The notes beneath the pieces were generated by a model. The model saw only the letters and a list, made by a program, of their open reading frames with translations, had not been told where the DNA came from and did no database searches. Of a stretch of 64,000 bases of DNA, positions 1-64,000 are shown one piece after another. The stretch is from Sphingomonas sp. URHD0057 (GTDB taxonomy: Bacteria > Pseudomonadota > Alphaproteobacteria > Sphingomonadales > Sphingomonadaceae), in contig NZ_KK211162.1 in assembly GCF_000620665.1 (NCBI RefSeq), positions 579,764 through 643,763 on the forward strand. Reading direction: 5' to 3'. Both the position numbers and the translations under genes were made by a program. The number at the start of each line of letters is the position of its first letter. The stretch's first letter is position 1.

Positions 1-1047
1 TGGCCTGACGAGATCCTCGAGGCCGCGGCGAAGGCGGTTAAGGAAGGTTCGAACCAATACGCGCCGTCGCGCGGGATCATGCCGCTGCGCGAAGCGGTCG
101 CTGCGCACTACAATCGCCATTACGGCGGAAATCTGGTGGGGGATCACGTCTGCGTGACCAGCGGCGCGACCGAGGCTCTCGGCGCGGCGATCCTGGCGAC
201 CATCAAGCCCGGCGATGAGGTCATCATCCTGACCCCGGCCTACGACAGTTATGCGCCGATGATCCGCCGCGGCGGCGCGGTGCCGCGCGAAGTGGCGCTC
301 CAGCCGCCGGCCTGGCGGATCGAGCGGGACGCACTTGAGCGCGCAGTGACGGACAAGACCCGCGCCATCATCTTCAACAACCCGCAAAATCCGACCGGAC
401 GGCTGTTCGACAGTGCGGAACTCGAGGCGATTGCCTCGGTCGCACGAGACCACGACCTCATCGTCATCAGCGACGAGGTGTGGGAGCATATTGTGTTGGA
501 TGGCCAACGCTTCACGCCGCTGTCGTCGCTGCCGGGCATGGCCGAGCGGACGATCAAGATCGGCTCGGCGGGCAAAATCTTCTCGCTGACCGGGTGGAAG
601 GTTGGGTGGATGGTCGCTCCTCCCGAGCTCGCCAACGTCGTCGCCCGAGCGCACCAGTTTCTGACCTTCTGCACCGCGCCGAACTTGCAAGCCGCCGTCG
701 AGTTCGGGCTGGACGAAGGCGATGCGTGGATCGAGCCGATGAAGCAGCGCTTCGCCCGCGCCCGCGACAAGATGACAAACGGTCTGCGCGGCGCCGGCTT
801 CACCGTTCTCGACGCGGCCTCGACCTACTTCCTGTGCGTCGACCTCAAGGCCTCGGGAATCGACCTGGACGATGAGAGCTTCGCCGCGGAAGCGGTTGAA
901 AAGGCAGGCGTTGCGGTCGTCGCGCTATCCGCCTTCGCGGAGGACAAACCGCCGCGTCATCTCGTGCGCCTGTGCTTCGGCAAGAAGGACGAGACGATCG
1001 ATGCCGGTGTCGCGGCCATGGCCCGCGCGAAGGAGCTGCTGGCATGA
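1..1047 (+). CDS. Class I/II PLP aminotransferase, 5' end outside window
   Basis: The reading frame is open from base 1 and enters the window inside the N-terminal arm, so the start codon lies upstream. It shows the fold-type I hallmarks: NNPQNPTG, the SDEVWEH segment carrying the PLP-pyridine Asp, and SAGKIFSLTGWKVGW with the Schiff-base Lys encoded at 574-576. The spacing and the FCTAPNLQ segment resemble methionine/kynurenine aminotransferases of the YbdL type. That substrate is an inference from similarity. The stop overlaps the next start by four bases (ATGA), so it is probably co-transcribed and translationally coupled with the aldehyde dehydrogenase. Confidence 0.88.
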   Translation, partial: WPDEILEAAAKAVKEGSNQYAPSRGIMPLREAVAAHYNRHYGGNLVGDHVCVTSGATEALGAAILATIKPGDEVIILTPAYDSYAPMIRRGGAVPREVALQPPAWRIERDALERAVTDKTRAIIFNNPQNPTGRLFDSAELEAIASVARDHDLIVISDEVWEHIVLDGQRFTPLSSLPGMAERTIKIGSAGKIFSLTGWKVGWMVAPPELANVVARAHQFLTFCTAPNLQAAVEFGLDEGDAWIEPMKQRFARARDKMTNGLRGAGFTVLDAASTYFLCVDLKASGIDLDDESFAAEAVEKAGVAVVALSAFAEDKPPRHLVRLCFGKKDETIDAGVAAMARAKELLA

Positions 1048-2507
1048 GCCCGGCCGAGGAAGCCGCCGACTTGCTCGCGCAGTTCGGCATCGCCAGCTCC
1101 GGCGATCTCGTCAGCCGGTCGCCGATCGACGGAGCCGAGATCGGCCGGGTTGCGGTTGGCGACGCCAATCGCGCCTGCGGGCTCGCTTCCGGGGCATTCC
1201 TCGAGTGGCGCGTGGTTCCGGCGCCGCGCCGCGGGGAGCTGGTGCGGCTGCTCGGCGATGAGCTGCGTTCGGCCAAGGAACCCCTCGCGCGGATCATCAC
1301 GCTGGAAGCAGGAAAGATCCACGCCGAAAGCCTCGGCGAGGTCCAGGAGATGATCGACATCTGCGACTTCGCGGTCGGCCTGTCGCGCCAGCTCTACGGC
1401 CTCACCATCGCCAGCGAGCGGCCCAACCACCGGATGATGGAGCAATGGCACCCGCTCGGGCCGGTGCTGGTAATCAGCGCGTTCAACTTCCCGGTCGCGG
1501 TGTGGGCATGGAATGCGGCGCTTGCATTGGTGTGCGGCGACCCAGTGATCTGGAAGCCGAGCGAGAAGACCCCGCTCTGCGCGGAGGCAGTGATGGTGCT
1601 GATGGGCCGCGCTTTAAGCAGGTTCGGCGGCGCCCCGGATGGCCTCGTGCAGCTGGTCCAGGGCGAGCGCGATGTCGGCGAGGCGCTGGTCGATAATCCG
1701 CGGATCGCGCTGGTCTCCGCGACCGGATCGACCGCGATGGGGCGGGCGGTCGGGCCGCGCGTCGCGCAGCGCTTCGGCCGCGCGCTGCTCGAGCTTGGCG
1801 GCAACAATTGCATGATCGTCTGTCCCAGCGCCGACCTCGAGCTCGCCGCGCGCGCGATCCTGTTTTCGGCCGCCGGGACGGCGGGTCAGCGCTGCACCAC
1901 ATTGCGACGGCTGATCGTCCACGAGAGCGTCGCGGAGGCACTGGTGACGCGCCTTCGCCAGTTTTTTGCGCAGGTGAAAATCGGCGACCCGCGCTCGTCC
2001 GAAACGCTCATCGGGCCGCTGATCGATCAAGCTGCGTTCGATGGCATGAGCCAGGTGCTCAGCGACAAGGCCGAGCGCGTCGATGGCGTGCCCGGCGGCT
2101 TTTACGTCCGCCCGGCGATTGTTGAGGTCGAGGCGCAGGACGGACCGATGCTGCAGGAAACCTTCGCGCCGATCCTCTATGTGCTGCGCTATCGCGACTT
2201 CGACGAGGCGGTCGCGCTGAACAATGCGGTTCCGCAGGGCCTGTCGTCGTCGATCTTCACCAACGACGTGCGCGAAGCGGAGCGCTTCGTTTCGGCAACT
2301 GGCTCCGATTGCGGCATCGCCAACGTCAATATCGGGCCGTCCGGCGCCGAGATCGGCGGAGCGTTCGGCGGCGAGAAGGAGACCGGAGGCGGGCGCGAAA
2401 GCGGCTCGGACAGCTGGAAAGCCTACATGCGCCGCCAGACCAATACGGTGAATTACGGCGCCGATTTACCTCTGGCCCAGGGCATCCGCTTCGACATCGC
2501 TCCATAG
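1044..2507 (+). CDS. ALDH7-type aldehyde dehydrogenase (semialdehyde dehydrogenase)
   Basis: The protein has 487 residues from ATG 1044, chosen because it overlaps the upstream stop as ATGA; an earlier in-frame ATG at 972 would lie inside the aminotransferase. NAD-dependent oxidation of an aldehyde to an acid is indicated by the general-base Glu250 in LELGGNN and the nucleophile Cys284 in GTAGQRCTT. The segments SFNFPVAVWAWN-like (ISAFNFPVAVWAWN) and WKPSEKTP match the ALDH7 / antiquitin group, whose bacterial members oxidise alpha-aminoadipic semialdehyde (piperideine-6-carboxylate) in lysine catabolism. The aminotransferase partner fits amino-acid breakdown, but the exact substrate is inferred. 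Its 3' end overlaps the convergent EAL gene by 42 bases. Confidence 0.88.
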   Translation: MSPAEEAADLLAQFGIASSGDLVSRSPIDGAEIGRVAVGDANRACGLASGAFLEWRVVPAPRRGELVRLLGDELRSAKEPLARIITLEAGKIHAESLGEVQEMIDICDFAVGLSRQLYGLTIASERPNHRMMEQWHPLGPVLVISAFNFPVAVWAWNAALALVCGDPVIWKPSEKTPLCAEAVMVLMGRALSRFGGAPDGLVQLVQGERDVGEALVDNPRIALVSATGSTAMGRAVGPRVAQRFGRALLELGGNNCMIVCPSADLELAARAILFSAAGTAGQRCTTLRRLIVHESVAEALVTRLRQFFAQVKIGDPRSSETLIGPLIDQAAFDGMSQVLSDKAERVDGVPGGFYVRPAIVEVEAQDGPMLQETFAPILYVLRYRDFDEAVALNNAVPQGLSSSIFTNDVREAERFVSATGSDCGIANVNIGPSGAEIGGAFGGEKETGGGRESGSDSWKAYMRRQTNTVNYGADLPLAQGIRFDIAP

Positions 2508-3320
2508 CGCCAAATTGTCGTCGGCCATCAGCGCGGGCCAGCGGCGACGGAATTCCTGCTTCCACGGCTTGAGCTGGTCCGGGTCCATCGGCGGCGCGAC
2601 CAGATAGCCCTGCACGAGATCGCAGCCGAGCTCCTGCACGGCGCGCAGCTGCTCGACGGTCTCGACGCCTTCCGCCGTGGCGATGAGGCCTAGGCCGTGG
2701 GCGAGATCGGTGATGCCGCGGATGATCAGCCGGCAGTCGCGCGAGCGGTGAACGTCGGCGACGAAGGCCTGGTCGATCTTGACCTCGGAGAAGGGCAGCT
2801 GGCGGAGCTGCATCAGCGAGGAATAGCCGGTGCCGAAATCGTCGATGGCGAGGCCGATGCCCTTGATCCGAAAGCGCGTTAGCGTGTCCATCAGCTTGAC
2901 CAGCGGTTGGGTCGCGCCCTCGGTCAGCTCGAGCACGAGGCGATCGGTGGGCACGTCGAGCCCGCGGCACATCCGCTCGACCAGATCCGGAAAGTCGAGA
3001 TGCTGCAGGCTGAGCGCGGAGATGTTGAAGGCGATGCTGGTGTCGAGCCCGTCGTCGCGCCAATCGACCCACTGCCGGAGGATGGTTCGCAGTCCCCATA
3101 ATGTCAGGTCATCGATGAGCCCGTGCTGCTCGGCGAGCGGAATGAAGTGCGATGGTTCCACCGTGCCGAGCTGCGGATCGTCCCAGCGCATCAGCGCCTC
3201 GACGCGCATTAGGCCGCCATCCCGCAGCGAAACCTTGGGCTGGTAGACCAGCCGCAGCTGCTGGTTTTCCACTGCGCGCGACAATTCCGCGACGATCGCC
3301 TTGTCGGACGTCTTGGTCAC
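2466..3320 (-). CDS. EAL-domain cyclic-di-GMP phosphodiesterase
   Basis: This is a stand-alone EAL domain of 284 residues with no transmembrane segment. All expected catalytic elements are visible: E41-A-L, N99, E131/E134 in ELTE, D160-D161 in DDFGTG, K181 in KIDQAF and E217 in EGVET. It should therefore hydrolyse c-di-GMP to pGpG in the cytoplasm. The start is GTG at 3320 and overlaps the TGA of the upstream receiver gene (GTGA), so the two are translationally coupled. The phosphorylated receiver may control this activity in trans; that is inference from the gene pair. Confidence 0.93.
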   Translation of the reverse strand: MTKTSDKAIVAELSRAVENQQLRLVYQPKVSLRDGGLMRVEALMRWDDPQLGTVEPSHFIPLAEQHGLIDDLTLWGLRTILRQWVDWRDDGLDTSIAFNISALSLQHLDFPDLVERMCRGLDVPTDRLVLELTEGATQPLVKLMDTLTRFRIKGIGLAIDDFGTGYSSLMQLRQLPFSEVKIDQAFVADVHRSRDCRLIIRGITDLAHGLGLIATAEGVETVEQLRAVQELGCDLVQGYLVAPPMDPDQLKPWKQEFRRRWPALMADDNLALWSDVEADALGQR

Positions 3321-3706
3321 GGCACCATCGTCGCGCGAAGCTGCCCCAGGACAATCTCGAGCTCTTCCAGCCGCACCGGCTTTTCGAGCGGTCCGACCAT
3401 GTTGAGGCCGAGCGCTTCCCCGAGGCGAAAAGCGGATTCGAGCACGCGGCGGTCGAACCCGCTGACGATCAGCACGGGTGCGGTGTAATTGTGCTCAGCG
3501 AGAAAGCGCAGCAGCTCGACCCCGTCCATCCCGGGCATTCCAAGGTCGAGCGCGACCATGTCCGGACGGTCCTCAAGGAACTCCCTGCGAAAGTCCTGGT
3601 CGCGCGAGGTGATCCGGGGCTCAAAGCCGCTGTCCTCGGCAGCGGTCGCGAGGAACTGCGCCAGCGCCGGCTCGTCATCGATCAGCAGCAACCGCGGCTG
3701 CGTCAT
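3317..3706 (-). CDS. Single-domain response regulator (CheY-like receiver)
   Basis: The protein has 129 residues from ATG 3706, preceded by GAGGGAG on the - strand; the longer frame to 3763 lacks a ribosome site. It is a complete receiver domain: D10-D11 acidic pair, phospho-acceptor D54 in ALDLGMPGMDG, and switch Lys109 in LEKP. There is no output domain. Its stop overlaps the start of the EAL phosphodiesterase, so its most economical role is to regulate that enzyme by direct contact. No kinase is encoded nearby. Confidence 0.9.
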   Translation of the reverse strand: MTQPRLLLIDDEPALAQFLATAAEDSGFEPRITSRDQDFRREFLEDRPDMVALDLGMPGMDGVELLRFLAEHNYTAPVLIVSGFDRRVLESAFRLGEALGLNMVGPLEKPVRLEELEIVLGQLRATMVP

Positions 3707-3847
3707 TCGCGCTCCCTCTATCCCTCGCAACGCGGAGTGCGCCTCAATTCGCCTTCGGGTCAACGCTGGAAACGCACTTTTAACCCTAGTGTCCCTAAAG
3801 TCCCATTTTGGCGCGGTGCGTTCGTGCGCGCTTGGAGACGCAGAACC

Positions 3848-4555
3848 ATGTTTGCTTCGCTGATCCGCAGGAAATCGGCCAGTTCGAACGCTGACGTCAA
3901 CGACGGCGCGTTCGAATCGACGACGGTTTCGCTGTCGACCGCGGTGCCGCGGCCGGCCGAGCGCCGTGGCGAAGAGCGCGTTTCCGCGATGCTGCGGGTC
4001 GGCAAGATGACCACGGCGTCAGGCGAGCAGCAGCTCATTCGCATCAAAAACCTTTCGGCTGGCGGGCTGATGGCGTTTGTCGCTTCGCCTCCGTCGGTGG
4101 GTGACATGGTCGGCCTCGAACTGTCATCGGAAACGATCCCAGCGCGGGCGGTGTGGACTCGGGACGACCTGGTCGGCCTGAAGTTCGACCACAATCTCGA
4201 CCTTGGCGAGCTGCTGGCCGGCCGCAAGCCGCGGCATGGCTTCCGCTTGCGGCCGCCGCGCCTCGAGATCCGCTGCCGCGCCTCGGTCAAGGTCGGCAAG
4301 CTCTATTACAGTGTCGACGTTCACGACATTTCGCTGGGCGGGATGAAGGTCGAGCCGATCGAGGAATATTGCGTCGGCAAGATGGTGGTGGTGGTGGTCG
4401 AAAGCCTCCGCCCGATCAAGGGTGAGGTGCGCTGGTACTCCGATCGCCGCGCCGGCATAGTGTTCGACAAGCCGCTCGAGTTCGACGAGCTCGCCGAGTG
4501 GGTCGGCAAAAGGCTCGAGCTTGCCAGCCTGAAGGCGTCTTACCAAAGCCACTGA
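3848..4555 (+). CDS. Tandem PilZ-domain c-di-GMP receptor
   Basis: The protein has 235 residues from ATG 3848. Two PilZ domains are visible. Domain 1 (about residues 38-115) has the RRGEER arginine motif and NLSAGG. Domain 2 (about 132-225) has [10 protein letters not shown] and DISLGG. These match the RxxxR and (D/N)xSxxG c-di-GMP contacts of the family. There is no other output domain, so it likely works by protein contact. It is divergent from the receiver-EAL pair, and the 141-base gap 3707-3847 must hold both promoters. The three genes form a compact c-di-GMP module: turnover enzyme, regulator and receptor. Confidence 0.87.
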
Positions 4556-4592
4556 GGCCACCTATTTCAGCCGTTCCTCTTATAGGAGCGCA

Positions 4593-5144
4593 ATGATGGC
4601 CGACGAAATCGCAATCCTCGCGGGCGGATGCTTCTGGTGCACCGAGGCGGTGTTCCTCGACGTTGTCGGGGTCAAATCGGTCGAGAGCGGCTATACCGGC
4701 GGCACGATCGCCAATCCCACCTACAAGCAGGTATGCGGCGGCGACACCGGGCATGCCGAAGCGATCCGCGTGACCTTCGACAATGAGCAGTTGAGCTACG
4801 ATGACCTGCTCGACATCTTCTTCGCCACCCACGATCCGACCCAGCTCAACCGCCAGGGCAACGACGTCGGCACTCAATATCGTTCGGCGATCTTCCCGCT
4901 GAACGCGGAGCAGGAGGCGAAGGCGAAGGCCGCGATAGAGCGGAACAACGCCGACCATGGCGACCGCATCGTCACTGCGATCGAGCCTTTGGGCGAATGG
5001 TATCCGGCCGAGAACTACCACCAGGACTATTGGGCGAACGAGGGCCAGCGAAACCCTTATTGCATCGCCGTGATCCCACCCAAGCTGCAGAAGTTGCGTA
5101 AAAGCTTCCAGGCACGTGCGAAGAGCGCGGCCGCGACCGCTTAA
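4593..5144 (+). CDS. msrA: Peptide-methionine (S)-S-oxide reductase
   Basis: The 183-residue protein has the diagnostic GGCFWC motif, with nucleophilic Cys13, near the N-terminus. The later [16 protein letters not shown] segment is characteristic of MsrA. It reduces methionine-S-sulfoxide in oxidised proteins. The ribosome site GGAG lies only four bases before ATG 4593, so the second ATG at 4596 may be the actual start. The convergent Sua5 gene overlaps its 3' end by four bases. Confidence 0.95.
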
Positions 5145-6049
5145 ACGGCGGCGGCGCGCCGCAGGCGGTCGTTGATCGCGGCGCCGAGCCCCTGATCCGG
5201 GACCGGAGCTACCGCGATACCAGCAAAGCGCGAGGCGTCGGCCTGATGGAGCAGCTCGAACAGTTTTGCGGCGGCTTGGACGAGGTCGCCCGACGCGGTC
5301 AGCGTCGAGTGCCCGGCAATCGGGCCGTAGCCGATCAGAAATTCACCGGGTTCGGCCGTCTCGGCGTTGAGTCTGAGCGGCTTGGACGGGGCATAGTGAC
5401 TCGCGAGCTGACCCGGCGCCTCGATCGTCGGCCCGGCAGCCTGTTCGGCGGCGATTTCGATCGGTCCGCGCCGAAGCAGCCGCAACGGACCGCCGGTCGC
5501 GGCGACGATTGTCGATTCCAGGCCGCGCTCCGTGGCGCCGGCGTCGATAACCAGCGGAATTCGCCCGCCGAGGCTCTTTACGACGTGCTCGGCGCGGGTT
5601 GGGCTGATCGATCCGCTGGCATTGGCCGACGGCGCCGCGAGCGGGCGGCCGGAGGCGCGGAGCAAAGCCTGCATCGCCGGATGCGATGAGACCCGGAGTC
5701 CCACCGTCGGCAGTCCCGCGGTTACGATCGACGCGATGGCCGCGTCGGCGCGAAGCGGTACCACCAGGGTCAACGGCCCCGGCCAATATTCATCGGCGAG
5801 CGCCCGTGCCTGCTGGTCGAAGACGCCGATGCGCTCGGCGGACGCGCGGTCCATCACATGAACGATCAGCGGGTTGAAGCTCGGCCTGCCTTTCGCCTCG
5901 TAGATGCGGGCGACGGCTTGCGCATTCGTGGCGTCGGCGGCGAGCCCGTAAACCGTCTCCGTAGGAATCGCGACGGGCTCGCCGGCGAGGATCAGCCGGG
6001 CGGCCTCGGCAATGCTCCTGTCGTTAAAAGGAAGGACCCGCGTCTTCAT
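5141..6049 (-). CDS. L-threonylcarbamoyladenylate synthase, Sua5/YwlC type
   Basis: This 302-residue protein has an N-terminal YrdC domain: [12 protein letters not shown], the [12 protein letters not shown] segment, and [11 protein letters not shown]. It also has a C-terminal Sua5 domain (from about residue 205, [11 protein letters not shown]). Such two-domain proteins make threonylcarbamoyl-AMP from Thr, bicarbonate and ATP for tRNA t6A modification. The C-terminal domain distinguishes it from the shorter TsaC. ATG 6049 follows GGAAGGA-like sequence only weakly. Confidence 0.93.
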
Positions 6050-6086
6050 CGGACGCGGCTAGAGGATTCCGGCCGCTGCGGAAATA

Positions 6087-6443
6087 TCAGGCGCGTTCGC
6101 GCTCGATCAGGCCGGCGGGGTCAATTCCAAGGCGATTCATGCGCGCCCGGACCTCCGGCCATTCCTCCTTGAGGAAGCGCGAGCGTTCGGAATCGCGCAG
6201 CCGCGCGCGGGCGCCCGGCGCAACGAACATGCCGACGCCCCGCTTGACCACGATCAGGCCTTCGTCCTGGAAACCCTGGTAGGCCTTGGCGACTGTCAGC
6301 GGGTTGGCCTGCTCCTCGGCGGCCAGCGCACGCACCGACGGCAGCGGGTCGCCGTCGCTGAATTTTCCGGCGAGAATCGCATCGGCAATCGTCTCGCGGA
6401 GGCGGACGTAAACCGGCTTCTCATGCTGCTTCCCGAGCGTCAT
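6087..6443 (-). CDS. GntR-family regulator, short YtrA-like form
   Basis: At 118 residues, this is a winged helix-turn-helix (about 10-77: VYVRLRETIADAILAG, then PSVRALAAEEQANPLTVAKAY) followed by only a short helical tail. It lacks the large effector domain of FadR/HutC members, as in the YtrA subfamily. ATG 6443 has no Shine-Dalgarno sequence. Instead a promoter-like -10 lies six bases upstream, suggesting a leaderless message, and a perfect palindrome overlaps it (see the 6444-6477 entry). A target ABC transporter, common for YtrA relatives, is not adjacent. Confidence 0.85.
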   Translation of the reverse strand: MTLGKQHEKPVYVRLRETIADAILAGKFSDGDPLPSVRALAAEEQANPLTVAKAYQGFQDEGLIVVKRGVGMFVAPGARARLRDSERSRFLKEEWPEVRARMNRLGIDPAGLIERERA

Positions 6444-6477
6444 GCTGTAATAATACAGCGCTGCGCAGGAAATTCAA
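6444..6477 (-). promoter_or_regulatory. Promoter with overlapping operator palindrome before gntR
   Basis: Reading the - strand, TTGAAT (6477-6472), a 16-base spacer and TATTAT (6455-6450) lie directly before the ATG at 6443. Transcription would start at or very near the start codon. The palindrome GCTGTA-ATAA-TACAGC (6444-6459) has perfect 6-base arms and covers the -10 box, which is what an autorepressor site looks like. Functional assignment is inference. Confidence 0.55.
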
Positions 6478-6485
6478 TCGAATAA

Positions 6486-7073
6486 TCAGCGCTCCGGCGG
6501 CGTCCAGGCTTGTGCGACCGCTTGCAGATCCGGCCGTTCGCGGTCATCCAGCTCACGGCTGGGGTGCCCGACAAAGATGAACCCGGCAATTCGCTCGCCC
6601 GGACCGCAGAATGCCGCGCGCACCGTCTCGGAATAGGCGCGCCAGCCGGTCACCCAACCCGCGACATAGCCGAGCGCGTGGGCGGCGAGCAGCAGGTTCA
6701 TTCCCGCGGCGCCGCTCGACAATTGCTGCTCCCAGACTGGGATTTTGTGGCCTTCGACCGGCGCCGACACCAGCACGACCAGCTGGCCCTGATAATGAGC
6801 GAAGTTGATCTCTTTCTCGCGATGGGCGGCGGTTGCCTCGGAATTGTCCTCCTCCAGCGCCTTCAGCAGTAGTGCTGCAAGCGCGTCGCGCTGATCGTCT
6901 GCGACGGTGACGAAGCGCCACGGCGTCAGCGCGCCATGGTCCGGAATCCGCGCCGCGATCGTCAGGATCCGTTCCAGCTCCTCGGGAGTTGGGCCGGGGC
7001 CGACGAGCTCGCGCGGCTTGCCGGATCGTCGCGTCTCGAGCAGCGAAAGGATCGTCGAACGGTCGTTGAGCAT
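6486..7073 (-). CDS. Nitroreductase-family flavoprotein, YdjA-like
   Basis: The 195-residue protein belongs to the FMN-dependent nitroreductase fold. RRSGKPRELVGPGPTPEEL and ARIPDHGALTPWRF form the FMN-binding N-terminal region, and GAAGMNLLLAAHALGYVAGWVTGW is the helix typical of the small YdjA group. It should reduce quinones or nitro compounds with NAD(P)H; the natural substrate is unknown. It lies on the same strand as the GntR gene, 42 bases upstream of that gene's start. Confidence 0.85.
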   Translation of the reverse strand: MLNDRSTILSLLETRRSGKPRELVGPGPTPEELERILTIAARIPDHGALTPWRFVTVADDQRDALAALLLKALEEDNSEATAAHREKEINFAHYQGQLVVLVSAPVEGHKIPVWEQQLSSGAAGMNLLLAAHALGYVAGWVTGWRAYSETVRAAFCGPGERIAGFIFVGHPSRELDDRERPDLQAVAQAWTPPER

Positions 7074-7181
7074 CGACGGGGCGCATAGCGGCGGCGCGGT
7101 GCCGCAACAATCGGCTTCACAAGTGCATTTTGCCCGTTAGGGTGCGCCTCGCCTCGGCTGGGGCACTCTGGGGAGAGTAAG

Positions 7182-8996
7182 ATGGTCGACACGCCGGCAA
7201 TCGAAGAACCGGGCTCGCCCGACATCAGCCACGAGAATCCCGCCAGGAAGGGCGAATGGTTCGGCCATCCGCGCCAGCTCGCGCGGCTGTTCACTACCGA
7301 GATGTGGGAGCGTTTCGGCTATTACGGCATGCGGGCGCTGCTGACGCTCTACCTCACCAAGCATTTCGTTCTCGGCGATCACGCCGCCACTGGCCTTTAT
7401 GGCGGCTATACCGCGCTGGTTTACCTGACGCCGCTCATCGGCGGGTTCATCGCCGACCAGTATCTCGGATCGAAACGGTCTGTGAAATTCGGCGCGATCC
7501 TGATGGCGATCGGCTATCTGACCCTCGCGTTCGGGGGACAGCCGTCGAAGCCCTACGCGGTCATCGACGGTCAGCGCTACGAAGTTCAGATCGACAATTT
7601 CCGCGATCGGCCAAGCAGCGCTGCCAACGAGGCGCGCTACATCGCCCAGCCCTCGGGCGAGCGGCTTAAAGTTCAAGGCAATAATGACGGCAGCATCAGC
7701 CTGCTCGCTGCCGACGGGCATGTCGCACGCACCTTGCCCAAGGGCGGAATGCAGGACGAGAGCGACAAGAGCCCGATGCTCATCGCCATCCTGCTGATCG
7801 CTCTGTCCACGATCTCGGTCGGCAACGGATTCTTCAAGCCGAATATCTCGACCATGGTCGGAGCGCTCTACGACCAAGGTGACCGCCGCCGTGATGCCGG
7901 CTTCACGATTTTCTACATGGGCATCAATCTGGGCTCGATCCTTGGCCAGTTCTTCTGTCCGATTCTGGCCGAATGGCTCGGCTGGTGGGCGGGTTTTTCG
8001 CTCGCCGGCATCGGCATGCTGGTCAGCTATTTGCTGATGCAGTTCGATGGCGGGCGACTTACCGGCTACGGTGAGACGCCGACGCGCGAGGGAGGCGACA
8101 AAGCGCTGATCATTTACGGCCTCGCGATCCTTGCCATTCCCGTCTTTGTCTTTCTCTTCATGAATCTCATGAACTCGCCGGAGCCGGAGCCTGGATCGGG
8201 TCTGATCGGCTACATCCTGTCATTGTCGCTGATGGGCAAACTGCTGTTTGGCACCTTCCTCCTAGGTGTTCCCGGAATCCTGATCTGGTCGTACGCCAAG
8301 GGCACCCGCACCGAATTCCAGATGATGGTCGCGGCGATGGTGCTGATCGTGTTCAACGTCGTCTTCTGGACCCTGTTCGAGCAGGCCGGCTCGTCGCTGA
8401 CGTTGTTCGCCGACCGCAACACCGATCGCTCGGTCTTCGGCTGGTTCGAAATCTCCGCTCCGCAGACGCAGAACTTCAATCCGATATCGATCGTGGTTCT
8501 GGCACCGTTGATGAGCATCCTCTGGGGTGTGCTGGCCAAGCGCAATCTCGAGCCGTCGATCCCGGTCAAGTTCGCGCTGGCGCTGGTCGGCGTCGGCGTC
8601 GGCTTCTTGTTCCTTGTTTGGGGCGCTACGTTCGCGGGTTCTGACTTCAAGGTGGGGCTGTGGTGGCTTGCCGGCTTGTACGTCATCCATTCGATCGCCG
8701 AGCTTTGCATTTCGCCGGTCGGCCTTAGCATGATCACCAAGCTGTCGATCGCGCGCATCGTCGGACTGATGATGGGCGTGTGGTTCCTGTCGATCTCCGT
8801 CGCGCAATATTTCGCAGGTGTCGTCGCCCAGTTCGCGAGCGTCGAGACCGTCGGCGGGCAGGTAACCAACCTCAAGGTCAGCCTCGATACCTATCTCGCG
8901 ACGTTCACGACGATCGCGTGGATTGCGATCGGCCTTGGCGTGCTGCTCTTTCTGCTCTCCTGGCCGCTGCAGAAGTGGATGCATGGTGTCAAATAG
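7182..8996 (+). CDS. POT/PTR2-family proton-dependent peptide transporter with periplasmic insert
   Basis: The 604-residue polytopic inner-membrane protein starts at ATG 7182, behind GGGGAGAG. Family signatures are TEMWERFGYYGMRALL in TM1 and FTIFYMGINLGSILG in TM5. It imports di-/tripeptides with protons. Between TM3 (ends near residue 116) and TM4 (begins near 196) lies a hydrophilic stretch of about 75 residues, where model transporters have a short loop; by topology it faces the periplasm. The next gene, an exported amidohydrolase, starts 14 bases before its stop, suggesting joint peptide salvage. Confidence 0.92.
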   Translation: MVDTPAIEEPGSPDISHENPARKGEWFGHPRQLARLFTTEMWERFGYYGMRALLTLYLTKHFVLGDHAATGLYGGYTALVYLTPLIGGFIADQYLGSKRSVKFGAILMAIGYLTLAFGGQPSKPYAVIDGQRYEVQIDNFRDRPSSAANEARYIAQPSGERLKVQGNNDGSISLLAADGHVARTLPKGGMQDESDKSPMLIAILLIALSTISVGNGFFKPNISTMVGALYDQGDRRRDAGFTIFYMGINLGSILGQFFCPILAEWLGWWAGFSLAGIGMLVSYLLMQFDGGRLTGYGETPTREGGDKALIIYGLAILAIPVFVFLFMNLMNSPEPEPGSGLIGYILSLSLMGKLLFGTFLLGVPGILIWSYAKGTRTEFQMMVAAMVLIVFNVVFWTLFEQAGSSLTLFADRNTDRSVFGWFEISAPQTQNFNPISIVVLAPLMSILWGVLAKRNLEPSIPVKFALALVGVGVGFLFLVWGATFAGSDFKVGLWWLAGLYVIHSIAELCISPVGLSMITKLSIARIVGLMMGVWFLSISVAQYFAGVVAQFASVETVGGQVTNLKVSLDTYLATFTTIAWIAIGLGVLLFLLSWPLQKWMHGVK

Positions 8997-10383
8997 GGGT
9001 TCAGCCGCGCTCGCCGCGGCGATGCTCGTGTCGGGCTGTGCGGCGCTCAACCCGCCGCCGAAGCCCGCCGCAGCCATCCGCATCAACGAAGACCCTTATC
9101 CCTCGACCTACGTTCGCTACCCCGGCGTCCCGACAGTTATCCGGCACGCCACCGTGTTCACCGGCGATGGTCAGCAAATCAACGATGGCACGATCGTCTT
9201 TGCCGACGGCGCGATCGCCGCCGTTGGCGGGCCGGAGCTCGCGCCACCTGCTGGAGCGCGCGAGATCGACGGGACGGGCAAGTTCGTTACGCCCGGCATC
9301 ATCGATGTCCACAGCCACCTCGGCGATTATCCCTCGCCCGGCGTGTCGGCGAATTCCGATGGCAATGAAGCAACATCGCCGGCGCGGCCCGAAGTGTGGG
9401 CAGAGCACAGCGTCTGGCCGCAGGACCCGGGCTTTTCGCGCGCGCTGGTCAACGGGGGCGTGACCACGCTGCAGATCCTGCCCGGCTCGGCGAACCTGTT
9501 CGGCGGGCGCTCGGTGGTACTCAAGAACGTGCCGGCGCGGACGGCACAGGGAATGAAGTTCCCCGGCGCGCCCTATGGGCTGAAGATGGCGTGCGGCGAG
9601 AACCCGAAGCGGGTCTATGGGTCGAAGGGCAGCATGCCGCAGACCCGCATGGGCAACATCGCTTACGCCCGCGAAGTATGGATCAAGGCGGTCGCCTATA
9701 AGCGCAAGTGGGACAAATATTACGCGAAGGGCGGCGACATGCCCGAGCGCGACCTCGCGATGGAGACGCTGAAGGGCGTGCTCGACGGCAAGATCCTGGT
9801 CCAGAACCACTGCTACCGCGCCGACGAAATGGCCAACATGATCGATATGTCGAAGGAGTTCGGCTATCACATTACCGCGTTCCACCACGCGGTCGAGGCG
9901 TACAAGATCGCCGATCTCCTCGCCGCCAACGACATTTGCGCGGTGATGTGGGCCGACTGGTACGGCTTCAAGATGGAATCCTACGACGCGATCAAGGAGA
10001 ACATCCCGCTGGTCCAGAACGCCGGGGCCTGCGCGATCGTCCACTCCGATGACGCCAATTACATCCAGCGCCTGAACCAGGAGGCGTCGAAGGCACTGGC
10101 CGACGGTATCCGCGCGGGAATCCCCGGGCTGTCCGAAGCGGTCGCCTGGGAATGGCTCAGCCGCAACCCGGCCAAGGCGCTCGGCATTCTCGATCGGACC
10201 GGAACGCTGACACCCGGCAAGATGGCCGACGTGGTTCTGTGGAACGGCGACCCGTTCAGCGATTATTCGCGGCCCGCGCAGGTGTGGATCGACGGCGCCG
10301 AAATGTATGATGCCAACGATCCCAAGAAGCGGCCGGTGAGCGACTTCGAGCTCGGCCAGCCCGGCGAGGGAGACACCAAATGA
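8983..10383 (+). CDS. Exported amidohydrolase (predicted lipoprotein), HxH intact
   Basis: This 466-residue metal-dependent hydrolase starts at ATG 8983 inside the 3' end of the transporter gene. The N-terminus has a hydrophobic stretch ending in the lipobox LVSGC (Cys19), so it is probably membrane-anchored in the periplasm. Metal ligands of the amidohydrolase superfamily are visible: H110/H112 in DVHSHLG, His in VQNHCYR and FHHAVEA, and Asp in IVHSDDAN. The substrate is unknown; family members cleave cyclic amides or dipeptides. It overlaps the following paralogue by four bases (ATGA). Confidence 0.86.
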   Translation: MVSNRGSAALAAAMLVSGCAALNPPPKPAAAIRINEDPYPSTYVRYPGVPTVIRHATVFTGDGQQINDGTIVFADGAIAAVGGPELAPPAGAREIDGTGKFVTPGIIDVHSHLGDYPSPGVSANSDGNEATSPARPEVWAEHSVWPQDPGFSRALVNGGVTTLQILPGSANLFGGRSVVLKNVPARTAQGMKFPGAPYGLKMACGENPKRVYGSKGSMPQTRMGNIAYAREVWIKAVAYKRKWDKYYAKGGDMPERDLAMETLKGVLDGKILVQNHCYRADEMANMIDMSKEFGYHITAFHHAVEAYKIADLLAANDICAVMWADWYGFKMESYDAIKENIPLVQNAGACAIVHSDDANYIQRLNQEASKALADGIRAGIPGLSEAVAWEWLSRNPAKALGILDRTGTLTPGKMADVVLWNGDPFSDYSRPAQVWIDGAEMYDANDPKKRPVSDFELGQPGEGDTK

Positions 10384-11768
10384 TCCGCCGGACGCTTGCC
10401 GCGCTGATGCTGGCCGCCGCCGCTCCCGCCGCTGCGCAGACCTTCGCCATCACCGGCGCGACGGTCGCGCTTGGCGATGGTTCGGAACCCATCCCCAACG
10501 GGATGGTCGTGGTCAGCGACGGCCGCGTGGTCGCCGCCGGCGACGTCCGGATGAAGCTTCCCGCCGGCACGCCGGTCATCGATGCGACCGGCAAGTGGGT
10601 GACTCCGGGGATCATCGCCGGCTTCTCCCGCCTCGGCTTGGCCGACGTCGACCTCGCAGCCGAGGGCGCCGACGACACGACCGCGAATGGCCCGTTCAGC
10701 GCTGCGATCGATGCGTCGACCGAGGTCAATCCGCACGATACGACGATCGCCGTCAATCGCGCCGATGGCGTGACCCGCGCCATCGTCGTGCCGCAGGCCG
10801 GCCGCAGCATCTTCGGCGGGCAGGGGGCCGTGATCGACACTGGCGCGGACATGAGCCCGGTGACGGCGGCGCGGAAGTTCCAGTTCGTCGAGCTTGGCCA
10901 GAGCGGCGCCGAGAAGGCCGGTGGATCGCGCGGCTCGGCGCACGTCTTCTTCCGTAACGCGCTGCGCGAGGCGGCCGAGCTGCGCCGCTACGCACCCGCA
11001 ATTGCCGGGCCGACCGGCGAAGCGCCGAGCGAGCTCGACCGCCCGGTCGTCCGCGATCCCAATGAATCGCGGGTCTACGGGCCCGATGCGCGGCGCAGCG
11101 AGGACATCCTTCTGACCCGCTTCGATGCGGCAGCGCTCGTGCCCGTGTTGCAGGGGCGCCAGTATCTGCTGGTCCATGTCGAGCGGGCGAGCGATATCCT
11201 GCAGGTGCTTTCGTTGAAGCGGGAGTTCCCGTCGCTAAAGCTGGTGCTGGTCGGCGCGAGCGAGGGGTGGACGGTGGCCGAGCAGATCGCCCGCTCGGGC
11301 GTTCCGGTGATCGCCTCCGCGGTGAATGACCTTCCCGCGACGTTCGAACAGCTCGCCGCGACACAGTCCAACGTCGGCCGCATGCGCTCCGCCGGCGTGG
11401 ATGTGTCGATCGGGATGATCGACGACAACGACACGCGGAATCTGTTCATGGAGCGGCAGTATGCGGGCAACCTCGTCGCCCTCCAGAAAATCCCCGGCGC
11501 AGCCGGCGTAAGCTGGGGCCAGGCGCTGGCGATGATCACCTCGAAGCCCGCCCAGGCGATCGGCATGAGCGCCGAACTGGGCAGCCTCACACCGGGCCGG
11601 CGCGCCGACCTCGTGATCTGGTCGGGCGACCCGCTCGAGGGCGCAAGCGCGGCCGAGCAAGTGTACATCGACGGTGTGCGCCAGCCGCTCGACACCCACC
11701 AGACGCGCCTGCTTGAGCGCTATCGTTACCTCCCGCGCCGCGACCTGCCGGAGGCATACCGGCACTAG
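10380..11768 (+). CDS. Exported amidohydrolase paralogue lacking the HxH metal motif
   Basis: This 462-residue protein has a Sec signal peptide (hydrophobic core, AAAAPAAAQ cleavage region) and the amidohydrolase beginning and end: ATVALGDGSEPIPNG, TPGIIAGFSRLG and SLTPGRRADLVIWSGDPLE. It aligns with the preceding gene, but the HxH position reads F82-S-R84. The late Asp motif is also altered (IGMIDDNDT in place of IVHSDDAN). It may be a non-catalytic partner subunit or use a different metal arrangement. Four-base overlap with the upstream gene indicates co-translation. Confidence 0.82.
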   Translation: MIRRTLAALMLAAAAPAAAQTFAITGATVALGDGSEPIPNGMVVVSDGRVVAAGDVRMKLPAGTPVIDATGKWVTPGIIAGFSRLGLADVDLAAEGADDTTANGPFSAAIDASTEVNPHDTTIAVNRADGVTRAIVVPQAGRSIFGGQGAVIDTGADMSPVTAARKFQFVELGQSGAEKAGGSRGSAHVFFRNALREAAELRRYAPAIAGPTGEAPSELDRPVVRDPNESRVYGPDARRSEDILLTRFDAAALVPVLQGRQYLLVHVERASDILQVLSLKREFPSLKLVLVGASEGWTVAEQIARSGVPVIASAVNDLPATFEQLAATQSNVGRMRSAGVDVSIGMIDDNDTRNLFMERQYAGNLVALQKIPGAAGVSWGQALAMITSKPAQAIGMSAELGSLTPGRRADLVIWSGDPLEGASAAEQVYIDGVRQPLDTHQTRLLERYRYLPRRDLPEAYRH

Positions 11769-11804
11769 CTTCGCGCGGCTCGCAATGACGGCTATGAGGG
11801 CCGC

Positions 11805-13145
11805 ATGACGCGCAAATTCTTCGGGACCGACGGCATCCGCGGCACGACCAACGCCGAGCCGATGACGGCGCAGACGGCGCTGCGCGTCGGGATGGCGGCG
11901 GGCGCGCATTTCCTGCGCGGGGATCACCGCCACCGCGTGGTGATCGGCAAGGACACGCGTCTCTCGGGCTACATGATGGAATCGGCGATGGTTGCCGGCT
12001 TCACCAGCGTCGGTATGGACGTCGTCCTGCTCGGTCCGATGCCGACGCCGGCGGTGGCGATGCTGACGCGATCGATGCGCGCGGACCTCGGGGTGATGAT
12101 CTCCGCCTCGCACAACCCGTTCGCCGACAATGGCATCAAGCTGTTCGGGCCCGACGGTTACAAGCTCAGCGACGACACCGAGCGGGCGATCGAAAAGCGG
12201 ATGGAGCAGGAGCCGAAGCTCGCCAAGTCGGCCGCGATCGGCCGCGCGCGGCGCATCGACGACGCCCGCGGGCGCTACGTCCAGTTCGCCAAGGACACGT
12301 TCCCCGAGCAATTACGGCTCGACGGCCTCAAGATCGTCGTCGATTGCGCCAATGGCGCGGCGTATCATGTCGCCCCCGACACTTTGTGGGAGCTGGGGGC
12401 GGAGGTCATCCCGCTCGGGGTCGAGCCGGACGGCCTCAACATCAATGATGGTTGCGGCTCAACCCACCCAGAACTGCTGCGCGAAACCGTTGTGGCGAGC
12501 GGGGCGGATATCGGATTAGCGCTGGATGGTGATGCGGACCGCCTGCTCGTCGCGGACGAGAAGGGCCAGCTGGTCGACGGCGACCAGCTGATGGCGCTGA
12601 TCGCGCTCGGCTTGCACCGCCGCGGCGAGCTCAAGGGCGGCGCGGTGGTCGCCACGGTCATGTCCAACCTCGGGCTCGAGCGGACGCTCGATCAGGCCGG
12701 CCTTAAGCTCGTGCGCACGCAGGTCGGCGACCGCTACGTGCTCGAGGAGATGCGCAAGAGCGGCTGCAATGTCGGCGGCGAGCAGTCGGGGCACATCATC
12801 CTTGCCGACCATGCGACGACCGGCGACGGCTTGGTGGCCGGTCTGCAGGTTCTTGCGGCCCTGGTCGAAGCCAAGGCGCCGGCAAGCGAGCTTCTGCGCC
12901 AGTTCGAGCCACTTCCGCAGCTGTTGAAGAACGTTCGCTTCGGGACCGGCAGTGAGCCGCTGGAGGCGGACAGCGTTCGCAAGCGCATCGCGGCGGCAGA
13001 GGCCGAGCTCGAGGGCAAGGGACGGTTGCTCATCCGCAAATCGGGGACCGAGCCGCTGATCCGCGTCATGGCCGAGGGCGACGATCCGGCGCTGGTCGAG
13101 CGCGTCGTCGACGACATCTGCGAGGCTGTGCAGGCCGCGGCGTGA
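11805..13145 (+). CDS. glmM: Phosphoglucosamine mutase
   Basis: The 446-residue protein converts glucosamine-6-phosphate to glucosamine-1-phosphate for peptidoglycan and LPS precursor synthesis. The phosphoserine loop is [13 protein letters not shown], with Ser102 as the catalytic residue. The metal loop is [10 protein letters not shown], the sugar loop lies around GGEQSGHII, and the phosphate-binding loop is [12 protein letters not shown] near the C-terminus. Length is normal for the family. The 36 bases before it contain a solitary half of the dispersed repeat seen at 47943 and 60259. Confidence 0.97.
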
Positions 13146-13230
13146 ACCTTTTATTCGTAATTGTCGGCCAAACGACGTTACCGTGCACATGGAAAACTTC
13201 GCCCCGGGGAGCGGGTCGAAGGCAGCTCGT

Positions 13231-14409
13231 ATGGCCTCGACCGCGCGTATCCTGATCATCGCCGGCTCGGACTCGGGCGGGGGCGCGGGGATTCAGGCCG
13301 ACATCAAGACGATCACCATGCTCGGCGGCCATGCAATGACCGCCGTAACCGCTATCACCGCTCAGAACACGACCGGTGTGACCGCGGTCCATCCTGTTCC
13401 TGCCGAGACCATCCTCGCGCAGATCGATGCGGTTATCGACGATATCGGCGTCGACGCGGTCAAGATTGGAATGATCGGCAGCGCCTTTGCCGCGACCCAG
13501 GTCGCGGCGCGGCTCGAGCGGCTCAAGGATGAGCGGCCGGGCATCCCGATCGTTTTTGATCCGGTGATGGTGGCGACCAGCGGTGCTGCCCTGGCCGATG
13601 ATGCGACCGTCGCGGCGTTCGGGAAGCTCATGGATGTGGCGACCATCGCCACGCCCAATCTGCCGGAACTCCAGCGGCTGACGTCCGAAGACGATCCCGT
13701 GGCCGCCGCGCTTCACCTCGTTGGGGTGCACGGATGCGCGGTGCTGATCAAAGGCGGGCACGAGGAAGGCGATGCGCTCGCCGACGCGCTGATCGAGACC
13801 GACAACATGACCAGCTGGCAGGGGCAGCGGATCGACACCACCAGCACGCACGGGACCGGGTGCACGCTGGCGAGCGCGATCGCGCTGTTTCTTGCGGAAG
13901 GATCGAGCCTCGCCGACGCAGTCGCGCGAGCGCGCGAGTTCGTCCGGGTCGCGCTCTACGAGGCGCCGGGCCTGGGGCGTGGCGCAGGACCCATGGGCCA
14001 ACAGCGAGTCCGGCTCGACGCCGGAACCGGGCCGCGGCTCAACCAGGTGACGGTGACCGGCACCGATTATCAGCGCTCGGTGGAATTCTATCGCAAGCTG
14101 GGCCTGAAGCAGATCGTCGACAATCCGCCCGACTATGCGCGATTCGAGACCGCCGGCGGCGCGACCTTTTCGGTTCAGATCGACCCGGACGAGACAATCG
14201 TCGCGACCACCGCGGTCTATCTCGAGTGCGATGATCTCGACGAGCGGGTGGAGCAGCTGGCGCGGAGCGGGCTGGCGTTCGAGCATGGGCCGCGAAACCA
14301 ACCATGGATGTGGCGCGAGGCGCGGCTGCGGGACCCCGACGGCAACATCATCTTCCTCTACAAGGCGGGTGAGGCACGGCGCTTTCCGCCGTGGCGGATG
14401 CAAGACTAA
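13231..14409 (+). CDS. thiD: ThiD (HMP-P kinase) fused to a glyoxalase/VOC domain
   Basis: The protein has 392 residues from ATG 13231, chosen for GAAGG eight bases upstream; ATGs at 13183 and 13189 are possible but lack one. Residues 1 to about 262 are a complete hydroxymethylpyrimidine kinase/phosphokinase: IAGSDSGGGAGIQADIK, VFDPVMVATSG, KGGHEEGDA and THGTGCTLASAIA. Residues about 268-392 form a VOC domain (SVEFYRKLGLK, YLECDDLDE, ARLRDPDGNIIFLY). There is no stop or frameshift between the halves. ThiD makes HMP-pyrophosphate for thiamine; the VOC role is unknown. In many genomes the two are separate genes. Confidence 0.88.
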   Translation: MASTARILIIAGSDSGGGAGIQADIKTITMLGGHAMTAVTAITAQNTTGVTAVHPVPAETILAQIDAVIDDIGVDAVKIGMIGSAFAATQVAARLERLKDERPGIPIVFDPVMVATSGAALADDATVAAFGKLMDVATIATPNLPELQRLTSEDDPVAAALHLVGVHGCAVLIKGGHEEGDALADALIETDNMTSWQGQRIDTTSTHGTGCTLASAIALFLAEGSSLADAVARAREFVRVALYEAPGLGRGAGPMGQQRVRLDAGTGPRLNQVTVTGTDYQRSVEFYRKLGLKQIVDNPPDYARFETAGGATFSVQIDPDETIVATTAVYLECDDLDERVEQLARSGLAFEHGPRNQPWMWREARLRDPDGNIIFLYKAGEARRFPPWRMQD

Positions 14410-14420
14410 TCCACACATTT

Positions 14421-14490
14421 CGTCATCCCCGCGAAAGCGGGGACCCAGCAAAAGGCAAAAAACTGGGTTCCCGCTTTTGCGGGAATGACG
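14421..14490. repeat. Palindromic dispersed repeat (REP-like, family A)
   Basis: Two 28-base arms, 14421-14448 and 14463-14490, are inverted copies with a few mismatches, separated by 14 bases; each arm contains a smaller CCCCGC/GCGGGG-type hairpin. This sequence type (CGTCATCCCCGCGAAAGCGG) is common between genes in alphaproteobacteria. It sits between thiD and rnhB and ends 12 bases before the rnhB start, so its hairpin could act as a transcript end or processing site. Confidence 0.8.
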
Positions 14491-15144
14491 AATAAAGGCG
14501 TTATGCCCCGGCGCTGCTCTTTCAAGCTCGAGCTCGATTACCCGCAGCCGCTTGCCGGCGTCGACGAGGCGGGCTGTGCGCCGCTCGCGGGCCCTGTCGT
14601 CGCCGGCGCCTGCATCCTGAACCGCGACAGCTTCCCACGCGGGATCGACGATTCGAAGAACCTCCCGCTCGCCAAGCGCGAGGCGATCTACAAACGGCTG
14701 GTCAAATGCGCCGCCTGGGGCGTCGGCATCGCCACGGTCGAAGAGATCGACAGCATCAACATCTACTGGGCGCGAATGCTGGCGATGACGCGAGCGGTCG
14801 AGGCGCTGGGGCTCGAGCCGGCATGGGTGTTGGTGGACGGCAATGCGACGCCGCGGTGGCAGCGGCCGTCCAAGGCAATCGTCGACGGCGACGCCAAATG
14901 CCGCTCGATCGCGGCCGCCTCGATTATCGCCAAGGTCACCCGCGATCGCATGATGGTGGACTATGCGAACCAGTATCCGGGCTACGGCTGGGAGCATAAC
15001 CGCGGCTATCCGACTCCCGACCATCGCCGCGCAATCAACGACATCGGATTGACTCCGCTCCACCGCCGCAGCTTCGGCCTGGTGCGCGAGATCGAGGCGC
15101 GGAAAGCGCAGCCTGAGCTGGTCTTCACCGAAATCGGGACGGGC

Positions 15145-16456
<1,312 letters not shown>

Positions 16457-16463
16457 CGCGGGC

Positions 16464-17534
16464 ATGCGCACGCTCCTCCGCCCGACGGGCTTCGTCGATT
16501 CGCCGTTCGGACACGACGGCAAGGTCGCGCGCCTCGCTGGCGGCTTGAGCTGGTTCGCAATGGTCGAGCTGATCGGGATCGACGGCAATCGCCGCGTATC
16601 CGCCGAGCTGCTGCCGGTGGCCGAGATCGAGAAGCGCTTCGACAATGACCTGGAACGTCAATGGACGACCCTGACCAGCGCGGGTGCTCCGCTCTCGCTT
16701 GGCGAGCGAACCGTCCGCCTCGACCAGCCCCAGGTGATGGCGATCCTCAACGTCACGCCCGACAGCTTTTCCGACGGCGGCCAGTTCCCCGATGCGTCGA
16801 GCGCCGCCGAGGCGGGGGCGGACATGATGGCGAACGGCGCGGCGATCGTCGACGTCGGCGGCGAATCGACCCGGCCGGGGGCCAAGCCGGTGTGGGAAGG
16901 CGACGAAATCGAGCGGATTGCGCCCGTCATCCGCCAGCTCGCCGCCGCAGGCGCGGCGGTCTCCGCGGACACGCGCAAGTCTGACGTCATGACGGCAGCG
17001 CTCGAAGCCGGCGCGCGAATGATCAACGACGTGTCGGCGCTCACGTACGACGATCGCGCGGCTGAGGTCATCGCGGCGGCCGGCGTCCCGCTGGTCGTGA
17101 TGCATCACAAGGGCGCGCCCGAAACGATGCAGGACGACCCCCGGTATGACGATGTCCTGGTCGAGGTCTATTTGTGGCTCGAGGAACGCGTCGCAACCGC
17201 CGAGGCCGCCGGTATTTCGCGCGACAAGATCCTCATCGATCCCGGTTTCGGCTTCGGCAAGAACGTCGCGCACAATCTCGAGCTGATGAACGGCCTCGCA
17301 CTATTCCATTCGCTCGGTTGTCCGGTGGTCGTTGGCGCCAGCCGCAAGCGGACCATCGGCGCGCTATCGGGCGAAGCGCCGGTCGATCGGCGCCTGGGCG
17401 GAAGCATCGCTTTCGCACTGAAGGCGGCCGAGCAGGGCGCGCATATCGTTCGCGCCCATGATGTCTTTGAAACGGTCCAGGCGTTCCGCGTGTGGCGCGG
17501 CCTCAGGGACCAGGCGCTGACGCCGCGGGTCTAA
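16464..17534 (+). CDS. folP: Dihydropteroate synthase with N-terminal extension
   Basis: The protein has 356 residues from ATG 16464, seven bases after the ccrM stop. The TIM-barrel motifs begin only near residue 92: ILNVTPDSFSDGG, DVGGESTRPGA, MINDVSALTYD, ILIDPGFGFGKN and GASRKRTIG. It condenses p-aminobenzoate with dihydropterin pyrophosphate in folate synthesis. The first about 85 residues are not part of the usual domain and their role is not evident. folK is elsewhere in this window (47452). The 3' end overlaps the convergent regulator by four bases. Confidence 0.95.
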   Translation: MRTLLRPTGFVDSPFGHDGKVARLAGGLSWFAMVELIGIDGNRRVSAELLPVAEIEKRFDNDLERQWTTLTSAGAPLSLGERTVRLDQPQVMAILNVTPDSFSDGGQFPDASSAAEAGADMMANGAAIVDVGGESTRPGAKPVWEGDEIERIAPVIRQLAAAGAAVSADTRKSDVMTAALEAGARMINDVSALTYDDRAAEVIAAAGVPLVVMHHKGAPETMQDDPRYDDVLVEVYLWLEERVATAEAAGISRDKILIDPGFGFGKNVAHNLELMNGLALFHSLGCPVVVGASRKRTIGALSGEAPVDRRLGGSIAFALKAAEQGAHIVRAHDVFETVQAFRVWRGLRDQALTPRV

Positions 17535-18967
17535 GCGGCGGTGTCGATGCCGAGGTCGCCGAGCTTGCGGTAGAGCGTCGAGCGGCCGATCCCGAGGCGC
17601 CGGGCGACTTCGGTCATGCGCCCACGATAGTGGCCGATCGCCAGCCGGATGATGTCGGCTTCGATTTCCTCAAGCGGACGCAGATGGCCTTCGCTCGTGT
17701 ACAGCGTGATACCCGGCGAGCCGGCGAGCGCCTCCTGGCTGCGCGTATGGCTAATGCTCGGCGAGAAATCGGTCCGCCGTCCGGAGAAGCGAGACTGGAT
17801 CGCGATGTGCGGGAAGTGCTCGGCGGTCAGCGATCCGCTGTCGCAGTGGAGGCCGGCGCGGAAGAGGACGCCGGCGAGCTGGCGGACGTTGCCGGGCCAG
17901 CCGTAGCGCATCAACAGCGCGAGCGCGTCATTGCCGATCGACAGCGTGCGCATCCCGGTTTGCTCGGCAAGGCGGTTGAGCAAGTGACGGGCGAGCGAGG
18001 GAATGTCGCCGCTTCGCTCGCGCAGCGGCGGGAGGGTAACCGTGGTCGCACCGATCCGCTCGGCGAGACCGGCATTGAAATCCTCAGGCAGCGGGCGGCC
18101 GGCCGTCGCGATGATGCGCACGTCGACCGAGTAGCTGCCGTTGAGCCCGACGGGCCGGACCTCGCCGGTCGCGAGCACGCGGTCGAGCATCTCCTGAGTC
18201 TCGGCCGGAAGCGCGGTAATGTCGTCGAGCAGGAGCGTGCCGCCGTCGGCCTGGACGATGCGGCCGGTTTTCGCCCCGAATGCGCCTGGGAAGGCGCCCT
18301 TCTCATGGCCGAACAGCTCGCTGTCGATGATGTTCGCCGGAATCGCCTTGCAGTCGAGCGAATGCAGCGGCCCTTTGGCGCGGAGGCTTGCGGCGTGGAT
18401 CGCGCGCGCCAGGGTCTCCTTGCCCGTCCCGGCCTCGCCGAGGATCAGGATCGGCAGGCGATTGCGCGCGGCCTTGGCGGCAACCGCCAGCGCCGCTCGG
18501 AATTCCGGGGCCGCGCCGACCAGTTGCTCGAGCGACAACACCGGGGCCAGCTTTTCCGAGACCGGAGCGAGCTCGCCCGAGGCCTTGCGCCGGTCGGAAT
18601 TCGCGGTGAGCGCCTCGATCAGCCGCTCCGGAGCGACGGGGCGGACGAGGAAGTCCGATGCGCCCGCCTGCATCGCTTCGACCGCGTCGGCGACGCTGTT
18701 GCCGCTGGAAAGAACAATCACCGGAAGAGTCGCTCGTTGCGCGCGGAGAGTCGCAATTAGGCCCGGACCCTGATCGCTGTTCCAGCTGCCGAGCAAAGCG
18801 GCCTGGACCTCGCGCCCGTGCGAACCTTTGAGGTGCGCGGCCGCGGCATCCGCGTCGGCCGAGCCGATGACGGTCCAGCCCGCGCGCGAGGCGATCGCCG
18901 AGACGAGTCGGCGCTCGTCGACGTTGGCGTCGAGAAGGAGTAGCGATCGGATCTGTTGTTCGCGCAT
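17531..18967 (-). CDS. NtrC-like AAA+ regulator with degenerate receiver and GAFTGA loop
   Basis: The protein has 478 residues from ATG 18967. It shows receiver (about 7-122), AAA+ (about 148-375) and Fis-type HTH (EVARRLGIGRSTLYRKLG at the C-terminus) domains. Walker A GEAGTGKE (177-184) is intact. Three functional positions are changed: the phospho-acceptor Asp is absent (LLGSWNSDQ at about 58-66), the conserved receiver Lys is Arg109 in LVRP, and the sigma54-contacting GAFTGA reads GAFPGA (224-229). Walker B reads LLLDDI rather than DE. It may therefore act without phosphorylation or without sigma54. Its targets are unknown. Confidence 0.88.
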   Translation of the reverse strand: MREQQIRSLLLLDANVDERRLVSAIASRAGWTVIGSADADAAAAHLKGSHGREVQAALLGSWNSDQGPGLIATLRAQRATLPVIVLSSGNSVADAVEAMQAGASDFLVRPVAPERLIEALTANSDRRKASGELAPVSEKLAPVLSLEQLVGAAPEFRAALAVAAKAARNRLPILILGEAGTGKETLARAIHAASLRAKGPLHSLDCKAIPANIIDSELFGHEKGAFPGAFGAKTGRIVQADGGTLLLDDITALPAETQEMLDRVLATGEVRPVGLNGSYSVDVRIIATAGRPLPEDFNAGLAERIGATTVTLPPLRERSGDIPSLARHLLNRLAEQTGMRTLSIGNDALALLMRYGWPGNVRQLAGVLFRAGLHCDSGSLTAEHFPHIAIQSRFSGRRTDFSPSISHTRSQEALAGSPGITLYTSEGHLRPLEEIEADIIRLAIGHYRGRMTEVARRLGIGRSTLYRKLGDLGIDTAA

Positions 18968-19097
18968 GCCTGGCCCTTTGGCGAAGCCTAGCCGGACAGG
19001 AGTAAAGGTCGCCTTAAAGGCCAACCGGCGTTCGGGGCTTGGGCGACGCGCATCGGCTTGTTATGGACCTGCGACCGTAATCGCGAAGGGACTGTTC

Positions 19098-19244
19098 ATG
19101 GCCGACGAGGACTCGCTGCTGGTTAATCCTCCGACGCAAGACGTCGCGATCCATGTCCGCGACTACACCCGCTTCATCAGCATGCTGAAATGGGGCGCCG
19201 GGATTTGCCTGGTCATCGCGCTTATCGTCCTGATGATCCTGTAG
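19098..19244 (+). CDS. aa3-type cytochrome c oxidase subunit IV-like small membrane protein
   Basis: This 48-residue protein starts at ATG 19098, with GAAGGGA as ribosome site. It has a short cytoplasmic N-terminus (DVAIHVRDYTRFISMLKWG) followed by one transmembrane helix, the pattern of the alphaproteobacterial aa3 oxidase subunit IV. Its position directly upstream of pntAA (16 bases) is common in this class. The function is probably structural in the terminal oxidase. Short length limits certainty. Confidence 0.75.
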   Translation: MADEDSLLVNPPTQDVAIHVRDYTRFISMLKWGAGICLVIALIVLMIL

Positions 19245-19260
19245 CGGTCTGACACACGGG

Positions 19261-20382
19261 ATGAAGATCGCGGTTTTGAAGGAAGGGGCGGGCGAGACCC
19301 GCTGCGCCGCAATCCCCGAGACCGTGAAGAAATTCGTCGCGCTTGGCGCCGAGGTCGCCGTCGAGCGCGGCGCCGGCGCAGGCGCGTCGATCCCGGACAG
19401 CGAGTTCGAGACGGCAGGCGCCAAGCTCGGTGATCGCGGGGAAGTCCTTAAGGGCGCCGGCGTCATTTTGTGCGTGAACGGGCCGGACGCCAAGGATCTG
19501 GCCGGGGCCGCGCCGGGAGCGCTCCTTGTCGGCGCTCTCGATCCGGCGGGCCGGCGGGATGCGGTCGACGGTTATGCCAAGGCCGGACTCGACGCGCTGG
19601 CGATGGAATGGATGCCGCGGATCACGCGCGCCCAGTCGATGGACATCCTCTCGTCGCAATCGAACCTCGCCGGCTACAAGGCGGTCGTCGATGCCGCCAA
19701 TGCCTATAAGCGTGCGTTTCCGATGATGATGACCGCCGCGGGCACGGTGAGCCCAGCCAAGGCGTTCGTCATGGGGGTAGGGGTCGCTGGATTGCAGGCG
19801 ATCGCGACCGCGCGGCGACTGGGCGCCCAGGTCAGCGCGACGGACGTGCGCTCGGCGACCAGGGAACAGATCCAGTCGCTCGGCGCCAAGCCGATCTTCG
19901 TCGAGAATGTCGCCGGCATTGAGGGTGAGGGAAGCGGCGGCTACGCGGCCGAAATGTCGCCCGAGTATCAGAAAGCTCAGGCCGAGCTGGTCTCCGGCCA
20001 TATCGCCAAGCAGGATATCGTGATCACCACCGCGCTCATCCCAGGCAAGCCCGCGCCGCGCCTGATTAGCGACGCGCAGATCGCGAGCATGCGGCCGGGA
20101 AGCGTGATCGTCGACATGGCCGCGGGCGCCGGCGGGAACGTCGAAGGCACGGTTGCCGGCGAGACCGTCGAGAAACATGGCGTGACGATCATCGGCGCCG
20201 CAAACCTCGCGCGAAGCCTTGCCGCCGACGCCTCCGCGCTGTTTGCCCGCAACCTCTACAATTTCCTCTCGGCCTTCTGGGAAAAGGACCAAAACAAGCC
20301 CGTGCTTCCGGACGACGATGAGCTGGTCAAGGGCATCCGGCTGACCCATGGCGGGAAAGTCGTCCACGAGAGACTGAGCTAG
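19261..20382 (+). CDS. pntAA: NAD(P) transhydrogenase subunit alpha part 1 (NAD-binding dI)
   Basis: The 373-residue soluble NAD(H)-binding domain I of the proton-translocating transhydrogenase has KEGAGETRCAAIPETVKKF at the start, MTAAGTVSPAKAFVMGVGVAGLQ for the Rossmann fold, and the mobile loop near residues 220-240. It passes hydride from NADH to NADP+ in complex with the membrane subunit. The partners pntAB and pntB lie at 26241-28008, separated by about 5.9 kb of unrelated genes on both strands, so they cannot share a simple operon. Confidence 0.94.
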   Translation: MKIAVLKEGAGETRCAAIPETVKKFVALGAEVAVERGAGAGASIPDSEFETAGAKLGDRGEVLKGAGVILCVNGPDAKDLAGAAPGALLVGALDPAGRRDAVDGYAKAGLDALAMEWMPRITRAQSMDILSSQSNLAGYKAVVDAANAYKRAFPMMMTAAGTVSPAKAFVMGVGVAGLQAIATARRLGAQVSATDVRSATREQIQSLGAKPIFVENVAGIEGEGSGGYAAEMSPEYQKAQAELVSGHIAKQDIVITTALIPGKPAPRLISDAQIASMRPGSVIVDMAAGAGGNVEGTVAGETVEKHGVTIIGAANLARSLAADASALFARNLYNFLSAFWEKDQNKPVLPDDDELVKGIRLTHGGKVVHERLS

Positions 20383-20386
20383 GCCG

Positions 20387-21430
20387 ATGGCGCCGCACTC
20401 CCGTTGGATTGCGGGGCGCGCTTGGATCTTTGCGGCACTCGCCTCGATCGCCGCGACGGCAAATGCGGCGGACATGCCGCAGGCGGGCGAACCCGCTGCG
20501 CTTCAAGCGGCTTTCGCCAAGGCACTGACAGCGGAGCGCTGCGCGCTTCTCAAGCCCTACCTCAATCCCATCTACAAGATGCCGGCGAGCGAGACGCTGA
20601 TCCGCACCCGCGACGACGCCGCGGCCCTGGGATTCGACGAGGCGCTAACGCGCACCAAGCGCCTGTGGGAAGCGTCGGAGCCCGACCTCGCCCACGAATG
20701 CCCGCCGGGGGGCGTCGACGAGACCTACGAATATTTCTCCACGGCAGTCCGCGCGTTCGATCAGTCGCTCGGACAGACGATCGAGCAACTGCTGACTCGC
20801 CCGATCGCGCCGCCGGACACCTCGTCCGAGCTGGTGAAGGCGCTGGTTGAGCAGCGCTGGGGCCGCGAATGGAGCGACCCCGAATATTGCAACATCGACG
20901 ACGAACCGAAGCTCTCGGCGGAGGAGCGGCCGCGCTATGAGCGCGTGCGTGCCCGCGCTTTGCGGTTGCGGCGCAGGGACGTCGAGGCCGCCGACAAGCG
21001 TTTTTCGCTGGAGGAGGCCAAATGGTACCGCGACCACCGCAATGCAGACCTCGGCATCGGCTGCTCGGCCGACAGGCTGCACGACGCCGACGATGAGGTC
21101 GAGCTGCTGCTCGTCGACCTCTCGCGCATGCCCGCGCCGGTCAAGCCCGCCAATCTCGGAAAAGATCTCGCGGAAGCCGCGCATAGCGAGCGCTGCTTGC
21201 TCGAAGAGGTGGACTTTCGCGCGGACGACCGCGCTCCTGTTCATCGTCGACGCCTCGACCGTCTCGCCAAATTGTTCGAACGCTGGGGTTGGAAGGACGG
21301 GGCCGCGCTGTGGCCCCTGCGGACCACGCATGCCGATTGGGACAGCTGCGAACTCGATTTCGAGGATTTGCGCCATTTCGATCAAGCCCTCGACCACATC
21401 CAGGCGGGCCTGTTCCGCAGCGCGCATTGA
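20387..21430 (+). CDS. Secreted protein of unknown function with six cysteines
   Basis: Not recognised. The 347 residues begin with a Sec-type signal peptide (basic start, hydrophobic stretch, cleavage near TANAADM). The mature part is charged and helical-looking, with six Cys spaced through it (in ERCALL, HECPP, EYCNID, IGCSAD, ERCLLEE and DSCELD), enough for three periplasmic disulfides. The gene starts four bases after pntAA and its stop overlaps the TTG start of the next gene, so all three are likely co-transcribed. Confidence 0.7.
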   Translation: MAPHSRWIAGRAWIFAALASIAATANAADMPQAGEPAALQAAFAKALTAERCALLKPYLNPIYKMPASETLIRTRDDAAALGFDEALTRTKRLWEASEPDLAHECPPGGVDETYEYFSTAVRAFDQSLGQTIEQLLTRPIAPPDTSSELVKALVEQRWGREWSDPEYCNIDDEPKLSAEERPRYERVRARALRLRRRDVEAADKRFSLEEAKWYRDHRNADLGIGCSADRLHDADDEVELLLVDLSRMPAPVKPANLGKDLAEAAHSERCLLEEVDFRADDRAPVHRRRLDRLAKLFERWGWKDGAALWPLRTTHADWDSCELDFEDLRHFDQALDHIQAGLFRSAH

Positions 21431-22551
21431 CGGCTAGGTTCGACATTATCGTCATTGGCGGCGGAATCGCCGGGCTGTCGGCGGCCGCGATGCTCGCCGA
21501 ACATGCCCAGGTCGTCGTGCTCGAAGCCGAGGAGCAGATCGGTTTTCATTCGTCGGGCCGCAGCGCAACGATGGTCCACTATGCGCTTGGCGATCGCGTG
21601 GTCCGCGCGCTGACGCAAGCCAGCAGGGTTTTCTTCGAAAATCCGCCGGACGGCTTCGGCGATATCCCGCTCGGACGGCGGATGCCGGTGCTGATCCATG
21701 CCCGCGACGACGAGCTTGCCGATCTCGACGCGCTCGAAGCCGATATCGCACCGTTCGCGACGCTGGACCGCCTCGACTCGCGGGGCGTGCATGAGCTCTG
21801 CCCGCTGCTGAAGGACGATGCGCGCCACGGCCTCGCCGATCGCAATGGCATTCGGCTTGATCCGCACGCGCTCCTCCAGGGAAACCTGCGCCAGCTGCGA
21901 AGCCGCGGCGGGGAACTCCACACCGGTTCGAGAGCGGCAGCGATCGAATATCAGGCCCGCGTGTGGAGCGTCCGCACGGACAAGGGCGATAAATATTCCG
22001 CGCCGATCCTGATCAACGCCGCGGGCTCATGGGCCGACCAGGTCGCGCGGCTCGCCGGCGTTCAGCCCCTCGGCCTCGAGCCCAAACGGCGCACGATCAT
22101 CACATTTGATGCCCCTGCCGGGACCATCCTCGAGGAATTGCCGTTCGCCAAGACCGTCGGCGAAGAGCTCTATTTCGCGCCGGAGAGCGGGCGGCTGTTC
22201 GCCTCGCCGATGGACGAAGTGCCGAGCGATCCCTGCGATGCGCAGCCGGACGAATATGAAGTGGCGCTCGCCGCTCATCGGATGGAGGAGCGGACGACGC
22301 TCAAGGTCGACCGGATCCACAGCCGCTGGGCGGGCCTGCGTACCTTCACACCCGATCGGAAGCCGGCGGTCGATTTTGCGATCGACGCACACGGCTTCTT
22401 CTGGCTTGCCGGGCAAGGGGGGTTCGGGCTGCAGACTTCGCCGGCGATGGCGGCAATCGTCGAATCGCTGATCGTTGGAACGCCGTGGCCGATACCGGAC
22501 GTCGACCCAAGCGAACTACTCGCCGACCGCTTCCTCGGGCAGCCGGCATAG
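21427..22551 (+). CDS. FAD-dependent amino acid oxidase/dehydrogenase (DAO family)
   Basis: This is a 374-residue flavoprotein with a Rossmann motif IVIGGGIAGLSAAAMLAEH right at the N-terminus and the substrate-domain end WAGLRTFTPDRKPAVDF plus WLAGQGGFGLQTSP typical of DAO/glycine-oxidase-like enzymes. No ATG lies close to the Rossmann motif; TTG 21427 gives a proper N-terminus and overlaps the upstream TGA. It likely oxidises an amine or hydroxy acid; the substrate is unknown. Its end overlaps the convergent ybaK-like gene by 36 bases. Confidence 0.86.
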   Translation: MTARFDIIVIGGGIAGLSAAAMLAEHAQVVVLEAEEQIGFHSSGRSATMVHYALGDRVVRALTQASRVFFENPPDGFGDIPLGRRMPVLIHARDDELADLDALEADIAPFATLDRLDSRGVHELCPLLKDDARHGLADRNGIRLDPHALLQGNLRQLRSRGGELHTGSRAAAIEYQARVWSVRTDKGDKYSAPILINAAGSWADQVARLAGVQPLGLEPKRRTIITFDAPAGTILEELPFAKTVGEELYFAPESGRLFASPMDEVPSDPCDAQPDEYEVALAAHRMEERTTLKVDRIHSRWAGLRTFTPDRKPAVDFAIDAHGFFWLAGQGGFGLQTSPAMAAIVESLIVGTPWPIPDVDPSELLADRFLGQPA

Positions 22552-22998
22552 GTCGACCCAGCGCTCGCCGACGAGCTCGTACAGTCGCTCGGTTGGCACC
22601 TCGACCGAAGTGTTGAGCGATCCGCCCGCCGGATAGACGACATCGAACGCCTTGAGCGACTCGTCGAGGTAGATGGGTAGCGGTCGCGTGAGTGCGAACG
22701 GACAGACGCCGCCGACCGGATGGCCGGTCGCTGCGAGGGTCTCTTCGGGGCCAAGCATCCGCGGCCGAGCGCCGAGCGCGTCCTTGCACTTTCGGTTGTC
22801 GAGCCGGGCGTTGCCTCGCGTCACCAGCAGGAACAGATCGTCGCGGACGCGGACGGCAAGCGTCTTGGCGATGCGGCCGGGCTCGACACCCAACGCCTCG
22901 GCTGCCGCATCCACGGTCGCGGTGCTCGCCTCGACCTCGATATAGCGCAGGTCGGGCGCGTTCACCGCCAGCCACGCCTGGACGGATTGAGCGCTCAT
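22516..22998 (-). CDS. YbaK/EbsC-family aminoacyl-tRNA deacylase
   Basis: The 160-residue protein has the YbaK/ProX fold. AKTLAVRVRDDLFLLVTRGNARLDNRKCK includes the conserved Lys region, and TGHPVGGVCPFAL is the GHxxGGxxPxG-like signature. Family members hydrolyse misacylated tRNAs (for example Cys-tRNA-Pro). ATG 22998 overlaps the stop of the frameshifted yjbQ gene by four bases, so translation of this gene may depend on reading through that damaged upstream gene. Confidence 0.88.
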   Translation of the reverse strand: MSAQSVQAWLAVNAPDLRYIEVEASTATVDAAAEALGVEPGRIAKTLAVRVRDDLFLLVTRGNARLDNRKCKDALGARPRMLGPEETLAATGHPVGGVCPFALTRPLPIYLDESLKAFDVVYPAGGSLNTSVEVPTERLYELVGERWVDLCRLPEEAVGE

Positions 22999-23413
22999 TC
23001 GCCGATCAGGTGCAGCGCGATTTCGCGCTCGGGCGTGTTGCTGCGGTGCTCGAACAGGAAGATGCCCTGCCAGGTCCCGAACAGGGGTTGGCCGCCAGCA
23101 ACCGGAATGCTGAGCTGGGTCGCGGTAAGCGCGCTTCGCAAGTGAGCCGGCATATCGTCCGGACCCTCGTCGTCATGCTCATAGCCCCGCTTTCCGGGGC
23201 GAGGCGAGCGAAATAGCGTTCGAGGTCGCGCTGCGCCGCCGGCGCGGCATTTTCCTGGATGAGGAGCGATGCCGAGGTGTGCCGACAGAAAAGGGTCAAG
23301 AGACCGTCGCGGATGCCGGTGGTCGCGACCCAATCGCGGACGTCATTGGTAAATTCGTGAAGTCCGGGGCGATTCGCGCGAATCGGCAGGATCCCTTGGG
23401 CTTGGCTGAGCAT
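22995..23413 (-). pseudogene. yjbQ: YjbQ (UPF0047) family gene split by a one-base frameshift
   Basis: The first half (FTNDVRDWVATTGIRDGLLT, CRHTSASLLIQENA, DLERYFARLAPESG) continues only in another frame with the second half (YEHDDEGPDDMPAHLRSA, LFGTWQGIFLFEHR). One extra G in the run complementary to 23185-23188 would restore PESGGYEHDDEGPDD, matching the family. YjbQ proteins are small trimeric metal-binding proteins with thiamine-phosphate-synthase-like activity. The break is either a true mutation, a slippery homopolymer, or an assembly error. Confidence 0.85.
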
Positions 23414-23482
23414 GGGTCACCGCCTAGCGGCCTGCACGGTCGATGACGAGCGCGCGCTCTGCCGTGATCTGCGGCGGACAAC

Positions 23483-23511
23483 AAAAAGCGCCCGCCACCA
23501 AGGACAGGCGC
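23483..23511 (-). terminator. Rho-independent terminator after the 30-residue ORF
   Basis: On the - strand, a 24-base hairpin (23511-23488; 9-base stem including G-T pairs, 6-base loop) is followed by TTTTT (23487-23483). It lies 46 bases after the stop of the small ORF at 23557-23649 and before the start of yjbQ, marking the small gene as its own transcription unit. Confidence 0.7.
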
Positions 23512-23556
23512 CTTAAGTTACTGACTCTCGGCTCGAAAATCGAACCGACGGAAGTC

Positions 23557-23649
23557 TTAGCCGGCGCTGCCGGTGTTGCCCGAGCCGCCGCCGAAGATCC
23601 GTGCGAGGATGTCGTACAGAACACCTCTGGTCTCAGTCTTGCGCTTCAT
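23557..23649 (-). CDS. Candidate small protein of 30 residues
   Basis: Not recognised. ATG 23649 has an excellent ribosome site (AGGGGA, about seven bases upstream). The product is short, begins with a basic segment (MKRKTETRG), continues with an amphipathic stretch (VLYDILARIF) and ends in a Gly/Ser tail (GGGSGNTGSAG). A dedicated terminator follows. The frame extends upstream to 23772 but without a ribosome site. It could be a real micro-protein or a leader peptide. The flanking stretch 23650-23807 up to the EAL gene shows nothing else. Confidence 0.45.
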   Translation of the reverse strand: MKRKTETRGVLYDILARIFGGGSGNTGSAG

Positions 23650-23807
23650 TTCAACGTCCCCTGGTTCCAAACTGATTCGGCAGATGGAGGGAACGTTAAC
23701 CTTAATCGTTATGGTTAGCAAATCATTTACCAAGAAACGGTCGCGGCCAAAGAATACTGACCGGCGGTACATGCTTTGACTTGCGGTTATTTAAGGGATT
23801 GCAGCCG

Positions 23808-26093
23808 TCAGGCTGCGCTGCGCTTCCGCTCGGACGAAATGCGCTTCGACAGCGATTCGATGCTCATTGGCCGGCCGACGGCGAAGCCCTGAGCGACGTC
23901 GCAGCCCATCTCGACGAGCAAGTCGAGGATATCGCGATGCTCGACGCCCTCGGCGACGACCTTGCGATCGAGCGAATGAGCGAGGCCGATGGTCGACTGA
24001 ACCATCAGGCGGTCGCTGCGATTATCGACCATGCCTTTGACGAAGCTCTGATCGATCTTGATCTCGTTGGCGGGGATCTTCTTCAAATATTCGAGGGTCG
24101 ACAGGCCGGTCCCGTAATCGTCGATCGAAATGCGGACGCCAAGGTCGCGCAGCCGGGCAATCATCTCGATTCCCTCTCCGCTGCCGGTGAGCGCGGCGGT
24201 CTCGGTCAATTCCAGGGTCAGCTGTTCCGGGGGCAGGCCGTGCCGCGCAAGCAAGGCCGACAGCCGAAGGGTGAAGCCCTTGTCGGCAAGCAGCCGGGCC
24301 GAAAGATTCACTGCGATGCCGAACTCGACGCCGCGCTTATTGATCTGCGCGGCGGCCCCGACCGCGTGCTCGAGGACGAAATCGGTGAGCTTGCCGATGC
24401 GATTGTGCTGTTCGGCCGCGGCGACGAATTCGGTTGCGGCGATCGGCCCCTTTTCCGGGTGAGTCCAACGGGCAAGCGCCTCGGCGCCGATGATACGGCG
24501 GCTCGAAAGCTCCAGCTTGGGTTGGTACGCAACCCACACCTGGCCGCCGTCGATCGCGCTGTCGAGCTGACTGAGCATCGACAGTTTCCACGAGGCGTCC
24601 TCGAGCGTGCCCGGGTCGTGGTATTTCCACTTCAGCCCGTCGTGCGCGGCTTCTTCCGCCGCGACGAGCGCACTGGCGAGGCGATTGTCGAGCGACCGTC
24701 CGCTACCGAGCTCGACCCCGAATGAGATCACGAGGTCGAGCGGCGCGCCGGCGATGCGCGCCGGATTGCGGAACACTGAATAGAGCGCATCAAGGTGGTT
24801 GCCGAAGGGGGCCGTCGAGTCTTCGAACCAGGCAAAGATTCCGTTGTCGCCCTGATAGAGCGTGCGCTTGGGAGCTCCGACGGTCAGACGCGACACGATC
24901 TGCTCGATCAGCTGCCGTTCGCTGTTTTCTGGAAGGGTCGCCGCGATTTCCTCATAGTTGAGGATCCGCGCGGCGATCAGCGCCTGCTTGCGGCCGTCGC
25001 GATTGGCGCGAAGGGCATTGAGGTTGGGCAGGTTCGAGACCGGGTTGACCAGGCCGCGCTTGCGCAGGCCGCGCCAGCTAAGCACCGTCCAGATGGTCAG
25101 CACCACGAACAGCGCCGGCACGACGTCGATGAAGATATGATAGTTGTCGAGCCAAACCGGGGCGATGACCAGAACGAGGGATCCTGCACCGAACATCAGA
25201 TTACGGTGCGCCGGCTTGCGGCGCGATGCGGCACCGGCCGTAAAGGCAAGCGCGAGAGCCAGCGTCGGCAGCCAGCCGAGATCGATCGGCGTGCCGGCTT
25301 TCAGGGTCTCCGCACCAATGATCTGAACGAAAACGCCGCCCATCTTGCCGAGGCCGGGGATGTAATATTGGTCGCCCAGAATCTCCGAGTTCGTTCCGAT
25401 GATGACGTCCTTGCCGGCAACCATTTTCGGATCGAATTTGCCGGACAGCAGGCTGGCCGAATTGATCGTTGGAATCGACTTGGGATCGATCGAATAGTCG
25501 AGGGTGAAATTGTTCACGCCTGGCTTCGACTCAGAGAGTGCGGCCGCGAACGACGGCAAGCGAGAGCCGCCGACCTGCGACGAATGCGGCAATTGCCAAA
25601 TCGTATTCTGGAAATTGTAATCGATCGCGATCGACCCGAGTTTGGCGTGGCGGCTGAACATCGGCAGCGGCCCCGGCGTTTGCTGGGCGATGCCGCGAGG
25701 GCCCGATTGCCCGCGAACCGACAGCGTCACCTTGCCCGACCGCTCGATCGCGGTGGCGAGAAGATTGTCGTCGACCGAATTGCTGCGGGTCTCGAACGTG
25801 ATGTCGAAGAAGATGCGCTTGGCCCCGGCGGCGGTCAGCCGGTCGATCAGCGTCGCATGGTAGCGCCTCGGCCACGGCCAGCGCCCGACGTCGCGGAGCG
25901 ACCGATCGTCGATGCTGACGAGCACGATGTCGCCGCTCGCGCGATGAGGATGGAAATGGTTGCGCCCAACGCGGAGCGGATTTTCGAACAGCTCGGTCGG
26001 GCCGGCGAGAGTCAACAGGATCGCCACGATTGCCGTCCACAGCAATAGCCGCGGCAGCGAGCCTTCGACGGTGACTGTCCTGCGCTTCAGCAC
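23808..26093 (-). CDS. Membrane CHASE2-(degenerate GGDEF)-EAL phosphodiesterase
   Basis: The protein has 761 residues from GTG 26093, chosen for GGAAGGA upstream; the in-frame region above it has no good start. TM1 is at about 15-31, followed by a CHASE2 periplasmic sensor (about 35-290: VLVSIDDRSLRDVGRWPWPR, FFDITFE) and further TM helices to about 375. A weak GGDEF-like domain has YQGDNGIF where GGDEF should be. The EAL domain has a complete motif set: EALARW, NLSA, ELTET, DDYGTG, KIDQSF, EGVEH. It is predicted to degrade c-di-GMP in response to an extracytoplasmic signal. It lies opposite to and between the pnt genes. Confidence 0.88.
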   Translation of the reverse strand: MLKRRTVTVEGSLPRLLLWTAIVAILLTLAGPTELFENPLRVGRNHFHPHRASGDIVLVSIDDRSLRDVGRWPWPRRYHATLIDRLTAAGAKRIFFDITFETRSNSVDDNLLATAIERSGKVTLSVRGQSGPRGIAQQTPGPLPMFSRHAKLGSIAIDYNFQNTIWQLPHSSQVGGSRLPSFAAALSESKPGVNNFTLDYSIDPKSIPTINSASLLSGKFDPKMVAGKDVIIGTNSEILGDQYYIPGLGKMGGVFVQIIGAETLKAGTPIDLGWLPTLALALAFTAGAASRRKPAHRNLMFGAGSLVLVIAPVWLDNYHIFIDVVPALFVVLTIWTVLSWRGLRKRGLVNPVSNLPNLNALRANRDGRKQALIAARILNYEEIAATLPENSERQLIEQIVSRLTVGAPKRTLYQGDNGIFAWFEDSTAPFGNHLDALYSVFRNPARIAGAPLDLVISFGVELGSGRSLDNRLASALVAAEEAAHDGLKWKYHDPGTLEDASWKLSMLSQLDSAIDGGQVWVAYQPKLELSSRRIIGAEALARWTHPEKGPIAATEFVAAAEQHNRIGKLTDFVLEHAVGAAAQINKRGVEFGIAVNLSARLLADKGFTLRLSALLARHGLPPEQLTLELTETAALTGSGEGIEMIARLRDLGVRISIDDYGTGLSTLEYLKKIPANEIKIDQSFVKGMVDNRSDRLMVQSTIGLAHSLDRKVVAEGVEHRDILDLLVEMGCDVAQGFAVGRPMSIESLSKRISSERKRSAA

Positions 26094-26240
26094 CTTGCGC
26101 GCTTCCTTCCCGCTGTCCCGCGTCACGCATGCGCGCCGAAAGGTTAGGAAATCGCTAACCGCGTTTCGATTAACGGCCGCAGCCCACTCGACAGCGCCGG
26201 ACCAAGCCGCCAGAAAAGCGCAGCTTTCGCCGGAGGCGTC

Positions 26241-26531
26241 ATGGACTTCATTTCGATCCTGTCGATTTTCGTGCTCGCCTGCTTCGTCGGCTATTATGTC
26301 GTGTGGTCGGTGACCCCGGCGCTGCACACGCCGCTGATGAGCGTGACCAACGCCATTTCCTCCGTGATCGTGGTGGGGGCGTTGATTGCTTCCGCCGCCG
26401 CGGGGAGCGCGAGCTCGAAATGGCTCGGGCTGGTCGCGGTGGCGCTGGCGAGCGTGAACATCTTCGGCGGCTTCGCGGTCACCGCACGGATGCTTGCGAT
26501 GTACAAGAAGCGGGAGCGCAAGGATGCATGA
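26241..26531 (+). CDS. pntAB: NAD(P) transhydrogenase subunit alpha part 2 (membrane)
   Basis: This 96-residue small membrane subunit with about three helices ([39 protein letters not shown], and [20 protein letters not shown]) forms part of the proton channel. It starts at ATG 26241 behind GGAGG. It overlaps pntB by eight bases. Domain I, pntAA, is 5.9 kb upstream. Confidence 0.93.
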
Positions 26532-28008
26532 GGCGGCGGCGACGCCCGCCTGGGTACTTCTCGCTTATCTGGTTTCAGGGGTCTGCTTCATCCTCGCGCT
26601 GAGGGGGCTGTCGGGTCCGGAGAGCAGCCGCCGCGGCAACCGTTTCGGCATGATCGGCATGGCGATCGCGGTGGTGACGACGCTGGTCACCCACGTACCC
26701 GTTGACCAGTACGCCAATCCAGCCACGATCGAGCACGGGCTCAACTGGAACTTGTCCACGATCGGCGAGATTCTGGTGGCCATCGCCATCGGCGGCGGCA
26801 TTGGCCTCATCACCGCCCGCAAGATCCAGATGACGGCGATGCCTCAGCTGGTCGCCGCCTTCCACAGCTTGGTCGGAATGGCGGCGGTGCTTGTCGGCGC
26901 GGCGGCTTTCCTTAATCCAGAGGCATTCGGGATTGCGGTGCGGATCACGCCCATCGCTAGCCCGTCGATCATCAGCATCTTCCCGGTCAGCCGGATCGAG
27001 ATGGGACTCGGCGTTGCCATCGGCGCGATCACTTTCTCGGGTTCGGTGATCGCTTTCCTCAAATTGAACGGCAACATGTCGGGCAAGCCGATCCTGCTGC
27101 CGCTGCGGCATGTCATCAATCTTGGCACTTTGGTCGCGATCCTCGGGCTGATCGCTTACTTCACCCAGGATCAGGCGCCGTGGGTGTTCTTCACGGTGGT
27201 CGGCCTGAGCTTCGCCATCGGGTTCCTGCTGATCATCCCGATCGGCGGCGCCGACATGCCGGTCGTGATCTCGATGCTCAACAGCTATTCCGGCTGGGCC
27301 GCGGCGGCGATGGGGTTCACGCTGCACAACAGCGCGATGATCATTACCGGCGCGCTGGTCGGAAGCTCGGGCGCGATCCTGAGCTACATCATGTGCCGGG
27401 CGATGAACCGGAGCTTCATCTCGGTGATCGCCGGCGGCTTCGGCGGGGCTGCCGCCGCGGGCGGAGCGGACGCGATCGATCGCCCCTTCAAACGCGGCTC
27501 GGCCGAGGACGCGGCGTTCCTGATGAAGCAGGCCGACCAGGTGATCATCGTCCCCGGCTACGGCATGGCGGTCAGCCAGGCGCAGCATGCGCTGAAGGAA
27601 ATGGCCGACCGGCTCAAGAAGGAGGGCGTGCGGGTCAAATATGCGATCCACCCAGTCGCGGGCCGCATGCCCGGGCACATGAACGTGCTGCTCGCAGAGG
27701 CCAATGTGCCTTACGATGAGGTGTTCGAGCTCGAGGACATCAACTCGGAGTTCGCGCAGACCGACGTCGCCTTCGTGATCGGCGCCAACGACGTCACCAA
27801 TCCCGCGGCCAAGACCGACAAGAGCTCGCCGATCTACGGCATGCCAGTGCTCGACGTGGAGAAAGCGCGCACGGTGCTGTTCGTAAAGCGCTCGATGGGC
27901 GGCGTCGGCTATGCCGGCGTCGACAACGAATTGTTCTACCGCGACAACACGATGATGCTGCTCGCCGACGCCAAGAAGATGGTCGAGGAAATCGTCAAGG
28001 CGCTCTAG
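26524..28008 (+). CDS. pntB: NAD(P) transhydrogenase subunit beta
   Basis: The protein has 494 residues from ATG 26524, overlapping the pntAB stop. The N-terminal part is polytopic. The C-terminal about 180 residues are the NADP(H)-binding domain III, with [18 protein letters not shown] (GYGxAxxQ motif), [30 protein letters not shown] and [14 protein letters not shown]. Together with PntAA/PntAB it drives NADPH formation with the proton gradient. The stop shares four bases with the convergent ctlX gene. Confidence 0.96.
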
Positions 28009-28937
28009 CGCGCGCCGAAACGGGGCAGGTGGATGTCGGCGATCATGCAGCGCACGCTGCCGCCGCCGACCGCCTCGATCGTCGGAATGGCAACGTCGAC
28101 CAGTTCGCCGAACCCTTCGAGTGCGCGCCTTTGGTCGGGCCGGAAGGCGTCGAGCGCCGCCGATGACAAGGCGATCACCGGATCGCGGTCGCGGTTGTGA
28201 AGCGCGATGAGGTTGCAGGCGAACCTGCCCATCTGATCATAATCGACTTCGATCAGGGTCCGCCCGCTTGCCTCGATCTCGGCGAGGAGTGCCGGGCGAG
28301 CGGCCTGCGCGACCGCCTCGGTGCAGAGGACGGCAAAATGCGTGCCGAGGCTCAACAACACATTGGTGTGATAGATCGGCCGGCCGCCGCGGTCGGTGGC
28401 TTCGAACACCAACGTCGAATAGTCGAGCTCGCCGTCGAAGTCCGCGATTGCCTCCCGGTCGGTGCGCGGGCTGAGGCTGGCGTAGGCCTGGCGTCGCGGG
28501 CGGTCGAGGATGAGGCTGCCGGTGCCTTCGAGAAAGCGCGACGTCTGCTCATGCCCGGTCAGGTCGACCGTGCGGCGAACTTCGAACCCCGAAGCCGTGA
28601 GCAGCTCGGTCAGTCGCTCGACATTGCGCTCCGGGCGCCGTGCCTCGGTCGCCATCGGATAAAGAACGATGGTGCCGTCGCTATGGAAGGAGACCCAATT
28701 GTTCGGAAACACCGCGTCGGGTCGCGCGGGTTCGGGCTCGTCATCGAGAATGAAAGTGTTGACGCGGGCCTGCATGAGGCGGCGGGCCAGCCCTTCGAAC
28801 TCGGCCAGAGCCTGCGCCTGCACGTCGCCGGCGGGAGCGCTTGCGAAGGCGTTCGAGGCCGCCGCCTCGGCGTGAAAGCCGAAGCGTGCGGGCCGCACCA
28901 GCAAGACCGAATTGCTCGTCTGGCTCTCGCTCGTCAT
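28005..28937 (-). CDS. ctlX: CtlX-type citrulline/arginine hydrolase (guanidino-group modifying family)
   Basis: The protein has 310 residues from ATG 28937. The pentein-fold signatures are FPNNWVSFHSDG, PMATEARRPER, RFLEGTGSLILDR, YHTNVLLSLGTHFAVLC and the C-terminal nucleophile in GGGSVRCMIADI. This group resembles arginine/dimethylarginine deiminases; members named CtlX are linked to citrulline use. The exact substrate is inferred. Together with aguA/aguB at 48675-50494 the window holds two separate guanidino/ureido degradation functions. Confidence 0.84.
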   Translation of the reverse strand: MTSESQTSNSVLLVRPARFGFHAEAAASNAFASAPAGDVQAQALAEFEGLARRLMQARVNTFILDDEPEPARPDAVFPNNWVSFHSDGTIVLYPMATEARRPERNVERLTELLTASGFEVRRTVDLTGHEQTSRFLEGTGSLILDRPRRQAYASLSPRTDREAIADFDGELDYSTLVFEATDRGGRPIYHTNVLLSLGTHFAVLCTEAVAQAARPALLAEIEASGRTLIEVDYDQMGRFACNLIALHNRDRDPVIALSSAALDAFRPDQRRALEGFGELVDVAIPTIEAVGGGSVRCMIADIHLPRFGAR

Positions 28938-29115
28938 GCGCGGCTCTTTCGGCGCTGGACCAGCTTCATTGCAAGCTCTTGCAACCATCCGGCGAAATCT
29001 CATTCATTTACCGTAAACTCAACCGTTACGCCTTGCCGGAAGCCCTAAGTGGGGAGAGAAGCTGAACGGGTCGATTCTTGTCGGCGGGTCTCAAGCGATC
29101 GGGGGTATTCGCAAG

Positions 29116-29832
29116 GTGCGCAAGCTGGGCATTATCGGAGGGATGAGCTGGTCGTCGACCGCGCTCTACTATGACCACATCAACCGCGCGATTGCCCAGC
29201 GCCTTGGCGGACTCAACAGCGCAACGCTGACGATCGAAAGCCTCAACTTCGCTCAGATCTCCGCGATGGAGAGCGGCGGCGACTGGGACGGGATCGCGAA
29301 GGCGGTGCTGGATGCCGCGACCCGGCTCGAGGCCGGCGGCGCCGAGGGCCTGATCATCGCCTGCAACACGGTCCACAAATGCTACGATGCCGTCGCGGCC
29401 CAGGTGGGTATTCCTATCTTCCACATCGCGGATGCGACCGTCGAGCGGCTGGTTGCCGACCGGCGCACGCGAATCGCCCTTCTGGGTTCCCGGTTCACGA
29501 TGACGGAGCCGTTCATTCGGACCCGGTTTGAATCGCGCGGAATCGCCTTGGCGCCCATCGCCGCGGGTTGGATGCAGGAGGTCGATCGGATCATCTTCGA
29601 GGAGCTCGCTGCGGGCCGCGTCGTCCGCGACAGCCAGCGCAAGCTCAAGACCCTCATCACCGAGCTCCAGAAGCAGAAGGTCCAGGCGGTGGTGCTGGGT
29701 TGCACCGAGCTGGTGCTGGCCGTCGACGTCCGCGCCAACGTCCTGCCCGTCTACGACACGACCGCCAGTCATGCCCGCGCAGCGGTTGACTGGATGCTGG
29801 GCGATCACGAAGAGGCGCGGGCCGCCGCCTGA
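29116..29832 (+). CDS. Aspartate/glutamate racemase family protein
   Basis: The 238-residue protein begins with GTG 29116 (KLGIIGGMSWSSTALYY). It has the paired cysteines of the cofactor-independent racemase family in IIACNTVHK and VVLGCTEL. This YgeA-like subgroup is distinct from MurI, which is present at 59464. It interconverts an acidic or related amino acid, or acts on hydantoin-like compounds; the substrate is not decided by sequence. uvrC follows after a short gap. Confidence 0.87.
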   Translation: MRKLGIIGGMSWSSTALYYDHINRAIAQRLGGLNSATLTIESLNFAQISAMESGGDWDGIAKAVLDAATRLEAGGAEGLIIACNTVHKCYDAVAAQVGIPIFHIADATVERLVADRRTRIALLGSRFTMTEPFIRTRFESRGIALAPIAAGWMQEVDRIIFEELAAGRVVRDSQRKLKTLITELQKQKVQAVVLGCTELVLAVDVRANVLPVYDTTASHARAAVDWMLGDHEEARAAA

Positions 29833-29872
29833 CCCCCTCGCGCCTTGTGGCGCGAACGCTTATCTCCGCTTT

Positions 29873-31816
29873 GTGAGCAAGGCTGACCGTCCCGACCATC
29901 CGCGAGCCGCCGAGCGCTTCAACGAGGAGCGGGCGACCTATGCCGTCCAGGGCTCGGATCAGCCTGACCTCGAGAGGGGCGTGGCCGCCATCCGCGAGGT
30001 GTTGAAGACGCTGCCTCGAAATCCGGGCGTCTATCGGATGCACGATGCGCGCGGCGACGTGCTTTATGTCGGCAAGGCGCGGGCGCTGAGGAACCGGGTC
30101 ACCAACTACACACAGGTCACCAAGCTGCCCAAGCGGCTGCAGCGGATGGTGTCGCAGACGCGGTCGATGACCATCGTGACCACGCGGACGGAGGCGGAGG
30201 CGCTGCTGCTCGAGGCGCAGCTGATCAAGCGCTTCAGGCCCGCCTACAATGTGCTGCTGCGCGACGACAAAAGCTTCCCCTTCATCATGCTGCGCGAGGA
30301 TCATGCGTTTCCGCGCATCCAGAAGCACCGCGGCGCGCGCCGGGTTAAGAAGGCGCATTATTACGGCCCGTTCGCGAGCGCGGGATCGGTCACCCGGACA
30401 CTTAATGCGTTGCAGAAGCTGTTCCTGCTAAGAAGCTGTTCCGACAGTTTTTTCGAGAACCGAAGCCGGCCGTGCCTGCTGTTCCAGATCAAACGCTGCT
30501 CGGCGCCGTGCGTAGGGCGCATCAGCGACGCGGACTATGGCGAGCTGGTCGAGGACGCCAAGGCATTCCTCGCCGGCAAGTCGACCAACGTCCAGGGGCG
30601 GCTGTCGAAGCAGATGGCGATCGCCGCCGAGCGCCAGGATTACGAGCTCGCCACCGTTTATCGCGACCGGCTGCGCGCGCTGACCTACATCCAGGGCAGC
30701 CAGACCGTTCACGCCGAGGGGCTCGGCGACGCCGACGTGTTCGCGCTTGCGTGCAAGGCGGGGACGGTGTCGATCCAGGCCTTCTTCATCCGTGGCGGTC
30801 AGAATTGGGGGCATCGCGCCTTCTTTCCAGCGCATACCAACGACGTTCCGGAAGCCGAGGTTCTGTCTAGCTTTCTCGTCCAGTTCTACGAGGACATGCC
30901 GCCGCCGAAGCGGATTCTTCTCGATCGCGAACTACCGGACAGGGAATTGCTGGAGGAGGCGCTGTCGGAGCGGGCCGAACGCAAGGTCGTGATCGAGCAG
31001 CCGCAGCGCGGCGCCCGGCGTCGGCTGATGGAGCAGGCGACGCGGAACGCCGAAGAAGCGCTCGATCGCCGCATGGCTGAGACCACCACGCAGGGGAAGA
31101 TCTTGCGCGAGCTTGCCGATCTGTTCGACCTCGCCGACGTGCCCAAGCGCATCGAGGTCTATGACAACAGCCACATCATGGGCACCAATGCGACCGGGGC
31201 GATGATCGTCGCCGGGCCGGAGGGGTTCCGCAAGAACAACTATCGCAAATTCAACATCAAGCGCCCGGAAACCCAGCCGGGCGACGATTTCGCGATGATG
31301 CGGGAGGTGCTCGGACGGCGGTTTACCCGACTCGAGAAGGAGGACCCCGACCGGGCCAGCGGCGAATGGCCCGATTTGCTGCTGATCGACGGCGGCAAGG
31401 GCCAGCTCTCGGCCGTGTGCGAGGTGATGGAGGACATGGGCGTCCACGATGTGCCGGTCGTCGCGGTGTCGAAGGGGCCTGATCGGAATGCGGGGCGCGA
31501 GACTTTTCACATGCCCGGCGGACGTGAGCTTACGCTCCCGCCCAACTCGGCGTTATTGTTTTATCTCCAGCGCTTGCGCGACGAAGCTCACCGATTCGCC
31601 ATCGGCACCCATCGCGCCAAGCGGGCGAAAAGCCTGACCACGTCAACGCTCGACGAGGTCCCCGGCATCGGTCCAAACCGCAAGCGCGCACTTCTGATGC
31701 ACTTCGGCACCGCGCGGGCGGTGAAGGGCGCGGCGCTCGAGGATCTCGAGAAGGCGCCGGGGATCAGCCAGGCGATGGCGCGTCAGCTCTACGATTATTT
31801 CCACCCGCGCGGATGA
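29873..31816 (+). CDS. uvrC: Excinuclease ABC subunit C
   Basis: The protein has 647 residues from GTG 29873, the first usable start before conserved sequence; no clear Shine-Dalgarno is present. The GIY-YIG nuclease domain is GVYRMHDARGDVLYVGKARAL. The UVR motif lies at AIAAERQDYELATVYRDRL, and the RNase H-like C-terminal nuclease has VYDNSHIMGT and LLIDGGKGQL. Helix-hairpin-helix repeats close the protein (EVPGIGPNRKRALLMHFG). It makes the dual incision in nucleotide excision repair. The stop overlaps recO by four bases. Confidence 0.96.
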   Translation: MSKADRPDHPRAAERFNEERATYAVQGSDQPDLERGVAAIREVLKTLPRNPGVYRMHDARGDVLYVGKARALRNRVTNYTQVTKLPKRLQRMVSQTRSMTIVTTRTEAEALLLEAQLIKRFRPAYNVLLRDDKSFPFIMLREDHAFPRIQKHRGARRVKKAHYYGPFASAGSVTRTLNALQKLFLLRSCSDSFFENRSRPCLLFQIKRCSAPCVGRISDADYGELVEDAKAFLAGKSTNVQGRLSKQMAIAAERQDYELATVYRDRLRALTYIQGSQTVHAEGLGDADVFALACKAGTVSIQAFFIRGGQNWGHRAFFPAHTNDVPEAEVLSSFLVQFYEDMPPPKRILLDRELPDRELLEEALSERAERKVVIEQPQRGARRRLMEQATRNAEEALDRRMAETTTQGKILRELADLFDLADVPKRIEVYDNSHIMGTNATGAMIVAGPEGFRKNNYRKFNIKRPETQPGDDFAMMREVLGRRFTRLEKEDPDRASGEWPDLLLIDGGKGQLSAVCEVMEDMGVHDVPVVAVSKGPDRNAGRETFHMPGGRELTLPPNSALLFYLQRLRDEAHRFAIGTHRAKRAKSLTTSTLDEVPGIGPNRKRALLMHFGTARAVKGAALEDLEKAPGISQAMARQLYDYFHPRG

Positions 31817-32553
31817 TCCGGCTGCAGACCAAGGCAATTGTCTGCGCGCTGCGCAGCCACGGCGAGCATGGAGCGGTGGTACGACTCATGACCCCTGACG
31901 ATGGTCTGCAAGCGGCTTATGTGCGGGGCGCGCGGGGGAGGCGGATGCGGCCGGTGCTCATGGCCGGAAACGTGGTTCAGGCCTCGCTCTCCTCGCGGAC
32001 CGATGCGCAGCTGCCCCAGGCGAGCGTGGAACTCGTTCACAGCCGCGGCCCTCTGCTGTCCGAGCCCATGCTCGCGGCGGCAATCGAGTGGGCGACGGTT
32101 TTGACCGCGACCGCCTTGCCCGAAGGCCAGGCCTATCCGCCCCTCTATGACGCTCTCGAGGGCCTGCTCGACGCCATTGAAGCGGCGCCGTCCGCGGTCG
32201 GCTGGGGCGCGGCACTGGTCCGCTACGAATTGCTGCTTCTGGCCGAGCTTGGCTTCGGCCTCGACCTCGACAGCTGCGTCGTGACCGGCACCAACGACGA
32301 TCTCGTCGCGGTCAGCCCAAAATCCGGGCGGGCGGTCAGCGCCGCCGAGGCCGAGCCATATGCGGAAAAGCTGTTGCCGCTGCCGCCGTTCGTTCGCGCC
32401 GGCGGGCAGGGATCATGGCCGGAGATCGCGCAAGGCCTTGAGCTTAGCGGCCATTTCCTTGCGCGCGACCTGTTGACCGACCGCTCCAAGCCGATCCTCG
32501 AGGCGCGCCAACGGCTCGTCGACCGGTTGCGTCGCGCCGGTGGTCTCGCCTAG
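31813..32553 (+). CDS. recO: DNA repair protein RecO
   Basis: The 246-residue protein starts at ATG 31813 within the uvrC stop. It has the N-terminal OB fold (TKAIVCALRSHGEHGAVVRL, YVRGARGRRMRPVLMAGNVV) and a helical C-terminal part (LVRYELLLLAELGFGLDLDSC) typical of RecO. Alphaproteobacterial RecO often lacks the full zinc cluster, as here. It loads RecA with RecR. Coupling to uvrC groups two repair functions. Confidence 0.93.
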   Translation: MIRLQTKAIVCALRSHGEHGAVVRLMTPDDGLQAAYVRGARGRRMRPVLMAGNVVQASLSSRTDAQLPQASVELVHSRGPLLSEPMLAAAIEWATVLTATALPEGQAYPPLYDALEGLLDAIEAAPSAVGWGAALVRYELLLLAELGFGLDLDSCVVTGTNDDLVAVSPKSGRAVSAAEAEPYAEKLLPLPPFVRAGGQGSWPEIAQGLELSGHFLARDLLTDRSKPILEARQRLVDRLRRAGGLA

Positions 32554-32562
32554 GCTCCGCCC

Positions 32563-32964
32563 GTGACCGCCGACGCCCTTGCCATGCTGTTCCCCAACGT
32601 CGCCCTGACCCGCGGAATCGCGGTGCGGGTGGCGGTCAGCTATCTCGCCGAACAGTCGGACCCCAGCGCCGACCGCTGGTTCTGGTCCTATCATGTGCGA
32701 ATCGAGAATGGCTCCGATCGCGCCGTGCAGCTGCTTTCGCGTCGCTGGTCGATCGTCGACGGCCGCGGCACGGTGCACGAGGTTGTCGGGGAGGGAGTGG
32801 TCGGCGAAATGCCGCTGATCGCGCCGGGCAGCAGCTTCGATTATGTTTCGGGGTGCCCGCTGGACACGGAATCGGGCGCGATGAGCGGCAATTACCGCAT
32901 GGTCGACGAGGACGGGACCGCATTCGACGTCGACATTCCGCGTTTCCAGCTGCTCAGCGCCTGA
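32563..32964 (+). CDS. apaG: ApaG-domain protein
   Basis: The 133-residue protein forms a single immunoglobulin-like beta domain with the ApaG signatures YHVRIENGSDRAVQLLSRRW, GEGVVGEMPLIAPGSSFDY and GAMSGNYRM. The cellular role is unclear (cobalt/magnesium phenotype in enterics; pyrophosphate-binding fold). The start is GTG 32563, with ATG 32584 as an alternative. It lies nine bases after recO. Confidence 0.92.
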   Translation: MTADALAMLFPNVALTRGIAVRVAVSYLAEQSDPSADRWFWSYHVRIENGSDRAVQLLSRRWSIVDGRGTVHEVVGEGVVGEMPLIAPGSSFDYVSGCPLDTESGAMSGNYRMVDEDGTAFDVDIPRFQLLSA

Positions 32965-32967
32965 GGC

Positions 32968-34098
32968 GTGGCCGCAGCGCCGCGCAACGTCGTCCTGACG
33001 GCGAACGGCCTATGGAACATCGTCAACTTTCGCGCCGGACTGATCCGCGCGCTGAAGGAGGCCGGCTACAAGCCAGTGGTCGTCGCCCCCGCCGAGGCCG
33101 CCGTGCAAGGGCGCATGGCGGAGTTCGGCATCGAACATGTCGAGCTCGGCATCGATCGTTCGGGGCTCAACCCGGTCGCCGATTTTCAGCTGTATCGATC
33201 CTATCGTAAGCTGTTCAGCCAGATCCGGCCGGTTGCCGTCCTCGGATTTACGATCAAGCCCAACATCTACGGCTCGCTGGCGGCGAGCGGGCTGGGCATT
33301 CCGGCATTTCCGAACGTCAGCGGGTTGGGCACGGCGTTCATCCGCGGCGGCCTACTGCAGATGCTGGTGTCGAGGCTGTACCGGCGAGCGTTCAGCAAGT
33401 GCGGCACGATATTCTTCCAGAATCCGGACGATCGCCGATTGTTCGTGGACCTGGGCATCGTCAGACCTCAGCAGACGAAGCTGCTGCCGGGCTCGGGGAT
33501 CGATCTCGAGCGCTTCGCACCGGCGCCTCAACCCGATGGACCTCCGGTCTTTCTGCTCATTTCGCGCCTGCTCGGGGACAAGGGGGTGCGAGAGTATGTC
33601 GCCGCCGCTCGACAGCTCCGCCGTCAGATGCCCCAAGCGCGCTTCCAGCTGCTCGGGCCGATCGACGAAGGCAATCGCACCGGCATCCAGCGGGCGGAGC
33701 TCGACGGCTGGATTGCCGACGGCGTGGTCGAATATCTCGGCACGACGGACGATGTGCGGCCCCAGATCGCTGCCGCCAGCGCCGTTGTGCTGCCGTCGTA
33801 TCGGGAAGGGCTACCCCGCTCGCTGCTCGAAGGCGCGGCGATGGGCCGGCCTTTGATCGCGACCGACGTGCCCGGGTGCCGCGAAGTGGTCGCGGACGGC
33901 ATCAACGGCTATCTATGCGCCCCGCGGGACCCTGGCTCGCTGGCGCAAGCGATGGGCAAATTGGCGGAACTGCCGCAGAGTGAACGCCGGGCGATGGGCG
34001 AGGCCTCCCGCCAACTCGTTCAGGAGCGATTTAGCGAAGCTGTCGTTATCCGGGCCTATCTGGATGAACTGGCCAGGCTCGGCGCCTCACCAAGCTAA
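32968..34098 (+). CDS. Glycosyltransferase family 4 (GT-B), exopolysaccharide locus
   Basis: The 376-residue protein starts at GTG 32968. The N-terminal half has GFTIKPNIYGSLAASG and FPNVSGLGTAFIRGG, and the donor half has LLPGSGIDLERFAP, LISRLLGDKGVREY and EGLPRSLLEGAAMGRPLIATDVPG. The EGxPxxxxEAxA-like donor site indicates a retaining nucleotide-sugar transferase. The sequence style resembles HexNAc transferases building lipid-linked oligosaccharides. It is the first gene of the + strand polysaccharide operon; no initiating sugar-phosphate transferase is in the window. Confidence 0.9.
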   Translation: MAAAPRNVVLTANGLWNIVNFRAGLIRALKEAGYKPVVVAPAEAAVQGRMAEFGIEHVELGIDRSGLNPVADFQLYRSYRKLFSQIRPVAVLGFTIKPNIYGSLAASGLGIPAFPNVSGLGTAFIRGGLLQMLVSRLYRRAFSKCGTIFFQNPDDRRLFVDLGIVRPQQTKLLPGSGIDLERFAPAPQPDGPPVFLLISRLLGDKGVREYVAAARQLRRQMPQARFQLLGPIDEGNRTGIQRAELDGWIADGVVEYLGTTDDVRPQIAAASAVVLPSYREGLPRSLLEGAAMGRPLIATDVPGCREVVADGINGYLCAPRDPGSLAQAMGKLAELPQSERRAMGEASRQLVQERFSEAVVIRAYLDELARLGASPS

Positions 34099-34105
34099 GG
34101 ATCGC

Positions 34106-34891
34106 ATGTTCAATTCCTCGTCACGAAACCTACCGACACCGAGCGGCGCGCGCGGGCAGCGCGCCTATGTGGTCGGCGACGTCCACGGTCGGCTCGACCT
34201 GCTCGAAGATCTTCTGGCGAGGATTCACGCCGACCTTGACGAGCGGCCGTCGCGCAAGACCATGCTCGTGTTCGTCGGGGACCTCATCGACCGCGGGCCA
34301 CATTCGGCCCAGGTCATCGAACGGCTGCGGACGTACCGCCGTCCCGCCGTTCGAACCGCCTTCATCCTCGGCAACCACGAAGAAGTTCTGCTGCGGATCC
34401 TCGCCGGCGACGCGAAATTGATCGACGACTGGCGCAGGTTCGGCGGCGCGGAATGCCTCGAGAGCTATGGGGTCGATGTGGGCGAGCTCATCGGCCGCGA
34501 CGACGATGCCCAACTCGAAGTCGTCCGCGAAGCCATTCCCAAGGCGCATGGCGAGTTCCTCGGCAGCTTCGTGGATAGCTGCCGGTTCGGCGACTACCTC
34601 TTCGTCCACGCCGGCATCCGCCCCGGGGTCGAGCTTGAGCAGCAGCTGCAGTCGGATCTGCGGTGGATCCGGCAGCCGTTTCTTCACGACAGCAGCGATC
34701 ACGGTTTCGTCGTCGTCCACGGCCATACCATCACCGGCGAGGTGGACGAGAGGCCGAACCGGATCGGCATCGACACCGGCGCCTATCACAGCGGCGTTTT
34801 GACCGCTCTGGCCATCGAAAACGGCAAGCGTTGGTATCTCGACACGAAAGCGACGGCAGCGGCGGAGCCTTTAGCCCACGGATTGATTTGA
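34106..34891 (+). CDS. PPP-type metallophosphoesterase (Ser/Thr phosphatase-like)
   Basis: The protein has 261 residues from ATG 34106, behind AAGGA. The full dinuclear-metal signature is present: VGDVHGR, VGDLIDRGP, LGNHEE, VHAGI and VVHGHT. The closest pattern is bacterial PrpA/PrpB-type protein phosphatases or Ap4A hydrolases. Inside an exopolysaccharide operon with a tyrosine kinase and no low-molecular-weight phosphatase, it may reset the kinase; that is inference. Confidence 0.9.
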   Translation: MFNSSSRNLPTPSGARGQRAYVVGDVHGRLDLLEDLLARIHADLDERPSRKTMLVFVGDLIDRGPHSAQVIERLRTYRRPAVRTAFILGNHEEVLLRILAGDAKLIDDWRRFGGAECLESYGVDVGELIGRDDDAQLEVVREAIPKAHGEFLGSFVDSCRFGDYLFVHAGIRPGVELEQQLQSDLRWIRQPFLHDSSDHGFVVVHGHTITGEVDERPNRIGIDTGAYHSGVLTALAIENGKRWYLDTKATAAAEPLAHGLI

Positions 34892-34966
34892 TCCAGTTTG
34901 GTGCTAACTCGCCTCCGGTTCGGATAGAGGCGCTACGGGGGAAGCGCGTTTTTGTAAGGAACGGCC

Positions 34967-35674
34967 GTGTTTGCTGCTCTCTCCCGTCCCCGCTCTGCAC
35001 TGGCTGCAGCGTGCCTCGTCTTGGCATCGATCGTGGGAGCTTGTTCCGATACCGCTGGCGGTCCGATCCCGTACGACCGCGCGCTCGCGGCTCCGGACGA
35101 GCCGCGGATCCAGGCGCTCGGTGAAGGCTATAGGATCGCGCCGATGGACCAGCTGACGATCAAGGTCTTCAACTCGAAGGACCTGAGCGACGATTATGAC
35201 GTCGATCTGGCCGGACATATCTCCTTGCCCCTGATCGGCGAAGTCGCCGCGGCGAACCTGACCACGGCTCAACTCGACGCCGCGCTGACGGACAAGCTCG
35301 GCGAGAAATATTTCGAGCATCCCGACGTGAGCGTCGGCGTCAAGAAATCGGTCGGGCGCCTGGTTACGGTCGACGGGGCGGTCAAGGAAGCAGGATCTTT
35401 CCCAGCGCTCGGCACCCTTTCGCTGATGCAGGCGGTCGCGCTGGCCAAGGGCACGAGCGAGGATGCCAATCCGCACCGCGTCGCGGTATTCCGGACCATC
35501 GGCGGCACCCGGCAGGCCGCGGCATTCGATCTCGTCGCCATCCGCCGCGGCCAGTCGCCGGACCCGGCCGTTTATGCCGGTGACATCATTGTGGTCGACG
35601 GATCGTCGGTCAAAGCCCTTCAAAAGAAGCTATTCCAGAGCATTCCGCTGCTCGCGATCTTCGGGCCGATCTGA
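34967..35674 (+). CDS. Polysaccharide export lipoprotein (Wza/GumB-like)
   Basis: This 235-residue protein starts at GTG 34967, after AAGGAACGG. The signal peptide ends in a lipobox-like IVGAC, so an outer-membrane-associated lipoprotein is likely. It contains the polysaccharide export domain (GYRIAPMDQLTIKVFNSKDL, GHISLPLIGEV) and one SLBB domain (RLVTVDGAVKEAGSFPALG). It is shorter than Escherichia coli Wza, similar to GumB-type proteins. It forms the outer-membrane exit for the polymer with the copolymerase encoded next. Confidence 0.92.
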   Translation: MFAALSRPRSALAAACLVLASIVGACSDTAGGPIPYDRALAAPDEPRIQALGEGYRIAPMDQLTIKVFNSKDLSDDYDVDLAGHISLPLIGEVAAANLTTAQLDAALTDKLGEKYFEHPDVSVGVKKSVGRLVTVDGAVKEAGSFPALGTLSLMQAVALAKGTSEDANPHRVAVFRTIGGTRQAAAFDLVAIRRGQSPDPAVYAGDIIVVDGSSVKALQKKLFQSIPLLAIFGPI

Positions 35675-35711
35675 TGAGCATCGCGAGGCAAGCGCAGCAA
35701 GGCGAACTGCG

Positions 35712-37931
35712 GTGAACACCAATATAGCCGTACCGAACGAAGGGCCGTGGGCGCTCGGCGCATACGACCCAGACGCTGCAACCCGGCTGGGCCCCGGCCA
35801 AAGGTCCTATTCGGCGTCCCAATTGCTCGACTTCGCAACCGTCGTGCGGATCATCTACCATTGGCGCTGGCTGGTTCTCAGTGCGATCGCGGTCGGCATC
35901 GTGTTGGCGACCCTCGTGACGTTGCTCACGACGCCCATCTATCGCGCCTCGGTGACGCTCGAAGCAAACCCGCCGACCGTGGCGGTCAGTGAGGAACAGA
36001 CGAAGGAGCGGGAGGCCTCGACCGTCAATCCTTATGACTTCGTCGCGACTCAGGTGGGATTGCTATCAAGCAAAAGCGTCTCGCAGCGAACTGCTCAGGA
36101 TCTGAATCTCGCCAACAATCCCGATGTGGTGTCGCAATCGATGGAAGCCTCGCAGCGTCTTCGCGCCGCGACTGCGGCGGTTCAGGGAGGCCTGAAGGTG
36201 ACGGCGCCCGAAGACGGCCAACTGATCAAGTTCAGCTATGACTCGCCATCGCCGCAACTGGCGGCGCTCGTCGCTAACGGGATTGCGGACAGCTTCATCA
36301 ACACGGCGCTCCAGCGGCGCTATGAGGCGTCTGCCTACGCGCGCAACTTCCTCGAGCGGCAGATCTCCAAGACTCGGAGCGATCTGGAGCGCTCCGAACG
36401 CGCTTTGACGGCCTACGCCCAGGCGCAGGGGATCATAACCACATCCGTCGGCCCCGACGGCAAGCCGGCGGGCGGCGATGCCGGCTCGCTGCAGGGCGAA
36501 TCCCTGATCACTCTCAACAAGGCGCTGGCCGATGCGACGGCGCGCCGGGTGGCTGCCGAGGGTCTCTATCGACAGTCCCTGGCGGTGGGCCCCACCAGCG
36601 ATGTGACGACGAGCACGATCCAGCTTCGACAGCAGCTCGCGACGCTTCAGGCGGAGTATCAACAGAAGCGGACGTTCATGAAGCCCGAGCATCCGGAAAT
36701 GCAAAGCCTCAAGGCGCAGATCGACGAGCTCGGCAAGCAGATCGCGGGCACCAGCGCCCAAATCTCGTCGGGTCGAAACAACTCGCTATTGGCTGAATAT
36801 CGTGGGGCCTTGTCGGGCGAGAGCGCGCTGCAGGCCCGCGTCAACCAGCTCAAGGGTGCCGTGCTGGACCTTCGCGGACGAAGCATTCAGTACAACATCC
36901 TGCAGCGGGAGGTGGACACCAACCGCAGCCTGTACGACGCGTTGCTGCAGCGGTTTAAGGAAATCGGTGTGGCTGGCGGCGTCGGTATGGCCCCGGTGTC
37001 GATCGTCGATCGCGCCGACGCGCCGACCTTTCCGTTCCGCCCCAACCTGTTCATGAACTTGCTCCTTGGGCTTGGGTTTGGACTCCTCGCGGGCGTTGGC
37101 GGCGCGGTCGGCCTCGAATTCCTCAATGACACGATCAAGACGCGCGAGGACGTTCGCAAGAAGCTGGCGCTACCATGCCTCGGCGCGGTGCCCAGGACCG
37201 CGGCCAAGGACGTCTTCATCGAAGACCTCAAGAATCCGACATCCATCGTCTCGGAGGCCTATTCGGCGATCGTTGCGGCACTGCGATTCAGCACGGAATC
37301 GGGCATGCCGAAGGTGTTGGTCGTGACCAGCACGCGGTCGGGTGAAGGGAAGTCATCGACGGCGCTGGCGCTCGCCCAGAATTTCGCGCGACGCGACAAA
37401 TCGGTGCTGCTGATCGACTCCGACTTGCGCAAACCGGCGTTCAAAGCGGCCGACGACAATGTCGGTTTGAGCAAACTCCTAACGACCGATGATCCGGTCA
37501 CCAGCCATGTCGTCGAGACTCAGCATCCGGGCTTATGGCTGTTGCCGAGCGGCCCGGTTCCGCCGAACCCCGCCGATCTTCTATCGACCGGGCGAATCCG
37601 CAAGATCGTCGCGGAAGCCTCGGAGCGCTTCGACATCGTGATCATCGACGGCCCGCCGACGATCGGCCTTGCCGACGCGCCGCTGCTTGCCGCCGCGGCC
37701 GGCAACTTGTTGTTCGTCGTCGAAAGCGGAAAGACGCGCACCCGCGCGGCGATCGAGGCGCTCAACCGGCTCGAGGCGACGGGAACCCATGTGCTCGGCG
37801 CGACCCTCACCAAGTCGAGCGCGCGGGGTGGGACTTACGGCTATGGCTCCTATGGCTACGGCTATGGATACGGACGGGTCGGCGGCAAGCGGACCGAAAT
37901 CCTGATGATCCCGCAGGGGAGTGACAGCTGA
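35712..37931 (+). CDS. Wzc-like polysaccharide copolymerase / BY-kinase
   Basis: The protein has 739 residues from GTG 35712. It has an N-terminal Wzz domain with TM near residue 55, then a long coiled-coil periplasmic region (about 190-430), a GNVR segment and a second TM around 450-470. The cytoplasmic BY-kinase has Walker A STRSGEGKSST (about 541-551), A' LLIDSDLRKP and B IIDGPP. The C-terminus carries a Tyr-rich cluster alternating with Gly (about 710-722), the autophosphorylation tail. It controls polymer length and export. Confidence 0.94.
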   Translation: MNTNIAVPNEGPWALGAYDPDAATRLGPGQRSYSASQLLDFATVVRIIYHWRWLVLSAIAVGIVLATLVTLLTTPIYRASVTLEANPPTVAVSEEQTKEREASTVNPYDFVATQVGLLSSKSVSQRTAQDLNLANNPDVVSQSMEASQRLRAATAAVQGGLKVTAPEDGQLIKFSYDSPSPQLAALVANGIADSFINTALQRRYEASAYARNFLERQISKTRSDLERSERALTAYAQAQGIITTSVGPDGKPAGGDAGSLQGESLITLNKALADATARRVAAEGLYRQSLAVGPTSDVTTSTIQLRQQLATLQAEYQQKRTFMKPEHPEMQSLKAQIDELGKQIAGTSAQISSGRNNSLLAEYRGALSGESALQARVNQLKGAVLDLRGRSIQYNILQREVDTNRSLYDALLQRFKEIGVAGGVGMAPVSIVDRADAPTFPFRPNLFMNLLLGLGFGLLAGVGGAVGLEFLNDTIKTREDVRKKLALPCLGAVPRTAAKDVFIEDLKNPTSIVSEAYSAIVAALRFSTESGMPKVLVVTSTRSGEGKSSTALALAQNFARRDKSVLLIDSDLRKPAFKAADDNVGLSKLLTTDDPVTSHVVETQHPGLWLLPSGPVPPNPADLLSTGRIRKIVAEASERFDIVIIDGPPTIGLADAPLLAAAAGNLLFVVESGKTRTRAAIEALNRLEATGTHVLGATLTKSSARGGTYGYGSYGYGYGYGRVGGKRTEILMIPQGSDS

Positions 37932-39135
37932 CCTCAGCGTGGGGGCAAAGCCATTGAGCTGGGCGCGGCGAGGGATCGCGCTCGTGGCCGCTTTGTTGCT
38001 GGCCGGACAAGTGGTTCGCAATGCCGCGGTCCATGCCTTCGTCGAATCCGATCCCGCGAAGGCGGCGCGCGCCTGGCCGAGCCATCCGGAGGCTGTTGTT
38101 GCGCTCGGAATGAGCGCGATTGGGGCCGCGGCGCATCGTGGACAAAGCGTGGGGCCGGAGGTTCTGCGGCGAATCTATTCCGCCGCGGCCGGGGCGCCGC
38201 TCGCGGCGCAGCCGTATCTGGTTCGCGGCGTCCAGGCTCAACTTGCTGGCGACAGCTCAGCCGCGGAACGCGCATTCCAGGCGGCCGAGTGGCGCGACCC
38301 GCGGTCGCTGCCGGCCCGCTATTTTCTTGCCGAATATTATCTGCGCGCGGGCGACATCCGGCGCGGGCTGACCGAATTCGCGGCCCTCGCGCGGCTTGCG
38401 CCGAACGGGGTCGTCAGCGTCACGCCCTATCTTGCGTCCTATGCGCGGGATCCGTCGCGGTGGCCGCAGATCCGGGCGCTATTCCGGACGGATCCGGAGC
38501 TGCAGAACTCGACGCTGCAGCTGCTCGCCGGTGATGTTGACAATAGCTCGGCGATTCTCGCGCTCGCCGATCCGGCGCACCGGAACGCGCAAAGCCCTTG
38601 GCTGCCGAAGCTCTTGAGCACGCTCGTCAGCGACGGGCAGTTTGCGAAGGCGCGGGCGATCTGGGCCGACGTCGCCGGGGTGCGGACCGGTTCGGCTGAC
38701 TTGTTGTTCGATGCCGGGTTCGCCGCCGCGGCGCCGCCGCCGCCGTTCAACTGGTCGCTGACCTCCTCGACGGTCGGGCTCGCCGAGCGCCAGTCGGGCG
38801 GGCGCCTTCACGTCATCTATTATGGCCAGGAGGACGGCGCGCTCGCGAGCCAGCTGCTGATCCTGCCGCCCGGCCGCTACCGGCTGGCGATGCGCATCGC
38901 GGGGGGCGGCTCCCAGGCGGCATCGTTGCGCTGGTCCCTGGTTTGCGCTTCGGCGCAAGGGCCGCTCGCATCCGCTCGCCTCGACACGCTCGTCGCCCGG
39001 CCGCTGATCTTTGAGGTTCCGGCGGGCTGCGCGGCTCAGAAGCTGGAGCTGTCGGGATCGTCCTCCGACATTCCGCGCCAGGTCGAGGTTACTATCAGCG
39101 ACCTGACTCTGGTGAAGGCTGGCGCCAATGGCTAG
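37921..39135 (+). CDS. TPR-like envelope protein of the exopolysaccharide operon
   Basis: The 404-residue protein starts at GTG 37921 overlapping the kinase stop by 11 bases. One N-terminal hydrophobic segment (RGIALVAALLLAGQVV) anchors or exports it. Residues about 40-270 contain tetratricopeptide-like helices (AEYYLRAGDIRRGLTEFAAL). The last about 130 residues are beta-rich (GRYRLAMRIAGGG, EVTISDLTLVKAG), like a carbohydrate-binding or jelly-roll module. Its role is not established; TPR proteins often scaffold polymer export. Confidence 0.75.
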   Translation: MTADLSVGAKPLSWARRGIALVAALLLAGQVVRNAAVHAFVESDPAKAARAWPSHPEAVVALGMSAIGAAAHRGQSVGPEVLRRIYSAAAGAPLAAQPYLVRGVQAQLAGDSSAAERAFQAAEWRDPRSLPARYFLAEYYLRAGDIRRGLTEFAALARLAPNGVVSVTPYLASYARDPSRWPQIRALFRTDPELQNSTLQLLAGDVDNSSAILALADPAHRNAQSPWLPKLLSTLVSDGQFAKARAIWADVAGVRTGSADLLFDAGFAAAAPPPPFNWSLTSSTVGLAERQSGGRLHVIYYGQEDGALASQLLILPPGRYRLAMRIAGGGSQAASLRWSLVCASAQGPLASARLDTLVARPLIFEVPAGCAAQKLELSGSSSDIPRQVEVTISDLTLVKAGANG

Positions 39136-40492
39136 CCGTGCTCGCGAAGCCGTTGCCCCGGTCTATCTTTTCCTGTGCCTGATCGCCGGGGGAAGCGCCC
39201 AGGGCATCTGGGCCAACATGGTGCTGCAACTGATCGGGATCGCGCTCATCGCCTGGGCGGCGACGGCGCGGGACGCGCCGGCGCTCGCGCCGCCCGCGCG
39301 CTGGTTGTTCGGCATTATCCTTGCCGGGCTGGCGCTGGTCGCGCTCCAGCTCATCCCGCTTCCCGCCTCGGTGTGGCCGTCCCTCGGCGGCCGAGCCGCG
39401 CTCGCGAGGGACTATGCGCTGCTCGGCACGCCCATTCCGGCGTTGCCGGTCTCGCTGGCTCCCTACGATACGCTGAGCGCGCTGATGGCGCTTTTGCCTG
39501 CGCTTGGGATGCTCTGCGCGATCGTCCGGCTGCAGGCCTACCGCGCATCATGGCTGGTGGCGGCGCTCATCGCCGCCACCTTCTGCGGGATCCTCCTCGG
39601 AACGCTCCAGGTTTCGAGCGGGGACCCGGAGCGCTCGTCCTGGTATCTTTTCGACGAGGCCAATTTCGGGGTGGCGACCGGCTTCTTCGCCAACGCCAAC
39701 CACATGGCGACATTGCTGGTCGTCAGCCTTCCCTTCCTGACAGCGCTGGTTGCGGCCGGCCGGCGGCTGGGCGGACAGCGCTATTCCGCGCTCCTCGCCG
39801 TCTGCGCCGGGGCGGCTTTGGTCGTCGTCGTCGGGATCATTCTGAATCAGTCGATGGCTGGTTACCTACTTGCGTTGCCGGTGCTCGCGGCGAGCGCTGC
39901 GATCCTGATGCCATCCGCCAGCAAGCTTCGAGGCGTGGCGATCCTGCTGTCGATCGTGGGTCTCGCCGCGGCATTCGGAGCGCTGGAGCTCAGCTCGATC
40001 CGCGGCCAGGCGTTCAATGCCCAGGCGGCCACTTCGGTCACGTCGCGCGAGGAAATCCTCAAGACGACGGTCGCAGCGACGCGAAATTTCCTGCCGTTCG
40101 GATCGGGCATCGGTACGTTTCGCCGTGTTTACGACCTGTACGAGGATCATGACCGGGTGACGCGAACCTATGTCGTCCATGGCCACAACGACTATGCCGA
40201 GCTGGCTCTCGAGACCGGGTTGCCCGGAATCGCCATCCTCGTCGCATTCCTGCTGTGGTGGGGCGCGGCGGTGCGGCGCGCGTGGCGATTGGCGGATGCC
40301 AGCCCCTATGTCCGCGCGGCATCAATCGCGTCGGCGGCGATCCTCGTTCACAGCCTGGTCGATTTTCCCCTCCGAACCGCGGCGATCAGCGCGGCATTCG
40401 CCATGTGCCTCGCTTTGCTCGCCGACCGGCGCGCACCGTTGGCCTCAGTGAAATCGGACCTGCGGCCGACGCGCCACATCGTCCTCAAGTGA
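39128..40492 (+). CDS. O-antigen ligase / polymerase (Wzy-like) family membrane protein
   Basis: The 454-residue polytopic protein has about eleven predicted helices. The conserved Wzy_C region is ATGFFANANHMATLLVVSLP, then a large periplasmic loop and VVHGHNDYAELALETGLPG, whose HNDYLE-like motif marks bacterial O-antigen ligase/polymerase proteins. It joins repeat units or transfers the polymer. ATG 39128 overlaps the upstream gene by eight bases. Confidence 0.9.
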   Translation: MASRAREAVAPVYLFLCLIAGGSAQGIWANMVLQLIGIALIAWAATARDAPALAPPARWLFGIILAGLALVALQLIPLPASVWPSLGGRAALARDYALLGTPIPALPVSLAPYDTLSALMALLPALGMLCAIVRLQAYRASWLVAALIAATFCGILLGTLQVSSGDPERSSWYLFDEANFGVATGFFANANHMATLLVVSLPFLTALVAAGRRLGGQRYSALLAVCAGAALVVVVGIILNQSMAGYLLALPVLAASAAILMPSASKLRGVAILLSIVGLAAAFGALELSSIRGQAFNAQAATSVTSREEILKTTVAATRNFLPFGSGIGTFRRVYDLYEDHDRVTRTYVVHGHNDYAELALETGLPGIAILVAFLLWWGAAVRRAWRLADASPYVRAASIASAAILVHSLVDFPLRTAAISAAFAMCLALLADRRAPLASVKSDLRPTRHIVLK

Positions 40493-40863
40493 GCCGCGCC
40501 GGACCCGTCTGGACCACGGTCACTGGCGCGATGGGCTTCTGGCATCAGGGGAAGCTGTTCGTCGAGCATGCCATCGCGATCCAGCATGACGCCTTGCACA
40601 TCATCTTCGGGGTCATTGTTTGGGTTGTGATCGCGGCGGTAATGCGCCGTCCTCTTTCCTCGCGCTGGCCGTGGCTGTGGCTGCTTGCGGTGATCGCCTG
40701 GAACGAGACGGTCGATCTGTGGACCGAGAAATGGCCCGACCCCGGCCAGCAATATGGCGAGGGCGCGAAGGACCTGCTGCTGACCATGCTTCTGCCGACG
40801 ATATTGGCTGTACTGGTCCGTGTCGCGCCCGGCCTCTTCGGCGCGGCCAGGAGGCGGCGTTAG
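40489..40863 (+). CDS. Small membrane protein of unknown function
   Basis: The 124-residue protein starts at GTG 40489, overlapping the upstream TGA (GTGA); ATG 40531 is an alternative start. It has about three hydrophobic helices (DALHIIFGVIVWVVIAAVM, WLWLLAVIAWNETVDLW, LLTMLLPTILAVLVRVAPG). An acidic/aromatic segment (WTEKWPDPGQQYGEGAKD) links two of them. It is the last gene of the polysaccharide operon; its 3' end overlaps the convergent peptide operon by four bases. No function can be assigned. Confidence 0.75.
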   Translation: MSRAGPVWTTVTGAMGFWHQGKLFVEHAIAIQHDALHIIFGVIVWVVIAAVMRRPLSSRWPWLWLLAVIAWNETVDLWTEKWPDPGQQYGEGAKDLLLTMLLPTILAVLVRVAPGLFGAARRRR

Positions 40864-41948
40864 GAGAGACCCGTACGTGCCTGCCGGACCAGCTCCGAAG
40901 TCTTGAAAGCCCAGCCCGGCAACAATCCGAACTGAGTCAGGTGGATCGGCAGCGTGCCGAGCGGAGTGAACGTCGGTTCGACCGGTTCGGCCCGCCCGAC
41001 CAGTTGCTTCATGGCCCTGCCGACAAGCCATCGGTTGACGCGATCCCTGAGCAGTTCTTCGCGCAGCGCGGGAAGCGCCTCCAGGCTGCCGAACAGCGCG
41101 TCGGCCAGCAGCAACGCCTGAGCCGGAGCGCGTCCCGCGCCGAGCTCCTGCGCTCGGCGATAGAGAGGTACGACCTTCTCAGCGCCGCATGAATGGAGCA
41201 AGGCGGCGAAGTCGGCGATCCACTTGAGGCGGAACCACAGGCTCGAAGCCCCGTGCACGCAAAGATATGCGAAGAGCGGGTCGCGCGCGAGCGTCGGGAG
41301 ATGAAGTCCGGGCGACACCTCGACGACCTGGCTGGGCGAGTGGACGTCGACTTGGGGGACCAGCCTTCGATTGTCTGCAAGGCGCGAATGCAGATCGATG
41401 TGCAGCCCGGCTTCCGCGTTCTCCCACACCGATTCCTTGTTGAGCTTGTGCCAGTCGACCAACGTGGCGTCATTGGACGGGACGACGGGCTGATAGCCAC
41501 AGCTGCGCAAGATCTCTCCCGCCCCTGCCACAGCGCCTTCCTCGACCAGGATGTCGACGTCGGTGGCAGATTTTAGCCCTATGTTCCCGTAGACCAGCGT
41601 GCTGAGCGTCAGCCCTTTGACGAACAGCAGCGCCACGCGTGCATTCGCGAAGGCTTCGAGCAATGCCCTCGAGCCCATTGCCGCCCTGAGGTTCGCGACC
41701 GCGATCGCTCGGGCATCAATGGCGAAGGCTTCGGCAATTGGAGCAGGCACCGGATCACGGCCTGATTGTAGCGAGCTCCAAACGAGGCCTTGCACGCGGT
41801 GGAACCGGGCCAACCGCAGAAACAGTTCCCAATCCAGGTTTCCCGGAACTTCCGAAGATAGTTCTGTCGTATCCGCTGCAAACGATCGTTGGCACGCTTC
41901 GACGACGACGCGGAATTCCTGAGAAGGATTGCATTCGCCATAGCTCAC
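40860..41948 (-). CDS. Nucleotidyltransferase-family protein of the RiPP operon (N)
   Basis: The 362-residue protein starts at GTG 41948. It has the nucleotidyltransferase-5 pattern: FVKGLTLSTLVYG followed by the DxD metal motif D130-V-D132 in KSATDVDILVEEG. The C-terminal half is helical. In phosphorylated lasso-peptide clusters of the paeninodin/pseudomycoidin type, a homologous N protein acts after the kinase; PsmN adds hexoses to the phosphorylated C-terminal Ser. Here it is the last gene, 44 bases after the cyclase. The decoration chemistry for this cluster is inference. Confidence 0.85.
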   Translation of the reverse strand: MSYGECNPSQEFRVVVEACQRSFAADTTELSSEVPGNLDWELFLRLARFHRVQGLVWSSLQSGRDPVPAPIAEAFAIDARAIAVANLRAAMGSRALLEAFANARVALLFVKGLTLSTLVYGNIGLKSATDVDILVEEGAVAGAGEILRSCGYQPVVPSNDATLVDWHKLNKESVWENAEAGLHIDLHSRLADNRRLVPQVDVHSPSQVVEVSPGLHLPTLARDPLFAYLCVHGASSLWFRLKWIADFAALLHSCGAEKVVPLYRRAQELGAGRAPAQALLLADALFGSLEALPALREELLRDRVNRWLVGRAMKQLVGRAEPVEPTFTPLGTLPIHLTQFGLLPGWAFKTSELVRQARTGLS

Positions 41949-41992
41949 AATGCGGGGAGCCTAGCCGACGGCAGCGGCCGACACGAGCGGCG

Positions 41993-43918
41993 TCAGGGCG
42001 CGTTGCGCCCTTCGACGTACTGCACGAACCGGGCTGTCAACAGCGCCGCCGGCACCGCCAGCTGTGGGGCAAATGCCTTTTGCGGATCCGTCTCGGTTTG
42101 CTCGGGCCAATCCTCGAGCGCGGCGCGCAGTCGTGGAATGTCGAACATCTTCCCGAACCGCTCGTCGTTCTCGAGCCGATCGAACTCTTCCAGGAAGTCC
42201 TGGCGGCGGCGACCGATGCGAAGGTGCCAGTCGGCGTCCCACCAGCCAAACAGTGGGTTGGTGCGCTGAGCTTCGGGCATGATGTCCTTCGCCATCTGCT
42301 TAGCGAGCCAACGGATTTCACCGTCGCGCATGAACATCCTGGTCGGGAGACCGAGGCAAAATTCCACGAAGGGGCGGTAAGCGGTCGGATCGCGCAGCGC
42401 GATTCCGTACATCTGCTCGAAGCCTTGGTAAACTTCCGCCGTCCAGGCGTCGTTTTGAGCGAGGAATTGGCGCGAATGGCGGCGGCTGCGGGGCTGGTAA
42501 CGGTCGACGATCAAGCCCGACTGGCGCAGCCGCCGTTCCGCGCCCGAGGATTTGCGATATGCCTTGGATAAGGTTTGCATCAACTCAATTCCGAGCTTCT
42601 TTCGGCCGAGCGAAATTCTCCTGAGCGGCCGCCACAGCGCATGCGGCAGCAGGGCGGAGAGGCTCCGCGCCGTGATGCGCCGCAGAATATGCCCCTCGTG
42701 AATCGACGGCCGGGTAAGCGCGAGCCACCACTGACGCCATTGGCCCTTCAACAGATATTCGACGTAGCCGCACTCACCCTTGTCGCTGAAGGTCAGGTTC
42801 CCCCATTCGGCGAGAAGGACGACGTCGCATCCGGCCTTTTGCGCTTCGCTCAGGATGCCGTGATAGACGTACATGGTCGCCATCGGGGCCGGAGCGCCGC
42901 CGATCAGGTGGAACAGTTCCTGCCAGCGATGACTGGGGTCGATTCCGTCATTCGCGGTGAAATGCGGGTCCAACTCGGGGTGCATCGCCGCCAGGGATTT
43001 CACGAACGGCCGTTCATCGCCCATCATCCAGCGCGGGACGCGACGGTCGAAGCCCGGCTCTGGGTGAAAGGTGAAAGTTGGAAGCCTCTGGCCGGGAGGC
43101 AGCGCCTTGGCCGCCCGGACAGCCACCTGCGGCGAATCGAGGCCGCCGGACACGGTTGATCCCGGATTGCCAAAGCCGGCCAAGCAGGCGCGGACGCCTT
43201 CATCGAGCAATTCGCCCGCACGCACGATCGCGTCTTCGTCGGCGATATTATTGTGAAAGGGCAGGTCGACGAGGTTGTAATATTTGCGCAAGCGCCGCGC
43301 GTGCCCGCGTTCGAGCTCGACCACCGACCCAACCGGGACTTGAGCGATGTCTCGATACCAGCTCGCCTCCTCGTCGGTGAAATTATACATCGCGCTGTCG
43401 GCAACATGAGCTTCGTTGAGCTTCTGCTCGACGCCCGCCGCGAACAGCGCTCGGGGAACGGACGCCGCGGCCGTCAGCTCGTCCGAATGAAAATAATAGA
43501 GGGGAGGGGCCCTTAGCGGGCTGCGCGCCAGACGCAGCCGAGATCGCCCAGGATCGGCGATAATCGTGCAATAGTCCCCGACGATCCTGAGGTCGGCTTC
43601 ATTGCCCCAGCGATCGACTGCAAGGCCATAGAGCGTCGCCATGTCGTGCCCAAGAACACTGAGTTCATGCGCAATCGCCGCGGCATTGTCGAAATATCCG
43701 TGGAACAGGACGAGCTGGCCATTCGCTAACTGCGCCGGCCGCCACGCGCGAGCCTGGGCGGCGGCACCTCGCAACGGACGGTAGGCAAGTTGCAAGGCTC
43801 CGCTGTCGGCACTGCCGGCGTGACCGCCGATTCCGGCGCACAGCGATGATGCAAGTCGGCTGGAAGGCTTTGGATTAGGAGTGCGCGCGCTGTCCCACGG
43901 CCAAGCGAGCGCGAGCAT
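41993..43918 (-). CDS. Asparagine-synthetase-like peptide cyclase (lasso C homologue)
   Basis: This 641-residue protein has an N-terminal amidotransferase-like half and a C-terminal synthetase half with the ATP pyrophosphatase motif SGGLDS (257-262). The catalytic Cys2 needed for glutamine hydrolysis is missing (protein begins MLALAWPW), as in lasso cyclases, which activate a side-chain carboxylate as AMP ester rather than use ammonia. It sits directly after the precursor gene and a hairpin. The precursor core has no Asp or Glu, so which carboxylate it would activate is open. Confidence 0.88.
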   Translation of the reverse strand: MLALAWPWDSARTPNPKPSSRLASSLCAGIGGHAGSADSGALQLAYRPLRGAAAQARAWRPAQLANGQLVLFHGYFDNAAAIAHELSVLGHDMATLYGLAVDRWGNEADLRIVGDYCTIIADPGRSRLRLARSPLRAPPLYYFHSDELTAAASVPRALFAAGVEQKLNEAHVADSAMYNFTDEEASWYRDIAQVPVGSVVELERGHARRLRKYYNLVDLPFHNNIADEDAIVRAGELLDEGVRACLAGFGNPGSTVSGGLDSPQVAVRAAKALPPGQRLPTFTFHPEPGFDRRVPRWMMGDERPFVKSLAAMHPELDPHFTANDGIDPSHRWQELFHLIGGAPAPMATMYVYHGILSEAQKAGCDVVLLAEWGNLTFSDKGECGYVEYLLKGQWRQWWLALTRPSIHEGHILRRITARSLSALLPHALWRPLRRISLGRKKLGIELMQTLSKAYRKSSGAERRLRQSGLIVDRYQPRSRRHSRQFLAQNDAWTAEVYQGFEQMYGIALRDPTAYRPFVEFCLGLPTRMFMRDGEIRWLAKQMAKDIMPEAQRTNPLFGWWDADWHLRIGRRRQDFLEEFDRLENDERFGKMFDIPRLRAALEDWPEQTETDPQKAFAPQLAVPAALLTARFVQYVEGRNAP

Positions 43919-43953
43919 TTAAGGTCAGGCAACTGATAGGGACGGCCAAAGCA

Positions 43954-43968
43954 GAGCGGTTACCGCTC
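43954..43968 (-). promoter_or_regulatory. Intergenic hairpin between precursor and cyclase genes
   Basis: GAGCGGT (43954-43960) and ACCGCTC (43962-43968) are perfect inverted arms around one base; in RNA this is a 6-bp stem with a 3-base loop. No U-run follows on the - strand, so it is probably an RNA stability or partial attenuation element that lets precursor message outnumber cyclase message. This is inference from position. Confidence 0.5.
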
Positions 43969-43985
43969 GGCAAACAGGCGCGTCC

Positions 43986-44102
43986 TCAGGATTTGCCGCC
44001 CTGACCTCCGGTATTGTTCGGGCCGGCGACATTCTTGAGCTTGCCCAGGCGTACGACCTGCGGCTTCACCCACGTTCCGGATTTTGTCTCAGTTTTCGGC
44101 AC
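43986..44102 (-). CDS. RiPP precursor peptide (lasso-like, 38 residues, no Asp/Glu in core)
   Basis: GTG 44102 has GGGAG six bases upstream, and the upstream frame would run into the B2 gene, so this start is preferred over 44246. Leader residues 1-25 contain W11-x-x-P14 and V16/L19-G20, the aromatic-xx-Pro pattern read by B1 proteins in lasso leaders. Pro-to-core spacing as in paeninodin (12 residues) places the core at A26: AGPNNTGGQGGKS. Core positions 7-9 are Gly, Gly, Gln; no acidic residue exists. The C-terminal residue is Ser, the site phosphorylated by paeninodin-type kinases. The cleavage site is inferred. Confidence 0.72.
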   Translation of the reverse strand: MPKTETKSGTWVKPQVVRLGKLKNVAGPNNTGGQGGKS

Positions 44103-44187
44103 AACCGGCTCCCACGCTAAACGGACCGAGCAAAGTTCGCGGCCGCTGACGGCATTAATCAAGTCACGACTCAGATTCAACCAAGGC

Positions 44188-44628
44188 CTAACGCCGGTCG
44201 ACGCCGCTTGTTTCCTCGCTCGTTTGGCCGAGGCGCACCAGCTCAATCCACGGGCCTGGAAGATCTCCGATCAAACGCGTTCCATCGATCTCGACCCAGG
44301 CGTGCAGCGCATCGGAGCCTTCGCGCAGCGCTGGCGGGCGAACGGCGATCACCAGCGCGTGGCCGATCGCCGCTTTGCGCAGGGTCCAGCTGAGCACCAT
44401 AGCCCGAGGCAGGCATCGAATCGCGAAGGGCAGTCGGGTCGCGGCGCGCTCGACCTGTCCGGCGAGACGCCAGGCATCTTCGGGCAGACGAGCTGGTTCG
44501 CCCGTCCTACCGAGCATTCCGCGCCACTTTGCGAACGGAACCCAGTGGACAAGGACCCACGCCCAACAAAGCAAAGCCATCGCGCGCACCGTTCCGAGCC
44601 GGCCGCGCCATGTCTCAGGCTTCGCCAA
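44188..44628 (-). CDS. Lasso-type leader peptidase B2 (transglutaminase-like)
   Basis: The protein has 146 residues from TTG 44628. The catalytic Cys72 lies in FAIRCLPRAM and His109 in DALHAWVEIDG, with nearby Asp115 or Asp122, matching the Cys-His-Asp transglutaminase-fold proteases that remove lasso leaders. An N-terminal hydrophobic stretch (AMALLCWAWVLVHWVPF) may place it at the membrane. It overlaps the B1 gene by 14 bases, consistent with B1 and B2 acting as one split B protein. The precursor gene starts 85 bases after its stop. Confidence 0.88.
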   Translation of the reverse strand: MAKPETWRGRLGTVRAMALLCWAWVLVHWVPFAKWRGMLGRTGEPARLPEDAWRLAGQVERAATRLPFAIRCLPRAMVLSWTLRKAAIGHALVIAVRPPALREGSDALHAWVEIDGTRLIGDLPGPWIELVRLGQTSEETSGVDRR

Positions 44629-44881
44629 TCAGCCCTAGCTCTAAAAGGTCGGTCAGGAACTCATCGACATCAGCCCTGATTTCCGTCTCCGCGACGCCAT
44701 GCTTGCGAGCGATCGCCGCGACAAGTGAGGCGCGATCCCGCTGTCCGTCGATCAACAACCAGATGCTGGCCGCCGTCTGCGGCAACGAGAAGACCTCGCC
44801 ATTATGGTTGTCCACGAGGAAGACTTCTTCGCCCTTATCCGCTTCAGTGAAGCGTTCGAAGCGCTTGGTGACCGCAATCAT
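44615..44881 (-). CDS. PqqD-like leader-recognition protein B1
   Basis: This 88-residue PqqD-fold protein has FTEADKGEEVFLVDNHNGEV, FSLPQTAASIWLLIDG and a three-helix tail (IRADVDEFLTDLLELGLI). Such RiPP recognition elements bind the leader and hand the precursor to the protease. ATG 44881 overlaps the stop of the kinase gene (ATGA), and its 3' end overlaps B2. The recognised motif is expected to be W11-x-x-P14 of the peptide encoded at 43986-44102. Confidence 0.9.
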   Translation of the reverse strand: MIAVTKRFERFTEADKGEEVFLVDNHNGEVFSLPQTAASIWLLIDGQRDRASLVAAIARKHGVAETEIRADVDEFLTDLLELGLIGEA

Positions 44882-45705
44882 TCGCTTCCCCTAGCGCGGA
44901 GGTGGTCGGCCGCAAGTATTACGGTATCCCGAAACCGATCTCTGCCGCGTGGGCGGACGAAACAGCTCATTTCGATCTGGTCGGCGAGCCAGCACAAATG
45001 CCGGAACTTACCCGGGATATCGAATTGACGGGCCGCTTCGAACAACCTCGCTGTGTAATGGTCGTCCTGGAGTCGGATGACACGGTCGCCACCGCAAATG
45101 CTGTCGATGGCGGCTTGGGGACCGTCTTCGAGAAAGATCAGCTCCGCAAGCGGCAAGGGGATTTCGACACTTCCGGAGGCGGGCGTCGCGTAAAATTTGG
45201 CCACGGTCCGCGACACCTCTTCTTCGCGCACCGCATCGGTAAGCCTCAACGCCTCCTCCGACAGTTTCAGCCGCTTGTGGCCGGGCAGGCAAAGAATTCG
45301 GTCGGGGTCGGACAAGTCGAGGATGAGGGTGTCGTCGCAGAACATCGGAAAGCCCAGGCTGCCGAGCGCGGCAATCAGGGTCGATTTGCCGGAGCCTGCG
45401 GGGCCCGTGAACGCATAGACCCGATCATTGAAGGCCACCGCGGAGGCATGGATCGGTTGCAGACCGTTGATGCTGGCGATCGCCGCATAGACGCTGCCGT
45501 TCAGCCACAGCGATTCTTCGCTGAGGTCGACCCCTGGCCCGCGCTCGACGGTGACGCCCTCGCCACGGCGATAGTGGAAATAATGTTGGCCTTCGCCGCG
45601 AAGCAGGAACTCGTCATCGCGCAGCCGCCAGCAAGCTTCTTCGAGGGGATCGTCAAAGAGGGCGTGCGGAACAATCCCGTAGGCAACACGCGTTTCACGC
45701 GCCAT
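44878..45705 (-). CDS. HPr-kinase-like peptide kinase of the RiPP operon (K)
   Basis: The protein has 275 residues from ATG 45705; the frame extends to a TTG at 45786, next to the tRNA 3' end, which is unlikely. The HprK C-terminal fold is seen in PIHASAV (His86), the P-loop GPAGSGKST (101-109) and CDDTLILDL. It lacks the HPr-kinase sensor domain and no HPr gene is present, so its substrate is more likely a peptide. Homologues in paeninodin-type clusters phosphorylate the C-terminal Ser of the precursor; this precursor ends in Ser. It is the first gene of the operon. Confidence 0.87.
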   Translation of the reverse strand: MARETRVAYGIVPHALFDDPLEEACWRLRDDEFLLRGEGQHYFHYRRGEGVTVERGPGVDLSEESLWLNGSVYAAIASINGLQPIHASAVAFNDRVYAFTGPAGSGKSTLIAALGSLGFPMFCDDTLILDLSDPDRILCLPGHKRLKLSEEALRLTDAVREEEVSRTVAKFYATPASGSVEIPLPLAELIFLEDGPQAAIDSICGGDRVIRLQDDHYTARLFEAARQFDIPGKFRHLCWLADQIEMSCFVRPRGRDRFRDTVILAADHLRARGSE

Positions 45706-45795
45706 CAGGACCTGTGAGGGGATTTCAGCCTGGGCTCGCGAGCCTTGTTGAAACGCTGCACCCGACACCGGTCGTCCCCCAAACAAGGGCTGAGC

Positions 45796-45871
45796 TGGTG
45801 AGCCCTGCTGGATTCGAACCAGCGACCTACTGATTAAAAGTCAGTTGCTCTACCGACTGAGCTAAGGGCCC
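45796..45871 (-). tRNA. tRNA-Lys (anticodon UUU)
   Basis: The - strand reads a complete cloverleaf: acceptor GGGCCCU pairing with AGGGCUC (one G-U), D-arm TAGCTCAGTCGGTAGAGCA, anticodon loop CTTTTAA giving UUU, T-arm GCTGGTTCGAATCCAGC, and an encoded CCA end. It lies 90 bases upstream of the RiPP kinase start on the same strand, so it may be co-transcribed or supply an insertion target; no attachment-site duplication is seen. Confidence 0.97.
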
Positions 45872-45959
45872 ACTTCGAGGGGCGGTTACCCGCGTGGGGG
45901 CGTGTCGGCAAGCGGGCCAATGGCTTGTGTCCAGGCCGCGGCTTGGGCAGCACTCGCGA

Positions 45960-46676
45960 ATGGATTTCGGCGCACAGCTTCGCTCGGCCATAAAAGCGGG
46001 CCGAAAGCGCCGGGCTGCATGGGTCCGACTGCTCGACACGACGCGGTTGTTTCGCACCGGGGAGGGGCGGGCGCGGCTGTGCACGCGGCTCGTGCATCGG
46101 CAACGGGTCCATCAAACCGCACCGGACACGTGGGAGGAGCGCTACCCGGAGCTGTTCGACCGCGCGGCTCAGCTGATGCCGAATGCCCGGCGCATCCTAT
46201 CGTTCGGCTGTTCGACCGGCGAGGAATTGATCTCGCTGAGGCGGCGGTTCGGCGCGGCGGAGATCATCGGCGCGGAAATCAACTCGCGATCACGACGAGT
46301 CGCGGTCCGCCGCTTGGCTTCGGACCTCCAGGCGAGCGTGGTCAAGCCGACCGCAGTCAGCGGAGAATTCGACGTCATCTTCGCGCTCGCCGTCCTCCAG
46401 CGTGGGCCGCATTGGGTGGACGAGGCCGGTGTCGACGATCTCTCGGCGCATTATCCTTTCGCGAAATTCGACCAAATGGTTCGCGAGCTGGTCGGCCACC
46501 TGCGCGCTGGCGGCCTGCTGTGCACCATGCATACGCACTACCTCGTCGAACAGAGCTCGGCGGCGCCCCAGCTCGAGTCACTCTCCGATTCACCGCCGAT
46601 GTGCGGACCGTTCTTCGGCCCTGACAATCGTCGACTGGCGACCCAGTCGGCACCCTCGATCTATCGCAAGCGCTAA
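45960..46676 (+). CDS. Class I SAM-dependent methyltransferase, copy 1
   Basis: The protein has 238 residues from ATG 45960, chosen because it matches the start of copy 2. The N-terminus is basic (AGRKRRAAWVRLL), followed by a SAM-binding Rossmann core: RRILSFGCSTGEELISL (motif I), IGAEINSRS (motif II) and FDVIFALAVLQRG (motif III/IV). It is clearly related to the next gene over its full length. Small-molecule or protein target is unknown. It is divergent from the RiPP operon across the tRNA. Confidence 0.82.
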   Translation: MDFGAQLRSAIKAGRKRRAAWVRLLDTTRLFRTGEGRARLCTRLVHRQRVHQTAPDTWEERYPELFDRAAQLMPNARRILSFGCSTGEELISLRRRFGAAEIIGAEINSRSRRVAVRRLASDLQASVVKPTAVSGEFDVIFALAVLQRGPHWVDEAGVDDLSAHYPFAKFDQMVRELVGHLRAGGLLCTMHTHYLVEQSSAAPQLESLSDSPPMCGPFFGPDNRRLATQSAPSIYRKR

Positions 46677-46732
46677 CGGCCGAGGCGGTAGGCGAGGTTG
46701 CTCGGACTGCCGGGTTCATGCAGCTTGGCACG

Positions 46733-47455
46733 ATGAACCTCCGGGCGCGGCTTTCGCCGATTATCAAGGCTGCCCGCCTGCGCCGTGCGCTGTGGGTGCG
46801 CGCGATCGATGCGGCTGGGCTCCTGCGCATGGCCGAGGGTCGCGCCCGCCTGTGGACTCGGCTGGTGTATCGCCGTGAACTCCACCAAACCGCCCCGTAC
46901 ACGTGGCTCAACCGCTACCCCGCACTCTTCGACCTTGCCGCCGAGCTGGAGCCGGACGCGCGGCGGATCCTATCCTTCGGTTGTTCGACCGGTGAAGAGC
47001 TTGTGTCGCTCCGGGGCCGTTTCGCTCATGCCGAGATCGTCGGCGCCGAGATCAACCCCCGATCGCGCGCAATCGCGCAACATCGGGTCGCCGCGGACGC
47101 TCAGACAAGGGTGATTCCACCGGAGTCGATCACAGGCTCGTTCGACCTCGTCTTTGCTCTCTCGGTGCTTCAGAGGGACCCTCGCGGCTTGAAAAACGAG
47201 ATGGAAGCGAAGCATCTTGCGGCGCGTTACCCGTTCGCGCGCTTCGACGCCGGCGTTCGCGGTCTCGTGGCCTGCCTCCGTCCGGGGGGGTTCCTGATCG
47301 TCGCCAATACCCTGTATCGCGTGGAGGACAGCTCCGTTGCGGTCGAGCTCGAGCCGATTGTCGGATCGCCAGGGATGAACCGGGTCCAGTTGACGCCGCG
47401 GGGGCGTCGACTAGCAGCAGCCGCTGCTGCGAGGACGGTGTTCCGGAGAATCTAG
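46733..47455 (+). CDS. Class I SAM-dependent methyltransferase, copy 2
   Basis: The protein has 240 residues from ATG 46733 (ATG 46718 adds five residues). It has the same organisation as copy 1: a basic helix, HQTAPYTWLNRYPALFDLA, SAM motif RRILSFGCSTGEELVSL, GAEINPRSR and FDLVFALSVLQRD. The two genes are 56 bases apart and look like a tandem duplication that has diverged. Substrate unknown. Its 3' end overlaps the convergent folK by four bases. Confidence 0.82.
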   Translation: MNLRARLSPIIKAARLRRALWVRAIDAAGLLRMAEGRARLWTRLVYRRELHQTAPYTWLNRYPALFDLAAELEPDARRILSFGCSTGEELVSLRGRFAHAEIVGAEINPRSRAIAQHRVAADAQTRVIPPESITGSFDLVFALSVLQRDPRGLKNEMEAKHLAARYPFARFDAGVRGLVACLRPGGFLIVANTLYRVEDSSVAVELEPIVGSPGMNRVQLTPRGRRLAAAAAARTVFRRI

Positions 47456-47931
47456 ACGCGCGACCTTCGGCCGAGGCGTTCGGCGAAATGGCGGGCCGTA
47501 AGCGCGCCGCGCACGTGCCAGCCAGGTGCGATCGCCGCCAATGGCTCGATCACGAAGCTCCGCCTCTCGAGCCCCTCATGCGGGATGCGGAGGCCGCGCG
47601 AGCGGAACCGGCCGCCGCTCCACAAAGCGATGTCGAGGTCGAGCACCCGCGCCGCCCAGTGTTTGCCCCGCCGTCGTCCGAACTCGCGCTCGATGGCCTT
47701 GAGGCGCCGCAGCATCGACGGCGGTTCGAGGTCGCTTTCGACTAAAGCGACGGCGTTGGCGAAATCGCGCCCGGCGCCGCCGATTGCTGGGTTGAGGACA
47801 ATCGGCGAGGCGTCGAACAGCCCGAACTCCTGATCGAGCCGCGCGATCGCCGCCTCGACCACTCCCGCCGGTCGGCCGAAGCGCCCGTGAAGCCGGTTCG
47901 ACCCGATGGCGATGGCATAGAGGTAAGACAC
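47452..47931 (-). CDS. folK: 2-amino-4-hydroxy-6-hydroxymethyldihydropteridine pyrophosphokinase
   Basis: The 159-residue protein starts at GTG 47931. The HPPK signature is present: YAIAIGSNRLHGRFG for the pterin/ATP site, FANAVALVESDLEPPSMLRRL, and RVLDLDIALWSGG with the two magnesium Asp residues. It activates the pterin for FolP (encoded at 16464). It stands alone here, with a palindromic repeat between it and the glycosylase gene. Confidence 0.94.
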   Translation of the reverse strand: MSYLYAIAIGSNRLHGRFGRPAGVVEAAIARLDQEFGLFDASPIVLNPAIGGAGRDFANAVALVESDLEPPSMLRRLKAIEREFGRRRGKHWAARVLDLDIALWSGGRFRSRGLRIPHEGLERRSFVIEPLAAIAPGWHVRGALTARHFAERLGRRSRV

Positions 47932-47942
47932 GCCGCAGCCCT

Positions 47943-48016
47943 GTCATTGCGAGTGGAGTGAAGCAATCCAGCCTCGCGCCACTGGATTGCTTCGTCGCTT
48001 CGCTTCTCACAATGAC
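47943..48016. repeat. Palindromic dispersed repeat (family B)
   Basis: Inverted arms GTCATTGCGAG... (47943-47971) and ...CACAATGAC (47982-48016) contain the element AAGCAATCCAG/CTGGATTGCTT. A related copy is at 60259-60342 and a half copy at about 11768-11790. Such sequences are scattered between genes in sphingomonads. It lies between folK and the glycosylase gene. Confidence 0.75.
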
Positions 48017-48022
48017 GAGCCC

Positions 48023-48691
48023 ATGGCCCAACCCGCCGATTTGTCGCCGATCCCCGAGGCCGAGGCGCCGCGCGACTGCCCGTTGTGCCCGCGGCTGGTT
48101 GCCTTTCGCGAGGAATGCCGGGTCGAGCATCCCGGCTGGTGGAACGCACCGGTTCCGGCGTTCGGCGACCGCGAGGCGTGGCTCGCGATCGTCGGCCTCG
48201 CGCCCGGCAAGCAGGGCGCCAACCGCACCGGCCGGCCATTCACCGGCGATTACGCCGGCGAGCTGCTCTACGCGACGCTGCTGAAGTTTGGCTTGGCCGA
48301 GGGCAAGTATCGCGCCGACCCGCACGACGGGCTGCAGCTCAAGGGCGCGGTAATCCTTAACGCCGTTAAATGCCTGCCGCCCGCGAACAAGCCCGAGCCG
48401 CGCGAGATCGCGACCTGCCGCCATTATCTGGATGCGTCGCTGGCCGTGCTTACGAACGTGCGGGTGGTGGTCGCGTTGGGCCAGATTGCTCACGTCGCCG
48501 CTGCGCGAGCGCTGAGCCTGCCGCCGTCATCAACCAAGTTCGGCCACGGCGCGGAGAATGTTGCCCCGGACGGGCGGGTACTGCTCTCAAGCTATCACTG
48601 CTCACGTTACAACCAGAACACGCGCAAGCTCGATGCGGCGATGTTCGAAAGCGTGTTCGAGCGGGCGGTGGAGCTCAGACGTCTTCGGTGA
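48023..48691 (+). CDS. Family 5-type uracil-DNA glycosylase (iron-sulfur)
   Basis: The protein has 222 residues from ATG 48023. The first two cluster cysteines are in CPLCPRLVAFREEC. The active-site loop is IVGLAPGKQGANRTGRPFTGDYAG, the mid motif is LNAVKCLPPANKPEPRE, and the C-terminal SSYHCSRYNQNTRKL is typical of the UdgB/family-5 group. It removes uracil (and in this family sometimes hypoxanthine) from DNA. The 3' end overlaps aguB by 17 bases. Confidence 0.9.
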   Translation: MAQPADLSPIPEAEAPRDCPLCPRLVAFREECRVEHPGWWNAPVPAFGDREAWLAIVGLAPGKQGANRTGRPFTGDYAGELLYATLLKFGLAEGKYRADPHDGLQLKGAVILNAVKCLPPANKPEPREIATCRHYLDASLAVLTNVRVVVALGQIAHVAAARALSLPPSSTKFGHGAENVAPDGRVLLSSYHCSRYNQNTRKLDAAMFESVFERAVELRRLR

Positions 48692-49523
48692 GCCGCCCGT
48701 AAAGCTCCGGTCGGCGGTCGCGGAAGAAGCCGAAGGCGGCTCGGTGTTTTTTCGCCGCCGCCAGATCGAGCGTCGCGACCAGCGCGCCGGTCTCCTCGGC
48801 TCCGAACTCCGCGAGCATGTCGCCGCGCTCGTCGCAGATGAAGCTATGGCCGTAGAAGCGCTGGTCGCCTTCGGCGCCGATGCGGTTGGCGGCGACGACG
48901 GGCACGACGTTCGACACCGCGTGGCCGATCATCGCACGCCGCCACAGGCGCGAAGTGTCGAGGTCGGGGTCGTGCGGCTCGGTGCCGATCGCGGTCGGGT
49001 AGAACAGGATGTCGGCGCCCATCAGCATCATCGCGCGCGCCGTCTCAGGGTACCATTGGTCCCAGCAAACGCCGACGCCGAGCGTCGAGAGATGCGGCCC
49101 GCCCCACACCTTGAAGCCGGTGTTGCCCGGGCGGAAGTAGAATTTCTCCTCGTAGCCGGGGCCATCCGGAATGTGGCTCTTGCGGTAGATTCCGGCGACC
49201 TTGCCGTCGGGCCCGATCATTGCGAGGCTGTTATAGTGGTGGGGCCCGTCGGCCTCGAAGAAGCTGGTCGGGATCCAGATTTTCAGTTCCTTCGCCAGTT
49301 CCTGCATCGCCAAAACGGAGGGGTGCTCCGCCGCCGAGCGCGCGTTGGCGAACAGGCTCTCGTCCTCGACCCGGCAGAAATAGGGGCCCTCGAACAATTC
49401 GGGCGGGAGCACCACTTCGGCGCCTTTGCTCGCCGCTTCGCGCACCAGCTCGCTCACTGCGCGGATGTTCGCGACCGTGTCGTCGGTGAAAGCGAGCTGC
49501 AGGGCAGCGACGGTGAGCTTCAT
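48675..49523 (-). CDS. aguB: N-carbamoylputrescine amidase
   Basis: This 282-residue nitrilase-superfamily hydrolase has the Glu-Lys-Cys triad: VVLPPELFEG, GIYRKSHIPDGPGY and GVGVCWDQWYPE. The sequence around the triad matches plant/bacterial AguB. It converts N-carbamoylputrescine to putrescine, CO2 and ammonia. It starts within the stop of aguA (four-base overlap), forming a complete two-step agmatine-to-putrescine pathway. No arginine decarboxylase is in the window. Confidence 0.95.
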   Translation of the reverse strand: MKLTVAALQLAFTDDTVANIRAVSELVREAASKGAEVVLPPELFEGPYFCRVEDESLFANARSAAEHPSVLAMQELAKELKIWIPTSFFEADGPHHYNSLAMIGPDGKVAGIYRKSHIPDGPGYEEKFYFRPGNTGFKVWGGPHLSTLGVGVCWDQWYPETARAMMLMGADILFYPTAIGTEPHDPDLDTSRLWRRAMIGHAVSNVVPVVAANRIGAEGDQRFYGHSFICDERGDMLAEFGAEETGALVATLDLAAAKKHRAAFGFFRDRRPELYGRLTEDV

Positions 49524-50494
49524 GCTGGAACCTGTTGTGAGATGCAGTGGAAGCTTCCGCCGCCAGTGAGGATGTGGTCGGCGCGAAGGCCGATTGCAAC
49601 GCGGTCCGGGAACAGCGCCTGGACGACATCGACGGCATTGCGGTCGTTGGCCGCTCCATATTGCGGGACGACCACCACCGCATTGCCGATATAGAAATTC
49701 ATGTAGCTCGCGGGCAAGATTTCGCCGTCTTCGTCGTGGACGGCGCCGGGGGAGGGCAAAGTGACGACGTCGAGCCTCGTGGCCTTCAGGCGGCGCGCGG
49801 CGTCTTTGTAGACCGCTTCATTGGGATCGTCCCTGGCCGCGGTCGGGATCGCGACTCGTCCCGGCGCGACGAACCGGGCAAGATTGTCGACATGGCCGTC
49901 GGTGTGATCGTTCATCAAGCCCGAGCCCAGCCACACCACGCGCTCGAAGCCGAGGTCCGCGAGCAATCGTATCTCCGTCTCCCCGCGCGTCAGCGAGTTC
50001 CGGTTCGGATTGAGCAGGCATTGCTCGGTAGTGATCACGGTCCCGGACCCGTCGCCGTCGATCGCTCCACCCTCGAGGATCCAGTCCGCCTTAGCGAAGG
50101 GCAGCTCAGCGCTGCGGGCAAGACGGTCGCCGATGTCCTGATCGCCGTCGAGATCGTATTTCCCGCCCCAGCCGTTGAAGCCGAAGCCCTGCGCCCGGCG
50201 GCTCTTCGCCGACCCGACGACGATCGGTCCGGTATCGCGCAGCCAGATGTCCCCGAACGACTCAACCAACACCTCGGCGAAGGGTGCGAGCTTTCGCGCG
50301 CTCTCGGCAGCATCCTCGTGTGCTGCCACCAACCGGACGGTCTCGCCCTTGCCATTGGCATGGATAGCTTGCGCGAAGGCCGCCACTTCGCGCTCCGCCG
50401 GCTTCAGATCGCCAAGCCACAATTCCGGATCGCTCGGGAATCCGATCCACACCGCCTCGTGAGGCGCGCATTCGGGAAGCGGCGGCTGGTTCAT
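49520..50494 (-). CDS. aguA: Agmatine deiminase
   Basis: The protein has 324 residues from ATG 50494 (a longer frame reaches 50530 but adds nonconserved residues). The pentein fold signatures are ESFGDIWLRDTGPIV, GFNGWGGKYDLDGD, LEGGAIDGDGSGT, NDHTDGHVDN and the nucleophile Cys in TGGGSFHCISQQ at the C-terminus. It hydrolyses agmatine to N-carbamoylputrescine, which the overlapping aguB product uses. Confidence 0.95.
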   Translation of the reverse strand: MNQPPLPECAPHEAVWIGFPSDPELWLGDLKPAEREVAAFAQAIHANGKGETVRLVAAHEDAAESARKLAPFAEVLVESFGDIWLRDTGPIVVGSAKSRRAQGFGFNGWGGKYDLDGDQDIGDRLARSAELPFAKADWILEGGAIDGDGSGTVITTEQCLLNPNRNSLTRGETEIRLLADLGFERVVWLGSGLMNDHTDGHVDNLARFVAPGRVAIPTAARDDPNEAVYKDAARRLKATRLDVVTLPSPGAVHDEDGEILPASYMNFYIGNAVVVVPQYGAANDRNAVDVVQALFPDRVAIGLRADHILTGGGSFHCISQQVPA

Positions 50495-50587
50495 CGCGGA
50501 GCGGCTAGCAGCGATGCGAAATACCGCCAAGCGCTTGAATATTGCGGCGATGGCTGCATTGTTCTCTCCGCCGGATCGGATCGGGGG

Positions 50588-52567
50588 ATGCGCGTGATTT
50601 CTAAGACTATTTGGGCGGGCGCCGCGGCGCTCGCGCTATTCGCCGTCCCCGCGACGGCGCAATCGAACAGCCTCGCGTCCGACGCTGCGGCATTCGGTGC
50701 TCGTGAAGCGGCCCAGAGCATGGACCTGTCGCCCGACGGGAGCCACGTCGTCTACGTTGGTCCCGGGCCGAGCCGTGTCTCCGTGGTATTCGTTGCCGAC
50801 CTGACGTCCGGAATTTCCAAGCCGATCCTGAAATCGAGCGCCGATCCCGAAATTCTGAACTGGTGCGCGTTCGGGGGCAACGATCGCCTCGCCTGCCACT
50901 ACTTCGCGGCGAGGTTCGATGACGGCCATCTCCTCGGCTATTCTCGAATGATCGCCCTCGGTGCCGACGGCTTGAACGTAAAGTCGCTCGGACAGCCTAG
51001 CTCGGCTTACGACGCTCGTGCCCGCCAATTCGACGGGCGAATCATCGATTGGCTTCCAGGCCAGGGCAATTCGGTGCTGATGACGCGCGATTTCGTGCCC
51101 GAGGAAGGGAAGATGGACACGAACGTCGTGCGCACCGCGGACGGCCTCGGCGTGGTCAAGGTCGACCTCGCCAGCCTCAAGACGGACATCGTGGAGCGGC
51201 CTTCGATAAATATCGGCGACTTCATGAGCGACGGCAACGGCCGGGTCCGAATCATGGCCATCCCGGAAGTGGATCGCGATGGTCGGCCGACTGGACGGCT
51301 TCGCTATCAGTATCGAACGGCGAACTCGCGCGATTGGGAAATGCTCGTCGATTACCAGCAGGACGACTTCGAGCCGCTGGCGATCGATAGTACGATCGAC
51401 TCGCTCTACGCGCTCAAGAAGATCGACGGCCGCTTCTCCCTGATCAGGGTCAAGCTCGACGGCAGCTCGACGGCCGACCCGATCGCGTCGAACCCGAACG
51501 TCGACATCGACGATGTCATTCGCATCGGCGATGGTCAGCGCGTCATCGGCTACACCTACGCCGACGACCGTCGGCGCACCGTCTATTTCGACCCGGAATA
51601 TGACCGGCTGGCAAAGGCGCTGTCGAAAGCGCTTCCGAGCCTGCCGCTGGTGCAGTTCGTGACCGCGAGCGCGGACGGCAACAAGGTTCTGTTCTTTGCC
51701 GGAAGCGATTCCGATCCCGGCCATTATTACCTGTTCGACAAAGCCAGAAAGTCGCTCGGCGAAGTGATGCCTGCTCGTCCCGAGCTGGCCACGCGAGTGC
51801 TCGCGTCGGTGAAATCGGTGACCTATGCAGCGGCGGACGGCACCCAAATTCCGGCATATCTGACGCTTCCACCGGGAAGCAGCGGCAAGGGATTGCCAGC
51901 CGTCGTTTTGCCCCATGGCGGACCTAGCTCGCGTGACGAGTGGGGGTTTGACTGGCTCGCGCAGTTCCTCGCGGCCCGCGGCTATGCGGTGATCCAGCCT
52001 AACTATCGCGGCTCCGCCGGATTCGGCGATACCTGGCTCGGCGAGAAGGGATTTAAGGCCTGGAGGACCTCGATCGGGGATGTGACGGCCGCGGCCCGCT
52101 GGCTCTCGAGCCAGGGTATCGCCGATCCCAATCGCCTGGCGATCGTCGGCTGGTCGTACGGCGGTTATGCGGCGCTGCAATCGGCGGTCACGGAGCCGAG
52201 CCTCTACAAGGCGGTGGTTGCAGTCGCGCCCGTCACCGATCTCGGCAAGCTCAAGCGCGACGCCGATCATTATACGAGTGGCCGAATGGTCGCAGACCTG
52301 GTCGGCTCCGGACTCCACATCGATGAAGGCTCGCCGCTGCGCCATGCCGATGCGTTTCAAGCGCCGGTTCTGCTCGCTCACGGCGACATGGACAACAACG
52401 TGTTCGTGGATCACTCCCGCGACATGGCGGCAGCCCTGCGCCGCGCCGGGAAATCGGTCGATTACCTGGAGTTCAAAGGGCTTTATCACAGCCTTGAGGA
52501 CTCAACTGTCCGGACCGAATTGCTGACGAAAATCGGGGCATTGCTCGATCGCACGATCGGGCATTGA
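50588..52567 (+). CDS. Secreted S9 prolyl-oligopeptidase-family peptidase
   Basis: The protein has 659 residues from ATG 50588. A signal peptide (KTIWAGAAALALFAVPATAQ) precedes a beta-propeller (about 40-400) and an alpha/beta-hydrolase domain. The catalytic triad is Ser523 in GWSYGGYA, Asp600 in HGDMDNN and His634 in LYHSLED. It is a periplasmic dipeptidyl- or acylaminoacyl-peptidase type enzyme; sphingomonads carry many. It is divergent from aguA with a 93-base gap. Confidence 0.91.
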   Translation: MRVISKTIWAGAAALALFAVPATAQSNSLASDAAAFGAREAAQSMDLSPDGSHVVYVGPGPSRVSVVFVADLTSGISKPILKSSADPEILNWCAFGGNDRLACHYFAARFDDGHLLGYSRMIALGADGLNVKSLGQPSSAYDARARQFDGRIIDWLPGQGNSVLMTRDFVPEEGKMDTNVVRTADGLGVVKVDLASLKTDIVERPSINIGDFMSDGNGRVRIMAIPEVDRDGRPTGRLRYQYRTANSRDWEMLVDYQQDDFEPLAIDSTIDSLYALKKIDGRFSLIRVKLDGSSTADPIASNPNVDIDDVIRIGDGQRVIGYTYADDRRRTVYFDPEYDRLAKALSKALPSLPLVQFVTASADGNKVLFFAGSDSDPGHYYLFDKARKSLGEVMPARPELATRVLASVKSVTYAAADGTQIPAYLTLPPGSSGKGLPAVVLPHGGPSSRDEWGFDWLAQFLAARGYAVIQPNYRGSAGFGDTWLGEKGFKAWRTSIGDVTAAARWLSSQGIADPNRLAIVGWSYGGYAALQSAVTEPSLYKAVVAVAPVTDLGKLKRDADHYTSGRMVADLVGSGLHIDEGSPLRHADAFQAPVLLAHGDMDNNVFVDHSRDMAAALRRAGKSVDYLEFKGLYHSLEDSTVRTELLTKIGALLDRTIGH

Positions 52568-52656
52568 GATAGGCCTCGACCAGCCGTTCGTCGATCGGCC
52601 ATTCCGCTCCTGCCGCAGGCTGGTACGACGGCTGCACGAGAATTAATCGGGGCGTG

Positions 52657-52767
52657 ATGCTCGGACAGTGGAAATACCTCGCCGTCGTCCCGGTTGCGAA
52701 CCAGACCCCGGCGCAAATGGCGCTGTTCCAGCGCTGGCTGCTGATTCCCTACCCGAAGGCGCCGTAA
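52657..52767 (+). pseudogene. 36-residue ORF resembling the tail of a LysR-type regulator
   Basis: Not firmly recognised. The frame reads MLGQWKYLAVVP, NQTPAQMALFQRWLL, then a stop, similar in style to the end of LysR-family effector domains (hydrophobic strand, then AlaPhe-x-x-Trp-Leu helix). No upstream body of such a gene remains: a TAG closes the frame at about 52575. It may be a relic or coincidence. The remainder of 52568-52820 holds only the rpsD terminator. Confidence 0.25.
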
Positions 52768-52769
52768 CG

Positions 52770-52795
52770 AAAAGGGCGGCCGTTGCGGGCCGCCC
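52770..52795 (-). terminator. Rho-independent terminator of rpsD
   Basis: GGGCGGCC (52774-52781) and GGCCGCCC (52788-52795) form an 8-bp perfect stem with a six-base loop. On the - strand it is followed by TTTTCGTT, downstream of the rpsD stop at 52821. Confidence 0.85.
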
Positions 52796-52820
52796 TCGTC
52801 TGTGTTCGTGATGCCGCAGA

Positions 52821-53435
52821 CTAGCGCGAATAGAATTCGATCACCAGGTTCGGCTCCATCCGGACCGGATAGGGCACTTCGTCGAGCTTGGGCACGCGGG
52901 TGTAAGTGATCTTCGAGGTGCCGTCGGGAACGACGTAATCTGGGATCTCGCGCTCGGCGAGGCTCTGGGCCTCGATCACCAGCGCCATCTCCTGCGCCTT
53001 CGCGCCAAGCTCGACCACGTCGCCGACATCAACGCGGCGAGAGGCGATGTTGCACTTCACGCCGTTCACGCGAACGTGGCCGTGGTTGACCAGCTGGCGC
53101 GCCGCCCAGATCGTCGGCGCGAACTTGGCGCGATAGACGACCATGTCCAGCCGGCGCTCGAGCAGGCCGATGAGGTTCTGCGAAGCATCGCCCTTCATCT
53201 TGCTGGCGTCGAAATAATTCTTCTTGAACTGCTTTTCGGTGATGTCGCCGTAATAGCCCTTCAGCTTCTGCTTGGCGCGCAGTTGGATGCCGAAGTCGGA
53301 AATCTTGCTCTTGCGGCGCTGGCCATGCTGGCCTGGGCCATATTCGCGGCGGTTGACCGGGCTCTTGGGCCGTCCGAAGACGTTTTCGCCCATGCGGCGG
53401 TCAAGCTTGTATTTGGCGCTGCTGCGCTTCGACAC
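52821..53435 (-). CDS. rpsD: 30S ribosomal protein S4
   Basis: The 204-residue protein starts at GTG 53435 behind GGAGAAG. It shows the S4 N-terminal helices ([27 protein letters not shown]) and the S4 RNA-binding domain ([34 protein letters not shown]). It is a primary 16S rRNA binder and autogenous regulator in enterobacteria. Here it is monocistronic with its own terminator, separate from the main ribosomal operon, as is usual in alphaproteobacteria. Confidence 0.98.
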
Positions 53436-53583
53436 TGTACTTCTCCAATTCGCGTTATCGATGCGCCCGGAACCGCACCGCCAGGCATTGCGCTTGGCGC
53501 GATCACCGCTTCACCGGGCATGCGGGATCAATTGCGAGCGGCGCGCCTAGCCGAACTCGACAAGTATTTCAAGAAGCCAGCGC

Positions 53584-53838
53584 TTAGCGCGGGCTCTCCG
53601 AAGGCGTTGCCATCCGGGCGTTACCATCGTTGACCAGGTGCTGGATCGAGTCCTTTTCCTGCTTGTCGATGAAGTCGCGGTCCGATTTGCGCATGCACAC
53701 CTTCTTCGGGCGCATGCGCGTGCCGACCTCCGAGCCGACATTATCCCGGGTGCAGATGATCGGGTCGGCGTCCTTTTGCGCCGGTTGCGCCGCCGGGGCC
53801 TGTGCGGCGGCGGCCAGAGCAGTCACGAGAGCGAGCAT
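53584..53838 (-). CDS. Small secreted protein with two cysteines
   Basis: The 84-residue protein starts at ATG 53838 (GAGGGG upstream). An Ala-rich signal peptide ends near APAAQPAQ. The mature part contains ICTRDNVGSEVGTRM and PKKVCMRKSDRDF, with two Cys likely disulfide-bonded, then a polar acidic/basic helix. It resembles short conserved sphingomonad proteins of unknown function. It lies 56 bases downstream of trmJ on the same strand. Confidence 0.7.
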   Translation of the reverse strand: MLALVTALAAAAQAPAAQPAQKDADPIICTRDNVGSEVGTRMRPKKVCMRKSDRDFIDKQEKDSIQHLVNDGNARMATPSESPR

Positions 53839-53894
53839 GAGATTCCCCTCAAATCCTTGGCCGCAGCAATGCCACATGCGTTGGCCTGCGCCAA

Positions 53895-54617
53895 TCACCG
53901 CCGGCGCGGCGGCCCCATAAGTGCCCGGAAAATCCCTCGAACAGCCTTAACCTCGCGTGACGACCAGCCGGTTTTGGTGAAGATTGTCCGGATCGTGTTG
54001 CGGGTCGCCTGCATCCTCGAGGGGGGATGGAAATAGCCCTTTTCGACGAGGGCTTCGTCGAGCTGCGCAATCATCCCCTCGATCTCCGCGTGCGGTGCAG
54101 GCAGCTCGAGTTCTCTGGCTGGAGGGACCGCGAGCTCCGACCGTTTCGACCATTCGTAGGCGAGCAGGATCACCGCCTGGGCGAGATTCAGGGAGGCAAA
54201 ATCCGGATTGATCGGAACGGTCACAATGGCGTTCGCCAGCGCGACTTCCTCGGTCTCGAGCCCCGAGCGCTCGGCGCCGAACAGGATCGCGGTGCGCTGG
54301 CCAGCAGCCGTGGCGTTCTCGGCCACCTGCTCCGGGGTGAGCACCGGCATCACCAGGTCGCGGCGCCGAACCGTAGTCGCATAGACCATCGAGCAGTCGG
54401 CGACCGCTTCCTGGACCGTGTCGAACACTTGTGCGCGTTGTAAGACCACGTCGGCCCCGCTGGCCGCAGGGCCAGCGTCTGGGTTGGGCCAGCCGTCCCG
54501 CGGCCGCACCAGCCGCATCTCGGTCACCCCGAAATTGAGCATCGCCCGCGCCGCCTTGCCGATATTCTGCCCCAGTTGGGGGCGGACCAGGACGATGACG
54601 GGCGGCTCAGCTCCCAT
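53895..54617 (-). CDS. TrmJ/SpoU-family RNA 2'-O-methyltransferase
   Basis: The protein has 240 residues from ATG 54617. SPOUT knot motifs are [19 protein letters not shown] (motif 1), [15 protein letters not shown] (motif 2) and [23 protein letters not shown] (motif 3). The helical C-terminal part resembles TrmJ, which methylates residue 32 of tRNA. It overlaps nrdR by 11 bases, continuing the rpiB-glyA-nrdR block. Confidence 0.92.
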
Positions 54618-55059
54618 CGCCGACCGCGCCGGCGATCTCGGCGAAATCGCCGGGCTCGCTGAAGTCCTTGTAGACCGAGGCAAAGCGAATGTAGGCGACG
54701 TGGTCGAGCGCCTTGAGCCCGTCCATCACCGCCTCGCCGATCTCGCTTGCCCGGACCTCGTCGCCGCGGGTTTCGAGCTGGCGCTGGATCGACGAGACGA
54801 GCCGGTCCAGCCGCTCGGTCGGGATGTCCCGCTTGCGGCACGCGATGGCGATGGAGCGCGCGAGTTTCTCGCGGTCGAATGGTTCGCGCTCGCCATCCTT
54901 TTTGACCACGGTCAGGTCGCGCAACTGGATCCGCTCGAAGGTGGTAAAACGCGCACCGCAGCCTTCGCATTGCCGGCGGCGGCGGATCGCCGCGCCATCC
55001 TCGCTTGGCCGGCTGTCCTTAACCTGGCTGTCTTCATGCGCGCAGAATGGACAGCGCAT
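54607..55059 (-). CDS. nrdR: Transcriptional repressor NrdR
   Basis: The 150-residue protein has an N-terminal zinc ribbon with four Cys (MRCPFC... and [14 protein letters not shown]) and an ATP-cone domain ([16 protein letters not shown]). It senses dATP/ATP and represses ribonucleotide reductase genes through NrdR boxes. It follows glyA after three bases. No nrd operon is in the window. Confidence 0.97.
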
Positions 55060-55062
55060 CCG

Positions 55063-56382
55063 CTATCCCTGATAGATCGGGAAGCGCGCGCAAAGCTCCC
55101 GCACACGCCCGTTCACGTCGCGCTCGATGCTTCCGTTGTTGTCTGGCCCGTTTTTGGCGAGTCCGTCCAGAACGTCGGCGACCATGTCGGCGATATCGCA
55201 GAACTCACGCTCGCCGAAGCCCCGCGTGGTGCCTGCGGGCGAGCCGACGCGGATGCCGCTGGTTTGCACGGGTGGAAGCGGGTCGAACGGTACGCCGTTC
55301 TTGTTGCAGGTGATTCCGGCGCGCTCGAGGCTCTCGTCGGCGTCCTTGCCGGTGAGGCCGAGCGGGCGAAGGTCGACGAGGGCAAGATGCGTGTCGGTGC
55401 CGCCAGCGACGAGATCCGCGCCGCGCTCCTTCAACCGATTGGCGAGCTTTTGGGCATTCGCGATCACCGCCTTGGCATAATCCTTGAACTCGGGCTGGAG
55501 CGCTTCGTGAAACGCGACCGCTTTCGCCGCGATGACGTGCATCAAGGGTCCGCCCTGGAGCCCGGGGAAGACCGCCGAATTGATTTTCTTGGCAATGGTT
55601 TCGTCGTCGGTGAGGACCATACCGCCACGCGGTCCGCGCAGGGTCTTGTGGGTGGTCGTCGTCACGACATGAGCATGACCGAATGGCGAGGGGTGCTCGC
55701 CCGCCGCGACGAGACCGGCGAAATGTGCCATGTCGACCAGGAACAGCGCCCCGACTTCGTCGCAGATGGCGCGGAAGTGGGCGAAATCGAAGTGGCGGGG
55801 ATAGGCCGAGCCGCCGGCGATGATCAACTTCGGCCGATGCACCTTGGCCAGTCGCTCGACCTCATCGAGATCGACGAGATGATCGTCCTGGCGAACGCCA
55901 TATTGCACGGCATTGAACCATTTGCCGGACTGGGCCGGCGGGGCGCCATGGGTGAGGTGGCCGCCGGCGGCAAGGCTGAGGCCCATGATCGTGTCGCCGG
56001 GCTTCACGAGCGCCAACATGACGGCGCCATTGGCTTGAGCGCCCGAATGCGGCTGGACGTTGGCGAACTGGCAGCCGAACAGCTTCTTGGCGCGCTCGAT
56101 CGCCAGGGTCTCGACGGCGTCGGATGGCGCGCAACCCTGATAATAGCGGCGGCCGGGATAGCCTTCGGCATATTTGTTGGTGAGCACCGAGCCTTGCGCC
56201 TCGAGGACGGCCCGGCTGACGATATTTTCCGACGCGATCAGCTCGATCTGCGTCTGCTCGCGGTGAAGCTCGGCGCGAACTCCCTCTTCGACCCCCGGAT
56301 CTCCTTCGCTTAAGCCGCTGGTGAAGAAGCCGTGCGGAACGCGGTAACTGCGCTGCTGCTCGAGGTCGGCGGCGGTGGCCAT
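55063..56382 (-). CDS. glyA: Serine hydroxymethyltransferase
   Basis: The 439-residue PLP enzyme makes glycine and 5,10-methylene-THF from serine. Signatures: [45 protein letters not shown], and the Schiff-base Lys region [16 protein letters not shown]. Length and order are standard. The start overlaps the rpiB stop by one base (TAATG), so translation is probably coupled. Confidence 0.98.
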
Positions 56383-56834
56383 TAGGCATTTTCCCGTTGC
56401 GAGGAGGGGGCGGCAAGCTGGTCGACGCGGCGCTGGTGACGGCCGCCTTCGAAGTCGGCGGAGAGGAAGGCCGTGACGCAGGCCTTGGCCATCTCGACGC
56501 CGATCAACCGCGCTCCCAGCGCGATCGCATTGGCGTCATTGTGCCGCCGGGCGAGCGCGGCCGACAGCGGCTCGCCGACCTGCGCGCAGCGGCAGGCCGG
56601 ATTGCGATTGGCCGCAATGGCGACCCCGATGCCGGACCCGCACACGGTGATCCCGCGCTCGGCCCGGCCCTCCGCCAGCGCATCGGCCAGCATCGCGCCG
56701 TATCGCGGATAATCGACGCTTTCATGGCTGTTCGTGCCAAGGTCGAGCACGTCGTGGTTCTGTTCCTTGAGCCACGCCGCGAGCTCGTCCTTGAGATCGA
56801 CGCCGGCATGATCGGCGGTGAGGGCGATGCGCAT
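56382..56834 (-). CDS. rpiB: Ribose-5-phosphate isomerase B
   Basis: The protein has 150 residues from ATG 56834 (a TTG two codons upstream is less likely). The RpiB fold is marked by [44 protein letters not shown] with the active-site Cys, and [17 protein letters not shown]. It interconverts ribose- and ribulose-5-phosphate and heads the glyA-nrdR-trmJ transcription unit. Confidence 0.95.
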
Positions 56835-56973
56835 GGGCAACGCCTAGGGCAACGCCATAAGATTCGCCAGTGCCGCCACCCGTCTAACGGACGCTCCCAT
56901 CCGTCGAGCTTTGCTGGACAGGTGCAGCTCACTAGTTCAACTCTTATGCAATAATTGAACAGAGAGATGGACG

Positions 56974-58158
56974 ATGCGAATTCTACTCCCGGCGATTGCT
57001 TTGATGCTCGGGTCGGCGACCGCGATTGCTCAGCCCAGGGAAACGGCCGTGTCGTCGACGCCCGACATTCGCCCGTTCATCGCGCAGGAGATCAATCCCA
57101 AGGTCCACCTGCTGACGTTGCCCAAAGACTGGTATGCAGCGTTGAGCGGCAACGTCGTCCTGATTGAGCAGAGCGACGGCTTCGTAGTGGTCGACAGCGG
57201 CGGCAACGCCGGCAACGGCCGCGCAGTGGTGCGCTACGCGAAATCCCTCGCGGACAGGCCGATCAAAGCGGTGATGATTACCCACTGGCATGGGGACCAT
57301 CCGCAGGGCCTGTCGGCGATCCGCGACGCCTATCCGAAAGTTCGAATCATTTCGACACGCGGCACCGAAGAGGGGATCCGAGGCCCCGCCTCCTATGACA
57401 TTGGCTATACGCCTGACCCGAAGTTCGATCGCGCGACGGCCAACCTCGCCGAGAAAAACAAGGCGGATTACCTCAAGCTGCTTGACGACCCCACCACGCC
57501 GCCCGACCGCAAGGAGCGGATCAAGAGAGCGTTGGGTCAATTTGATGAGATGACTCGCGATTTTGTCGGCAGCTATCTCGTTCTCCCGACCGAAACGTTC
57601 GAGCACGAGCTGGTGATCAAAGACCGCGACGTGCCGGTGCATATGCTGTTCCTCGGGCGCGCGAATACTGATGGCGACGCTATCGCCTGGCTGCCGAGGC
57701 AGAAGATCGTCGCCAGCGGCGACATCGTCGTGTCGCCTTATCCGTTTGGCTTCGGGAGCTACCCGGCGGACTGGATCGTCACTCTAGGCAAGCTCAAGGC
57801 CTTGGGATTCAAGACGCTCATTCCGGGCCATGGGGACCCGATGACCGGCGTTGGCTATCTCGACCGGCTGATCGCATCGATCCGCGACCTCCAGGCGCAG
57901 GTCGGCCCGCTCGCAAAGGCTGGCGTGTCGCTCGATAATGCCCGCAAGAGAGTCGATTTTTCAAAATCGATCGCAACATTCGGGGATACGGCGGTCATCA
58001 AAGCCAATCTGCAGGGACTATTTTTCGATCCAATGATCGGGAGTGCCTATAAGGAAGCCCGCGGAGAACCGATCCTTCAGGGCGACCTTGAGGGATTTCC
58101 CCCACCGGAGGTGACCGACACGCCACCGCTTTCGCGGGCCATCCACCACAAGTTCTGA
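56974..58158 (+). CDS. Periplasmic metallo-beta-lactamase-fold hydrolase
   Basis: The 394-residue protein has a signal peptide (LLPAIALMLGSATAIAQ). The metal motif THWHGDHPQG (HxHxDH) is complete. The next ligand region reads LGRANTDGDA, with Asn where classical beta-lactamases have His, and a later IPGHGDPM supplies a His. Many non-lactamase members share this. The last about 110 residues form an alpha-helical tail (LDRLIASIRDLQAQVG). The substrate is not known. Confidence 0.85.
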   Translation: MRILLPAIALMLGSATAIAQPRETAVSSTPDIRPFIAQEINPKVHLLTLPKDWYAALSGNVVLIEQSDGFVVVDSGGNAGNGRAVVRYAKSLADRPIKAVMITHWHGDHPQGLSAIRDAYPKVRIISTRGTEEGIRGPASYDIGYTPDPKFDRATANLAEKNKADYLKLLDDPTTPPDRKERIKRALGQFDEMTRDFVGSYLVLPTETFEHELVIKDRDVPVHMLFLGRANTDGDAIAWLPRQKIVASGDIVVSPYPFGFGSYPADWIVTLGKLKALGFKTLIPGHGDPMTGVGYLDRLIASIRDLQAQVGPLAKAGVSLDNARKRVDFSKSIATFGDTAVIKANLQGLFFDPMIGSAYKEARGEPILQGDLEGFPPPEVTDTPPLSRAIHHKF

Positions 58159-58179
58159 AGGCCAACAATGACACGGGCG

Positions 58180-59391
58180 TTAAGCGGCGAGAGCGATTTC
58201 TTCGCGGCTCCAGATTTCGACCAGCCCGCCGGTCAGCGCGTCCATCATCTCGGCGCTGTGATGCGGGCCGGGGGTGAAGCGCAGCCGCTCCGTGCCGCGG
58301 GGCACGGTCGGGAAATTGATCGGCTGAACGTAGAGCCCGTACTCGGCAAGCAGGATGTCGCTGATGCGCTTCGCCTTGACCGGGCAGCCGACCAGCAGCG
58401 GCACGATGTGGGTCACGCTCGGCATCAGCGGCAGGCCCGCGGCCGCGAACTTGGCCTTGAGCATCGCCGCCGATTGCTGCTGTGCTTCGCGCTCGGCGGC
58501 TGACGCCTTGAGGTGGCGGACGCTGGCCAGCGCTCCGGCGACGAGCACCGGCGACAGCGAGGTGGTGAAGATGAAGCCCGGCGCGTAGCTGCGGATGCAG
58601 TCGATGATCGTGCGGTCGGCGGCGATGTAGCCGCCCATGACGCCGAACGCCTTGCCGAGCGTGCCCTCGATCAGGGTCAGGCGGTGCGCGACATCCTCGC
58701 GCTCGGAAATCCCGCCGCCATGAGCGCCGTACATGCCCACGGCGTGCACCTCGTCGAGATAGGTCAGCGCGTTGTATTTGTCGGCGAGGTCGCAGATCGC
58801 GGCGATCGGCGCGATGTCGCCGTCCATCGAATAGACGCTCTCGAACGCGATCAGCTTGGGCGTGTCCTCGCCTGCCTCGGCCAGCAGCTCTTCCAGATGA
58901 TCGAGGTCGTTGTGGCGGAATATGCGCTTCTCGCAGCCGGAGCTTTTGATCCCCGCGATCATCGAGGCGTGATTGAGTTCGTCGGAGAAGATGATGCAGT
59001 CGGGGAGCAGCTTGCCGAGCGTCGACAGCGCCGCTTCGTTCGAGACATAGCCGGAGGTGAACAGCAACGCGCCGTCCTTGCCGTGAAGACCGGCTAGCTC
59101 GGCCTCCAGCTCGGTGTGATAGTGGGTGTTGCCGCTGATGTTGCGGGTGCCGCCCGAGCCGGCGCCGACGGTGCGCAGGGCTTCGTCCATCGCCTCGACC
59201 ACTGCGGGATGCTGGCCCATGCCCAGATAGTCGTTGGAGCACCAGACGGTGATCGGCTTCGGTCCATTGCCGCCGAAGCAATGGGCGTTGGGGAAGCTGC
59301 CCTTGGTGCGCAGGATGTCGATGAAGACGCGGTAGCGCCCTTCCTCGTGCAGCCTGTCGATGGCGGATCTGAAGATGCGGTCGTAGTCCAA
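58180..59391 (-). CDS. hemA: 5-aminolevulinate synthase
   Basis: The protein has 403 residues from TTG 59391, preceded by GAAGGG. It condenses glycine and succinyl-CoA, the C4 route to heme used by alphaproteobacteria. Signatures: [46 protein letters not shown], and the PLP-Lys loop [15 protein letters not shown]. Length is standard. The TTG start may keep expression low. Confidence 0.97.
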
Positions 59392-59463
59392 CGCTAACCC
59401 TTCGCTCGCCGCGCCTTTAGCCTCGGCTCCCTCTCAATTCCATTGCGAACGACTCGCAACAAT

Positions 59464-60252
59464 TCAGAGGATCAGGATTTCATTCAGGCCGAACCTGGCG
59501 AGGGCGCTGTCGAGTGGGCGGCGGGCCGCGCTGGTGAAGACCGCGACCCCGGGGCGATGCTCGGCGGGCCACGGCTGTTCCCGCGTCAGATAAGCGATGC
59601 GCCGGGCGATGCCTGGCCCGCCATCGACATAGGCAACGTCCGGGAGGGCGGCGCGCAGTTCGTCGGCAAGGAGCGGAAAATGGGTGCAGGCAAGCACGAC
59701 CGTATCGATCTTCTCGCCGTTCGGCGCATCGAACATTGGCCGAACGGCGACGCGAACCGCATCGACAGCGATATTTTCGCCGCCAAGCTTCGCCTCGGCA
59801 AGCTCGACCAGCTCGGGCGAACCATGGCGGATCAGCGTGCAATCCGCCGCGAATCTCGCGGCGAGGTCGTCGACATAGGGCTGGCGCACCGTCGCCTCGG
59901 TGCCCAGCACTCCGATCACGCGAGTCTTCGACATCTCGGCGGCCGGCTTGATCGCCGGGACGGTGCCGACCACTGGCAGGTCCAGCGCCGAGCGGACGTG
60001 GTCGAGGGCGATGGTCGAAGCGGTGTTGCAGGCGATTACCGCCAGCCGCGGATGGAACCGCTCGACGAGCCGCCCAAGCAGCGCCGGAACGCGGCTGGCG
60101 ATTTCGGCTTCGCTGCGCTTGCCATAAGGGAACCCGGCGCTGTCCGCCGCATAGACGATCGGGGCGTTCGGCAGCAGCTCGCGGGTCGGGGCGAGCACCG
60201 ACAGCCCGCCAACACCGGAATCGAAAAACAGGAGGGGGGCCGAAGGGTCCAT
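59464..60252 (-). CDS. murI: Glutamate racemase
   Basis: The protein has 262 residues from ATG 60252 (the frame extends 12 codons further into the palindromic repeat). The catalytic cysteines are in VIACNTASTIAL and VVLACTHFPLL. FFDSGVGGLSVL and YAADSAGFPYG are the substrate loops. It supplies D-glutamate for peptidoglycan. It is distinct from the racemase-family protein at 29116. Confidence 0.96.
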   Translation of the reverse strand: MDPSAPLLFFDSGVGGLSVLAPTRELLPNAPIVYAADSAGFPYGKRSEAEIASRVPALLGRLVERFHPRLAVIACNTASTIALDHVRSALDLPVVGTVPAIKPAAEMSKTRVIGVLGTEATVRQPYVDDLAARFAADCTLIRHGSPELVELAEAKLGGENIAVDAVRVAVRPMFDAPNGEKIDTVVLACTHFPLLADELRAALPDVAYVDGGPGIARRIAYLTREQPWPAEHRPGVAVFTSAARRPLDSALARFGLNEILIL

Positions 60253-60258
60253 GGCACC

Positions 60259-60342
60259 GTCATTGCGAGGAGCGCAGTGACGAAGCAATCCATTTGCGCG
60301 GACCGAATCGCTTCCTCCGGCTTCCGCCGGGGTCGCAATGAC
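60259..60342. repeat. Palindromic dispersed repeat (family B, second copy)
   Basis: The left arm GTCATTGCGAGGAGCGCAGT... (to AAGCAATCCA at about 60292) and right arm GAATCGCTTCCTCC... to GGTCGCAATGAC (60305-60342) form an imperfect inverted repeat related to the element at 47943. It occupies the divergent gap between murI and plsY. Confidence 0.7.
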
Positions 60343-60383
60343 AGCTCATTGCGTGACCGCATTGATTTGCTACCACTCGCTGA

Positions 60384-60986
60384 ATGACCCGCGAGATGCT
60401 CTTCGCTTTGGCGCTCGGTTATCTGTTCGGGTCGATCCCGTTCGGGCTGATCCTGACGCGCATCGCCGGCAAGGGCGATCTGCGGACTATCGGCTCGGGC
60501 AATATCGGGGCGACCAACGTGCTGCGGACCGGCAGCAAGCCGCTTGCCGCACTGACACTAATCCTCGACTGCCTCAAGGCGACCGCGGCCGTCTTTCTTT
60601 GCCAATATTTTTTCGGCGACGAGACCGGTCCGTTCGCGGCCACTGGCGCGCTCGTTGGACACGTCTACCCGTTCTGGCTGCGCTTTCGCGGCGGCAAAGG
60701 AGCCGCGACCCTGTTCGGAATTCTCATCGCGCTGCTTTGGCCGGCAGCGTTTGTCTATGCCGCCGTGTGGCTGCTCCTGTTGCGGACGACCCGAATCTCG
60801 TCCGTTGCCGGGATGGGGGCAGCCTTAAGCGTGCCAGTCAGTGCCGCCGTCATCGGCGATTATGCCCTATTTCCAATGCTGCTCGGTTTCGCGTTGCTCG
60901 TCCTGTGGAAGCACCGCGAGAACATCGTCCGCCTCCGGAAAGGAACCGAGCCACGCATAGGATCGAAGACCTCGTCGACCGCCTGA
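60384..60986 (+). CDS. plsY: Glycerol-3-phosphate acyltransferase
   Basis: This 200-residue inner-membrane protein has about five helices. The PlsY motifs are GYLFGSIPFGLILTRIAGKGDLRTIGSGNIGATNVLR, HVYPFWLRFRGGKGAATLFG and WKHRENIVRLRKGTEPRIG, in that order. It transfers an acyl group from acyl-phosphate to glycerol-3-phosphate. The gene end overlaps the dprA frame. Confidence 0.96.
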   Translation: MTREMLFALALGYLFGSIPFGLILTRIAGKGDLRTIGSGNIGATNVLRTGSKPLAALTLILDCLKATAAVFLCQYFFGDETGPFAATGALVGHVYPFWLRFRGGKGAATLFGILIALLWPAAFVYAAVWLLLLRTTRISSVAGMGAALSVPVSAAVIGDYALFPMLLGFALLVLWKHRENIVRLRKGTEPRIGSKTSSTA

Positions 60987-62038
60987 GACTGGTCCGGTCA
61001 CCCGGCATCGGGCCCGTCACCTATCGCCAGTTGATCGCCCGCTTTGGCAATGCCACGGCCGCACTCCGGGCGGTGCCCGATCTGGCGCGGCGTGGGGGCG
61101 GTCACGTCCCCGCGCTGTGGGGCCGCGACCAGGCCGAACGCGAAATCGCCCGCGTGGACAAGCTCGGGGGGCGCTATCTGGTGCTCGGGCAGGGCCTTTA
61201 CCCGCGCATGCTCGCGGAACTCGAGGACGCGCCGCCGCTATTGATCGCCAAGGGGAAGTTCAGCCTGCTCGAAGCGCAAGCCGTGGCGATGGTCGGCGCA
61301 CGCAATGCGTCGGCGGCGGCGTGCCGCTTTGCGCGCGGTCTCGCTCATGATCTCGGCAGCCAGGGGATAGTGGTCGCGTCGGGCCTCGCCCGGGGCATCG
61401 ACGCCGCAGCCCACGACGGAGCGATGGACACGGGCACCATTGGCTGCGCGGCCGGCGGCATCGACGTCTTCTATCCGCCCGAGAACGAGCAGCGGCAGCG
61501 GCGGATGTGGGAGGTCGGGCTGGTCGTCAGCGAGCGTCCGCCGGGTCTCGAGCCCCGCGCGCGCGATTTTCCGCGACGGAACCGGATCATCGCCGGGATC
61601 AGCGTCGGCACCGTTGTTGTGGAAGCAGCCCCACGCTCCGGATCGTTGATTACCGCGCGTCTCGCCGCCGAGGCCGGGCGCGAAGTGATGGCGGTTCCGG
61701 GCTCGCCGCTCGATCCGCGCGCCCAGGGCTGCAACCAGCTGATCCGCGACGGCGCCACCTTGATCCAGACCGCCGCCGACGTGATCGAGGCGATCCGGCT
61801 GCCGGCGAGCAGCGTTCGCGCCGCACCGGCCCCCTACGATCCGGCCGAGGAGCTCAACGGCGACGATGCACTCGATGCGATCGAGTCGTTGCTGGGCCCG
61901 TCGCCGGTGCCGGTCGACGAGATCATCCGCCTGTCAGGTGCTTCGAGCGGCGCCGTGCAGATGGCCTTGCTCGAGCTCGACCTCGCCGGACGGCTCGACC
62001 GGCACGCCGGCGGCAGGGTCAGCCTCAGGCCCGCTTGA
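60905..62038 (+). CDS. dprA: DNA processing protein DprA
   Basis: The protein has 377 residues if GTG 60905 inside plsY is used; conserved sequence starts near RLRLVRSPGIGPVTYRQL and no ATG precedes it closely, so the start is uncertain. The Rossmann-like core has AMVGARNASAAACRFARGLA, VASGLARGIDAAAHDGA and GCAAGGIDVFYPPENE. The C-terminal winged helix is DEIIRLSGASSGAVQMALLELDLAGRL. It loads RecA on incoming single-stranded DNA in transformation. Confidence 0.93.
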   Translation: MEAPREHRPPPERNRATHRIEDLVDRLRLVRSPGIGPVTYRQLIARFGNATAALRAVPDLARRGGGHVPALWGRDQAEREIARVDKLGGRYLVLGQGLYPRMLAELEDAPPLLIAKGKFSLLEAQAVAMVGARNASAAACRFARGLAHDLGSQGIVVASGLARGIDAAAHDGAMDTGTIGCAAGGIDVFYPPENEQRQRRMWEVGLVVSERPPGLEPRARDFPRRNRIIAGISVGTVVVEAAPRSGSLITARLAAEAGREVMAVPGSPLDPRAQGCNQLIRDGATLIQTAADVIEAIRLPASSVRAAPAPYDPAEELNGDDALDAIESLLGPSPVPVDEIIRLSGASSGAVQMALLELDLAGRLDRHAGGRVSLRPA

Positions 62039-62088
62039 CGAGTGGAATCTCGCGACCCCACCTTTACGCGTATGCGTGAGGACATCCT

Positions 62089-64000
62089 TTGAAGCTGGTC
62101 GTCGTCGAATCGCCGGCCAAGGCGAAAACCATCGAAAAATATCTGGGGAGCGGGCACCGCGTGCTCGCCTCCTTCGGGCACGTGCGCGACCTGCCGCCGA
62201 AGGATGGGTCGGTCGATCCCGACCAGGGCTTTGCGATGCAATGGCAAGTTTCGCCCGACCGGTCCAAGCAGCTCAAGGCGATCGCGGATGAAGCGAAGAA
62301 CGCCGATGTGCTGATTCTCGCCACCGACCCCGACCGCGAGGGCGAAGCGATCAGCTGGCACGTGCAGGAAGTGCTTCGCCAGAGGAAGGTGCTTCCCGCC
62401 AAGGTCGAGCGGGTGACTTTCAACGCGATTACCAATTCGGCGGTCACCGAGGCGATGAAAAAGCCGCGCGGGCTCGACGAGAATCTGATCGATGCGTACC
62501 GCGCCCGCCGCGCGCTCGACTATCTCGTCGGTTTCACGCTTTCGCCGATCCTGTGGCGCAAGCTGCCGGGCGCCAAGTCGGCGGGACGGGTGCAGTCGGT
62601 CGCCCTGCGGCTGATCGTCGACCGCGAGCGCGAGATCGAGATCTTCAGGCCGCAGGAATATTGGGCCGTCGGCGCCAGCTTCGAAGCCGGCGGCCAGGCC
62701 TTCGCGGCACGGCTCGTCCAGCTCGACGGGACCAGGATCGAACGATTGACCATCGGCAACCGCGGCGACGCCGACGCCGCGAAAGCCGTGGTCAAAGCAG
62801 GGCGCTTCACCGTGTCCTCAACCGAGACCAAGCCTTTTTCGCGGAACCCGCCGCCGCCGTTCACCACCTCGACGCTGCAGCAGGAAGCGGCGCGCAAGCT
62901 CGGCTTTGCCGCGAGTCATACGATGCGCGTCGCCCAGTCGCTCTACGAGGACGGGTTGATTACATATATGCGGACGGACGGGGTCGACATGGCACCCGAG
63001 GCAGTGAGTGCCGCGCGCCGTGCGATCGCGAACCGGTACGATGCGGGTTACGTGCCCGACCGCCCTCGGCAATATCAAAGCAAGATCAAGAATGCGCAGG
63101 AAGCGCACGAGGCAATCCGGCCGACCGATTTCGACCGGTCTCGCGGGGCGTCCGGCGATCACGCCCGGCTCTACGAGCTGGTCTATAATCGCGCGCTCGC
63201 CAGTCAGATGGCCTCGGCGCGCCTGGAACGGACGACGGTGGAACTGACCGACGGGCCGGGCAGGGCGGTGCTTCGGGCGACGGGGCAGGTGATGCTCTTC
63301 CCCGGCTTCATGGCGCTGTACGACGAGGGCCGCGACGATCCGCAGGACGAGGAAGGCGCGCGGATGCCGCTGCTTCATGAGGGCGATGCGCCGGCGAAGA
63401 CCGGGGTCGAGGCGACTCAGCACTTCACTCAGCCGCCGCCGCGTTATTCGGAAGCGAGCCTGGTCAAGCGCCTCGAGGAGCTCGGGATCGGCCGGCCCTC
63501 GACCTACGCGTCGACCCTTCAGACCCTCAAGGACCGCGAATATGTGCGGGTCGAAAAGGGCCGCTTCGTGCCCGAGGAGAGCGGGCGGCTGGTGACGGCA
63601 TTCCTCGAGCGCTTTTTTGAGCGGTACGTCAGCTACGATTACACCGCCGAGCTCGAAGATGAGCTCGACGACGTCTCCGGCGGCCGTCTCGACTGGCAGA
63701 AGCTGCTCGACGACTTTTGGCACGACTTCCGGCCCAAGGCCGGCGAAGTGATGGACCAGCAGCCGTCTGAGATTACCGCGGCGCTCGACGAATTCCTCGC
63801 GCCCTGGCTTTATCCGCCGCGCGCCGACGGCAGCGATCCACGAACCTGCCCCCAATGCGGCAACGGCCGGCTGAGCCTGCGCGGCGGACGGTTCGGCGCC
63901 TTTGTCGCGTGCTCAAACTATCCCGACTGCAAATATACGCAGAAGTTCGGGCAGGGCGGCGATCAGGCGCAGAGCGACGGGCCAACCGAGCTCGGCGAAG
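62089..64000 (+). CDS. topA: DNA topoisomerase I, 3' end outside window
   Basis: The frame opens at TTG 62089 (GAGGAC upstream) and stays open to the window edge, giving 637 codons. TOPRIM motifs are VVVESPAKAKTIEKYLG, SFGHVRDLPPK and ILATDPDREGEAISWH. The active-site Tyr293 lies in TYMRTDGVDM. Later VKRLEELGIGRPSTYASTL is typical. A first zinc ribbon, CPQCGNGRLSLR...CSNYPDC, starts near the edge. It relaxes negative supercoils and is essential in most bacteria. Confidence 0.97.
   Translation, partial: MKLVVVESPAKAKTIEKYLGSGHRVLASFGHVRDLPPKDGSVDPDQGFAMQWQVSPDRSKQLKAIADEAKNADVLILATDPDREGEAISWHVQEVLRQRKVLPAKVERVTFNAITNSAVTEAMKKPRGLDENLIDAYRARRALDYLVGFTLSPILWRKLPGAKSAGRVQSVALRLIVDREREIEIFRPQEYWAVGASFEAGGQAFAARLVQLDGTRIERLTIGNRGDADAAKAVVKAGRFTVSSTETKPFSRNPPPPFTTSTLQQEAARKLGFAASHTMRVAQSLYEDGLITYMRTDGVDMAPEAVSAARRAIANRYDAGYVPDRPRQYQSKIKNAQEAHEAIRPTDFDRSRGASGDHARLYELVYNRALASQMASARLERTTVELTDGPGRAVLRATGQVMLFPGFMALYDEGRDDPQDEEGARMPLLHEGDAPAKTGVEATQHFTQPPPRYSEASLVKRLEELGIGRPSTYASTLQTLKDREYVRVEKGRFVPEESGRLVTAFLERFFERYVSYDYTAELEDELDDVSGGRLDWQKLLDDFWHDFRPKAGEVMDQQPSEITAALDEFLAPWLYPPRADGSDPRTCPQCGNGRLSLRGGRFGAFVACSNYPDCKYTQKFGQGGDQAQSDGPTELGE

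Follow-up and report, generated by a model that had tools for sequence, protein, structure and literature searches.

A lasso-type RiPP operon of Sphingomonas with glutamine at the predicted ring position of its precursor

A K-B1-B2-A-C-N operon on the minus strand

The window, i.e. the whole 64,000-nucleotide stretch of Sphingomonas sp. URHD0057 analysed here, carries six minus-strand genes whose positions were verified in a check of its open reading frames and whose products were assigned by family scans. Together they constitute a complete RiPP operon of the order K-B1-B2-A-C-N, as the initial annotation had proposed. The roles given below to K, B1, B2 and N are those suggested by characterised homologues:

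44878-45705, minus strand: K, putative HPr-kinase-like peptide kinase, 275 aa, ATG start at 45705
44615-44881, minus strand: B1, putative PqqD-like leader-binding protein, 88 aa, with a 4-base overlap with the end of K
44188-44628, minus strand: B2, putative transglutaminase-fold leader peptidase, 146 aa, TTG start
43986-44102, minus strand: A, precursor peptide, 38 aa, GTG start, family-profile E-value 7.1e-11
44025-44102, minus strand: leader of A, residues 1-26 if the core begins at Gly27, W11-x-x-P14-x-V16-x-x-L19-G20...N24-V25-A26
43989-44024, minus strand: predicted core GPNNTGGQGGKS, Gly1 to Ser12, without Asp or Glu and with a C-terminal Ser
44001-44003, minus strand: codon of Gln8 (Gln34 of the precursor), the ring-closing residue proposed from column conservation
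41993-43918, minus strand: C, asparagine-synthetase (AS)-like putative cyclase, 641 aa, with SGGLDS at residues 257-262
40860-41948, minus strand: N, nucleotidyltransferase-family protein, 362 aa
45796-45871, minus strand: tRNA-Lys (ARAGORN), the upstream neighbour, outside the operon

The family scans recover the enzyme set of lasso systems, namely a PqqD-like B1, a transglutaminase-like peptidase B2 and an AS-like C. B2 lies above the cut-offs of NF033537 lasso_biosyn_B2 (48.6 versus 33 bits) and PF13471, and its Cys and His align with those of McjB. B1 exceeds the cut-off of PF05402 (62.2 versus 23.4 bits) and falls below that of the HprK-related kinase A system, the TIGR04352/TIGR04353 pair (26.9 versus 35 bits), while N is well above that of PF14907 (146.4 versus 31.2 bits). 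The match of K to TIGR04352 is weak, at 33.2 bits against a curated cut-off of 200; nevertheless, in an alignment of 15 K proteins His86, the P-loop Gly and Lys and Asp124-Asp125 are invariant, with the P-loop Ser replaced by Thr in one of them (L058). The window K is 61-62% identical to its counterparts in two related loci (L001 and L033), in both of which N also follows directly after C.

The position of the precursor and the gene order had been considered unusual; comparison with the loci of relatives overturns this, as K-B1-B2-A-C is the usual order wherever K and B2 sit in the operon. Many relatives have pathway genes scattered across the genome. The reported lack of an ABC exporter stands for the window operon itself, beside which, as in L001, we found no exporter of the relevant family, but does not extend to its relatives: one ABC exporter family occurs at 25 of the 34 A-bearing loci among L033-L078, lying just upstream of K in the genus-mate L033. 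Elsewhere in the window's genome (G000) the best match in an exporter search, 42% over 222 residues, is a generic ABC protein.

The precursor family and its distribution

The 38-residue open reading frame between B2 and C is a genuine, conserved precursor. Scanning 62 loci (the window and 61 others) in six frames for the precursor motif yielded 37 precursors, each immediately upstream of C; 36 passed an automatic test for being on the same strand and just upstream, and the remaining one (L050), which failed because its stop-to-stop C frame starts early, was placed by inspection. In 883,400 bp from 60 related loci the motif occurs 35 times, as against none in each of 10 first-order Markov resamplings of the same loci, and these empty resamplings, along with the position upstream of C, rule out a chance reading frame. 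Pooling the scan with a protein search and further loci gave 98 non-redundant precursors, a count that leaves out a later find with a relaxed motif and Gln at the ring column (L066). Motif scans found no precursor of the window type in L040 or L065, nor beyond L070 except in L078; L044 is cut by the contig end. Two loci, L068 and L071, carry a related leader with Asp-containing cores.

The initial annotation had allowed for an acid-bearing precursor encoded elsewhere. The A profile matches one place only in the window's genome, which rules out a true precursor at another site, and the equally foreseen want of conservation of the reading frame is contradicted by the 98 homologues. The profile matches are confined to the window's taxonomic family, with 43 of 397 family genomes positive. 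In a class-wide sample of 385 genomes, which is poor in members of that family, the window's own genome is the sole match; a wider taxonomic spread was rejected on this contrast (1/385 versus 43/397), though the profile may miss diverged precursors.

B2 is found in all 44 C-bearing genomes examined, in three of which (G228, G290 and G227) C was found and A was not, versus 6 of 20 genomes without A; the latter were hand-picked from listings as absent from the listed A matches, individual searching of them being unconfirmed. K homologues at 2.2e-28 or better occur in five of these 20, in each case 5-12 kb from a B2 on the same contig and thus in another K/B2 cluster; hence the presence of a remote K homologue does not set A-bearing genomes apart. 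Among 15 remote B2 regions from other genomes, nine are without K, B1, C or N (L135, L137, L138, L140, L141, L142, L144, L145 and L147) and six have such genes beside B2 (L136, L139, L143, L146, L148 and L149).

A conserved amide or acid at the proposed ring column

In 37 aligned precursors the W, P and G of the leader are invariant and the positions of L16 and D24 are at least 90% conserved. The B1-binding motif takes the form W-x-x-P-x-L/V, with Trp replacing the Tyr of Y-x-x-P-x-L. The Thr usual at leader position -2 is replaced by Val (85) or Ile (13) in the 98 precursors if one residue separates Val/Ile from the core; if the core starts directly after Val/Ile, the -2 residue is Asp, Asn or Gln. 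Ile(-2) is a published exception to Thr(-2) (PMC10368454). The core probably begins at Gly1 or at the preceding Ala.

According to the descriptions in PMC8498205 and PMC10368454, lasso rings close on Asp or Glu. The window core, AGPNNTGGQGGKS, contains neither residue, and so has no acid at core positions 7-9, in agreement with what had been reported of it. The same is true of most of the family: 67 of the 98 precursors have no Asp or Glu anywhere in the core, and 71 have none in the three-column block centred on the ring position. The core had, however, been read as simply missing its ring residue, and here a strongly conserved Gln, occasionally replaced by Glu, Asp or Asn, had escaped notice. 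The ring column holds Gln in 81 of the 98 precursors, Glu in three, Asp in two and Asn in two, the other 10 having an amide or acid one residue later. Thus, counting from the residue following D-V/I, Q, N, E or D is present in 98/98 at position 9 (88) or 10 (10), and it follows that the apparently impossible core is a family trait, in which the ring acid has been swapped for Gln. The entropy of the column is 1.20 bits, compared with 2.66-3.23 bits at positions 3-8 and 10-14, and Gln is retained in 36 of 48 precursors after thinning to cores less than 60% alike. Within the Gln clade of C an acid arises three separate times (Glu in L034, Glu in L051 and Asp in L132; in the tree L041 is entered as N, with Gln at the next residue). 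In three genomes a Gln-type A-C pair coexists with an Asp-type one.

Given Val/Ile at -2, residue 8 of the core is the conserved one, and an Asp group (L047, L056, L062, P0059 and P0062) would close at 9; ring sizes of 8 and 9 are both normal. The last residue is Ser in 93 precursors, including that of the window, and Thr in five, which is what an HPr-type peptide kinase would need; a C-terminal Ser is the phosphorylation site of phosphorylated lasso peptides (PMC9266682, PMC8498205). In the window core only four residues would follow the ring, none of them a bulky plug, making threading doubtful, and half of the Q/E-type tails (42/84) are without any of F, W, Y, I, L, M, H or R.

The putative cyclase and the possible fates of Gln8

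C scores above the cut-offs of PF00733 (61.7 versus 21 bits) and PF13537 (30.6 versus 25 bits) and far under that of the lasso cyclase model NF033535 (117.8 versus 525 bits). Along its entire length, the AlphaFold2 model of C matches the hydroxyamidotransferase TsnB9, beta-lactam synthetase and AS-B, so that in prediction C keeps the complete AS-type fold along with its SGGLDS ATP motif. TsnB9 is its best fold and sequence match in the PDB and the sole sequence match there at an E-value of 0.01; no lasso cyclase by name appears among the fold matches listed, an absence that is no proof. An active glutaminase was rejected, as the window C begins MLALA with no N-terminal Cys seen. At position 560 of the window C, the column of McjC S440, 30 of the 35 amide-type rows have His, and all seven rows of the Asp clade and outgroup have Gln; but within the Gln clade the three nested acid rows read H, H and P, and the window C and its two nearest relatives have Trp. 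The column thus tracks ancestry and was not counted, and the C alignment offered no residue tracking amide versus acid independently of it. The column of McjC K337, a residue reported near Glu8 (PMC11420955), falls in an unreliable part of this alignment.

We favour, at a probability of roughly 0.58, the reading that the operon makes a short lasso-type (lariat) RiPP in which Gln8 becomes linked to Gly1, whether through direct activation of the amide by C or following deamidation. Gln8 is the probable ring residue judging from its position and substitution pattern. In the pathway envisaged, B1 would bind the leader via W-x-x-P-x-V/L, K would phosphorylate the C-terminal Ser, with N perhaps attaching a sugar to this phosphate; B2 would cut off the leader to leave a core beginning at Gly1 with Val at -2, and C would then link the Gly1 amine with the Gln8 side chain. 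For the cyclisation chemistry we propose three options. ATP-dependent activation of the carboxamide by C could expel NH3 and form a macrolactam (-17.03 Da), or expel water and form a macrolactamidine (-18.01 Da); alternatively, Gln8 could be deamidated to Glu before an ordinary cyclisation. The [M+H]+ values calculated for the predicted core GPNNTGGQGGKS are 1073.497 (linear), 1056.471 (macrolactam from Gln) and 1055.486 (macrolactamidine), to which a phosphate would add 79.966 and a hexose 162.053; with a core one residue longer at its start they become 1144.534, 1127.508 and 1126.524. Gln and Glu would yield the same lactam molecule, which would explain their interchange. A standard lasso cyclase is not expected to use Gln, since Glu8 of microcin J25 is reported as essential for production (PMC8498205); a precedent for ATP activation of an amide is provided by PesC, an AS-like RiPP enzyme described in a preprint (PMC13060819). 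The specific amidine version, in which C would adenylate the Gln8 amide to an AMP-imidate that the Gly1 amine captures with retention of the nitrogen, and the phospho- or glyco-Ser would serve as the plug, we consider unlikely.

The version of the favoured reading in which deamidation comes first, carried out by B2, C or a housekeeping deamidase before C acts as a normal lasso cyclase, is tentative and rather improbable. It would account for Glu in 3/98 and Asp in 2/98 precursors at the ring column, and B2, as a transglutaminase-fold thiol enzyme, keeps its Cys and His; against this, the operon has no recognisable deamidase gene, none of the listed C starts has after it the Cys that marks an active glutaminase domain (10 of 45 C rows gave no start in the scanned stretch), and, if a cheap Glu codon would do, Gln in 81/98 calls for another reason. 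Likewise doubtful is a reading in which Gln8 stays uncyclised, being kept for recognition or because a peptide that is linear or cyclised in some other way needs it for activity, and C catalyses a different step that consumes ATP, perhaps at the C-terminal carboxylate. AS-like enzymes do amidate or nitrilate the C-termini of other RiPPs (PMC13060819), and both the TsnB9 match and the short, plugless tails accord with such a role, but swaps at the ring column specifically to Glu, Asp and Asn suggest use of a side-chain carbonyl, and B1, B2 and the leader are lasso-like.

More conventional solutions fare worse. The Asp of the D-V-A motif, found in 93/98 precursors, would become residue 8 of an ordinary ring if the leader were cut right after P-x-L. 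However, this Asp is Asn in the window and three others and Gln in one, so that the window core thus cut again lacks an acid; known lasso leaders have P-x-L at -14 to -12 (PMC10368454), and the Gln column would be left unexplained, rendering this cut highly improbable. It is also very unlikely that only members with Asp next to the ring column (just before it in 14/98, just after it in 10/98) are ordinary lassos and that the rest, including that of the window, are decayed relics, as 71/98 are acid-free at the three columns yet conserve the leader, the Gln, the C-terminal Ser/Thr and the ATP motif of C. The suggestion of the initial annotation that the locus uses a different cyclisation chemistry, or uses the lasso enzymes differently, is still the live reading.

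Relation to known systems and implications

The same set of K, B1, B2, C and N is known from paeninodin (PadeK), pseudomycoidin (PsmK, PsmN) and SyanA/SyanK of Sphingobium yanoikuyae. The window K shares with the paeninodin/pseudomycoidin-type kinases the HPr-kinase His, the P-loop Lys and the Asp-Asp pair seen across the 15 aligned K proteins; the pseudomycoidin N adds a hexose, and the window N, a PF14907 protein, may do likewise. Unlike these systems, the window family has Gln rather than Asp/Glu at the ring and Val rather than Thr at -2; SyanA is compared here at the level of its published description. BsfA of Bradymonas has in common with the window family Ile/Val at -2, Gly1 and a kinase in the cluster, but closes on Asp8 and is phosphorylated on Ser3, in contrast to Gln8 and a C-terminal Ser (PMC10368454). 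The same article reports Ile/Val(-2) precursors from Acidobacteriaceae and Sphingomonadales; its Sphingomonadales list (Figure S14) may include members of the window family, and its main text makes no mention of Gln. Metanodin is likewise a lasso peptide with a new ring residue, but there Asn is the first residue of the ring and the acceptor is still Asp (PMC12670498), whereas in the window family the acceptor itself would be an amide. The nitrile synthetase PesC has a C-terminal carboxylate and amide as its substrates and ends with elimination to the nitrile (PMC13060819); in the window system an internal amine could instead capture the activated amide, and no membership is claimed. No report of a Gln-closed lasso was found in the literature searched, mostly non-subscription articles without supplements, and we regard the locus as a variant of the lasso system with Gln in the ring position that we have not found reported before.

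As a whole precursor family breaks the acid rule, it would escape searches in which an acid is obligatory. If Gln is cyclised, one accurate mass, at -17.03 or -18.01 Da, separates the lactam from the amidine, and the natural Gln, Glu, Asp and Asn variants, along with the three genomes with dual A-C pairs, are ready-made test pairs. If the amidine reading is true, one cyclase scaffold would handle both amide and acid ring residues in the window lineage. More generally, if Gln is really cyclised, lasso-type enzymes either can activate an amide themselves or are linked to a hidden deamidation step.

Operon context and spread of the precursor

The lasso-type genes form a six-gene operon lying downstream of a tRNA-Lys gene.

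Features of the locus (window coordinates)
45705 down to 40860, - strand: six-gene operon K-B1-B2-A-C-N
K: HPr-kinase-like; His, P-loop and Asp-Asp residues present
B1: PqqD-like; over the Pfam cut-off
B2: transglutaminase-fold; over the Pfam and NCBIfam lasso B2 cut-offs
A: 38-aa peptide; GTG start
C: asparagine-synthetase-like; over the Pfam cut-off
N: nucleotidyltransferase-family; over the Pfam cut-off
45796-45871: tRNA-Lys, upstream of the operon
35463-40492, + strand: Wzz/GNVR tyrosine-kinase-like protein; 404-aa protein without family assignment; Wzy_C O-antigen-ligase-like protein

The NCBIfam lasso-cyclase model scores C at 117.8 bits, far under its cut-off of 525. By analogy, K, B1, B2 and N would have the roles described for characterised systems in PMC9266682, PMC8498205 and PMC10368454. 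The polysaccharide genes are convergent with the operon, and two similar methyltransferase-domain genes in tandem (45894-46676 and 46718-47455, +; PF13489, PF08242) adjoin tRNA-Lys.

A search of 298 family genomes with C yielded 60 neighbourhoods, which with the window and one further locus (L001) gave 62 loci. These were scanned in six frames with the pattern [WY]-x-x-P-x-[LMV]-x-x-[LIVAM]-G-x-x-x-[DN]-[VI], with a stop codon no more than 40 residues further on. Of 37 matches, 36 lie on the same strand directly upstream of C; the last (L050) does so too, having failed the automatic test through an over-extended C frame. The 60 neighbourhoods contain 35 matches, and each of ten first-order Markov resamplings contains 0. 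A profile of A matched 43/397 genomes of the family, while among 385 genomes of the class the window's own was the sole match. A protein search contributed 65 further A-like sequences, called 'hypothetical protein' wherever the source supplied a name; the organisms include Sphingomonas, Altererythrobacter, Croceicoccus, Pontixanthobacter and Novosphingobium. With ten more loci the set reached 111 peptides; the small ORF, which the initial annotation proposed seeking in other sphingomonads, is thus conserved, with 98 non-redundant homologues.

The core and its ring column

With numbering from the residue that follows 'D-V', Ala occupies position 1 in 91/98 precursors and Gly position 2 in 77/98. 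Position 9 is mostly Gln (81 precursors), otherwise Glu (3), Asp (2) or Asn (2); the remaining 10 carry one of Gln, Asn and Asp a residue later, at position 10. Entropy at position 9 is 1.20 bits, as against 2.66-3.23 at positions 3-8 and 10-14, and Gln persists there in 36 of 48 cores thinned to <60% alike. No acid occurs anywhere in 67/98 cores, and none at positions 8-10 in 71/98; the lack of a ring-forming acid noted initially for the window's core is shared by most of its relatives. Asp immediately precedes the ring column in 14/98 precursors, which could be ordinary ones. The precursors end in Ser (93) or Thr (5). At one locus a single C is preceded by a tandem pair of precursor genes (L069:5302-5430 and 5505-5633), each encoding Gln at the ring column.

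We prefer a core starting at the second residue after 'D-V', because it makes Gln residue 8 and lets the Asp group close at residue 9, and rings of either size are normal for lassos. This start would also place Val/Ile at -2, as in the Bradymonas lasso precursor BsfA; Ile/Val(-2) is reported for Sphingomonadales precursors as well (PMC10368454, Duan et al. 2023). The main text of that paper makes no mention of Gln, and members of the A family may already be listed as lasso precursors in its supplement. For the window the predicted leader ends ...KNVA, followed by the 12-residue core GPNNTGGQGGKS. Only four residues would lie beyond the ring and a bulky plug is absent, making an unthreaded lariat a possible product. 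A subgroup (L039:8161-8292, P0005, P0013, P0021, P0025, P0039; e.g. NQCGPSPCTNKS) has one Cys immediately following the Gln of the ring column and another in the tail; the two could form a disulfide.

Dispersal of the pathway in relatives

Many relatives carry B1-A-C together, often with an ABC exporter, without K or B2. B2 is nevertheless present in 44/44 C-bearing genomes versus 6/20 hand-picked genomes without A, and 9 of 15 remote B2 regions from other genomes have it without K, B1, C or N. All 24 genomes lacking an operon K encode a homologue elsewhere (E 5.2e-28 to 9.2e-38), and a second K at <=1e-20 is found in 0/20 genomes with an operon K (nearest 7.9e-19, G172). We infer that the remote K and B2 genes act on A. 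Against a simple reading of the remote K, 5/20 genomes without A have a homologue at <=2.2e-28, in all five near B2, i.e. in another cluster.

In L042, L037, L049 and other loci B1-A-C adjoins housekeeping-looking genes, as though the set occupied a constant position on the chromosome; ribulose-phosphate epimerase-like and purH-like frames were recognised by eye. The window genome has a second B2-like gene (contig C6, 183528-183818; 56.4 bits to NF033537); none of K, B1, C and N was recognised up to ~9 kb away from it. Other clusters combine K, B1, C, N, B2 and ABC genes in varying orders, at L072, L073, L074, L076 and L077 and, next to remote B2 genes, at L139, L143, L146, L148 and L149; a sulfotransferase-like gene (family F38) is present in some of them. 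The C proteins of the L072-L077 clusters are 24-30% identical to that of the window, and scans of L072, L073, L139, L146 and L149 revealed no A-type precursor.

Amide/acid switches and proposed ring closure

A quick tree of 51 C proteins, with SH-aLRT support only, recovers one clade (support 100) of 39 rows (33 Q, 3 N, 2 E, 1 D). The Asp-type proteins L047, L056 and L062 cluster with L040, for which no precursor was found, and acid arises separately inside the Gln clade in L034, L051 and L132, making four amide/acid changes in total. Swaps between Gln and Glu, Asp or Asn at exactly the ring column would be expected if the side-chain carbonyl is used. Three genomes (G221, G178, G258) each have a Gln-type pair next to K-B1-B2, a lone Asp-type A-C pair and one B2.

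PP-loop enzymes such as argininosuccinate synthetase, GMP synthetase and TilS activate amide-like oxygens, and a macrolactamidine occurs in bottromycin. C might similarly activate the Gln amide, whereupon Gly1 would capture the activated imidate, the product being a macrolactamidine or, if NH3 is lost, a macrolactam; within a Gly1-Gln8 link, the amidine outcome appears improbable. PesC, an asparagine-synthetase-like RiPP nitrile synthetase, requires ATP for both amidation and the amide-to-nitrile step, and an AMP-imidate has been proposed for it (PMC13060819, preprint). Lasso cyclases adenylate a carboxylate, and Glu8 of microcin J25 is reported to be essential (PMC8498205). On the alternative route Gln8 would be deamidated beforehand; as a way of forming the same link we regard this as unlikely. 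By whichever route, a Gly1-Gln8 link is the predicted closure, with a probability that we put at roughly 0.6.
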